Shown here: one piece after another, positions 1-38,680 of the stretch
Layout of the letters: the number at the start of each line of letters is the position of its first letter
Position numbering within the stretch: position 1 is the first letter of the stretch
Source of the DNA: an uncultured Ruminococcus sp.
Lineage (GTDB): Bacteria; Bacillota; Clostridia; UBA1381
Direction: 5' to 3'
NCBI GenBank assembly: GCA_902796445.1
Contig: CADBPJ010000034.1
Span: 1-38,680 of the forward strand
DNA length: 38,680 nucleotides
Program-made: the position numbers and the translations under genes
The notes under the pieces: generated by a model
What the model saw: only the letters and a program-made list of their open reading frames with translations
Told to the model about the DNA's origin: nothing
The model's database searches: none

Positions 1-113
1 ATTTGTTTTTGTGGTTATTAACATTATATCATACTTGGTTTGATTTTCCTATATTTTTTTGTCACCCATCAATTGTATCACAACATTAATTGAAATTTTT
101 TAATAATAAACAA
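1..113. other. Unassigned AT-rich left edge
   Basis: No open frame with a ribosome-binding site and no clear RNA structure was found here. The stretch is AT-rich and lies downstream of the pyk terminator. It may hold control sequence for a gene to the left of the window, but I see no convincing -35/-10 pair. Confidence 0.4.
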
Positions 114-134
114 CAGAGGAAGGATATTCCTCTG
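114..134 (-). terminator. Probable terminator of pyk
   Basis: CAGAGGAA (114-121) pairs perfectly with TTCCTCTG (127-134) around a 5-nt loop. It lies about 37 nt past the pyk stop in the minus direction. The following minus-strand sequence is T/A-rich rather than a clean T run, so this is a moderate-strength call. Confidence 0.6.
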
Positions 135-170
135 CCCTTTGTTATTTTCGTTCTGCACTATTTTTATCAA

Positions 171-1586
171 TCATACAATAGTTTCCACTTTAATTGTATT
201 GGTATTGCCGCTCTTGCCGTTTATCTGTCCGCCTGTTAGAACTATGTTATCGCCTTTTTTGAGTGAAAGTATTTCCTTTGCCTGGTTTAGTGCCTGATAG
301 AACATAACATCAAGAGAGTTATATTCACAGGCAAGAACGGGAGTTACGCCCCAGCTAAGGTTTAGCTGACGCCATGCACGTTCCTTTGTGGTCGTGCCTA
401 TTATATCAACAGGGGCTCTGAATCGGCTTACCATTCTTGCGGTTGTGCCAGACATTGAGTTTACAACAATGCACTTAGCTTTAACGTCTATTGCCATTGC
501 ACACGCTGAATGAGATATAGCATCAAGGTTGTTTTTTATCTTATATTCTGTGGTTTGATACCAACGCTTATAATCAATATGCTTTTCTGTATACTCCGCA
601 ATTTCCGCCATATTTTTAAGTGCCTCAACAGGGTATTTCCCCGCCGCAGTTTCACCCGATAGCATTATCGCAGATGAGCCGTCATAGACAGCATTTGCAA
701 CGTCTGAAATCTCTGCACGTGTGGGGCGTGCGTTATATATCATAGATTCGAGCATTTCCGTTGCGGTGATTACTCGTTTTCCAAGCAATCTGCATTTACC
801 GATCAAATATTTCTGGATAGACGGCACCTCCACGAACGGAATTTCAACACCCAAATCGCCTCGTGCCACCATTATTCCGTCTGCTATTTCGCAGATTTCG
901 TCAATGTTATCAACACCTGCACGGTTTTCTATCTTTGCAATTACGTCTATATCCTCGCCGCCATTTTCGTTAAGGAAATTTCTCAAGGATAGAACGTCCT
1001 GCTTTGTTGAAACAAATGATGCCGCAACAAAATCAATGTCATTCTCTATACCGAAAAGCAAATCAGCCTTATCTGCATCACTTAAATACTCGTGCTTAAG
1101 TACCTTATTAGGGAAATTCATACTCTTGCGGTTAGATAGCTCTCCCCCTGAAGTTACGGTGCAGCGTACCTCAGCCCCCTCTATTTGATCAACCACAAAA
1201 TGAACAAGTCCGTTATTTACCATTATGGTATCGCCGATTTTTAAATCCTCGGTTAGATGCTCATAATTAACCGAAACCCGAGACCTGTCACCCTCGACAT
1301 CTTCAGTTGTGAAGATGAACTTGTCGCCGTCTTCTAATGTGATTTTTTTATCTGCAAATGTTTTTATCCTGTATTCCGGACCTTTTGTGTCAAGCATTAT
1401 GGCAATGGGCATATTTAGTTTTTCCCTTACACGCTTTATGAGATCAATTTTTGCCTTATGCTCCTCATGTGTGCCGTGCGAACAGTTAAGACGTGCAACA
1501 TTCATACCGTTTTTGCACATTTTAGTCAGTGTTTTTTCGTTATCGCTTGATGGGCCTATGGTACATATAATTTTCGTTTTTCGCAT
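171..1586 (-). CDS. pyk: Pyruvate kinase
   Basis: Converts phosphoenolpyruvate plus ADP to pyruvate plus ATP, the last step of glycolysis, in the cytoplasm. The 471-residue protein starts with the canonical MRKTKIICTIGPSS. It carries VARLNCSHG, the DTKGP loop, the KIENRAGVDN metal/substrate motif, VARGDLGVE and the nucleotide/potassium region PTRAEISDVANAVYDGSSA ending in SGETAAG. The length fits a standard A/B/C-domain enzyme without the extra C-terminal PEP-utiliser domain of Bacillus Pyk. The frame stays open 47 codons further upstream, but AGGAAAG lies just before the ATG at 1586 and the family begins here. The gene is monocistronic, between its own promoter (1657-1685) and a hairpin at 114-134. 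A perfect palindrome lies in its leader. Confidence 0.97.
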   Translation of the reverse strand: MRKTKIICTIGPSSDNEKTLTKMCKNGMNVARLNCSHGTHEEHKAKIDLIKRVREKLNMPIAIMLDTKGPEYRIKTFADKKITLEDGDKFIFTTEDVEGDRSRVSVNYEHLTEDLKIGDTIMVNNGLVHFVVDQIEGAEVRCTVTSGGELSNRKSMNFPNKVLKHEYLSDADKADLLFGIENDIDFVAASFVSTKQDVLSLRNFLNENGGEDIDVIAKIENRAGVDNIDEICEIADGIMVARGDLGVEIPFVEVPSIQKYLIGKCRLLGKRVITATEMLESMIYNARPTRAEISDVANAVYDGSSAIMLSGETAAGKYPVEALKNMAEIAEYTEKHIDYKRWYQTTEYKIKNNLDAISHSACAMAIDVKAKCIVVNSMSGTTARMVSRFRAPVDIIGTTTKERAWRQLNLSWGVTPVLACEYNSLDVMFYQALNQAKEILSLKKGDNIVLTGGQINGKSGNTNTIKVETIV

Positions 1587-1625
1587 ATTACTTTCCTGTC
1601 TTAATTCTATATTTTTGAGGCTTCC

Positions 1626-1639
1626 TGAAAATATTTTCA
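1626..1639. promoter_or_regulatory. Perfect 14-bp palindrome in pyk leader
   Basis: TGAAAATATTTTCA is a perfect inverted repeat. It lies about 18-30 nt downstream of the pyk -10 element and about 40 nt before the start codon, a typical position for a roadblock operator. It resembles a catabolite-response element in its outer bases but has TA instead of the conserved central CG, so CcpA binding is doubtful. Confidence 0.4.
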
Positions 1640-1656
1640 AATTCTCCCTCATTATA

Positions 1657-1685
1657 ATTGTAGCATCAAATGCTCTTTTTTTCAA
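1657..1685 (-). promoter_or_regulatory. Sigma-A-type promoter of pyk
   Basis: On the minus strand, TTGAAA (1685-1680) and TACAAT (1662-1657) are separated by exactly 17 nt. The promoter lies between the ctpA terminator and the pyk ribosome-binding site, so pyk is transcribed separately from the upstream operon. Confidence 0.7.
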
Positions 1686-1696
1686 GCCGTTTAAAC

Positions 1697-1733
1697 AAAA
1701 AAATGCATTTTGATATATAATTACCAAAATGCA
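1697..1733 (-). terminator. Rho-independent terminator of the ddl-ctpA operon
   Basis: TGCATTTTG (1704-1712) and CAAAATGCA (1725-1733) form a perfect 9-bp stem with a 12-nt loop. On the minus strand it is followed at once by a run of seven T (1703-1697). It lies about 20 nt after the ctpA stop and ends the operon before pyk. Confidence 0.85.
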
Positions 1734-1752
1734 CTAATTTTATTTAATTTTT

Positions 1753-3198
1753 TTAGAGATTTGACGGATCTCCGCCTAAATACTGATACGCTCTTTCAAG
1801 CTGCGTATCAAGCTCTACACTCATATTCTCAAATACTTCTTTTAGCTTTATCTGTGTCGCAACATCAAGCACACCCGAATCTGCCATGCCATTATTTCTC
1901 TGGAAATTTGCGATTGCCTCCTTTAAGTCAACATTATAGACATTATTCTGCATATTTCCGCTGTAATAACCCATTCCCGCTAAGCGTTCCTTTGCAGCCA
2001 TAACATTCTGTCCGCTTTCACCTAACGATGCAGGAGTAAGGAAGTCAAATTTCGTGTATTTTGACGTGTCTACTTTTTCGGTTGCATTCTTCACAAGCTC
2101 ATCAGGAGAAAGTCCGATTTTATTTATTTCTTCGCCGTTTCTTGTGATATACTTGCCTATAGTAAGCTTTAAAACCATACCATTGTTTAACGGATACGAG
2201 TTTTGAATAACGGCTTTTCCGTATGTGTTCTCACCAAGCAGTATTCCTACACCCGAATCCTGAATAGCACTTGCAAGGATTTCCGATGATGATGCTGTAT
2301 CCTTATTCACAAGAGTGACTATTTCAAAGGGAGATTTTTCCAATTTTGATTTATATGTATAGTTCAACTTGGAGTCACGATATTTTACGTCAATAATCTT
2401 GCCCTTTGGCACTATCTGCTCTGCAACACCTACTGCCGCAGATACGTGCCCGCCAAGGTTATTTCTCAAATCAAGAATTACCTTCTTAACACCCTTTGCC
2501 TGAAACTCCTCGGAAACAGTCTTAAATTCCTCTGCTGTGGTATTGGCAAATGACGTGATTACGATATATCCTATATTACCCTCAAGTACAACACCTGACA
2601 CCGTACCTGTGCTAACCGCTGTCCTTATTCCTACAAGAGGAACAAGCTCGTCACCACGCATAACTACAATATCTACCGTAGTATTTATTTCACCTATTAC
2701 AAGGCTTCTGACCTCTGAAATGCTGAAACCTACAACGTCCTTACCGTCAACAGACACAAACTTGTCGCCAACCTTAAATCCGCTTTGCTCCGCTAATCCG
2801 CCAGGCTCTACAAATTCTGCAATTTCGACATATTCACCCGCCTGCTGCAGTGTTACACCTAAGCCATAGAATGTTCTGTTGATTGAGTTCATATACTCGA
2901 TGTATTCATCTCGTGTAAAGAAGTCCGAATAGTCATCAAGCTGATGCAATGCACCCTTTACAAATTCTACAAGCGCTTCGTCACCATGCTCTTGGAGATA
3001 TGCTGACATACCCATAAGCATTATATCGCTTACTGTATATGAGTCGTCTATATACTTTTCTGTTATGTACTTAGCTATAGTTTCATAGCCCTGGTACTCT
3101 ATGCTCGGAGTAAATTTTTCTTCTTCCTCCGTATTTGCAAATACCATTGATTGCGGTATAAGCATAATTGCCATTAATAATGCTATTATTTTTTTCAT
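1753..3198 (-). CDS. S41 C-terminal processing peptidase with peptidoglycan-binding domain
   Basis: An exported serine protease of the CtpA/CtpB type (481 residues). Visible in order: an N-terminal signal peptide (MKKIIALLMAIMLIP to about residue 21); a helical region; a PDZ domain at about 95-185 with the LxxxGFKVGDKFVSVDG-type ligand groove; and the S41 catalytic core. The core shows the nucleophile serine in NKDTASSSEI and the general-base lysine in GENTYGKAVIQ. The last 70 residues are a PG_binding_1-like repeat (MAAKERLAGMGYYSG, then IANFQRNNG), which would anchor it to the cell wall. In spore formers, relatives process SpoIVFA or envelope proteins; which role applies here is not visible. 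It is the last gene of the ddl operon and is followed by a strong terminator. Confidence 0.93.
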   Translation of the reverse strand: MKKIIALLMAIMLIPQSMVFANTEEEEKFTPSIEYQGYETIAKYITEKYIDDSYTVSDIMLMGMSAYLQEHGDEALVEFVKGALHQLDDYSDFFTRDEYIEYMNSINRTFYGLGVTLQQAGEYVEIAEFVEPGGLAEQSGFKVGDKFVSVDGKDVVGFSISEVRSLVIGEINTTVDIVVMRGDELVPLVGIRTAVSTGTVSGVVLEGNIGYIVITSFANTTAEEFKTVSEEFQAKGVKKVILDLRNNLGGHVSAAVGVAEQIVPKGKIIDVKYRDSKLNYTYKSKLEKSPFEIVTLVNKDTASSSEILASAIQDSGVGILLGENTYGKAVIQNSYPLNNGMVLKLTIGKYITRNGEEINKIGLSPDELVKNATEKVDTSKYTKFDFLTPASLGESGQNVMAAKERLAGMGYYSGNMQNNVYNVDLKEAIANFQRNNGMADSGVLDVATQIKLKEVFENMSVELDTQLERAYQYLGGDPSNL

Positions 3199-3203
3199 CT
3201 ATT

Positions 3204-3605
3204 TCAATCCTTTTTAATTACATAAATATCCATATTGTTCTCTATCTGGCATAAATCGTATTTTAAATGTATTTCACCGCCGTTATTGTCTATTGTATAG
3301 GCAAGCATATTCGTCACAAGCTCCATTTCCATAGCACCATATGGTGTGTTATACATAAACCTTGTTGTATTTCCCAATGTATACTCCATACGTGATGTTA
3401 CATCACCCGTTCTTGTAACGGTCAGAGTGTCACCATCAATGCGTATCATAACAGTCACACCCTCGGGCTTGTACATTATATAATACTTTCCGTCCTTTAT
3501 ACGCAGTGAGCCGTTACCGCTCTCTGTTATGTAGTCGGTTTCGCCGTTATTTATCTGGCGGTTTCTGACGGTTACGGTATATTCATCAATATTTTTCAAT
3601 GTCAA
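3204..3605 (-). CDS. DUF1934 (YwiB-like) beta-barrel protein
   Basis: A 133-residue protein with alternating beta-strand pattern typical of the small calycin-like DUF1934 family (B. subtilis YwiB). Examples are NGSLRIKDGKYYIMYKP, TVMIRIDGDTLTVTRTG and RFMYNTPYGAMEMELVT. Its biochemical function is unknown. The frame overlaps the murI 3' end by 20 nt. The likely start is TTG at 3605, preceded by AAGGTG at 7 nt spacing; no ATG lies nearby in frame. It sits between murI and ctpA, 5 nt before ctpA, in an operon for peptidoglycan precursors. That suggests an envelope-related role, as inference only. Confidence 0.8.
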   Translation of the reverse strand: MTLKNIDEYTVTVRNRQINNGETDYITESGNGSLRIKDGKYYIMYKPEGVTVMIRIDGDTLTVTRTGDVTSRMEYTLGNTTRFMYNTPYGAMEMELVTNMLAYTIDNNGGEIHLKYDLCQIENNMDIYVIKKD

Positions 3606-4395
3606 TTTTATTCACCTTGCCGTTTATTTTTGTTTCAAGGAAAATTCCGCCCAACTCTTCAAAGTTCTCAATGCTGTCACTTACGTAGTAGCTGTATTGA
3701 TCACGATCACGTATCTCGCTGTGTGCATTAAGAGGCGTTATCTTCTTACGCAAAAACTTTGCGACCTCCTCGCCCGGACTTACCAAAGTCACATCATCAC
3801 CCATATATTTGGAAATGGCAGATTTAAGGAGGGGATAATGTGTACAACCCAAGATAAGTGTATCAACACCTGCATCTTTTATATCTTTTAAGTATTCCTC
3901 CACCACAAGCTTTGTTACGGGCGTATCAAAATGTCCGTTTTCAACAAGAGGCACAAACAACGGACAAGCCTTCTCAAAGGTTTGTACCTTATTGTTATAC
4001 TCTGCTAAGTATTTATTATATGCACCGCTTTTTATGGTTGCGGTTGTACCGATAATTCCTATTTTATTATTTTTCGTAACACGTGCCGCCTCATATGCAC
4101 CCGAGTCAACAACGCCATAGATTGGCACATTAAACTCTGTCTTAATCTCAGGCAATGCAGCAGACGAAGCCGTTCCGCAAGCTATGACTATCATTTTAAC
4201 ATCACAGCTCAAGAGGAAATTTATATCGTCATACGTATACTTTAAAATTGTTTCCTTTGACCGCGTACCGTACGGCACTCTGCCCGTATCACCAAAATAT
4301 ACAATGCTTTCGTCAGGAAAGAGCGACATTATCTCCTTTACGGCAGTAAGTCCGCCAAGCCCCGAATCGAAAACGCCAATTTTTCTATTATCCAT
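3586..4395 (-). CDS. murI: Glutamate racemase
   Basis: Interconverts L- and D-glutamate to supply D-Glu for peptidoglycan stem peptides, without a cofactor, in the cytoplasm. The 269-residue protein has the N-terminal signature IGVFDSGLGGLT. It carries both catalytic cysteines: VIACGTASS at about residue 72 and LGCTHYPLL at about 182. The downstream histidine is also present in the second motif. Its ATG overlaps the ddl stop in a TAATG arrangement, so translation is coupled to ddl. That places the two D-amino-acid enzymes of wall synthesis together. Confidence 0.97.
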   Translation of the reverse strand: MDNRKIGVFDSGLGGLTAVKEIMSLFPDESIVYFGDTGRVPYGTRSKETILKYTYDDINFLLSCDVKMIVIACGTASSAALPEIKTEFNVPIYGVVDSGAYEAARVTKNNKIGIIGTTATIKSGAYNKYLAEYNNKVQTFEKACPLFVPLVENGHFDTPVTKLVVEEYLKDIKDAGVDTLILGCTHYPLLKSAISKYMGDDVTLVSPGEEVAKFLRKKITPLNAHSEIRDRDQYSYYVSDSIENFEELGGIFLETKINGKVNKIDIEKY

Positions 4396-5465
4396 TATTT
4401 AACTCTCTCCGAAGCAAGATCTATCAATGTGTCAAGCAACTCGCTATAGTCTATACCTGCCGCCTCCCACAGTTTCGGATACATACTTATATTTGTAAAG
4501 CCCGGCATTGTATTTATCTCGTTTAGTATAATTGAGCCGTCGGAGTGTTTTACAAAGAAATCAACCCTTGAGAGGCCCTGTCCGTCAAGTGCTTTAAATG
4601 CACGGACGGAATACTCACGTATTTTCTCTATTGTGTCATTGGGAAGGTCTGCAGGGATAACAAGCTCTGTTGAATTGTCATTATACTTTGCATCAAAGTC
4701 ATAATATTCAACTGTCGGCTTTATCTCGCCCACTACTGCCGCACGTACATCGGTATTGCCTAAAACGGCACATTCTACCTCGTGTCCGTCTATATGCTCC
4801 TCAATAAGTATACGTCTGTCGTATTTTTCTGCATTATTAAGGGCATCAATAAGCTCCTGTCGGTTATGTGCCTTACCTATACCAACTGATGAGCCAAGAC
4901 GTGCAGGCTTTACAAAGCAAGGATAGCCAAGTTTTTCTTCTATTTCGTCTGCTGTCTTATTAAAATCATCTCCACCTTTAGCAACTACCCATTTTGCCTG
5001 CGGTATTCCCTCTGCATCGAACACAAGCTTTGAATATGTTTTATCCATACCGTTTGCAGATGATAAGACACCCATCCCAACATACGGAATATGTGCAAGC
5101 TCAAACAAGCCTTGTATCGTTCCGTCTTCTCCGTATTCTCCGTGAAGTACGGGGAATATTACATCAATATGTATCTTTTCAACTGTATCAGATAAAACAA
5201 TCAATCCATGATGAGAGCTGTCGGGGGATATGAATGCAGTTTTTAAGCTGTCCGTTTCTTTTTCCCATGCTCCGCTTTCTATCTTTAACCAGTCGCCTGT
5301 ATACAGATACCATTCGCCCTTACGGGTTATTCCTACTGTGTATATTTCATATTTATCTTTATTAAGCTTGTTAAGTACAGATGTTACTGATTTTTGTGAT
5401 ATATCATGTTCGGGCGATTCTCCGCCGAAGATTACACATAATTTCTTTTTCATAATCGTAACCAT
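4395..5465 (-). CDS. ddl: D-alanine--D-alanine ligase
   Basis: ATP-dependent ligation of two D-Ala for the peptidoglycan pentapeptide. The ATP-grasp fold is clear: N-terminal CVIFGGESPEHDIS; the serine loop HGEYGEDGTIQG; FVKPARLGSSVGI for ATP binding; LIEEHIDGHEVE; FDAKYND; and the Mg-binding end RVDFFV followed by LNEINTMPGFT. I prefer the ATG at 5465 (356 residues), 4 nt after AAAGGA. A second in-frame ATG at 5453 matches the usual family start (MKKKLCVIFGG) but is 16 nt from the same site. It is the first gene of the ddl-murI-DUF1934-ctpA operon and has a good promoter at 5503-5531. Confidence 0.96.
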   Translation of the reverse strand: MVTIMKKKLCVIFGGESPEHDISQKSVTSVLNKLNKDKYEIYTVGITRKGEWYLYTGDWLKIESGAWEKETDSLKTAFISPDSSHHGLIVLSDTVEKIHIDVIFPVLHGEYGEDGTIQGLFELAHIPYVGMGVLSSANGMDKTYSKLVFDAEGIPQAKWVVAKGGDDFNKTADEIEEKLGYPCFVKPARLGSSVGIGKAHNRQELIDALNNAEKYDRRILIEEHIDGHEVECAVLGNTDVRAAVVGEIKPTVEYYDFDAKYNDNSTELVIPADLPNDTIEKIREYSVRAFKALDGQGLSRVDFFVKHSDGSIILNEINTMPGFTNISMYPKLWEAAGIDYSELLDTLIDLASERVK

Positions 5466-5502
5466 CAAATCCTTTCACAAAATTTAAGTTTGTTTACTAT
5501 AT

Positions 5503-5531
5503 ATAATACTCCATTTAAGGTAAAATTTCAA
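5503..5531 (-). promoter_or_regulatory. Promoter of the ddl-murI-DUF1934-ctpA operon
   Basis: Minus-strand TTGAAA (5531-5526) and TATTAT (5508-5503) are spaced by 17 nt. They lie in the 91-nt gap between the rluD stop and the ddl start. This makes ddl the head of a separate transcript. Confidence 0.65.
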
Positions 5532-5556
5532 GTAGTATAGCAAAATTTCCAAAAAT

Positions 5557-6465
5557 TTAATTTTTACGTAGCTTATCTAAAAACGCGGTGAATTCCTGTG
5601 GCGGATCACTTGAAAATTCCATAAGCTCGCCTGTTTTCGGATGTGTAAAGCCAATGGTTTTTGCATGTAAAAGCTGTCCCTTACCCTTTTCACGGTCTTT
5701 TTTTATGCCATATACAGGGTCTGACACAATGCTGTGCCCTATTGATGCCATATGCACACGTATCTGGTGTGTTCTGCCTGTTTCAAGCGTACACTCAACA
5801 AAGGTATATGCGCCAAATTTCTCAAGGACCCTAAAATGCGTTACCGCCTCACGTCCGCCCTCAATAATTGCCATGCGTTTTCTGTCAATGGGGTGTCTGC
5901 CAATAGGCTTATCAATAGTACCGCTGTCCTCTTTTATATTGCCGTTTACAATACAAACATATTTTCTTAATGCCTTGCGTTCCTTTAGCTGTGCTGAAAG
6001 TGCCTCATGTGCCTCATTTGTCTTTGCCACGACCAAGAGTCCCGATGTGTCCTTATCTATCCTATGGACTATTCCGGGCCTTACGGCTCCGTTTATACCG
6101 CTTAGTGTGCAATGGTATAAAAGTCCGTTTACAAGCGTGCCTGTCATATTACCGGGAGCTGGATGTACCACCATACCGCGAGGCTTGTTTACAACTATAA
6201 CGCTATCGTCCTCATACACTATGTCTATAGGTATATCCTCAGGCTGTGCCTCTATATCCTCAGGCTCGGGCAAATCTATTACTACTGTGTCGCCAAGTGC
6301 TACCTTTGACTTTTTTGTTGCCTTGCTGCCATTAAGTGTAACGCATCCTTCATCTATAAGCTTTACGGCATAGCTTCTTGAAATGTCACTGTTATCCGAT
6401 ATGAATTTATCAAGCCGCGCCGATTCTGTTTGTGCTGTTATGACTAACTGCTCCACCTTCGTCAC
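5557..6465 (-). CDS. rluD: RluD-family 23S rRNA pseudouridine synthase
   Basis: Isomerises uridine to pseudouridine in large-subunit rRNA (RluA/RluD group). The 302-residue protein has an N-terminal S4 RNA-binding domain (about residues 15-75: ARLDKFISDN, AVKLIDEGCVTLNG). The catalytic domain carries the nucleophile aspartate in HRIDKDTSGLLVVAK and the later motif ETGRTHQIRVHMASIGHSI. The start is GTG at 6465, overlapping the lspA stop as GTGA. Its purine-rich site is almost adjacent, so a second GTG three codons downstream (6456), 10 nt from GAGAGG, is also possible. It is the last gene of the pncB-rluD operon; I found no clear terminator behind it. The exact target uridine cannot be read from the sequence. 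Confidence 0.93.
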   Translation of the reverse strand: MTKVEQLVITAQTESARLDKFISDNSDISRSYAVKLIDEGCVTLNGSKATKKSKVALGDTVVIDLPEPEDIEAQPEDIPIDIVYEDDSVIVVNKPRGMVVHPAPGNMTGTLVNGLLYHCTLSGINGAVRPGIVHRIDKDTSGLLVVAKTNEAHEALSAQLKERKALRKYVCIVNGNIKEDSGTIDKPIGRHPIDRKRMAIIEGGREAVTHFRVLEKFGAYTFVECTLETGRTHQIRVHMASIGHSIVSDPVYGIKKDREKGKGQLLHAKTIGFTHPKTGELMEFSSDPPQEFTAFLDKLRKN

Positions 6466-6935
6466 ACCTCTCGCTTGTCAAAAAATATTACATACAGAAT
6501 TGCCGCAACAGCACCTGCTACCACTGCAATATCCGCAATATTAAATACAGGAAAATCAAACCATTTTAAGTCTATAAAGTCTACTACGAACTTATACATT
6601 GCCCTGTCAATAGCATTACCAAGACCGCCTGCAAAGAACAGGACAACCGCAAGATTTTCCATAAAATGCTGTGGTTTTTTTATAATCTTATAGAGTATAA
6701 TTGCAAATAAAAACAACACTGATACAGCGGTCAGAAGCATGGTGTTATTACTGAATATAGAAAATGCCGCACCTGTATTCTGTACATACATAAAATTTGC
6801 TACATATGGGATTTCGCCAAATATTTCGCCTACCTGAAAGTTATTGAGTATATAAAGCTTCGATATTCTGTCAAGCACCACTATCAATGCACACAGACCT
6901 ATCTGCCACACTAAGTTTATATAGCTTTTCTTCAT
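6462..6935 (-). CDS. lspA: Lipoprotein signal peptidase (signal peptidase II)
   Basis: Integral membrane aspartyl protease that cuts signal peptides from diacylglyceryl-modified prolipoproteins. The 157-residue protein has four predicted membrane helices. It shows the family motifs NTGAAFSIF, AGGLGNAIDRA (first catalytic Asp) and VVDFIDL followed by FNIADIAVVAGA (second catalytic Asp). The ATG at 6935 has AGGAGA at good spacing. It overlaps rluD by 4 nt and is 10 nt downstream of aroB; the lspA-rluD pairing is common in Firmicutes. Confidence 0.97.
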   Translation of the reverse strand: MKKSYINLVWQIGLCALIVVLDRISKLYILNNFQVGEIFGEIPYVANFMYVQNTGAAFSIFSNNTMLLTAVSVLFLFAIILYKIIKKPQHFMENLAVVLFFAGGLGNAIDRAMYKFVVDFIDLKWFDFPVFNIADIAVVAGAVAAILYVIFFDKREV

Positions 6936-6945
6936 TACCTGTCTC

Positions 6946-8025
6946 CTATTTTGAAATATACTCTAAAGCCTTATAGATTTCGTCATCCTTGACATCATTT
7001 ACACGTATTACCTCGCCGATTTTTATGGGCAATACAAAATTCAGCTTACCATTTGATTTCTTCTTATCCTTCTGCATAAATCCGTATATAATATCACATT
7101 CGGGCAGTTTAAGCTTCAGGTTAAATCCATAGTTTGCCAATGTGTTCTCTATATCGCTTAATATATCGCTGTCTATAAGACCACGTTCTGTTGCAATATA
7201 TGATGCTGCAACCATTCCTATACCTACACATTCGCCGTGTGTCAGCTTAAAGTCCATTGCAGACTCAACCGCATGGCCTATGGTGTGACCGAAATTAAGG
7301 ATTGCACGCAGACCTGACTCCTTTTCGTCCGCTTCAACCACCTTTGCCTTAATTGAGCAGTTACGTTTTGACATCTCAATTAGTGTTTTGCTGTCAAGCT
7401 CCTTGATTTTTTCAGGATTGTTCTTTACAAAATCATAAAATTCACTGTCGCGGATTATTCCGTGCTTTATAACCTCACCCATACCCGATATAAACTGAAT
7501 TTCAGGCAATGTTTTTAACGTGTTCACGTTTATGTAAACAAGCTTTGGCTGATGGAATGCACCAAGGATATTCTTGCTGTCCATAAAGTCTATCCCTGTT
7601 TTTCCGCCAACAGAGCTGTCAGACTGTGAAAGTAATGTAGTTGGTATTTGCACAAAGTCAATGCCACGCATATAAATTGATGCCGCAAAACCTGCCATAT
7701 CACCGACAACACCGCCGCCCAATGCAACTATCATACTTTTTCTGTCAAGATTATTATCTATACAAGCACCGCAGATACCAAGAATTGCATCCATTCTCTT
7801 GTTTTCCTCACCTGCCCTAAATGCATAGACCTCACTGTCAAAGCCAGCACTGTTAAGGTGATTTTTCACCTCGTCAGCATATAGCTTTTCTATATTTGAG
7901 TCTGTTACTATCAACAGCTTTTGCGGTGCATTGATTTTTTTCATTTCATCTGCTAAGCCCAAAAAGCTGTCACCAAATATTATATTGTATGAGTTTTCGC
8001 CTAAATTTACAAATAATTTATCCAT
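6946..8025 (-). CDS. aroB: 3-dehydroquinate synthase
   Basis: Second step of the shikimate pathway: NAD- and metal-dependent cyclisation of DAHP to 3-dehydroquinate. The 359-residue length is typical. Motifs: GGGVVGDMAGFAAS (NAD binding), QIPTTLLSQSDSSVGGKTG, GEVIKHG, and the metal ligands in NFGHTIGHAVE and THGECVGIGM. The start has GGAGAA upstream. It lies between tsaD and lspA in the housekeeping operon. The other aromatic gene seen, aroA, is 19 kb away on the other strand, so the pathway genes are dispersed. Confidence 0.97.
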   Translation of the reverse strand: MDKLFVNLGENSYNIIFGDSFLGLADEMKKINAPQKLLIVTDSNIEKLYADEVKNHLNSAGFDSEVYAFRAGEENKRMDAILGICGACIDNNLDRKSMIVALGGGVVGDMAGFAASIYMRGIDFVQIPTTLLSQSDSSVGGKTGIDFMDSKNILGAFHQPKLVYINVNTLKTLPEIQFISGMGEVIKHGIIRDSEFYDFVKNNPEKIKELDSKTLIEMSKRNCSIKAKVVEADEKESGLRAILNFGHTIGHAVESAMDFKLTHGECVGIGMVAASYIATERGLIDSDILSDIENTLANYGFNLKLKLPECDIIYGFMQKDKKKSNGKLNFVLPIKIGEVIRVNDVKDDEIYKALEYISK

Positions 8026-8045
8026 ATTATTTCTCCGTTTTATAA

Positions 8046-9056
8046 TTATAATGACAATGATGCCACAGCGTTAAGACGCATATCTGCACGTTTTCCCGAT
8101 ACGTATTCAAAATATCCTGCCGATGCAATCATTACCGCATTATCGGTACACAAGACAGGGGGCGGATATAACACACCCATACCGAGTTTTTTGGCTTCTT
8201 CTTCCATTTTACCGCGAAGTGCGGAGTTTGATGCAACACCGCCTGCAATTACTACTTGCTTTAGTCCCTTGCGTTTTGCCGCCTCTAATGTATGCGACAC
8301 AAGTGCATCTGTTACTGCCTCCTGAAACGATGCGGCAATGTCTGCCTTGTTGTATTCCTCACCCTTCTGGTCAAGCTTGTGTATGTGGTTTATAACTGCT
8401 GTTTTTACACCGCTGAACGAGAAATCAAGTGAGCCCTCCGCCATTTTGACACGCGGGAACTCCACTGCATGGGGATTACCCTCCTTTGCAAGTGCGTCAA
8501 TTTTTGGACCGCCCGGATATCCCAAGCCCAACACTCTTGCAATCTTGTCAAATGCCTCACCTGCCGCATCATCTCGTGTCATTCCCATAATTTCATAGTC
8601 AAGATAGTCCTTTGCATATACTATATGGCTGTGTCCGCCTGATGCTACAAGGCAAACAAAGGGTGGTTCTAAATCATTGTGTGCTACGTAGTTTGCACAG
8701 ATATGACCCTTTATATGATGCACATTAACAAGCGGTTTTTTTAACGCATAGGCAAGCGCCTTTGCGGTCGATACGCCCACAAGCAATGCGCCCACAAGAC
8801 CCGGGCCGTAGGTTACGGCGATTGCATCAATGTCACCAAATTCTACACCTGCTTGCTCCAATGCCTCGTCAATTACAGTGTTTACCGCTTCAATATGACA
8901 GCGTGATGCGATTTCAGGCACTACTCCGCCATATCTTTTATGTATATCAATCTGTGAATTGATAACGTTTGAAAGCACCTCTCTGCCGTTTCTTACAACC
9001 GCCGCCGCAGTTTCGTCACAGGAGCTTTCTATACCAAGTATTATTACATCGCTCAT
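8046..9056 (-). CDS. tsaD: tRNA N6-adenosine threonylcarbamoyltransferase
   Basis: Transfers the threonylcarbamoyl group to A37 of ANN-decoding tRNAs (t6A synthesis), normally with TsaB and TsaE. The 336-residue protein has the ASKHA-fold start [15 protein letters not shown], the iron/zinc-binding [30 protein letters not shown] and [10 protein letters not shown]. Its ATG overlaps the rimI stop (ATGA). It is in one operon with tsaC, which makes the adenylate intermediate. tsaB and tsaE are not in this window. Confidence 0.97.
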
Positions 9057-9484
9057 TTATATACCCTCTCCATAATTATGGCGTCCTCGCCGTCATAATA
9101 GCCTTTCCGTACACTAATCTCTGAAAAACCGTCTTTTTCGTACAATTTTCGTGCCTTTTCGTTACTTTTCCGCACCTCAAGCATCATTCTCTCACAGCCT
9201 TGTGACTTTGCACACGCGCCTATTTCGTCCATAAGCTGTTTTCCTATGCCTCTGCCCTGATATGTTGGCAACACACCAATCCGCATAAGCTCTGCTGTTT
9301 CGTATATGCACCATATTCCTGCATAACCGACAATTTTGCCGTCCATTTCGCATACAAAATAGTATGCATAGTCCTTTTTTATTTCGTCGCAAAACATCTG
9401 CTCGCTCCATGGCCTGTTAAAAGCCTTGCTGTCTAACATCGAAACGGACGAAATGTCATCATTTGTCATTTTGCGTATCATCAT
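9053..9484 (-). CDS. rimI: Ribosomal-protein-alanine N-acetyltransferase (GNAT)
   Basis: A 143-residue GNAT acetyltransferase of the RimI type, expected to acetylate the N-terminal alanine of ribosomal protein S18. Motif A (acetyl-CoA binding) is clear as [15 protein letters not shown], followed by [19 protein letters not shown]. Two adjacent ATG codons (9484 and 9481) follow GAGG at 6 and 9 nt, and either could be used. The 5' end overlaps ywlE by 26 nt and the 3' end overlaps tsaD by 4 nt. The rimI-tsaD pair is a classic arrangement, but here tsaB is missing in front of rimI and a phosphatase gene takes its place. Confidence 0.93.
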
Positions 9485-9920
9485 ATAATTCCTCTGCTAT
9501 GTCTGTCAATAAATCGTACAGCTCATCTGCAACCTCTTCATATTCTTCAAGGTCACCGCCGTATGGATCGGGTATTTCACCCTCGGACTTTGCGTACTCG
9601 GTAATGGTAAACACCTTGCCCTTTGCCATATTCTCTATAAGCATTTTATGTGCATCTGTCATTACAAGTACAATATCCGCCATTTCTATAAGCTCTGATG
9701 TGAGCGGTTTTGTGCGGTGGAGTGACAAATCTATTCCACGTTTTTTCATTGCGGCAATAGCATTGTCTGCCGCCAAATCACCTATGGGTGCAAATACCCC
9801 TGCACTGTCTACCAATATATTTATATCATTCTTCTCGGCAATGTCTGCCATCATTGCCGCCGCCATTGCACTTCGGCAAGTGTTGCCTGTGCAGACGAAA
9901 AGTATTTTCTTCGGTTCCAT
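9459..9920 (-). CDS. ywlE: Low-molecular-weight phosphatase, probably protein-arginine phosphatase (YwlE-like)
   Basis: A 153-residue LMW-PTP-fold phosphatase. The P-loop VCTGNTCRS carries the CX5R signature, and DPYGGD supplies the general-acid aspartate. The Thr in position CxGNT matches B. subtilis YwlE, where that residue is reported to favour phospho-arginine over phospho-tyrosine. Dephosphorylation of McsB-marked proteins is therefore the likely role. It lies next to the tsaC/Sua5 homologue, as ywlC and ywlE lie close together in B. subtilis. GGAGGG precedes the ATG. McsB itself is not in the window. Confidence 0.88.
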   Translation of the reverse strand: MEPKKILFVCTGNTCRSAMAAAMMADIAEKNDINILVDSAGVFAPIGDLAADNAIAAMKKRGIDLSLHRTKPLTSELIEMADIVLVMTDAHKMLIENMAKGKVFTITEYAKSEGEIPDPYGGDLEEYEEVADELYDLLTDIAEELYDDTQNDK

Positions 9921-9951
9921 ATATTTCCCTCCATTTCACTGCCGTAGGATA

Positions 9952-10980
9952 TCACAAATCTAATGTTTTTATAACTTTATGCCCTGCAGATTTATAAATT
10001 CTGTTTTTTACTGCCATACTGTATTCGTCATCACAGCACAGCTCTGCAAATACAACATCAACTCCAAGCCTGTCAAACTCACGCAAATTCGCAAATAACC
10101 CTTTTGCATATTCCTTATTTGTCATACCGCCATAGATTATAAGTGCATCGTTATATGTATTACGAGACATTGTAAGAACACCGCAATGCTTGTCCGAGTT
10201 TTGCTCTAAAAGCTCGTTTATCTTCTTGCGTACTGCACGAACATTGCCCTCTACTACGTATACATCTGCTTCAGGCGAATAGTGGGTATATTTCATACCG
10301 GGGCACAATGGCTTTTCGCCTTCGGGAAGTGAGTTTAAGATATGCTCGTCTATCACCGTTTCGGGTACTATTTCGCAAATTTCATCATATGTTATACCGC
10401 CCGGGCGGAGCAATACAGGCACATCGCCCGTTGCATCAACTATTGTCGATTCCACACCTACCATGCAGTTTTCACCATCAATTATGGCGTCAATACGTCC
10501 TGATAAATCGTCTATTACATGGCTTGCACGTGTAGGGCTTGGCTTACCTGAAATATTAGCACTCGGTGCCGCTATGGGTACACCTGCGGCACGAATAAGC
10601 CTTTGTGCCGTTTCATTTTCGGGAAAGCGTATTGCTACAGTGTCCATTTCCGCCGTTACAGTATCAGGTACAAGCTCGCTTTTACGTAATATTACTGTAA
10701 ACGGACCAGGCATAAATGCATCTATTAAAGCTTTTGCATTATCGTTTATTTCGGATACAAGCGGTTTTATATCCTCTAAATCCGCTATATGCACGATTAA
10801 CGGATTATCGGACGGTCTGCCCTTTGCTTTATATATCTTTTTTACAGAGTCAGGCATAAGTGCATTTCCGCCCAAACCATACACTGTTTCTGTCGGGAAT
10901 GCAACAAGACCGCCGTCTTTTAAAATTCTGCCTGCCTCTGCTATCGAATTGTCATCAGTTTTAAATATCTTTGTCTGCAT
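9952..10980 (-). CDS. tsaC: L-threonylcarbamoyladenylate synthase (Sua5 type)
   Basis: Makes threonylcarbamoyl-AMP from threonine, bicarbonate and ATP for t6A modification. The 342-residue, two-domain Sua5 form shows an N-terminal YrdC domain (GGLVAFPTETVYGLGGNA, KAKGRPSDNPLIVHI, PSANISGKPSPT, GVESTIVD, LLRPGGI). A linker and a C-terminal Sua5 domain follow (from about residue 215: PLCPGMKYTHYSPEADVYVVEG). It shares an operon with tsaD. Its 5' end overlaps the pncB 3' end by 20 nt, and only a weak AAGAAG site precedes the ATG, consistent with translational coupling to pncB. Confidence 0.96.
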   Translation of the reverse strand: MQTKIFKTDDNSIAEAGRILKDGGLVAFPTETVYGLGGNALMPDSVKKIYKAKGRPSDNPLIVHIADLEDIKPLVSEINDNAKALIDAFMPGPFTVILRKSELVPDTVTAEMDTVAIRFPENETAQRLIRAAGVPIAAPSANISGKPSPTRASHVIDDLSGRIDAIIDGENCMVGVESTIVDATGDVPVLLRPGGITYDEICEIVPETVIDEHILNSLPEGEKPLCPGMKYTHYSPEADVYVVEGNVRAVRKKINELLEQNSDKHCGVLTMSRNTYNDALIIYGGMTNKEYAKGLFANLREFDRLGVDVVFAELCCDDEYSMAVKNRIYKSAGHKVIKTLDL

Positions 10981-12412
10981 ATGTCACACTTCTTAATAAA
11001 TCATTTTTTATCTGCCATAAATCTTGAGACAAATCCACATAGTATTTATGAGGATTTTCAAATCTTTTAAGCTCGTCCCATAACGTATCAAGCTGTGCCT
11101 TGCAATACGTTTTCAATTCGCCTGCTGACGGAGATTTATAAACACATTTACCATTTTCAAAAATCCTCTCAAGCAACGGACGCGCATAGAAATTATCTAC
11201 CTGTTTGCGTTTCCATGTATATACAGGGTCAAATAATTCGTATGGTTTATCAGCATCTATTTCCTCGTCATGCAATGTTATGACATCGGCAATCGCCTTG
11301 TTTGTATCACGGTCAAATAATCTGTATACCTGTTTAAAGCAAGGCGTAGTTATTTTTGATACGTTCTCGCTGATTTTTATTTTCGGTTCAATTGTTCCGT
11401 CCTCTTTCTCGATTGCTACAAGCTTATACACACCGCCCATAACAGGATTGGATTTTGAGGTTATAAGCCTCTCACCTACACCGAACAAATCAATTTTCGC
11501 TCCCTGAACAAGCATATCGCGAATAATATATTCATCAAGCGAATTGGAGGCTACAATTTTACAATCGGGATAGCCTGCCTCATCTAATGCACGCCGACAT
11601 TTCTTTGACAGATACGTTATATCTCCCGAGTCAATCCTGACACCCTTTGGACGCTTGCCCATAGGCTTTAATACCTCGTCAAAAGTCTTTATTGCATTCG
11701 GCAAGCCTGATTTTAATACGTTATACGTATCAATTAAAAGTGTGGTATCATCAGGATAGTTTCTTGCATATGCACAGAATGCTTCGTATTCAGTGTCAAA
11801 CATCTGTACCCAGCTATGTGCCATTGTACCTAATGCAGGCACGGAAAATTCACGATCTGTCAATACATTTGATGTGCCTCCCACACCGCCTATAAATGCC
11901 GCACGTGCACCGAATACTGCGGCATATGCACCTTGGGCACGTCTTGCACCAAACTCCATTACGGCACGTCCGTCTGCGGCACGTACAATTCTGTTCGCCT
12001 TTGTGGCAATAAGTGTCTGGAAATTGACTGTCAATAAAATCATTGTTTCTATAAATTGTGCCTGAATTGCAGGACCTCTGACAGTCAGTATCGGCTCACC
12101 CGGAAAAATTGGTGTACCCTCGGGGATTGCCCATACGTCACAGCTGAATTTAAAAGTCAGAAGATAGTCCAGAAAGTCTTCCGAGAACATATTTTTCTTT
12201 TGAAGAAAATCTATATCCTCTTTTGTAAATTCCAAATTTTTAAGGTAATCAATTACCTCTTCAACACCTGCCATTATGGCAAACCCGCCCCCATCGGGGA
12301 CAGTGCGGAAGAACATATCAAAATACACAACCGTATCTTTATAACCCTCGTTAAAAAATCCGTTTGCCATTGTTATTTCGTAAAAATCCGTAAGCATTGT
12401 ATAGTTATCCAT
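10961..12412 (-). CDS. pncB: Nicotinate phosphoribosyltransferase
   Basis: NAD salvage: joins nicotinate and PRPP to nicotinate mononucleotide, with ATP hydrolysis. The 483-residue Firmicutes-type enzyme has FYEITMANGFF near the start, FRTVPDGGGFAIMAGVEE, EFGARRAQG and TSNVL. It also carries GTMAHSWVQMFDTEYEAF with the phosphorylatable histidine, RIDSGDITYLSKK and GVGERLITS. An ideal AGGAGG precedes the ATG. It is the first gene of the long minus-strand operon running to rluD. The 117-nt hairpin lies about 40 nt upstream of its start codon, and I found no clear sigma-A promoter in that short gap. Confidence 0.95.
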   Translation of the reverse strand: MDNYTMLTDFYEITMANGFFNEGYKDTVVYFDMFFRTVPDGGGFAIMAGVEEVIDYLKNLEFTKEDIDFLQKKNMFSEDFLDYLLTFKFSCDVWAIPEGTPIFPGEPILTVRGPAIQAQFIETMILLTVNFQTLIATKANRIVRAADGRAVMEFGARRAQGAYAAVFGARAAFIGGVGGTSNVLTDREFSVPALGTMAHSWVQMFDTEYEAFCAYARNYPDDTTLLIDTYNVLKSGLPNAIKTFDEVLKPMGKRPKGVRIDSGDITYLSKKCRRALDEAGYPDCKIVASNSLDEYIIRDMLVQGAKIDLFGVGERLITSKSNPVMGGVYKLVAIEKEDGTIEPKIKISENVSKITTPCFKQVYRLFDRDTNKAIADVITLHDEEIDADKPYELFDPVYTWKRKQVDNFYARPLLERIFENGKCVYKSPSAGELKTYCKAQLDTLWDELKRFENPHKYYVDLSQDLWQIKNDLLRSVTYADKDI

Positions 12413-12453
12413 AATTTCCTCCTGTTATATCTTGTTTTTGCCATTCTGACATA

Positions 12454-12570
12454 CCTGCCTGAGAGTGCGAGAAGCAAAGTAGATTGTCGTTATTTCAACC
12501 GAAGGTGTACTCTTGTACATCGAGGGTGAAATAGCGGCAAGATACAAAGCTTATCGCACTCTCAGGGCGG
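12454..12570. repeat. Long imperfect hairpin overlapping the end of the DUF6273 gene
   Basis: A single inverted repeat of about 117 nt with roughly 40 base pairs. The outer stem is CCTGAGAGTGCGA (12458-12470), paired with 12554-12566. The middle stem includes TATTTCA (12491-12497) with 12527-12533. The apex is TGTAC-TCTT-GTACA (12506-12519). The right arm contains the last codons and TAA of the 694-residue gene; the left arm ends about 40 nt before pncB. It lacks a following T run in either direction, so it is not a standard terminator. It could be a small MITE-like or REP-like element, an attenuator or processing site for pncB, or a recombination structure. Confidence 0.75.
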
Positions 12571-14635
12571 GTCGGATGCCTTTTTCGTTATTAACCCCTG
12601 TGTGGAGTATAAATCCGTCACTGTTCATAAACCGCATCATAGATGAATTTGATGTGTATGGACACATAACCCAATACGCATCGGAACGACTCATTTTAGA
12701 CATAATGGGCAATGTTGGGATAAACACTGTATCTGTCACGTTTTTATAGTATGCATCCTCACCGCCGTCATTAACCAAAGACGGTGTGAAGTTCCAATAA
12801 TGTGCATGGTTTCCGCCCTCTTTAGCGGCACGGTTATCGTATGTCAGAAATACCTTGTTTTGAGTATCCTCAATCCGTTCACGATCAGATGCTGAAAATT
12901 CCGTCAAAAATCCGTTATTGAGCCACTTTCGCAATTCACTCTCTTCCCAATTATTACTTTTTTCGTCAAACGGCATATAGGCTATACATTCCTTTGTAAC
13001 AAGGAGCTTTGTCCCGTCACTATATTCCTCCATAATCTCCCATTTTATGGGCTTGCCCCACAGTTTACCAAACTCAACGGTTTTATGCAAGGGTTCAATG
13101 TTTAGTACCGTCGTCACTATTGCCGTTATTGCAACTGCCTTTACTGTGGTTTTAAATCCACTGCTTACAATAGCAATAATCCCTAATGCAAAAAGTATAT
13201 CAATACAGTTTGTAAACAAGAACATATGCTTTGCTATGTCCGCCTCGCCATTGCATATAATGGGCAACAGCATATTTATCCACAAACCTAATATAAGGAT
13301 ATTCGATGCATATATCATATACTTTCGCTGTGCCGATTCGTTTTTATGGTTATGTGCATACAACACATTTAAAAATACCATATATGCAGTTATGCCGATA
13401 AACGCAATAAGCACAATCCAAGAGGTGTATAAAAATTTCAAAGATACCCTTAATTTTGACCATACACTCCATTTGCCCGTAAGCTTCATAGGTGTGTCGG
13501 TGGAGTTTCCCAAAACAGGCGGACGGATATATGATGAATTTTCAATAGCATGTATGGTTTCACGCAAAAGGCGTATCGGATGCTTTATATAAAATAAAGC
13601 AATATCGAATTTTGATACCTTGCTATAGAAATCCTCTCTGAACTCGTCTGTTTTTATATCAATGGGGTATTCGTCCTTGTCCATATATGCGTGCGTTCCT
13701 GCTAAAACTGCATATTTTTCGTCAACACCCAGCTCTCGTAAGTCGGATTTGGGATCGTCACTGTTCTGGGTTATACCCAAAAATACCGCCTGATACGTTG
13801 TATCATTATCCATCCATTCGGGGATTTCTACATATAGTGAAATAATATTTATCATGCATATTACTGCCGATAGGATTACTCCTACCCTGAATAGTTTGTC
13901 CTTACGCATTATAACCATCAATACGGCAAGGAATGCCGCAATTAATGAAAATGCTATATTTGCAAGCTTTGACCCCGCAAAGAAATACAATGCTACAAAG
14001 AACAGTATAACCTTTGGTACTGTCGGCCGTTTATATATAAGGATACCTATCGCAATCAGTAACATCAACGATGTATACTGTAATGGTTCACCATAGAATG
14101 AATTGAAATACAACAGATACCCCGCATCACAAAATATAAATAAAAATACAACAAAAACGGTTATCTGTATTTTTACGGGATAGTCAGAAAAGAATGTGAA
14201 CATTACCCATGCGGCAAACGATAGCATAAGCACATATATTATTGCCAGATATGCAATGTGATAATCAGACAGAGGTCTTCGCGTTATGGCATTGCCAATT
14301 ACGTTCATTACTTTTGACATCTTTATTATGAGGAAGTGAGGCGATTTATATATCTCCTCCTCTTTGTTCATTTTCCATGATGAGCCTATTGCTCCAAAGA
14401 ACGATTTATCATTGTCAAGAATCATCCTGTAATCTTCCTTAAAAAGGTAGTTACAATCTGTATCGTCTTTATACTCAATATTGTTCGTCAAAAGAACACG
14501 GCGAAAATCACCGTTATCGCTCAAGCCTACGTTATCGCCTGCGTATAGCACGCATACGCAGACTATAAATACAATAACCGCACCTATTATAGGAAAAATT
14601 CTTCTGCGTAACATATTCTTGTATACATTTCTCAA
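12551..14635 (-). CDS. Polytopic membrane protein with C-terminal DUF6273-like domain
   Basis: A 694-residue protein. It has an N-terminal membrane helix (about 13-31) followed by an outer loop with GLSDNGDF. Further helices spread to about residue 515. A soluble tail of about 168 residues (527-694) follows. The early acidic motif after TM1 and the long multi-pass body resemble GT-C glycosyltransferase-like proteins (for example the WsfD-type family), but I cannot prove this. The tail has the DUF6273 hallmarks SELRKWLNNGF, FSASDRERI, AYWVMCPY, NSDGFILHTG and the final GIRPALRVR. Start chosen: TTG at 14635 with AAAGAG 7 nt upstream; an ATG seven codons on (14614) lacks a site. The S1-gene terminator lies just upstream, so its promoter is unclear. 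Confidence 0.72.
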   Translation of the reverse strand: MRNVYKNMLRRRIFPIIGAVIVFIVCVCVLYAGDNVGLSDNGDFRRVLLTNNIEYKDDTDCNYLFKEDYRMILDNDKSFFGAIGSSWKMNKEEEIYKSPHFLIIKMSKVMNVIGNAITRRPLSDYHIAYLAIIYVLMLSFAAWVMFTFFSDYPVKIQITVFVVFLFIFCDAGYLLYFNSFYGEPLQYTSLMLLIAIGILIYKRPTVPKVILFFVALYFFAGSKLANIAFSLIAAFLAVLMVIMRKDKLFRVGVILSAVICMINIISLYVEIPEWMDNDTTYQAVFLGITQNSDDPKSDLRELGVDEKYAVLAGTHAYMDKDEYPIDIKTDEFREDFYSKVSKFDIALFYIKHPIRLLRETIHAIENSSYIRPPVLGNSTDTPMKLTGKWSVWSKLRVSLKFLYTSWIVLIAFIGITAYMVFLNVLYAHNHKNESAQRKYMIYASNILILGLWINMLLPIICNGEADIAKHMFLFTNCIDILFALGIIAIVSSGFKTTVKAVAITAIVTTVLNIEPLHKTVEFGKLWGKPIKWEIMEEYSDGTKLLVTKECIAYMPFDEKSNNWEESELRKWLNNGFLTEFSASDRERIEDTQNKVFLTYDNRAAKEGGNHAHYWNFTPSLVNDGGEDAYYKNVTDTVFIPTLPIMSKMSRSDAYWVMCPYTSNSSMMRFMNSDGFILHTGVNNEKGIRPALRVR

Positions 14636-14654
14636 ATAATCACTCTTTCTATTT

Positions 14655-14693
14655 AAAAAGCTGCGAATAAAATCATAGACCTTATGCGCAGCT
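14655..14693 (-). terminator. Rho-independent terminator after the yabP-divIC-S1 cluster
   Basis: AGCTGCG (14659-14665) pairs with CGCAGCT (14687-14693). An inner ATAA/TTAT pairing and a T-rich end on the minus strand (complement of 14655-14659) add to it. It lies just past the S1-domain gene stop at 14707. Confidence 0.7.
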
Positions 14694-14706
14694 GTTTTTC
14701 GGATAT

Positions 14707-15132
14707 TTAATGTCCTTTTCGTGAGTAGCCGCCCGACCGCTTCATTTCACGGCGTTTATTGTCACGGAGAATTTCCTCGCTTTGACTTTTAAACCGAGAC
14801 ATTCTGTCCTCAAAGGACATCTCCTCATCATTTTTTGCCGACCAGTCAAAGGAGTCGGGACGTGGTGAGGATTTCTGCTTTTGGGGCGTGTTTGTTTTCT
14901 TAGGCTGTGCCTGTTTGATTGATAAGCTTATTTTTCCGTTATCATCAATTTTTATAACCTTTACGGTTACCTTATCGTCTTTTTTTATAAATTCGTTTAT
15001 GTCCGTTATGTAGTCATAGGACAGCTCGGAAATATGTACAAGGCCCTTTTCGCCTTCCCCGAAATCCACAAACACTCCGAATTTCGTTATTCCCGATACT
15101 ATTCCCTCTGCTATAGTGCCAAGCTCTGCCAT
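14707..15132 (-). CDS. S1-domain RNA-binding protein (YabR-like)
   Basis: A 141-residue protein with one S1 domain at residues 1-72: GTIAEGIVSGITKFGVFVDF, GLVHISELS, and KVIKIDDNGKISLSIKQA. A charged, low-complexity tail rich in Lys, Ser and Arg follows (KKTNTPQKQKSSPRPDS to RREMKRSGGYSRKGH). It corresponds in place and architecture to YabR, immediately downstream of divIC in B. subtilis. A ribosome- or RNA-associated role is likely, but the target is unknown. GGAGG lies 11 nt before the ATG. It is the last gene of the cluster. Confidence 0.88.
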   Translation of the reverse strand: MAELGTIAEGIVSGITKFGVFVDFGEGEKGLVHISELSYDYITDINEFIKKDDKVTVKVIKIDDNGKISLSIKQAQPKKTNTPQKQKSSPRPDSFDWSAKNDEEMSFEDRMSRFKSQSEEILRDNKRREMKRSGGYSRKGH

Positions 15133-15150
15133 ATAATTTATTACCTCCGC

Positions 15151-15465
15151 TTAGTTTGTTTCAGAAATATCGTAAAAAATTGTGGCATTGCTTTTTACAA
15201 GACCGAGCTTCTCTTGTGCCATTTTTTCGATGAATTCATCAGTGTTTACCTTTGTTGTTAAATCATCAATCTCCGTCTGACGATTTTTTTCATCCTCCGT
15301 TTTTGCGTTATACTCGGCAATCTTTGCTTCATTTTCTTTTATTGTTGGTATTTGCATCAGGCCGCTCACTACAAACCACCCTGATAATACTACAACTATT
15401 GCTATTAATATACCCCGACTATGATGTCCGTAAAATTTTATCCATTTATTTTTCAGCTCTGTCAT
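15151..15465 (-). CDS. divIC: Cell-division protein DivIC/FtsB-like
   Basis: A 104-residue bitopic membrane protein of the septum initiator family. It has a short cytoplasmic N-terminus, one membrane helix (GILIAIVVVLSGWFVVSGL) and an outside coiled coil (PTIKENEAKIAEYNAKTEDE). A conserved end follows (DEFIEKMAQEKLGLVKSN). It acts with FtsL and DivIB at the division site. The frame extends 12 codons further upstream, but ATG 15465 has AAAGG 8 nt before it and fits the family. The start lies inside the yabQ 3' end (20-nt overlap), as in the yabQ-divIC pair of B. subtilis. Confidence 0.93.
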   Translation of the reverse strand: MTELKNKWIKFYGHHSRGILIAIVVVLSGWFVVSGLMQIPTIKENEAKIAEYNAKTEDEKNRQTEIDDLTTKVNTDEFIEKMAQEKLGLVKSNATIFYDISETN

Positions 15466-15871
15466 TATTCGTACCTTTCTTCTTTTTGACGTTTTTTCCA
15501 ACTATTAAAATTTTATACAAAAATTTGCACGGTGTCAAGAGTATTTTAAAAATAAATTGAATTATTTTTAAAAAAATACTAAAAATTGCCGTAAAAATAA
15601 AATTGAGACACTTTCCCAACGTAATATAACAAAAAAATGCACCAATCCCCACACCGATAAATTCAAAGAAACGTATCTGAAGGTTTGTGGTAAGCCATAA
15701 GAAATAACAGAAAACAGCCGACACAACAGCCCAGAACAGAATATCAAGAACAGCACTTACAAATCCCTTCACGCAAAAAACGTTACGAATTGATTCTGCT
15801 CCGCACCATACCGCCACCGCAAACATTCCGCACAAGACGGATGCTAAAAATGCATATGCCTCGCCTATCAT
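15446..15871 (-). CDS. yabQ: Spore cortex protein YabQ
   Basis: A 141-residue integral membrane protein with about four helices (YAFLASVLCGMFAVAVWCG, ILFWAVVSAVFCYFLW, GVGIGAFFCYITLG and a further one) and a basic C-terminus (GKNVKKKKG). In B. subtilis YabQ is made in the mother cell and needed for spore cortex formation. Its ATG overlaps the yabP stop (ATGA) and its end overlaps divIC. Assignment rests on topology plus the diagnostic neighbourhood yabP-yabQ-divIC. It supports a spore-forming host. Confidence 0.88.
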   Translation of the reverse strand: MIGEAYAFLASVLCGMFAVAVWCGAESIRNVFCVKGFVSAVLDILFWAVVSAVFCYFLWLTTNLQIRFFEFIGVGIGAFFCYITLGKCLNFIFTAIFSIFLKIIQFIFKILLTPCKFLYKILIVGKNVKKKKGTNNDRAEK

Positions 15872-16143
15872 TTGAACAATCCTTCAAAGAGGCCTGCCGA
15901 ATCCTTCCCCTTACTGTATTTTAATATAGTTATACAGCCCGTAACATTAAGCTCGCCTGTGTCAGTGTTAAGTCTTCCGATATTAAGTGAATTTCCTCGC
16001 AACAGCAGGTTTCCGCATGAGGTTTTAAGCGATATTTCCGTATCCGTAAAGCTTATAACCTCAATAACCCCTGTAAGTGCCATCTCATTCCTGTTTATCA
16101 GCGTTATTTTATGCTCATTTTTTGGTTTTGTAGTTTTGTCCAT
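15868..16143 (-). CDS. yabP: Sporulation protein YabP
   Basis: A 91-residue protein of the YabP/YqfC family. It is beta-rich, with the family pattern HKITLINRNEMALTGVIEV, SFTDTEISLKTSCGNLLLRG, LNIGRLNTDTGELNVTG and ITILKYSK. In B. subtilis it is a mother-cell protein tied to YabQ and sporulation. The frame stays open 15 codons upstream, but ATG 16143 follows GGAGGTGTACT, an excellent site. It overlaps yabQ by 4 nt. Confidence 0.93.
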   Translation of the reverse strand: MDKTTKPKNEHKITLINRNEMALTGVIEVISFTDTEISLKTSCGNLLLRGNSLNIGRLNTDTGELNVTGCITILKYSKGKDSAGLFEGLFK

Positions 16144-16205
16144 AGTACACCTCCGCAAAATATCTGTTTTATATAGTTTATTTTGCATAAGTGGTGTTTA
16201 GAACA

Positions 16206-16445
16206 TCAAAGAGGCTTGTATAATGACGATGCATCGTCTTTTAAAACATGTTCACAAATTGCCGTCACTTCAAATTTATTTACGCGCTCGCCTAATGTGA
16301 TTTCAATAATATCGCCAACCTTTACATCATACGATGCCTTTACAGGTCTTCCGTTTACGGATATTCTTCCGCTGTCACAGGCTTCGTTTGCAATACTTCT
16401 GCGTTTTATAAGCCTTGAAACCTTTAAATATTTATCTATACGCAT
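16206..16445 (-). CDS. rqcP: S4-domain RNA-binding protein RqcP (YabO)
   Basis: A 79-residue single S4 domain protein: MRIDKYLKVSRLIKRRSIAN, ISVNGRPVKASYDVKVGD and ITLGERVNKFEV. In B. subtilis RqcP/YabO binds the obstructed 50S subunit. There it assists RqcH in adding poly-alanine tails during ribosome quality control. The position upstream of yabP is conserved with B. subtilis. AAAGGA lies 11 nt before the ATG. RqcH is not in the window. Confidence 0.93.
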   Translation of the reverse strand: MRIDKYLKVSRLIKRRSIANEACDSGRISVNGRPVKASYDVKVGDIIEITLGERVNKFEVTAICEHVLKDDASSLYKPL

Positions 16446-16503
16446 AATCGTTCAGATCCTTTCGCAAAAATTTTTACAAATCCTAAGTTTGAAAATACGC
16501 AAT

Positions 16504-16534
16504 AAGGACGAGCAGTATATAACCGTTCGTCCTT
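16504..16534 (-). terminator. Hairpin after hup, possible terminator or attenuator
   Basis: AAGGACGA (16504-16511) pairs perfectly with TCGTCCTT (16527-16534) with a 15-nt loop. It lies about 30 nt downstream of the hup stop and 60 nt before rqcP. The T run behind it is poor, so it may only reduce read-through from abundant hup message into rqcP. Confidence 0.5.
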
Positions 16535-16562
16535 GAGATATTACGTTTTTTCAAAAATGCAA

Positions 16563-16838
16563 TTAGCCGTTAACGATATCCTTCAATGCTTTGCCTGCCT
16601 TGAATGCCGGAACCTTTGATGCTGCAATCTTGATGATTTCGCCTGTTCTTGGGTTCTTACCTTCTCTTGCTGCTCTTTCTCTAACTTCAAATGTACCAAA
16701 GCCTACAAGCTGAATCTTATCGCCATCTGCAAGTGCCTTTGAAATTGCATTTACTGTTGCTGCAAGTGCGCGCTCAGCATCCTTCTTTGAAAGCTCTGCC
16801 TCCTGTGCTATAGCTGCAACTAATTCTTGCTTTTTCAT
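16563..16838 (-). CDS. hup: HU-type DNA-binding protein
   Basis: A 91-residue nucleoid protein of the HU/IHF family: [20 protein letters not shown], the dimer core [19 protein letters not shown], and [20 protein letters not shown] with the beta-arm [12 protein letters not shown]. The ATG at 16838 is 8 nt from AGGAGG; the in-frame ATG two codons earlier is too close to that site. It has its own consensus-like promoter (16895-16923) and a hairpin behind it, fitting high, semi-independent expression inside the mazG-yabP cluster. Confidence 0.97.
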
Positions 16839-16894
16839 AATCATTTCCTCCTGATTTATTTTTATGGGAACCGTAAAATTCCCAATTCACATTT

Positions 16895-16923
16895 ATTTTA
16901 GTACAAAAATCGTTCTTTGTCAA
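16895..16923 (-). promoter_or_regulatory. Strong promoter of hup
   Basis: Minus-strand TTGACA (16923-16918), a 17-nt spacer and TAAAAT (16900-16895). The perfect -35 box and optimal spacing suggest strong sigma-A transcription of hup. Confidence 0.8.
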
Positions 16924-16969
16924 TACTTTGTAGTAATATTTTTTCATTTTCGCCAAAAAAATGGTCTTT

Positions 16970-17755
16970 TTATTGTGATTTTATACAATTCCAGAGATCA
17001 TCTAACTCCAAAAGAGTCATTTTTGTTATATCTTTTCCTTGTTCAATAGCTTTTTTCTCAAGTTTTTCAAAGCGAGAAATGAATTTATTTGATGCCTGAG
17101 ATAAAGCCGTTTCGGGGTCTGTACCTAAAAATCTGCCTAAATTTACAACAGAGAACAGTAAATCGCCGTATTCTTCTCGGATATGCTCATCATCTGACTC
17201 TTTTTGTGCTTCCTTGAGCTCGTCTATCTCCTCGTATACTTTTTTATATACGTCCTCGATATTGTCCCAATCAAAACCAAAGCCTCGTGCCTTTTTCTGG
17301 ATTTTTTCTGCACGCATAAGAGCAGGGAGATATTTTGGCACATCGTTTAATACACCTGTACAAGTGTCAATATTTTTTTCCTTTTTCTTATTCTTTTCCC
17401 AATTTGTCAATGCCTCCGCCGCATCTCCTGCCTTGTCCTCGCCAAAAACGTGGGTGTGGCGTGTTATAAGCTTTGTACAGATTTCCTTTACCACATCGTC
17501 AAAATTGAAAGCACCGCGCTCATCTGCAAGCTCTGAATGGAATACCACCTGCAAAAGCACGTCACCAAGCTCGTTTGCAAATGCTTTATCATCACCAAAA
17601 TCAAGTGCATCAATAGCCTCGTATGTTTCCTCTATCAGACTTTTTTTGATTGACTGATGTGTCTGCACCCTGTCCCAAGGACAGCCGTCAGGCTCACGTA
17701 ACCTTTTCATTATGGCAATAAGGTCATCTATTGTGTATTTTTCTTTTAATTGCAT
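16970..17755 (-). CDS. mazG: Nucleoside triphosphate pyrophosphohydrolase MazG
   Basis: House-cleaning enzyme that hydrolyses NTPs to NMP and pyrophosphate. The 261-residue protein has two MazG modules. The first shows LREPDGCPWDRVQTHQSIKK, LIEETYEAIDA and the Mg-binding FANELGDVLLQVVFHSEL. The second shows EEIDELKEAQ and EEYGDLLFSVVNLGRFL. The frame continues upstream, but ATG 17755 has GAGGG 8 nt before it. It corresponds to YabN of B. subtilis, though it lacks the N-terminal methylase-like domain of that protein. It heads the hup-rqcP-yabP cluster, downstream of the carbohydrate island. Confidence 0.94.
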   Translation of the reverse strand: MQLKEKYTIDDLIAIMKRLREPDGCPWDRVQTHQSIKKSLIEETYEAIDALDFGDDKAFANELGDVLLQVVFHSELADERGAFNFDDVVKEICTKLITRHTHVFGEDKAGDAAEALTNWEKNKKKEKNIDTCTGVLNDVPKYLPALMRAEKIQKKARGFGFDWDNIEDVYKKVYEEIDELKEAQKESDDEHIREEYGDLLFSVVNLGRFLGTDPETALSQASNKFISRFEKLEKKAIEQGKDITKMTLLELDDLWNCIKSQ

Positions 17756-17805
17756 CTTTTTATCCCTCTGTTCTATATTTTGTTGTGCTATCATAAGCCG
17801 ATATC

Positions 17806-17847
17806 AATAAACACAACCAATCCCAACAGGGTTTGGTTGTGTTTATT
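17806..17847. terminator. Bidirectional terminator-like hairpin between the SDR gene and mazG
   Basis: A perfect 15-bp stem (AATAAACACAACCAA at 17806-17820 with 17833-17847) plus three inner G-C pairs around AACA. It lies directly downstream of the SDR stop. T-rich ends follow on both strands. It closes the carbohydrate operon and separates it from mazG. Confidence 0.75.
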
Positions 17848-17850
17848 ATA

Positions 17851-18579
17851 TCACAGATGCATTCCGCCGTCAATAATTATATCTGTTCCTGTGATGTATC
17901 TGCCCTCATCCGAACACAGCAACAGTGTCGCCGGAGCTATATCCTCCGCTACTCCTGCATATCCACAAGGTATTTTTGAATACACCTTTGCTTTATACTC
18001 ATCATCACTCAGAGCCTCTTCGTTTCTCGGTGTGAGTATTACGCCGGGTGCAATGTTATTTACCGTTATTCCGAACTCCGCAAGCTCCCTTGCCATCGTC
18101 TGAACAAAATTCATCTGTGCCGACTTTGTCGCGGCATACACCATAAGCTGCGGATTTTGCTTGTACTGATTGACACTGCCGATCATCACAATTCTGCCAA
18201 ACCGCTGTTCCTTCATATGCGGCACATATTTCTCCGTAAGCTGCATTGTACTTCGTACATTTGTATTAAACTGACTCGCAAAATTCTCATCCGTAACGCT
18301 TTCAAGCCCGCCGCGTATCTGAACTGACGCATTAAGCACCAATATGTCAACATCGCCCGTCAGGTTGTACAGCTTTTCGGCACAGCCGCTCTCGGAGAGA
18401 TTTGCCATTACAGGCACTGAATTTTCTATTGTCGCACTTGCCTTTTCGCATTTCTCCATACTTGTCGCACCATGCACAAATACTTTAGCACCATACTCTG
18501 ACAGTGTTTTTGCAATGGCATAGCCAATCCCCTGCGTTGAGCCTGTCACGAGTGCGGTTTTTCCTGTTAAATTAAACAT
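17851..18579 (-). CDS. SDR-family sugar/alcohol dehydrogenase
   Basis: A 242-residue classical short-chain dehydrogenase/reductase. The NAD(P) glycine motif is TGSTQGIG, followed by LNASVQ (NNAG-like). The catalytic Ser is in IGSVNQYKQN, Tyr/Lys in YAATK, and the C-terminus is ITGTDIIIDGGMHL. GAGG precedes the ATG. It is the last gene of the carbohydrate operon. The neighbours (dehydratase, lactonase candidate, RraA-like aldolase) suggest it oxidises a sugar or a deoxy-keto acid, but the substrate cannot be read from the sequence. Its C-terminal coding region is clearly related to a second, truncated SDR tail at 20221-20280. Confidence 0.9.
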   Translation of the reverse strand: MFNLTGKTALVTGSTQGIGYAIAKTLSEYGAKVFVHGATSMEKCEKASATIENSVPVMANLSESGCAEKLYNLTGDVDILVLNASVQIRGGLESVTDENFASQFNTNVRSTMQLTEKYVPHMKEQRFGRIVMIGSVNQYKQNPQLMVYAATKSAQMNFVQTMARELAEFGITVNNIAPGVILTPRNEEALSDDEYKAKVYSKIPCGYAGVAEDIAPATLLLCSDEGRYITGTDIIIDGGMHL

Positions 18580-18602
18580 GATTAATTACCTCATAATTTA
18601 TA

Positions 18603-19511
18603 TTATAATGCCGACTGCGTATCGTTCGGGTCGCCGTTTATCGCAAGGTCATATTCAACCGACCAATCCAATCCACGGTACTCTGCCGCACGATCATCTG
18701 TTTCTATGAACTCCATAAGAAGATCAAGCATTTCCTTTGTCCATGTGTTTTTGTCTATCTGAGCAGTTGTGAATTTGTTAAGTGTTATCATCTCAAAGCC
18801 GAACAAATCCTTAACCTGTGTTTTTGCCGCATTTCCTACAACGTCAGCTACAAGATGTGAGGGTATAAATAAAACTCCGCCGCCTGCACCGAATACCACA
18901 TCACCGGGCAAGCAAATTGCATTACCTATTCTTGTTGCTGTGTTATAGCCTGTCATAATAAAATCACGGATAGGTGTTGGGTCAATACCACGATAGTAAA
19001 CCTGTGTATCGGGGACACGCTTCATCTGTTCAGTATCACGTATGCCTCCCCATACTACTGCACCTGCATTATCGCTCTTTGTCTTGTTCTTTAGTGCTGT
19101 TGTAAGGTTTCCGCCAAAAAATGTACCCTTATATATTTTGTCGTACATATCAATTACAGGAACATCCCATTCCATAAGATTATCCACTACCCATTGGTTA
19201 TATGTACCTGTCCTGTTTTCCGATCTGCCTATATCCTTTACCACCTCGTCAAGGTCAGGGCGGTATGGGCAGTATGTAGCAGTCACTGCACGTCCGATAA
19301 GCTTACGTCCGTCATCATGCAATGTGTGAAGTCTGCCCTCAAATTGGCTCTCATAGCCTAACACAAATATAGGCTTCCAAACCTCTTCAAGTGTAAGGTT
19401 GTTGAGTGCCTTAAGGTACTGTTCATCAACCTTCGGTCTGCCGTCAGGAAGTCTTTCACCCTTCCATTGCGGTGTTAATTTAATTATTTCTTCTCTGTCA
19501 TTAAAATGCAT
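18603..19511 (-). CDS. RraA-like family protein, probable sugar-acid aldolase/decarboxylase
   Basis: A 302-residue member of the RraA/4-hydroxy-4-methyl-2-oxoglutarate aldolase fold. Supporting motifs are GKLIGRAVTA-like substrate-loop residues (RKLIGRAVTATY), FFGGNLTTAL, the metal/substrate motif VVWGGIRDTEQ and the late PGDVVFGAGGGVLFIP. It is longer than RraA itself (about 160 residues), with extra N- and C-terminal segments, so it is not the RNase E regulator. The context beside an enolase-superfamily dehydratase suggests retro-aldol cleavage of a 2-keto-3-deoxy sugar acid. This is inference. GGAGGG precedes the ATG. Confidence 0.82.
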   Translation of the reverse strand: MHFNDREEIIKLTPQWKGERLPDGRPKVDEQYLKALNNLTLEEVWKPIFVLGYESQFEGRLHTLHDDGRKLIGRAVTATYCPYRPDLDEVVKDIGRSENRTGTYNQWVVDNLMEWDVPVIDMYDKIYKGTFFGGNLTTALKNKTKSDNAGAVVWGGIRDTEQMKRVPDTQVYYRGIDPTPIRDFIMTGYNTATRIGNAICLPGDVVFGAGGGVLFIPSHLVADVVGNAAKTQVKDLFGFEMITLNKFTTAQIDKNTWTKEMLDLLMEFIETDDRAAEYRGLDWSVEYDLAINGDPNDTQSAL

Positions 19512-19528
19512 TTGTATTTCCCTCCATA

Positions 19529-20209
19529 TTATCCATAGATATTTGAATCATTAAACTTATCTGATATTACATATGTATTTTTACTTGTATTATCCAACAA
19601 CCATTTGAAAACATCAGGATTTGAGTAGGTTTGTGTCCAAGCATTGTGGTCACAGTTTTCATAAACTGTAAGTCTTGCACATCCCCCACAGCTTGCTACA
19701 GCATCTATCATTTTCTTACTTTCCGACATATGTACAACTGTGTCACTATCGCCGTGAAATGCCCACACAGAAACGTTTTTCAACCTTTCTGCATTCCAAT
19801 ACATTCCTCCTCCACAAATTGGTACGATTGCCGCAAACAAAGTCGGACAACTCATTGCCATTTGCCACACTGCATAACCACCCATGCTTGCACCAATTGC
19901 GTAAAATCGCTTTTTATCAGTAAATCTCGCGTTATATATATTCTTTGTAAGTCTTATAACGCTTTCATAAATATCAAACCAGGTGTTTCTATTACAAAGC
20001 GGTGCAACTGTAATAAACGGGAAATGCTTATATGTGTCTGTTATTGAAAAAAATGGGTTTGCATATAATACATTTAAATCATCACCCCGTGTACCTGCAC
20101 CATGCATAAAAATTATAATCGGATATACTTTTGAGCAATCGTAATCATCGGGGTATCTTATTATATATTTTAAGTTTTCAAATGATTTTTCTTCTATTTT
20201 CATAGGCAT
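19529..20209 (-). CDS. Alpha/beta-hydrolase, probable carbohydrate esterase
   Basis: A 226-residue alpha/beta-hydrolase. The oxyanion region is IIIFMHGAGTRGDD, the nucleophile elbow GASMGGYAVW, the acid GDSDTVVHMSES and the histidine CDHNAWTQTY. There is no signal peptide, so it acts inside the cell. The layout matches PHB-depolymerase/feruloyl-esterase-like (CE1-type) enzymes. Next to the GH10 xylanase gene, removal of acetyl or hydroxycinnamoyl groups from imported xylo-oligosaccharides is plausible. A strong AAGGAGG overlaps the end of the SDR remnant. Confidence 0.82.
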   Translation of the reverse strand: MPMKIEEKSFENLKYIIRYPDDYDCSKVYPIIIFMHGAGTRGDDLNVLYANPFFSITDTYKHFPFITVAPLCNRNTWFDIYESVIRLTKNIYNARFTDKKRFYAIGASMGGYAVWQMAMSCPTLFAAIVPICGGGMYWNAERLKNVSVWAFHGDSDTVVHMSESKKMIDAVASCGGCARLTVYENCDHNAWTQTYSNPDVFKWLLDNTSKNTYVISDKFNDSNIYG

Positions 20210-20220
20210 TTTTATCCTCC

Positions 20221-20280
20221 TTATAACCTCATTCCACCACCAACAACTATATCGCTACCTGTGATGATCCTGTAACTAAA
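20221..20280 (-). pseudogene. Truncated C-terminal tail of an SDR dehydrogenase
   Basis: Twenty codons including TAA, read on the minus strand, give FSYRIITGSDIVVGGGMRL. This matches the C-terminal signature of SDR enzymes and aligns with the intact gene at 17851 (YITGTDIIIDGGMHL). There is no upstream SDR body: the MBL gene stop is 12 nt before it, separated by an A-rich run on the minus strand. The TAA is fused to the AAGGAGG site of the esterase gene. This looks like the residue of a deletion that removed a whole SDR gene from the operon. Confidence 0.8.
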
Positions 20281-20292
20281 GTTTTTTTTCTT

Positions 20293-20976
20293 TCAAATCA
20301 AACACCCGTACTTCACCTCATACTCTTTATTGTGTTCCATTACAAATGAATTTTCAACTTTAAATTTTCTCGGATCTTCGGAATTGCTTTCAAACATATC
20401 ATAATGATTAGGAACAGCTGTCTTTGGTGAAATCATCTTCGTGATTTTTATTGCCTCGTCAACATTCATATTTCCCAATTTGCCATTTATACAGATAAAA
20501 AGTATGTCACATTTAACTTTAGCAAGCTTTTCGTTATACAGTGTGTCACTTGTAAAATACAATGTGTTCCCGCTATGCTTTACCACAACGCCTATTGCGG
20601 GAACAGTATGGTCGGCATATACCGCTTCTACCTCAAAATTACCGATTTTGACAGTTGAACCCATATCAAATGCATTATATCCTTTTACGCCCAGATTTTC
20701 AAGTGTTTCTTTGCAATCTGTCGGTGCGTAAAAATCTATTCCGTCCGTATTCATCTCCTCAATTAAATCCACATCCACATGGTCAAGGTGATTATGTGTG
20801 CATATAAATGCATCTGCCTTTATGTCCCGTGCCGAAACGGGCGCGGGAACCATTCGTTCCCGCCCCGCAACACGGTTTACGCAGTCTGATAAATACGGGT
20901 CTATGTATATTATTGTGTCATCATCACTTAAGATGTAACCGCTTTGTCCTATCCAACGTATTTTCAAATTATTCAT
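20293..20976 (-). CDS. Metallo-beta-lactamase-fold hydrolase (UlaG-like, lactonase candidate)
   Basis: A 227-residue MBL-fold protein. The metal motif is THNHLDHVD (HxHxDH), with later ligand regions VYADHTVPA, FTSDTLYN and PNHYDMFE. The short form and the start IRWIGQSGYIL resemble the UlaG (L-ascorbate-6-phosphate lactonase) group. It lies downstream of the GH10 gene by 15 nt and, in a sugar-acid operon, would suit a sugar-lactone hydrolase. UlaG-like proteins are often only annotated as metal-dependent hydrolases, so substrate and chemistry remain unproved. GGGAG precedes the ATG. Confidence 0.83.
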   Translation of the reverse strand: MNNLKIRWIGQSGYILSDDDTIIYIDPYLSDCVNRVAGRERMVPAPVSARDIKADAFICTHNHLDHVDVDLIEEMNTDGIDFYAPTDCKETLENLGVKGYNAFDMGSTVKIGNFEVEAVYADHTVPAIGVVVKHSGNTLYFTSDTLYNEKLAKVKCDILFICINGKLGNMNVDEAIKITKMISPKTAVPNHYDMFESNSEDPRKFKVENSFVMEHNKEYEVKYGCLI

Positions 20977-20991
20977 TCTACACAGCTCCCT

Positions 20992-22296
20992 TTAAAGCGT
21001 CACTTCCATATTATCCTTATCAAGAACAACCGTATGCTTTTCTATACCTGATGCAGTTTCAATTTCAATTTCATACTCGCCGTAAAAGCCTCTGAATGAA
21101 TACTCACCGTTTTTCGTCTCTGCATCTATGTTCGTTTTCCATTCGTGGTTTATCAGGCGGTCAAGAGCTTCATATGCAGGTTTTTTAGTCATATCAAAAT
21201 GTACAAGTCCTCCGGCATACATATTTTCGCCGTCCTCCGAGCCGAGTGGAGCGTATGCAGCATAACCATCTACAAGATTCCACCAGACTATACTTTTCAT
21301 ATTCTTTGTAGCAAACCATGTTGTGTAGAGTGTTTCTGCTATTTCTGCCTGAATTTCCTCATTCTGCGGAATTTTTCCTGAATAACTCGGAATAGTGATT
21401 TCAGAAATATGCATAGGCAGATTATATGAATCGTATATATCAAGTATTTCCATCATGTACTCGGCATTTAAGAATGTTTCATTCCCCTCAAATGCTTCGG
21501 CAGTCTGGAATATATGATACTGCAATCCTATTTCATCAATCGGCAAGCCTTTTCGTATAAACTCCTTAAGCTGCATATTAAACGCCATATATTTCCCTTC
21601 TGAATAATAATCGCGCCATATTGCTTCATTGGTTTCGTTTAGTATTTTGATGTTATTCTTAAAGTATTTTCCGCCCAATTCAAGACCAATCTCGTCATAG
21701 TTTTCAAAAAGCGCCTTTTTGCCCCATCTGTAATTTGATGCCGATTCATTCACAATGTCAAACGATGGGATGATGTCGCCATAACGCTCCGCAATCTCTT
21801 TGAATCGTCTTTCGAGTATGCGTTTTCTGTCCTCACTACCATACTTACTCAGCCATTGCGGCACAAAGTTATTCCATACAAGGCAATGTCCCTTAGGCTC
21901 TATTCCGTATTGGCGGCAAAAGTCAATGACAATATCAGGTGCAGGACGTCTGTAAATATTCTCACTATCCTTACTAAATCTCACTTTCCCCTCCTCAGGT
22001 TCAAGATCGGACCAATAAAATGGAACAACTGCCTGATTGAATAGATTTGTGAATAAGCTTTTAAATTTTTCTTCTTTTTCAGGCGCTTCAAAGCTGTTGA
22101 GCATAAAAGCGGTACATCCAAACAAAAATTTATGTTTTGTCTGGTGTATGTGTACCTTCTTCACATCGTCTGTAAAATTCAGTTTAAAGCTTCCCTTACG
22201 GTATTGTTCTATACCTTCCCTGTTTCTTTTATCAAGTTTTTCTTTATTTTCAATATAACTCTTTAATACTTTTTCTCTATCGAAAGCTATGTTCAT
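20992..22296 (-). CDS. Intracellular GH10 endo-1,4-beta-xylanase
   Basis: Cleaves beta-1,4-xylan backbones or xylo-oligosaccharides with retention. The 434-residue protein carries the GH10 hallmarks KGHCLVWNNFVPQWL, FDIVNES (acid/base Glu, about 184), GLQYHIF and HISEITIP (nucleophile Glu, about 299), and WWNLVDG. No signal peptide or binding module is seen, so it probably trims imported oligosaccharides. About 60 N-terminal residues form an extra helical/beta segment, and about 60 C-terminal residues look like a small beta-domain (SFRGFYGEYEIEIE). Start chosen at ATG 22296, after GGTGA; an ATG four codons earlier is fused to AAAGGA. It lies downstream of the enolase-superfamily gene, with a hairpin between. 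Confidence 0.92.
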   Translation of the reverse strand: MNIAFDREKVLKSYIENKEKLDKRNREGIEQYRKGSFKLNFTDDVKKVHIHQTKHKFLFGCTAFMLNSFEAPEKEEKFKSLFTNLFNQAVVPFYWSDLEPEEGKVRFSKDSENIYRRPAPDIVIDFCRQYGIEPKGHCLVWNNFVPQWLSKYGSEDRKRILERRFKEIAERYGDIIPSFDIVNESASNYRWGKKALFENYDEIGLELGGKYFKNNIKILNETNEAIWRDYYSEGKYMAFNMQLKEFIRKGLPIDEIGLQYHIFQTAEAFEGNETFLNAEYMMEILDIYDSYNLPMHISEITIPSYSGKIPQNEEIQAEIAETLYTTWFATKNMKSIVWWNLVDGYAAYAPLGSEDGENMYAGGLVHFDMTKKPAYEALDRLINHEWKTNIDAETKNGEYSFRGFYGEYEIEIETASGIEKHTVVLDKDNMEVTL

Positions 22297-22337
22297 TTTT
22301 ATCACCATTCCTTTAATTATAAGACTGATTTGGTTGC

Positions 22338-22380
22338 TCGTCTATGTATGCAAGCGATCGCAGGCATGCATGATGGACGA
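22338..22380. repeat. Intergenic hairpin between the dehydratase and xylanase genes
   Basis: TCGTCTATGTATGC (22338-22351) pairs imperfectly with 22364-22380, with the self-complementary GCGATCGC (22354-22361) towards the loop. No T run follows in the operon direction. A role in mRNA processing or in stabilising one part of the transcript is possible; it does not look like a full terminator. Confidence 0.5.
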
Positions 22381-22394
22381 TTTTATCCACGCAA

Positions 22395-23741
22395 TTAGCT
22401 CCACTCACGATCGTTTGCCCACTCTAAATCCCATTGTGTGGTAGGTTCCCACTGTCCCGGGTACTTGTCATGGATGTGCTGTGCAATAAGCTCCTCGTTA
22501 AGCTCATCTATACCGAGACCAGGCTTATCAGGAACATTAACGAATCCGTCCTTAAATAGCGGATTGTCAATACCGATTGCAAGGTCATTCCACCAAGGAA
22601 TATCAATCGAATGGAACTCAACTGCCAATACATTCTGCACAGCCGCCGCACAATGAATTGCACCCATCATAGCTATCGGGCTTTCTGCCATATGTATTGC
22701 CATCGCAACGCCGTACCTGTCACACATATCACCAAGCTTCTTCATTTCTAATGCACCGCCGACTGTAAGAAGGTCAGGATGAACAACCGATACACCGCCA
22801 CATTCCATAAGCGGACGGAAGTTTTCTGAAAGATAAATATCCTCGCCTGTACAGATAGGCACGTTGCAGGCATGTGCAATTTTCTCATAATGCTTTGTGT
22901 AATGCCAAGGTGCAATGTCCTCAATCCACGCAATATTATACTTTTCAAGACGTTTTGCAAACATAATACAGTCTTCAATAGCAATATGTCCGAAATGATC
23001 TATTGCAAGCGGTACTTCATAACCGATTACATCACGTACCTCTTTTACGTAGTTTTCAAGAACGTCCATACCTTTTTGTGTTAAATGTATGCCTGTTGCG
23101 TGATGCGGTATTGTAAATGTTTCGTAGTTCTTACCAAGCATCATATCCATATCTATTGAACCGCCCTGATGAAGAATGGCTTTCATAGAATATTTCTTTA
23201 TGTCCTCCAAAAAGCCTATGGGTGCGTTAAGACAACCCGGCTCATCAAGCAGATGTTCTATTCCCAAGTCCATTTTAAGGAATGTAAAGCCCTGCTCCAT
23301 ACGCTTTTTAAGAGCATATCCCATATCTGTTCCTGTGTGCTTACCATCAACATCAGTATCACAGTATACTCTTACCTTGTCACGGAACTTACCGCCAAGC
23401 ATTTGCCATAGCGGAACACCCCATGCCTTACCTGCCAGATCCCACATTGCAAGCTCAAGACCCGATACGCCGCCACCTTGACGTGAATGTCCGCCAAACT
23501 GCTTTATTCTGCGGAATATCTTATCCACGTTACATGGGTTTTCACCGATAAGTCTTGACTTTAGCATAAGTGCATACGTTGCACTTGATGCATCTCTTAC
23601 CTCACCGTAGCCGACAATGCCCTGGTTTGTATAAACCTTGATAAGCGGACAATGCTTCGGTGCACCATTGATATTACAGACTCTTATGTCTGTTATTTTC
23701 AGCTGTGACGGCTCCGATGAACGATTTAAATTGATTTCCAT
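22395..23741 (-). CDS. Enolase-superfamily sugar-acid dehydratase (mandelate racemase/ManD-like)
   Basis: A 448-residue enolase-superfamily enzyme, expected to dehydrate an aldonic or uronic-derived acid to a 2-keto-3-deoxy acid. The N-terminal capping domain (to about 125) ends in GLELAMWDLAGKAWGVPLW. The barrel shows the metal ligands LAIDHFGH (Asp), AWIEDI (Glu) and CTGEDIYL (Glu), then VVHPDLLTVGG and AIHMAES. The C-terminal, aromatic-rich ending (PTTQWDLEWANDREWS) is typical of the dehydratase branch. The exact sugar acid is not readable. It is the first gene of the carbohydrate operon, with GGAGG before the ATG, and is divergent from the AraC-type regulator. Confidence 0.88.
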   Translation of the reverse strand: MEINLNRSSEPSQLKITDIRVCNINGAPKHCPLIKVYTNQGIVGYGEVRDASSATYALMLKSRLIGENPCNVDKIFRRIKQFGGHSRQGGGVSGLELAMWDLAGKAWGVPLWQMLGGKFRDKVRVYCDTDVDGKHTGTDMGYALKKRMEQGFTFLKMDLGIEHLLDEPGCLNAPIGFLEDIKKYSMKAILHQGGSIDMDMMLGKNYETFTIPHHATGIHLTQKGMDVLENYVKEVRDVIGYEVPLAIDHFGHIAIEDCIMFAKRLEKYNIAWIEDIAPWHYTKHYEKIAHACNVPICTGEDIYLSENFRPLMECGGVSVVHPDLLTVGGALEMKKLGDMCDRYGVAMAIHMAESPIAMMGAIHCAAAVQNVLAVEFHSIDIPWWNDLAIGIDNPLFKDGFVNVPDKPGLGIDELNEELIAQHIHDKYPGQWEPTTQWDLEWANDREWS

Positions 23742-23754
23742 TTAAAATTCCTCC

Positions 23755-23783
23755 TTGACATAAAGTAAAGCTTGTGCTATACT
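23755..23783 (+). promoter_or_regulatory. Promoter of the AraC-type regulator
   Basis: TTGACA (23755-23760), 17-nt spacer, TATACT (23778-23783). A near-consensus sigma-A promoter firing rightwards; it overlaps the ribosome-binding region of the divergent dehydratase gene. The leader to the regulator ATG is about 88 nt. Confidence 0.8.
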
Positions 23784-23787
23784 TTTC

Positions 23788-23809
23788 TTGTGAAATCATA
23801 TTATCACAA
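23788..23809. promoter_or_regulatory. Candidate operator: TTGTGA-N10-TCACAA
   Basis: A perfect 6-bp inverted repeat with a 10-nt AT-rich spacer. It covers the start region of the rightward promoter and the -10 of the leftward operon promoter, so one bound regulator could control both. It resembles a CRP half-site pair but with wider spacing. The binder may be the adjacent AraC-type protein or a global regulator. Confidence 0.5.
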
Positions 23810-23827
23810 CTTACTTGTTATATTCAA
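23798..23827 (-). promoter_or_regulatory. Probable promoter of the carbohydrate operon
   Basis: Minus-strand TTGAAT (23827-23822), 18-nt spacer, TAATAT (23803-23798). It is weaker than consensus, as expected for an activator-dependent catabolic operon, and overlaps the inverted repeat 23788-23809. Confidence 0.5.
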
Positions 23828-23877
23828 GCTATATATTACGATATTTGTCCACTATTTTACGATTTAGAGGCTTTAAT

Positions 23878-24717
23878 ATGAGATATGACGAATTAATTTT
23901 ATACGATAATACAAATATTCCGTACATAAAAACCTTTCATTCCAGCGTTCTGCCCACAAAACGCACCTATAATGCACACCACCATACAGAGTGCGAGCTG
24001 TCTGTTTTTATTGACGGAGAGGGTATATACACAGTTGGCAGTAAGGAATATACGTTTAAGCCTTTAGACGTTTTCTTGTTCGGAAGCAATGAAGAACATT
24101 GTATAACCGTTATTGATAAGGAAATAAATCTTTTAAACGTGCAGTTTGAACCACGCATATTATGGGAGCGTTCGGAGAATATAGAGCTTCTTAATCTCTT
24201 CTCATCACGAAACAAGCAGTTCAAAAACATGTTTGACAGTAACGATAAAACACTTTCAAACCTTATACTATCTCTCGAAAATGAAATCAGAAATAAAAAT
24301 ATCGGATATAAAATACAAGCAAAGTATCTCCTGCTTTCAGCATTGATACACATTATGAGAAATTATCCGTATACGCAAAAGGGCACCACCCTTTCAGGCG
24401 GCAATACCACCGAACAGCTTAAGCGTGCTATGCTTTATATTGATGATAATCTTGAAAACCGAATTACTTTGAAAGATATTTCAGATGTTGCCTGTATGAC
24501 ACAGACTTATTTTTCGTCCGTCTTTAAAAAATTCAATGGCATTTCACCTTGGGAATATATCACCATAAAACGTGTGGAGATGGCAATAAATCTGCTTAAA
24601 ACAAATAATATGTCAAAGCTTGAAATAGCCGAGAGGTGCGGCTTTTCAAGCTCCTCAAATTTTTACAAGGCATTTTTAAAAATAACAGGTAAGCACCCAA
24701 AGGATTTTTGCAAGTGA
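23878..24717 (+). CDS. AraC-family transcriptional regulator
   Basis: A 279-residue regulator. The N-terminal cupin-like sensing domain shows YNAHHHTECELSVFIDGEG and KPLDVFLFGSNEEHCI. A helical linker follows, then two C-terminal helix-turn-helix motifs: ITLKDISDVACMTQTYFSSV with FKKFNGISPWEYI, and SKLEIAERCGFSSSSNFYKA with FLKITGKHPKDF. It is divergent from the dehydratase gene, so it most likely activates the carbohydrate operon in response to a sugar or sugar acid. The frame opens 21 codons earlier, but ATG 23878 follows AGAGG at 7 nt. It converges with the SGNH gene with only 6 nt between stops. Confidence 0.93.
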   Translation: MRYDELILYDNTNIPYIKTFHSSVLPTKRTYNAHHHTECELSVFIDGEGIYTVGSKEYTFKPLDVFLFGSNEEHCITVIDKEINLLNVQFEPRILWERSENIELLNLFSSRNKQFKNMFDSNDKTLSNLILSLENEIRNKNIGYKIQAKYLLLSALIHIMRNYPYTQKGTTLSGGNTTEQLKRAMLYIDDNLENRITLKDISDVACMTQTYFSSVFKKFNGISPWEYITIKRVEMAINLLKTNNMSKLEIAERCGFSSSSNFYKAFLKITGKHPKDFCK

Positions 24718-24723
24718 ATTTTT

Positions 24724-25455
24724 TCATTTTCCCCTGAACATAGTGCTGTCATTTTCTTTTGCTATTTCATCTCTGCCCTCGAATATTATATTGAATAGAC
24801 TTTGTGCAAACAATTCATGCATCTCCTTTGTGGGATGATTTATACGGTTTGCTAAAAGCATTGTTGTGTCCTCTGTTTTTGACAGTTCCTTCCATTGTGC
24901 GTAGCAATCGCATACGGTAATCCCCATTTCCTCAGCAAGTGTAACGGCACTTTCCATAAATAAATCCATTTTTCCGTTATTCTGCATTTGTGCAGTTTTT
25001 ACAGCATAATCCGCATACTCAGGCGGTACGTCTTCTGCAACATAGGTATTAAGCATATTCGGTGTCATAAATATAGTTTCGGCTCCGCTATCTTTGCACC
25101 TTTGGAATATCTTTCTCATAGATGTCAGATACTCTTCCAATGTGCCGTTTACATCGTTTAAGCCGAAGCATACTATTATAAGGTCGGGATTATGATTTAA
25201 AACCTGCGTATCTATCCTATCCAGGGAGCCCTTTGCGTCTATACCTCCTATCCCTGCATCTATAGTATTTACAGGCACATAATCACGCACCTCAAGTATC
25301 TTTTTACGTAATCTGTTCCAATATACTGTTTCATAATTTATTTCACCAGGTCCTACTGCGCCATGAGTTACACTGTCCCCAAATGCTACAATATTTATAG
25401 GTCCATGCTCTATCAATCCATTGTAATCCAAGTTTATTTTATTTGCAATCTTCAT
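24724..25455 (-). CDS. SGNH/GDSL-family esterase
   Basis: A 243-residue SGNH hydrolase without a signal peptide. Block I is VAFGDSVTHGAVGPG (nucleophile Ser), block II GIGGIDAKGSLDR (Gly), and block III VCFGLNDVNGT (Asn). Block V is NRINHPTKEMH, where the His is kept but the usual Asp three residues before it is Arg. It probably deacetylates sugars from hemicellulose or pectin inside the cell, which suits the neighbouring xylanase and esterase. GGAGA precedes the ATG. It lies beyond the AraC gene, so it is not part of the main operon. It follows the SpoVB-like gene by 54 nt on the same strand. Confidence 0.87.
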   Translation of the reverse strand: MKIANKINLDYNGLIEHGPINIVAFGDSVTHGAVGPGEINYETVYWNRLRKKILEVRDYVPVNTIDAGIGGIDAKGSLDRIDTQVLNHNPDLIIVCFGLNDVNGTLEEYLTSMRKIFQRCKDSGAETIFMTPNMLNTYVAEDVPPEYADYAVKTAQMQNNGKMDLFMESAVTLAEEMGITVCDCYAQWKELSKTEDTTMLLANRINHPTKEMHELFAQSLFNIIFEGRDEIAKENDSTMFRGK

Positions 25456-25509
25456 ATGTATGTCTCCTACATCTTTATATACTGATTATATCCATTTATT
25501 CCGCCTTTG

Positions 25510-26814
25510 TCAAGGCTTGGCACGTGATAAAAATATGAAATTCATTATCATACCTGTCATAAACGCAACATCTGAACCGATTGCGGCGCCGTATATATTG
25601 ATTTCAGGGATGGAAATGAGAAATATCGCCGATAACAGTTTTATTATACCCACAACTAATGATGATATGAACACTCTGCCTGTGTATCCCATTGCCTGTA
25701 AAACAGAGCCTGAAAACTGCATCATACATATGAAGAATACAGAGGGTGCCGCCATTTTAAGCATCAGCGAGCTTGCAGTGTTTTGAAAAAGTATCTTAAG
25801 CATCAAATCCCCAAAAACCGCAACCGATGCTGATGCAAGAAGTCCGCATATACAGCATATTCCCACACCATTTCTTGTAAGCTTTTTTACACGCTCGCTA
25901 TTACCTACGGCAACAGCTCCTGAAATTGCAGGGATAATACTTACACCTAAGGTTGCAAGCAGTCCTGCAGGCAGATTCAGCACTGTCATTGCATAGCCAG
26001 AATATGCACCATAAAGATAGCGTGCTTCACCACTCGTCAAGCCTGCACGAAGTAATCCTGTACGGATAAGCGATGTGTCGATTACAGAAATTGCCGATGT
26101 TGTTATTGCCATCAGGATAACAGGCATGGCAGTTTGGGCAATTACCTTTGTATATTCCCCGTTTTTACCTCGTTCTGACTTTATTTTTCTATGCGTAAAA
26201 TAGTATGTTCCCACAAGCATACATGCCGCCGCAAGCTCACCTGCGGTAACTCCCGAAATGGCACCTGCGGCAGATTTGTCACTGCCGTATTGTATAAGGC
26301 AAACTGCAAACATAAATCCCGCACCGAGCTTTATAAAAGCTTCTATGCATTGGGATATAGCGGTGGGAAGCATATTCCCCTCGCCCTGAAATCCGCTCTT
26401 TGCACCCTCACCCAAAGCCACAAGCATAACTGCAGGGGCAACTGCACGTATTGCCGTTGCGGCACGCTCCTCCTTCATTGCAACAGCAAGAAAATCCGCA
26501 CCGAACCACATTATAAGAGTGCCGATACAGCCTATGCCAAGTAACATAAGAGAGGAGGTGTTTACTATTGCCTTTGCACCGCCTTTATTGTTTCGGGCGA
26601 TTTCTACCGCTGTAAGCTTTGAGATTGCAAATGGTATGCCTGATACCACAAATGACAAAAGCATGGCATACACACTAAATGCAGTGTTGTAAACTGCCAT
26701 GCCTTCCTCATGAATTATGTATGTCAAAGGGATTTTTAAAACAGCACCGAGTATTTTTGAAACCGCGTTTGCCGCCATCAATATTGCCGCACCCTGTACA
26801 AAAGAATTTTTCAA
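25510..26814 (-). CDS. MATE/MOP-superfamily flippase, SpoVB/YabM-like
   Basis: A 434-residue polytopic protein with about 12 membrane helices. It begins with the SpoVB-type signature FVQGAAILMAANAVSKILGA and VLKIPLTYIIHEEGMAVYN. Conserved helices such as FVVSGIPFAISKLTAVEIA and LNLPAGLLATLGVSIIPAIS follow. Members export lipid-linked oligosaccharides; SpoVB and YabM act in spore or wall peptidoglycan and polysaccharide synthesis. The start is TTG at 26814 (MKNSFVQG), after a GGTGGTGA stretch. B. subtilis yabM directly precedes yabN/mazG; here about 7.7 kb of carbohydrate genes separate the equivalents. It is shorter than SpoVB (about 520 residues). Confidence 0.85.
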   Translation of the reverse strand: MKNSFVQGAAILMAANAVSKILGAVLKIPLTYIIHEEGMAVYNTAFSVYAMLLSFVVSGIPFAISKLTAVEIARNNKGGAKAIVNTSSLMLLGIGCIGTLIMWFGADFLAVAMKEERAATAIRAVAPAVMLVALGEGAKSGFQGEGNMLPTAISQCIEAFIKLGAGFMFAVCLIQYGSDKSAAGAISGVTAGELAAACMLVGTYYFTHRKIKSERGKNGEYTKVIAQTAMPVILMAITTSAISVIDTSLIRTGLLRAGLTSGEARYLYGAYSGYAMTVLNLPAGLLATLGVSIIPAISGAVAVGNSERVKKLTRNGVGICCICGLLASASVAVFGDLMLKILFQNTASSLMLKMAAPSVFFICMMQFSGSVLQAMGYTGRVFISSLVVGIIKLLSAIFLISIPEINIYGAAIGSDVAFMTGMIMNFIFLSRAKP

Positions 26815-26830
26815 AATCTATCACCACCCC

Positions 26831-26859
26831 TTGTATTACATTAATATTTGTGGTATAAT
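26831..26859 (+). promoter_or_regulatory. Promoter of aroA
   Basis: TTGTAT (26831-26836), 17-nt spacer, perfect TATAAT (26854-26859). It ends 25 nt before the aroA ATG, within the divergent gap shared with the SpoVB-like gene. Confidence 0.75.
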
Positions 26860-26884
26860 CCATTTATACGAAATTTTTCGGGAG

Positions 26885-28168
26885 ATGATTAAAATTAGCT
26901 ACGAAATAAAAAAAATGCGGTCGGCAAACGGCGAAATAACCGTTCCCGGCGATAAATCAATATCACACCGTGCAGTTATGTTTGGTGCAATAGCTGACGG
27001 AGTAACACATATTACAGGATTTTTAAAGGGTGCTGATTGCCTTTCAACTATTGATTGTTTCCGTAAAATGGGAATAGAGATTGACGTGACGGAGGATATG
27101 ATAACCGTACACGGAAAGGGCATTAACGGGCTTTCTAAACCATCGGAAATGCTATATACAGGTAACAGCGGTACTACTACCCGTCTGCTTTGCGGATTAC
27201 TTTGTGCACAGCCTTTTGATACGGATATTACAGGCGACAGCTCCATTTGCCGCCGTCCAATGGGACGTGTTACAAAGCCACTGTCGTTGATGGGAGCAAA
27301 TATAGAAAATGAGTATTGTCCCCTGCATATCCACGGCAAGGAGATTACAGGCATTGACTATAAAATGACTGTTGCATCGGCACAGGTGAAAACCGCGCTT
27401 ATTCTGGCGGCACTCTATGCAAACGGAGATACAGTTATTCATGAAACGGAAAAGTCACGTGACCATACAGAGCTGATGCTTGGTGCTATGGGTGCAAATA
27501 TTAAGGTTCGTGGACTTGATATAACCGTAAGCAAGACAGACAAGCTTACAGCACAGGACATAGATGTCCCGGGGGATATTTCATCTGCGGCGTTCTTCCT
27601 TGTTCTTGGTTTAATTTTACCCAACAGCGAAATTGTAATCAGAAATGTGGGTATGAATCCCACACGAACAGGAATTATAGATGTCTTAAAGGATATGGGC
27701 GCTGACCTTGAAATATTTAATGAACGCACTGCAACAGGCGAGCCTGTAGCAGATATACGTGTGCGTTCATCAAAGCTTCACAGCACAAAAATATGCGGTG
27801 AGATTATTCCCCGCTTAATAGACGAACTGCCTGTTATTGCAACGGCGGCACTCTTTGCCGACGGCACAACAGTGATTGCCGATGCACAGGAGCTTAAGGT
27901 TAAGGAAACGGACAGAATTAAAGCCGTTTGCGATGAATTTAAAAAATGTGGTGCGGACATTACCCCCACCGCTGACGGAATGATTATTGTAGGCAATAAG
28001 CCTTTATGTGGTGCAGACTTTGAAACATACGGCGACCACCGAATGGCGATGAGCCTTGCCATTCTTGCACAGCGTGCCGAGGGCAAGTCAACTCTGTCAG
28101 ACAGCAAATGCGTAGACGTAAGCTATCCAAAGTTTTTCGAGGATTTTTACGAATTAAATGATGTATAA
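26885..28168 (+). CDS. aroA: 3-phosphoshikimate 1-carboxyvinyltransferase (EPSP synthase)
   Basis: Joins phosphoenolpyruvate and shikimate-3-phosphate in the sixth shikimate-pathway step. The 427-residue protein has VPGDKSISHRAVMFGAIA, LYTGNSGTTTRLLCGLL, SICRRPMGRVTKPL, ASAQVKTALILAAL, MNPTRTGI, ELKVKETDRI and DHRMAMSLAI. The ATG at 26885 touches GGGAG, which is unusually close; no better in-frame ATG exists until 26915, which lacks a site. An alternative start at the ATT codon at 26894 would restore normal spacing but is unproved. The gene is monocistronic, with a promoter in front and a hairpin behind. Confidence 0.96.
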   Translation: MIKISYEIKKMRSANGEITVPGDKSISHRAVMFGAIADGVTHITGFLKGADCLSTIDCFRKMGIEIDVTEDMITVHGKGINGLSKPSEMLYTGNSGTTTRLLCGLLCAQPFDTDITGDSSICRRPMGRVTKPLSLMGANIENEYCPLHIHGKEITGIDYKMTVASAQVKTALILAALYANGDTVIHETEKSRDHTELMLGAMGANIKVRGLDITVSKTDKLTAQDIDVPGDISSAAFFLVLGLILPNSEIVIRNVGMNPTRTGIIDVLKDMGADLEIFNERTATGEPVADIRVRSSKLHSTKICGEIIPRLIDELPVIATAALFADGTTVIADAQELKVKETDRIKAVCDEFKKCGADITPTADGMIIVGNKPLCGADFETYGDHRMAMSLAILAQRAEGKSTLSDSKCVDVSYPKFFEDFYELNDV

Positions 28169-28184
28169 GAATAGCGGAGAACAA

Positions 28185-28223
28185 GCGAAAGGGGCTGTTA
28201 CTTAACGCAACAACCCCTTTCGC
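28185..28223. terminator. Terminator-like hairpin between convergent aroA and fucU
   Basis: GCGAAAGGGGCTGTT (28185-28199) pairs with AACAACCCCTTTCGC (28209-28223) with one mismatch and a 9-nt loop. It lies between the convergent stops of aroA and the FucU gene, so it may serve both. Confidence 0.7.
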
Positions 28224-28255
28224 CCATTCTGCATCAATTTTTATATCGGTACTAT

Positions 28256-28678
28256 TTATTCAGTAACAACACCCTTTTTCAAAATGATGTTTGCGTATAA
28301 TGCCTTTTCACCTGTCATTACAACAGCATAAGCCTTTTTTGCTCTCTCATAGAACTCAAAACGTTCAATATGCTCAGGCTTTTCGTCTGTATACTTCCCT
28401 GTTATTTCCTCGTAGACGTCCCATATCGGTGTGCTTACTGTATCACCCGGCACCTTTTCCATAAGGTATGTCGGCTTCTGGTATGTATCAAGCGGGAACA
28501 ATTTTAATATTGCCTCCACAAGCTCTGCCGCACCATGACCATCACATCTTACGCAACGCTCGTTAATACTTGCACCAGGGAAGTTTCCGTCACCTATAAC
28601 AAGCTCGTCACCATGTCCCATTTCCATCATTATTTTTAATAGCTCCGGTGGTATTATTGATGGTATTCCCTTCAACAT
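28256..28678 (-). CDS. fucU: FucU/RbsD-family sugar mutarotase, L-fucose type
   Basis: Interconverts anomers of a free sugar, L-fucose in characterised FucU. The 140-residue protein begins MLKGIPSIIPPELLKIMMEMG and has the catalytic-site motifs GHGDELVIGDGNFP and CDGHGAAELVEAIL, with the conserved C-terminal AVVMTGE and YANIILKKGVV. It stands alone with a near-perfect promoter (28713-28742); no fucose kinase, isomerase or transporter lies beside it. It may feed the sugar dehydrogenase of the nearby carbohydrate island, as inference. AAAGGAAG lies upstream of the ATG. Confidence 0.9.
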   Translation of the reverse strand: MLKGIPSIIPPELLKIMMEMGHGDELVIGDGNFPGASINERCVRCDGHGAAELVEAILKLFPLDTYQKPTYLMEKVPGDTVSTPIWDVYEEITGKYTDEKPEHIERFEFYERAKKAYAVVMTGEKALYANIILKKGVVTE

Positions 28679-28712
28679 AAAATCAATCTTCCTTTCTGTT
28701 AATTATAGTGAC

Positions 28713-28742
28713 ATTATATCATCATAATTATTGCTTTGTCAA
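28713..28742 (-). promoter_or_regulatory. Promoter of fucU
   Basis: Minus-strand perfect TTGACA (28742-28737), 18-nt spacer, perfect TATAAT (28718-28713). It is back to back with the tetR promoter. Confidence 0.8.
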
Positions 28743-28783
28743 TGATATGGTGTAAAATTTCCAAAAAATACATTGCATAATTA

Positions 28784-28812
28784 TTGAAAATCTCCTATCA
28801 TTATGTTATAAT
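28784..28812 (+). promoter_or_regulatory. Promoter of the TetR-type regulator
   Basis: TTGAAA (28784-28789), 17-nt spacer, perfect TATAAT (28807-28812). A rough inverted repeat CATTATGTTATAATATG (28799-28815) covers the -10 box. It shares the CAT-A/T-rich-ATG look of the palindrome in the MMPL promoter, which would allow autorepression. Confidence 0.75.
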
Positions 28813-28843
28813 ATGCATTATCAATAAGTATAAAGGAGCTATC

Positions 28844-29404
28844 ATGGCAAAGAGAACTAAAATTGTTATAATAAATTCTTTTATAAAACTTCTCAACAAG
28901 TATCCATTTGAAAAGATAAGCGTAAAAGATATTGTAGAAGACAGCGGCATCAACAGAAATACATTTTATTATAATTTTGATGATATATATGCACTTGTGG
29001 ACGAAATTCTGCAAAACGAGATGCTTGCTATTGCAGAAAAACACAGACAGCCTCATACACCTTGGAAAGAATGTCTTTTGTCTGCCGCTGAATTTGCACT
29101 TGAAAACAAAAAGGCAATTTATCATTTATATAATTCAGTTAAACGGCCGCAGTTAAAAAAATATTTTGAACGTGTGATATACCATGCTATTCTGGAATTT
29201 ACAAAAGAAAAGGCAGAAAATATAAATATAACTGAGGATGATTTGAAATTTATAGCTTTCTTTTATACAGGCGGTTTACTTGGCATAATCGAAAAATGGC
29301 TTGAGTCCGGTATGACAGAGGATTTTGATGATATCATCGACAAAACGGGATTCCTGTTCGATCGAAATATTACCCATGCAATAGACCTCATACTAAAAAC
29401 CTGA
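28844..29404 (+). CDS. TetR/AcrR-family transcriptional regulator
   Basis: A 186-residue TetR-type repressor. The N-terminal helix-turn-helix reads FIKLLNKYPFEKISVKDIVE then DSGINRNTFYYNFDDIYALV, a clear match to the family. The C-terminal ligand/dimer domain is helical (about residues 60-186) with a TetR_C-like ending (FIAFFYTGGLLGIIEKWLES). The frame is open 20 codons earlier, but ATG 28844 follows AAAGGAG at a 7-nt spacing. A strong terminator separates it from the MMPL gene, whose own promoter contains a palindrome, so the protein probably represses that transcript and perhaps itself. The inducer is unknown. Confidence 0.93.
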   Translation: MAKRTKIVIINSFIKLLNKYPFEKISVKDIVEDSGINRNTFYYNFDDIYALVDEILQNEMLAIAEKHRQPHTPWKECLLSAAEFALENKKAIYHLYNSVKRPQLKKYFERVIYHAILEFTKEKAENINITEDDLKFIAFFYTGGLLGIIEKWLESGMTEDFDDIIDKTGFLFDRNITHAIDLILKT

Positions 29405-29436
29405 CGGACTGCATTTTGCAGTTCATCAGGTTTTTT
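29400..29436 (+). terminator. Rho-independent terminator of tetR
   Basis: CCTGA-c-GGACTGCA (29400-29413) folds on TGCAGTTC-a-TCAGG (29417-29430). This gives a 14-position stem with one mismatch, loop TTT, then six T (29431-29436). The stem begins inside the tetR stop region. It separates tetR from the MMPL operon. Confidence 0.92.
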
Positions 29437-29460
29437 AATACATTCGTATAAATCTGTCTG

Positions 29461-29489
29461 TTTACATAATATCTGTATTATGGTAAAAT
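29461..29489 (+). promoter_or_regulatory. Promoter of the MMPL-GLUG operon with a palindromic operator
   Basis: TTTACA (29461-29466), 17-nt spacer, TAAAAT (29484-29489). The spacer holds a perfect inverted repeat CATAATA-TCTG-TATTATG (29465-29482). A TetR dimer bound there would block RNA polymerase. The size (18 bp) and position fit a TetR-family operator. Confidence 0.7.
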
Positions 29490-29522
29490 AATTGGATAAA
29501 ACGCAGAAAGAGGGATTATGGT

Positions 29523-31976
29523 ATGAAAAAAGAAAAGAACAGCAAAAACTCTTTTTTTGTCAAGCTATCTACTGTAATTGTTGATAAACGAAATATTATT
29601 TTAGTCTTATACGTTGCCGCATTTATTTTTTCAATGATTTCAAAAAATTGGGTGGCAGTTTGCGATGACATAACCTCATATCTACCCAAAAATACCGAAA
29701 CACGCCAAGGTCTTACCATAATGGAGGACGAATTTACAACATATGCCACCTCCAAGGTTATGGTTATAAATACCACATATGATGAAGCAAAGGATATAGA
29801 AACAAAACTTAAAGAATTAGACAGTGTAAGCATTGTGGCTTTTGACGACAGCGAGGACCATTACAAGGACGGCTGTGCCCTTTTTGATATTACGCTTACC
29901 ACCGAGGAGGGTGACCCGAAAACGCAAGAGGGATACAGCGAAATACGGGAAATTCTCTCCGATTATGATACATACATTTCCGAAAGCGATTCGGACGATT
30001 CTGCCGCCCTTGATTCGGAAATGAATGTTGTATTTTTAATAGCCGCCGTTATAATTGTATCGGTACTGTTATTCACATCGCAGACCTATGCTGAAGTGCC
30101 TGTTATGATACTTACATTTATAACCGCCGCAATTCTCAATACCGGTACAAACTTTTTCCTCGGCGAAATCTCATTTGTATCAAATTCAGTAACAACCATC
30201 TTACAGCTTGCTTTGTCTATAGACTATGCAATTATAATGATACATCATTACAGTGAAGAACGGGAACACCGCAAGCAAAGAGATGCGGTAATCTATGCTC
30301 TTTCAAAATCCATACCAGAAATTTCTGCAAGCTCTCTGACCACAATATCAGGTCTTGCCGCACTGATGTTTATGCAGTTTAAAATAGGCTTTGATATGGG
30401 AATTTGTCTGATTAAGGCTATTGCGTTAAGCCTTTTGAGTGTATTTACTATGATGCCGTGTCTTTTGATGCTGTTTGGAAAATACATAGACAAAACTCAC
30501 CACAAAAATATCGTACCCGATATTTCGGGACTTGGCAGTATAGTATACAAGCTCAGAGTTATCGTACCGCCAATTTTTGTTGCAGTAATTATCAGTGCAT
30601 ACTTTATTTCCTCACACTGTCCATATGTATATGATTTATCCTCCCCAAAAACCGATCGTCAAAACGAAATTCAGATTGCACAGCGAATGATAGACGATAC
30701 ATTCGGTTCAGAAAATATGGCGGCACTCGTATTTCCGACAGGTGACTATGACAAAGAAAAAGCACTGATAAAGGAACTCGAAACATATGATGAAATAGTA
30801 TCAATAACGGCACTTTCAAGTGTTGAGGCAAGCGACGGATACGTTCTTACTGATAAGCTCACACCGCGTCAGTTTGCCGAACTTACCGACATTGATATTG
30901 AACTTTCAAAGCTTTTATATGCAACCTATGCCACAGACCACGAGGATTACAGTCAACTCGTGGGAAATATGGAAAATTTCGGTGTTCCGCTGATTGATAT
31001 GTTCAGTTTCGTCTATGACTTAAAAGAGGACGGATATGTACATTTTGACTCAGATGTTGACGAGGCTTTGGATAATTTACATATACAGCTTGACAATGCA
31101 AAAAAGCAGCTTTCAGGCGATAAATATGCAAGAATGCTTGTCTATTTGGACTTGCCCACAGAGGGAGAGGAAACCTTTGCATTTATTGACACAGTACACA
31201 ACATATGCAAAAAATATTATGATGAGTCATACTTTGTAGGCAACTCCACAAGCAGTTATGACCTGTCAACGTCCTTTGCCAAGGATAATATAATAGTAAG
31301 TGTTCTGTCAATATTATTCGTTATAGCGGTACTGTTCTTTACATTTAAAAGTGCAGGTCTGCCGATACTGCTTATTGCTGTTATACAAGGCAGTATATGG
31401 ATCAATTTCTCCTTACCTACAATTACGGGCAATCCTATGTATTTTCTGAGCTACCTGATAGTAAGTTCAATACAAATGGGAGCAAATATTGACTACGCAA
31501 TCGTTATATCAAGCCGATATATGGAACTTCGAGGGAAAGTGCCCATAAAAAAAGCTATGCAGAACAGTCTGAATTTTGCATTCCCGACAGTCTTAACATC
31601 AGGAAGTATTCTGGCGTCGGCAGGATTTCTTATAGGAAAGCTCTCTACACAGACGGCCATAGTTTCAATAGGAAAGTCTCTATGTTCGGGAACGCTCATT
31701 TCCATGTTCCTGGTAATGTGTGTACTGCCTGAAATACTGCTTTTAGGTGATACAATAATCGAAAAGACAAAGGTTACTATAAACACACCCGAAATTGTAC
31801 ATAAAGAAACAGGCAGATTTGTGGTCAACGGCCGCGTCAGAGGCTATATTAACGGATATGTCGATGCTGATATTCATGGCGTTGTACGAGGCGATATGTC
31901 CGCAAATGTAAATATAAATAATATTTTACCAAAATCAGAGGAGGGAGAAACAGACAATCAACCGAATGAAGAATAG
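29523..31976 (+). CDS. MMPL/RND-superfamily transporter with bactofilin-like tail
   Basis: An 817-residue integral membrane protein with the internal duplication of RND/MMPL exporters. TM1 (about 24-42) is followed by a large outer loop, then a block of helices with LALSIDYAIIMIHHY (D234). A second outer loop (about 360-580) and a second block with QMGANIDYAIVISSRY (D657) follow. The paired I-D-Y motifs match the proton-relay positions in this superfamily. Residues about 762-803, past the last helix and expected inside the cell, form short hydrophobic/Gly-Asn repeats (FVVNGRVRGYINGYVDADIH, then GVVRGDM) much like bactofilin beta-helix rungs. Substrate unknown; MMPL proteins move lipids or large hydrophobic molecules. 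The gene overlaps the next one by 11 nt. Confidence 0.9.
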   Translation: MKKEKNSKNSFFVKLSTVIVDKRNIILVLYVAAFIFSMISKNWVAVCDDITSYLPKNTETRQGLTIMEDEFTTYATSKVMVINTTYDEAKDIETKLKELDSVSIVAFDDSEDHYKDGCALFDITLTTEEGDPKTQEGYSEIREILSDYDTYISESDSDDSAALDSEMNVVFLIAAVIIVSVLLFTSQTYAEVPVMILTFITAAILNTGTNFFLGEISFVSNSVTTILQLALSIDYAIIMIHHYSEEREHRKQRDAVIYALSKSIPEISASSLTTISGLAALMFMQFKIGFDMGICLIKAIALSLLSVFTMMPCLLMLFGKYIDKTHHKNIVPDISGLGSIVYKLRVIVPPIFVAVIISAYFISSHCPYVYDLSSPKTDRQNEIQIAQRMIDDTFGSENMAALVFPTGDYDKEKALIKELETYDEIVSITALSSVEASDGYVLTDKLTPRQFAELTDIDIELSKLLYATYATDHEDYSQLVGNMENFGVPLIDMFSFVYDLKEDGYVHFDSDVDEALDNLHIQLDNAKKQLSGDKYARMLVYLDLPTEGEETFAFIDTVHNICKKYYDESYFVGNSTSSYDLSTSFAKDNIIVSVLSILFVIAVLFFTFKSAGLPILLIAVIQGSIWINFSLPTITGNPMYFLSYLIVSSIQMGANIDYAIVISSRYMELRGKVPIKKAMQNSLNFAFPTVLTSGSILASAGFLIGKLSTQTAIVSIGKSLCSGTLISMFLVMCVLPEILLLGDTIIEKTKVTINTPEIVHKETGRFVVNGRVRGYINGYVDADIHGVVRGDMSANVNINNILPKSEEGETDNQPNEE

Positions 31977-34900
31977 ATATATAGCTACTTTACTTACTTT
32001 TGTGTTTGTGTTTTTAATATGTCTTCCGCTTTTTACGGTAAACGCTGCCGATACAATCACGATTAAAACAACAGACGATTACCTGGAACTTGCAAAAAAC
32101 TGCAAAACAGACACATGGTCAGAAGATAAAACAGTAGTGTTGGAAAACGATATTGACCTTTCGGACATTAATTTTGTGCCTATCCCCACTTTCTCGGGCG
32201 TATTCATGGGAAATGGCCATACAATATCGGGCGTAGATATTAATTCAAAAGGCTCTCATCAGGGACTTTTCCGATATATCCAAAAAGACGGACGTATTGA
32301 AAATCTTACGGTTGAAGGAACAATAACACCCTTAGGAACGAGAAAATTCATAGGCGGGATTGCAGGCGAACTCAGGGGTATAATTACTAACTGTACATTT
32401 AACGGCACTGTCTCGGGAGATTCTTCTGTCGGCGGTATTTGCGGTTATATAACCGACAGCGGTCAGATTATATCCTCTTATTCCTATGGTAATATCACGG
32501 GCAAAAGCTACACAGGCGGTATTTGCGGTCAGAATTACGGGGCTGTAGAGCTGTGTGAAAACTATGCTGATGTAAATACTACTGACAACGAGGAAGAGAA
32601 AACCATCCAGGATATAAGCAATATTGACCTTTCTGCAATAGGCAAAACCGAAAGCATCAATACAAACACCGACACAGGCGGTATTTGCGGATACCTCAAA
32701 GGAAAAATAAAAGATTGTAAAAATTCAGGTAACATAGGATACAGATCTATAGGCTATAATACAGGCGGTATTTGCGGAAGAAGTGCAGGATATATTGTAA
32801 ACTGCGAAAATAAAGGTATAATAAACGGCAGAAAGGACATAGGCGGTATTTGCGGGCAGGCAGAGCCTTACGTTATGCTTGAATATTCCGACAGTGTTTT
32901 AGAAGACATCAAAAATACACTCAATAATATAAAAGATACTGTCAATTCGGGTAATGGGTCTCATAATATAGACGATGTTTTAGGCGATATAACCGACAGA
33001 GTTGCTCTAATATCGGACGATGTAACAGCATATGCAAACGATATTACCGAAGAGACAAACAATATGCTGGATAGAATTCATTACGCACTTCAGGAGTCGG
33101 AGTCGGTATTTACCAATATGTCAGATGGCATTGACCAAATGGCGGCAGGGCTTAGCGACTTTAAACAAGCAGGAGATGAAATCAATACTGCTATAAATGA
33201 ATTGAATAATTCTCCCGGTATGGATGATCAGACAAAAAGCACTGCCTTAGAAGCTATCAGACACTTAAAAGTTTCATCAAAGCAATTATCAAGGGCATTG
33301 GCTAACCTTCAGGAATGTATAGATATTCTCATAGACGGAAAAAACCAATTAAATACAGCTATTGATAATTTGGAAAATGCATTAGTCGGACGTACTGATA
33401 TTGAAAACGCTTTTACAAATGTTGCCAACAGTCTTGATACGATTATAAATGCATTCATCTCAGCAAGCAATTCAATAAGCGATATAACAGAAATTTTAGA
33501 AGAACTGAAAAATCAAGGGTACATAGACAACATTTCAAACAATGCTATTGATGATTTAAAAGCTCTGTCACAAAAATTTAATGAGGTAAAAAAAGCTTTG
33601 GGGCAAGTCCGTGATGCTGTACTGTTTTTGGGGGACAATGCAAGTATCAGGTATATGGGAGATTCTTTTTATTATTTTAGCGATGCATTTCTAAACTTGT
33701 CTATTGCCTTTGGCGAGATACATGATATAGTGGAGCGTTTGGATAATTCTTTAGAATTTGGCGATGCAAACGATGCCTTAGAGAGGGCAATCAATTCTTT
33801 GAAAGACGGATGTACCGATTTTGAGAGTGGTGCAAATTCACTCTCAACCGTTTCTGACGAACTAAACAGGATTATACAGGACATCTCCGAGGGCGACACA
33901 ATCACTCTTCCCTCTGTAAGCGAATCATTTTCCGACAATATAGACGGGCTTGAAAACTCCATTGATAATATGCGTAACGAAATTTCGTCCCTGAAGGATA
34001 ATGTTGCCGATAATATAAACAATATGACCGATCAACTAAGTCTTTTATCCGACATAATTTCAGATGCTTATACGGATAGCCTTGATAATGACAAAAAAGA
34101 TTATTACGAGGATATTTCCGACTATGACATAAGCGGTAACACCAAGGGCAGAATTGAAAAATCAAATAACAGAGCCTCTGTTTTTGGCGATGTTAATGTC
34201 GGCGGAATTGTCGGCTCAATGGCAATCGAATATGACTTTGACCCCGAGGACGACATTCCCAAAAGCGGAGATAAATCCATAAAATTCACTTACAAGACAA
34301 AATGTATCGTAAGACATTGTACAAACGATGCCGAGATAACCTCAAAGAAAAACTACAGTGGAGGTATCTGCGGAAGAATGGATTTGGGCAGTATACTCTC
34401 CTGCGACAATTACGGAAAAGTAATCAGCAAAGACGGCGGTTACATAGGCGGAATTGCAGGCAAGTCCGATACAATAATCAGAAATTCCGCTTCAAAATGT
34501 ACGCTTTCGGGTAACGATTACGTAGGCGGAATTGCAGGTCAAGCATCGAAAATCGTCAACTGTCAGACACTTGTTCATATCGAGAAAAGCGATGAGTTCA
34601 CAGGTGCTATAGCAGGTGATGCTGACACGGATAATCTCTCAAATAACTATTGCATAAATGACGATTTAGGGGCTATTGACGATATCAATTACACAGGAAT
34701 TGCAGAGCCAGGAACCATTGATAGATTTGTTGCTTTTGTTGACAATAATTTCAATAAGGACGTTTTCTTTACTTTGAGATTTTTTGCAGATGATGAGAAA
34801 GTTGCAGAACTGACTTACAGCTACAAAGCATCTATCCCTGATAATGAAATCCCTGTTGTACCCGAAAAGAAAGGACATTACGGCAAATGGAGCGACTATA

Positions 34901-35349
34901 ATTTTAAAGAAGTAACATATGATGCAGTTATAACTGCAGAATATAACCGCAATATGGATATTATCGCCTCCGACACAAAAAGGGATAACGAAAAATCTGT
35001 TATTCTTGTGTGCGGCACCTTTGACGATACGGCAAGTGTTTCTGCCGTTGGTGCCGGCGACAGCACAGCCATTGACAGCTACGACGTTAATATAAACGGA
35101 GTTTATACCGAAGCCTACACTGTCAGATATCTTCCTAAATCCGATAAAAAGGTGAACCTTTATATTGACGGAGAAAAGGTATCTTCTAAAAAGTATGGCA
35201 GATATTTAGAGTTCAGAACGGACACACCTGTATTCAGACTCTCTGAAAAAAAGAAAAATAATACAGCGATTTATATTTGTATTGCTTTAGGGATTGTTTT
35301 AATTCTTGCAGGAATGGCTATAATACTAAAAAGAAAAAAACTTAAATAG
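31966..35349 (+). CDS. Large exported GLUG-repeat/coiled-coil protein with C-terminal membrane anchor
   Basis: A 1127-residue protein. Order: signal peptide (1-28, ending VNAA); beta-rich lead-in; six GLUG-type repeats with the core GGI-x-G at about 130, 156, 184, 238, 267 and 293; a long alpha-helical, probably coiled-coil region (about 305-725). Four more GGI-x-G repeats follow at about 746, 799, 828 and 854. Then come a Listeria-Bacteroides-repeat-like stretch, a beta domain, one membrane helix (AIYICIALGIVLILAGMAII, about 1098-1120) and a basic tail KRKKLK. It starts inside the transporter gene (11-nt overlap) with a distant GGAGG, so translation is coupled. Probably an outside-facing, membrane-tethered partner or periplasmic-space adaptor of the MMPL transporter. 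Function unknown. Confidence 0.85.
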   Translation: MKNRYIATLLTFVFVFLICLPLFTVNAADTITIKTTDDYLELAKNCKTDTWSEDKTVVLENDIDLSDINFVPIPTFSGVFMGNGHTISGVDINSKGSHQGLFRYIQKDGRIENLTVEGTITPLGTRKFIGGIAGELRGIITNCTFNGTVSGDSSVGGICGYITDSGQIISSYSYGNITGKSYTGGICGQNYGAVELCENYADVNTTDNEEEKTIQDISNIDLSAIGKTESINTNTDTGGICGYLKGKIKDCKNSGNIGYRSIGYNTGGICGRSAGYIVNCENKGIINGRKDIGGICGQAEPYVMLEYSDSVLEDIKNTLNNIKDTVNSGNGSHNIDDVLGDITDRVALISDDVTAYANDITEETNNMLDRIHYALQESESVFTNMSDGIDQMAAGLSDFKQAGDEINTAINELNNSPGMDDQTKSTALEAIRHLKVSSKQLSRALANLQECIDILIDGKNQLNTAIDNLENALVGRTDIENAFTNVANSLDTIINAFISASNSISDITEILEELKNQGYIDNISNNAIDDLKALSQKFNEVKKALGQVRDAVLFLGDNASIRYMGDSFYYFSDAFLNLSIAFGEIHDIVERLDNSLEFGDANDALERAINSLKDGCTDFESGANSLSTVSDELNRIIQDISEGDTITLPSVSESFSDNIDGLENSIDNMRNEISSLKDNVADNINNMTDQLSLLSDIISDAYTDSLDNDKKDYYEDISDYDISGNTKGRIEKSNNRASVFGDVNVGGIVGSMAIEYDFDPEDDIPKSGDKSIKFTYKTKCIVRHCTNDAEITSKKNYSGGICGRMDLGSILSCDNYGKVISKDGGYIGGIAGKSDTIIRNSASKCTLSGNDYVGGIAGQASKIVNCQTLVHIEKSDEFTGAIAGDADTDNLSNNYCINDDLGAIDDINYTGIAEPGTIDRFVAFVDNNFNKDVFFTLRFFADDEKVAELTYSYKASIPDNEIPVVPEKKGHYGKWSDYNFKEVTYDAVITAEYNRNMDIIASDTKRDNEKSVILVCGTFDDTASVSAVGAGDSTAIDSYDVNINGVYTEAYTVRYLPKSDKKVNLYIDGEKVSSKKYGRYLEFRTDTPVFRLSEKKKNNTAIYICIALGIVLILAGMAIILKRKKLK

Positions 35350-35355
35350 AATTAT

Positions 35356-35430
35356 GGGTTTGTAAAAACAGCATTGACCGTTTAAACAGCTATCGGTTAC
35401 GCTTTGTTTTTATAAACCCTCTCTTTTTTT
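35356..35430 (+). terminator. Large rho-independent terminator of the MMPL-GLUG operon
   Basis: GGGTTTGTAAAAACA (35356-35370) pairs with TGTTTTTATAAACCC (35405-35419) over 15 positions, with one G-T pair. It encloses a smaller ACCG/CGGT stem. TCTCTTTTTTT (35420-35430) follows. It cleanly separates this operon from gltX. Confidence 0.85.
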
Positions 35431-35461
35431 GCAAAAAATTGCGACTTTTCGCTTTTTTTAC

Positions 35462-35490
35462 TTGATATTTCTGCCATTATGATGTATAAT
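35462..35490 (+). promoter_or_regulatory. Promoter of gltX-glnS
   Basis: TTGATA (35462-35467), 17-nt spacer, perfect TATAAT (35485-35490). The expected leader is only about 40 nt, too short for a T-box riboswitch. Confidence 0.8.
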
Positions 35491-35535
35491 ATATGATAAA
35501 TTAAGTATAAGTATAATCAGAAAGGGTTTATATAT

Positions 35536-37188
35536 ATGGCAAATACTAAAATGGCACAACTCTTATTCGGAAATGTTGATAAAACTCCCGAAGATTACGA
35601 GATTATGTATCCTGACAGAGGACTTAATGAGGGTGCAAAGGTAACGAGATTTGCTCCGTCACCTACAGGCTTTCTTCATTTCGGCAGTCTTTTTGCAGCA
35701 TTTGTTGCATCAAAAACTGCGGGTGATGATGGTGTTTTCTACCTCAGAATAGAGGATACTGACAAAAAGCGTGAGGTCGAGGACGGCGTTATCGGTATGG
35801 TAAACGGTCTTAAGGATTTCGGCATAATACCCACAGAGGGTGCTATAAACGCAACAGATGAGGTTGGTGCATACGGACCATATACGCAAAGTCGCAGAAA
35901 TCATATATATCATGCATATGTAAAATCTCTTGTTGAGCAAGGTCTTGCATACCCTTGCTTTATGACAGAGGACGAGATTGCCGAGATCAGAAAAGAACAG
36001 GAGGCTCAAAAGGAGTTACCCGGTATCTATGGTAAATACGCAAAATATCGTGACATAACAGCAGATGAGGCACAGGCAAGAATAGCAAACGGTGATGAAT
36101 ACGTTGTACGTTTAAAATCACCAGGTAAGCCTGACGGACGTATTTCATTTAAGGATGAGGTTAAGGGCAAGGTTGAAATGCCCGAAAATATACTTGATAT
36201 TGTCCTGCTTAAAAAGGATGGTACACCGACATATCATTTTGCGCACGCAGTTGATGACCACCTTATGCACACAACCCACGTTACACGTGGTGATGAGTGG
36301 CTGTCATCTGTGCCGATACATTTACAGCTGTTTTACGTGCTTGGCTTTAAAGCACCGAAATATGCTCATATTTCGCCGATAATGAAAGAGGATGCAGAAA
36401 CAGGCGGAAAGCGTAAGCTTTCAAAGCGCAAGGATCCCGAAGCCGCAGTAAGCTTTTATGCTGAGGCGGGCTATCCCGCAGGTGCGGTAAATGAGTACCT
36501 TATGACTATCGCCAACTCAAACTTCGAGGATTGGCGACGTGCCAACAAGACAGATAGTATTGACAAATTTGATTTCAAGCTTTCAAAAATGAGTAAGGCC
36601 GGTGCATTGTTCGATATGGTTAAGCTTCACGATATTTCAAAGACATACATTTCTACTATGAATACTGATGAGGTATTTGATGCGGTAACGGCGTGGAGTG
36701 CAGAATACGACAAAGAGCTTAATTCGCTTATTATGCGTGATACCGACTATGCAAAGAGAATATTCAGTATCGAGCGTGGTAACAAAAAGCCGAGAAAGGA
36801 CATAGGCAAATGGAGTGAGGTCAAGGACTATATCGCATATTTCTATGACGAGCTTTTTGACGGGAAATACGATTGGGCAGAAAATATGTCTAAAGATGAT
36901 ATAAAGGCAATACTAACAAGATACAAAGAAATATATAACCATCAATCACCGTCTGAGGATTGGTTCCCTCAGGTGCAATCACTTGCCGAGGAACTTGGAT
37001 TTGCAAAGTCACCGAAGGACTATAAGGCTGACCCTGATTCATTTAAGGGACACGCAGGTGATGTTGCGGGTGTCATAAGAGTGGCCGTAACGGGTAGACT
37101 TAATACTCCCGATTTGTATTCTATTATGCAAACATTGGGCGAGGATAAAGTTAAAGAGCGTATTAATACAGCGATAGAGGGGATATAA
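35536..37188 (+). CDS. gltX: Glutamate--tRNA ligase
   Basis: Class I synthetase that charges tRNA-Glu. The 550-residue protein has the ATP-binding motif RFAPSPTGFLHFGSLFAAF, where the usual HIGH is HFGS. It also has YLRIEDTDKKREVEDGV and the KMSKS equivalent KRKLSKRKDPEAAV. It is longer than typical bacterial GluRS (about 470-490) and belongs to a divergent group by eye. The tandem glnS gene suggests a GluRS that need not mischarge tRNA-Gln, but specificity is not provable here. AAAGGG lies about 10 nt before the ATG; glnS starts 3 nt after the stop. Confidence 0.93.
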   Translation: MANTKMAQLLFGNVDKTPEDYEIMYPDRGLNEGAKVTRFAPSPTGFLHFGSLFAAFVASKTAGDDGVFYLRIEDTDKKREVEDGVIGMVNGLKDFGIIPTEGAINATDEVGAYGPYTQSRRNHIYHAYVKSLVEQGLAYPCFMTEDEIAEIRKEQEAQKELPGIYGKYAKYRDITADEAQARIANGDEYVVRLKSPGKPDGRISFKDEVKGKVEMPENILDIVLLKKDGTPTYHFAHAVDDHLMHTTHVTRGDEWLSSVPIHLQLFYVLGFKAPKYAHISPIMKEDAETGGKRKLSKRKDPEAAVSFYAEAGYPAGAVNEYLMTIANSNFEDWRRANKTDSIDKFDFKLSKMSKAGALFDMVKLHDISKTYISTMNTDEVFDAVTAWSAEYDKELNSLIMRDTDYAKRIFSIERGNKKPRKDIGKWSEVKDYIAYFYDELFDGKYDWAENMSKDDIKAILTRYKEIYNHQSPSEDWFPQVQSLAEELGFAKSPKDYKADPDSFKGHAGDVAGVIRVAVTGRLNTPDLYSIMQTLGEDKVKERINTAIEGI

Positions 37189-37191
37189 CAT

Positions 37192-38680
37192 ATGGAAGAA
37201 TTTTACTCAAGAAACTTTATAGAAGAAGCAATAGACAAGGATTTAGAGCAGGGGCATTATGATTGTGTACAGACACGTTTTCCGCCTGAGCCTAACGGAT
37301 ATTTGCATATAGGCCACGCAAAGGCTATATGCATTGACTTTGGTATGGCAGAAAAATACAACGGCAAGTGCAACCTGCGTTTTGACGATACAAACCCAAC
37401 AAAAGAGGACGTTGAATACGTTGACTCTATTATGGAGGATATTAAGTGGCTTGGCTTTGAGTGGGATAATGTTTATTTTGCATCAGACTACTTTGACGAG
37501 CTTCACAAAGCGGCCATTGAACTTATCAAAAAAGGCAAGGCATACGTATGCGACCTGACGGCTGACGAAATACGTCAATACAGAGGCACACTTACAGAGC
37601 CAGGGAAAAATAGCCCGTACCGCGATCGTTCAGTTGAGGAAAACCTTGACTTGTTCAAGAGAATGACAGATGGTGAGTTCCCTGACGGTTCAAAGGTATT
37701 GCGTGCAAAGATAGATATGGCATCACCTAACCTTAATATGCGTGACCCTGTTATTTACAGAATTTTGCGTGCAACACACCACCGTACAGGCGACAAATGG
37801 TGCGTATACCCTATGTATGATTTCGCACACCCCATTTCCGATACTGTTGAGGGTGTTACACATTCCTTATGTTCACTTGAATTTGAGGATCACAGACCTA
37901 TATATAATTGGTTTTTACAAGAAGTAGGCTACGAGCATCCGTCACGTCAGATTGAGTTTGCAAGAATGAATTTGAACTATACACTGACATCAAAAAGACG
38001 TTGCTTGAAGCTTGTACAGGACGGCATAGTAGACGGCTGGGACGATCCAAGAATGTCAACACTGTGCGGTATGCGCCGTCGTGGTTATACACCCGAATCA
38101 ATCCGCGATTTCTGCGAGAGAATAGGTGTTGCGAAGGCTAACAGCGTAATTGACTATGCTATGCTTGAGGCCTGTGTACGTGAGGACTTGAACAAACGTG
38201 CACCGCGTGCAATGGCGGTTTTAGACCCCATCAAGCTTGTGGTTGACAACTATCCCGAGGACTTGGTTGAGAGGTTTGAGGTTGAGGTTAATCCCGAGGA
38301 CCCGTCAATGGGTATACGTGAGGTTGAGTTTTCAAAATATCTGTATATAGAACGTGAGGACTTCCGTGAGGAGGCTCCAAACAAGTACAAGAGAATGGTG
38401 CCGGGCAGAGAAATACGGCTTAAGGGTGCATACTACGTAACGGCTACAGGCTGTGAAAAGGACAAAGACGGCAACATCACTGTTGTGCATTGCGACTACG
38501 CCCCCGACTCAAAGGGTGGGGACACAGAGGATAAACGTAAGGTCAAGGGTACAATTCATTTTGTATCGGCAGCTCATGCTGTAGATGCAGAAATACGTTT
38601 GTATGACAGGCTTTTCACAGTTCCCAATCCATCAGATGAAACAGGAGTTGAAAGCTTTACCGAGAATATTAACCCCGACA
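37192..38680 (+). CDS. glnS: Glutamine--tRNA ligase (3' end beyond window)
   Basis: Direct charging of tRNA-Gln with glutamine. The frame is open for 496 codons to the window edge; E. coli GlnRS has about 554 residues, so roughly 60-70 are missing. Motifs: [56 protein letters not shown] and [16 protein letters not shown]. The second catalytic loop is [11 protein letters not shown], then [20 protein letters not shown]. The C-terminal anticodon-binding barrel begins around residue 340. GAGGGG precedes the ATG. Many Firmicutes lack GlnRS and use GatCAB, so its presence is informative. Confidence 0.96.

Follow-up and report, generated by a model that had tools for sequence, protein, structure and literature searches.

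A conserved MMPL transporter and its large GLUG/coiled-coil surface partner in Clostridia: a probable two-component exporter

A gene for a transporter of the MMPL/RND family that overlaps one for a large surface protein raises the question of whether the two products work as a single envelope machine. In Gram-positive bacteria, RND and MMPL pumps are usually regarded as proteins that work alone. The gene pair studied here lies in a stretch of 38,680 nucleotides (hereafter the window), contig C34 of a draft genome of an uncultured Ruminococcus sp. (2.2 Mb in 327 contigs), and a preliminary description of this DNA had proposed that the second protein either spans from membrane to wall or serves as an outer conduit.

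In the window the MMPL transporter is encoded at 29523-31976 (+) and its partner at 31966-35349 (+), the two genes sharing 11 nt. Upstream lies the gene for a TetR-family regulator (28844-29404, +; 186 aa from its ATG), which Pfam and NCBIfam describe as DhaS-like with TetR_N and TetR_C_8 domains (Pfam, 28.5 bits against a gathering threshold of 24 and 79.8 against 26.1, respectively). The strong intrinsic terminator of this gene, with a 10+8 bp stem and a T-run (29395-29436, +; folding z -9.1), parts it from a putative sigma-70-like promoter of the MMPL operon (TTTACA-17-TAAAAT; 29461-29489, +), assigned by consensus match only, and a second terminator, with a hairpin at 35356-35419 followed by a T-run (35356-35431, +; -25.5 kcal/mol, z -5.4), closes the operon. 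This arrangement implies that the MMPL and partner genes form a transcription unit of their own. The regulator gene, the 817-residue transporter, the overlapping gene for an 1127-residue protein and the strong closing terminator, all named in the preliminary description, were confirmed by Pfam, by their coordinates and by folding. The downstream gene reads as a glutamyl/glutaminyl-tRNA synthetase and the nearest upstream ones as a sugar mutarotase and, from its translation, an EPSP synthase, neighbors that do not hint at a larger cluster. Elsewhere in the window, a surface-glycan gene at 12554-14635 (-) matched the WsfD model for a glycan biosynthesis hexose transferase (321 bits against a cut-off of 80), and a SpoVB-like flippase at 25513-26814 (-) reached 225 bits, below the model cut-off of 372.

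The evidence that the two proteins belong together comes from their distribution. The partner was searched for in its own taxonomic family, where 30 homologues were found, and across about 85,000 species genomes, where 80 further loci came up. The named hosts of these 80 loci were all Clostridia (Lachnospiraceae, Oscillospiraceae, Peptococcaceae, Vallitalea, Oceanirhabdus, Acidaminobacter and Cellulosilyticum). An MMPL gene lay directly upstream of the partner gene, on the same strand, in all 79 informative loci of the wide scan; 78 were counted by script and the other was L072, whose adjacent 889-aa MMPL has a long tail beyond the script's distance limit, while L084, which starts at a contig end, was uninformative. 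Within the own family, the partner was found directly behind the MMPL gene in 29 of 29 informative copies, one further copy being located at a contig end. The two genes typically overlap, in most pairs by between a few and a few tens of bases; the larger values are upper limits, since starts were called mechanically. When the neighboring genes of the 80 loci were clustered, the MMPL gene emerged as the sole near-universal neighbor of the partner, and no lipid-synthesis gene recurred near it.

The converse was also found. Five MMPL proteins in a sample of 299 genomes of the phylum, that of the window included, aligned near full length at an identity of at least 46%, and each had the partner next door, whereas the fetched loci of paralogues of ~700 aa (about 25-33% identity) had no partner within 1.5 kb. 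Of the 37 genomes in the order that were at least 90% complete, 19 carried the MMPL clade; for the orthologues that were cross-checked or fetched, a partner match was found at adjacent coordinates, the sole exception in view (G049:C83) sitting at a contig edge. In Clostridia the pairing of MMPL and partner is near-absolute in both directions, and the expectation of the preliminary description that the two belong together was borne out by this neighborhood check. The pairwise distances of the two proteins also correlated (r=0.94, 76 loci), a minor support as it is expected for any co-inherited pair and is confounded by common descent; nearest neighbors agreed in only 41 of the 76. Covariation between the proteins, calculated from 66 non-redundant pairs, was dominated by phylogeny, since scores between the proteins ranged no differently from those within them and individual columns each paired with many others.

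The transporter, of the HAE2/HAE3-like MMPL/RND type, carries the MMPL domain in two stretches (Pfam E=8.5e-39; 133.8 bits against a cut-off of 20.5), and its AF2 model (pLDDT 80) predicts a 12-TM RND fold with large ectodomains after TM1 and TM7. The best Foldseek matches of this model were MmpL5, MmpL4, MmpL3 and HpnN, with Dispatched also among the fold matches; the closest solved folds were those of MmpL4 and MmpL5 (E 2e-24, TM about 0.65), at a sequence identity of about 14%. None of the named MMPL subfamilies or equivalogs (MmpL3, HpnN, ActII, HAE3 transporter) scored above its NCBIfam cut-off, the best being TIGR00921 with 116.4 bits against 351.9. In MmpL3, Asp-Tyr pairs in TM4 and TM10 serve the proton relay; the corresponding residues here, D234-Y235 and D657-Y658, were invariant in 42 orthologue sequences.

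Ectodomain 2 contains a helical insertion of ~98 aa (residues 434-531; 30822-31115, +), delimited by the model, by conservation and by the breaks at this point in alignments with paralogues of ~30% identity. Its length is nearly fixed in partner-linked MMPL proteins (98-104 aa), and its conservation is 0.67 compared with 0.60 in the preceding part of the same ectodomain. Judged by these alignments, the insertion is a clade-specific mark of the partner-linked MMPL, and it is a candidate docking surface for the partner. As a second mark of the clade, at the C-terminal end of the protein, a predicted cytosolic beta tail (residues 758-797; 31794-31913, +) shows a G-x-V/I-x-G repeat that resembles bactofilin-type rungs; the tail is kept in most orthologues across Clostridia and is missing in one sub-clade. 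Kinship with bactofilins was considered for this alike pattern and discarded, as the tail had no Pfam match.

The partner has only two hydrophobic segments, a signal peptide (residues 1-27; 31966-32046, +) and one C-terminal TM helix with a short Lys-rich cytosolic end (residues 1100-1126; 35263-35343, +). It is thus best described as a secreted protein with a C-terminal anchor; the earlier label 'exported, tail-anchored' holds as to export and the C-terminal TM, and the N-terminal signal segment speaks against a strict tail anchor. According to the model, the signal peptide is followed by the first half of a beta-solenoid with GLUG repeats (residues 28-301; 32047-32868, +), by a coiled-coil insertion of ~400 aa (residues 309-707; 32890-34086, +), by the second solenoid half (residues 716-930; 34111-34755, +), also placed by structural alignment and conservation, and by membrane-proximal beta domains (residues 931-1098; 34756-35259, +). 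GLUG was recognized by Pfam in the partner (E=1.9e-10; 40.9 bits against a gathering threshold of 20.5) and in 29 of 38 homologues. The best structural match of the solenoid was the GLUG beta-helix of M26 IgA1 proteases (VIA-align Z 25.9, rmsd 2.7, 257 residues), and phage tailspikes as well as depolymerases could be aligned to residues 28-915 (Z 15-17); as these matches run across the insertion, they suggest one right-handed beta-solenoid interrupted by helices. In contrast to the M26 proteases, the partner has a coiled-coil insertion and is linked to an MMPL gene, and no Pfam match to the M26 protease domain was found along its whole length at E<=0.1.

The coiled coil announced in the preliminary description was recovered as eight predicted helices, with a hydrophobic periodicity of 3.5 residues in the family average and an AF2 confidence that is moderate to low. 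It is the least conserved extracellular domain of the partner (0.33), with a length of 335-584 aa among homologues, while the solenoid halves are constant in length and better conserved (0.61 and 0.58). Matches of the partner to SMC, EzrA, MCE and apolipoprotein models of Pfam and NCBIfam were mostly below cut-off and looked like generic coiled-coil similarity, and were set aside. A likeness to YhgE/Pip envelope proteins, which the preliminary description had named, was not upheld: like the partner, they are membrane proteins whose coiled coil is long and extracytoplasmic, but the partner combines a solenoid with only one TM, at its C terminus, and YhgE/Pip models of Pfam and NCBIfam matched neither it nor appeared among the families listed for the 38 homologues. 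A PDB sequence search gave no match, and Foldseek with the whole partner model returned nothing at E<=0.001, results that give no evidence of a new fold.

We consider it reasonably probable that the MMPL protein and its partner make up one two-component RND exporter of monoderm Clostridia, in which the partner would receive or guide the substrate outside the membrane. Going by what is known of the family, the pump would be driven by a proton relay through its two Asp-Tyr pairs and would move a hydrophobic molecule, perhaps a lipid, a fatty acid, an amphipathic metabolite or a drug, from the membrane into the ectodomain cavity. The secreted partner, held at the outer face by its one C-terminal helix, would dock on the MMPL ectodomains via its rigid solenoid or its membrane-proximal domains, probably at the helical insertion of ectodomain 2, and its long coiled coil may project into the wall and carry or guide the substrate off the membrane. 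The operon might be induced through TetR.

The closest precedent is mycobacterial. In MmpL5, ectodomain 2 carries an inserted coiled coil of 196 aa; it is predicted to assemble into a trimeric tube of 13 nm, and deletion of the coil abolishes efflux. MmpS5 stabilizes the MmpL5 trimers and is required for trimerization and activity (PMC12501195). The MmpL4/5-MmpS4/5 exporters of siderophores and drugs resemble the clostridial pair in their operon with a one-TM partner bearing an extracytoplasmic domain, in the presence of an extracytoplasmic coiled coil in the system and in the extra sequence of ectodomain 2. However, in Clostridia the coil belongs to the partner, inserted in its solenoid, while ectodomain 2 of the pump holds the short-helix domain of ~98 aa; moreover, MmpS4/5 are small (~140 aa) and Ig-like, in contrast to a partner of 1127 aa built of solenoid and coil in a monoderm host. 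The long coil resides in an obligately linked partner and only a short helical domain in the pump; most simply read, the partner would provide the coil in trans, as a counterpart of the built-in coiled-coil tube thought to act in MmpL4/5, with the insertion as the docking site.

The predicted models are compatible with the earlier proposal of a bridge between membrane and wall or an outer conduit. In a more specific form, the inserted helices would make an alpha-helical barrel or tube, acting in trans as a conduit through which the pump's hydrophobic cargo crosses the peptidoglycan; we regard this as doubtful. Only one result hints, weakly, at a helical barrel: residues 376-643 matched a designed antiparallel six-helix barrel (Z 19.2), and the helical model behind this match is of moderate confidence. 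If it existed, such a conduit would correspond, in a one-membrane cell, to tripartite RND systems and to the MmpL5 tube.

The variability of the coil in sequence and length is more in keeping with a spacer than with a channel for a specific substrate, and it would also fit a scaffold. The partner could accordingly be an assembly factor that holds or oligomerizes the MMPL protein and tethers it to peptidoglycan, the substrate being released at the membrane surface. The conservation of the solenoid, the C-terminal anchor with its membrane-proximal beta domains, and the precedent of MmpS5 (PMC12501195) make this alternative possible, if still somewhat unlikely, considering that a size of 1100-1300 aa far exceeds that of known MMPL accessory proteins and that Pfam recognized no peptidoglycan-binding domain in the partner. 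One-to-one pairing would also be expected of a dedicated maturation factor, so the relation could be reversed: the MMPL protein, like SecDF or Dispatched, would help to release, fold or lipid-load a partner that is itself an adhesin or wall protein. GLUG beta-solenoids do occur in surface proteins such as the IgA1 proteases, and Dispatched was among the fold matches of the pump. We find this improbable, given that the signal peptide and the anchor of the partner are of ordinary type and that other GLUG reading frames in the own family match it by the solenoid only.

It is likewise improbable that the transporter is an ordinary inducible efflux pump, expelling antimicrobial fatty acids or similar compounds sensed by TetR, and that the partner is a co-regulated envelope-stress protein making no contact with it. 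No FarE-type pump is known to need a second gene, and the near-absolute pairing, together with a gene overlap that implies translational coupling, argues against this reading. In its favor, FarR/FarE of Staphylococcus aureus couples a TetR regulator to an adjacent Gram-positive MMPL-type RND pump and acts on linoleic acid (PMC10019231). The description consulted mentions no large solenoid/coiled-coil partner for this system, and FarR is divergent, whereas the TetR gene of the window is co-directional and has its own terminator. A TetR gene adjoins the operon in the window and, divergent and upstream, in 20 of the 66 homologous loci with enough upstream sequence, most homologues having no TetR nearby; TetR is an optional neighbor of the MMPL-partner operon. 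Control of the operon by TetR, as in the preliminary description, is no more than plausible, by analogy with FarR-FarE. The regulator gene and its recurrence beside homologous operons stand, and an operator role of the palindrome is unsupported: CATAATA-TCTG-TATTATG does exist within the promoter, between the -35 and -10-like boxes (29465-29482), but a 7-nt arm was equalled in 7% of promoter shuffles, and the palindrome is absent from L149, the closest relative, which has a co-directional TetR 55% identical to that of the window.

Judged by sequence similarity, the transporter is a member of the known MMPL/RND family and the solenoid is of the known GLUG type. Neither Pfam nor NCBIfam offers a model for the combination, their curated models recognizing only 'MMPL' and 'GLUG', and in the open-access literature we found no paper joining GLUG with MMPL, MMPL with a Gram-positive beta-helix, or MMPL-family operons in Lachnospiraceae. 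The petrobactin exporter ApeX of Bacillus anthracis is likewise an MMPL-like RND pump, and its host is Gram-positive; the authors of that study left open whether accessory proteins are needed and found no candidate accessory gene in an operon (PMC5596346), in contrast to the Clostridia, where an accessory-type gene is always present beside the MMPL gene. The pairing bears on that open question. It defines an MMPL clade with an obligate large surface partner, two uncharacterized families widespread in gut, rumen and other Clostridia, and provides a testable case of how a monoderm passes bulky hydrophobic molecules beyond its wall. Our results suggest that Clostridia with a single membrane evolved a two-part exporter of their own; we found no description of such a partnership in the open-access literature searched.

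Some homologues of the partner depart from the usual form. The homologue at L098:6836-12469 is an open frame of ~1877 aa with a long extension past the usual C-terminal TM, and in L014 (G053:C39:29714-33195) the partner is split in two frames beside the MMPL gene, possibly through a frameshift or an assembly error. A Candidatus Oscillibacter pullicola MAG carries two copies of the operon (L102 and L105), whose distance is 0.34 in the partner and 0.14 in the MMPL protein, a comparison suggesting that the partner may diversify faster than the pump.
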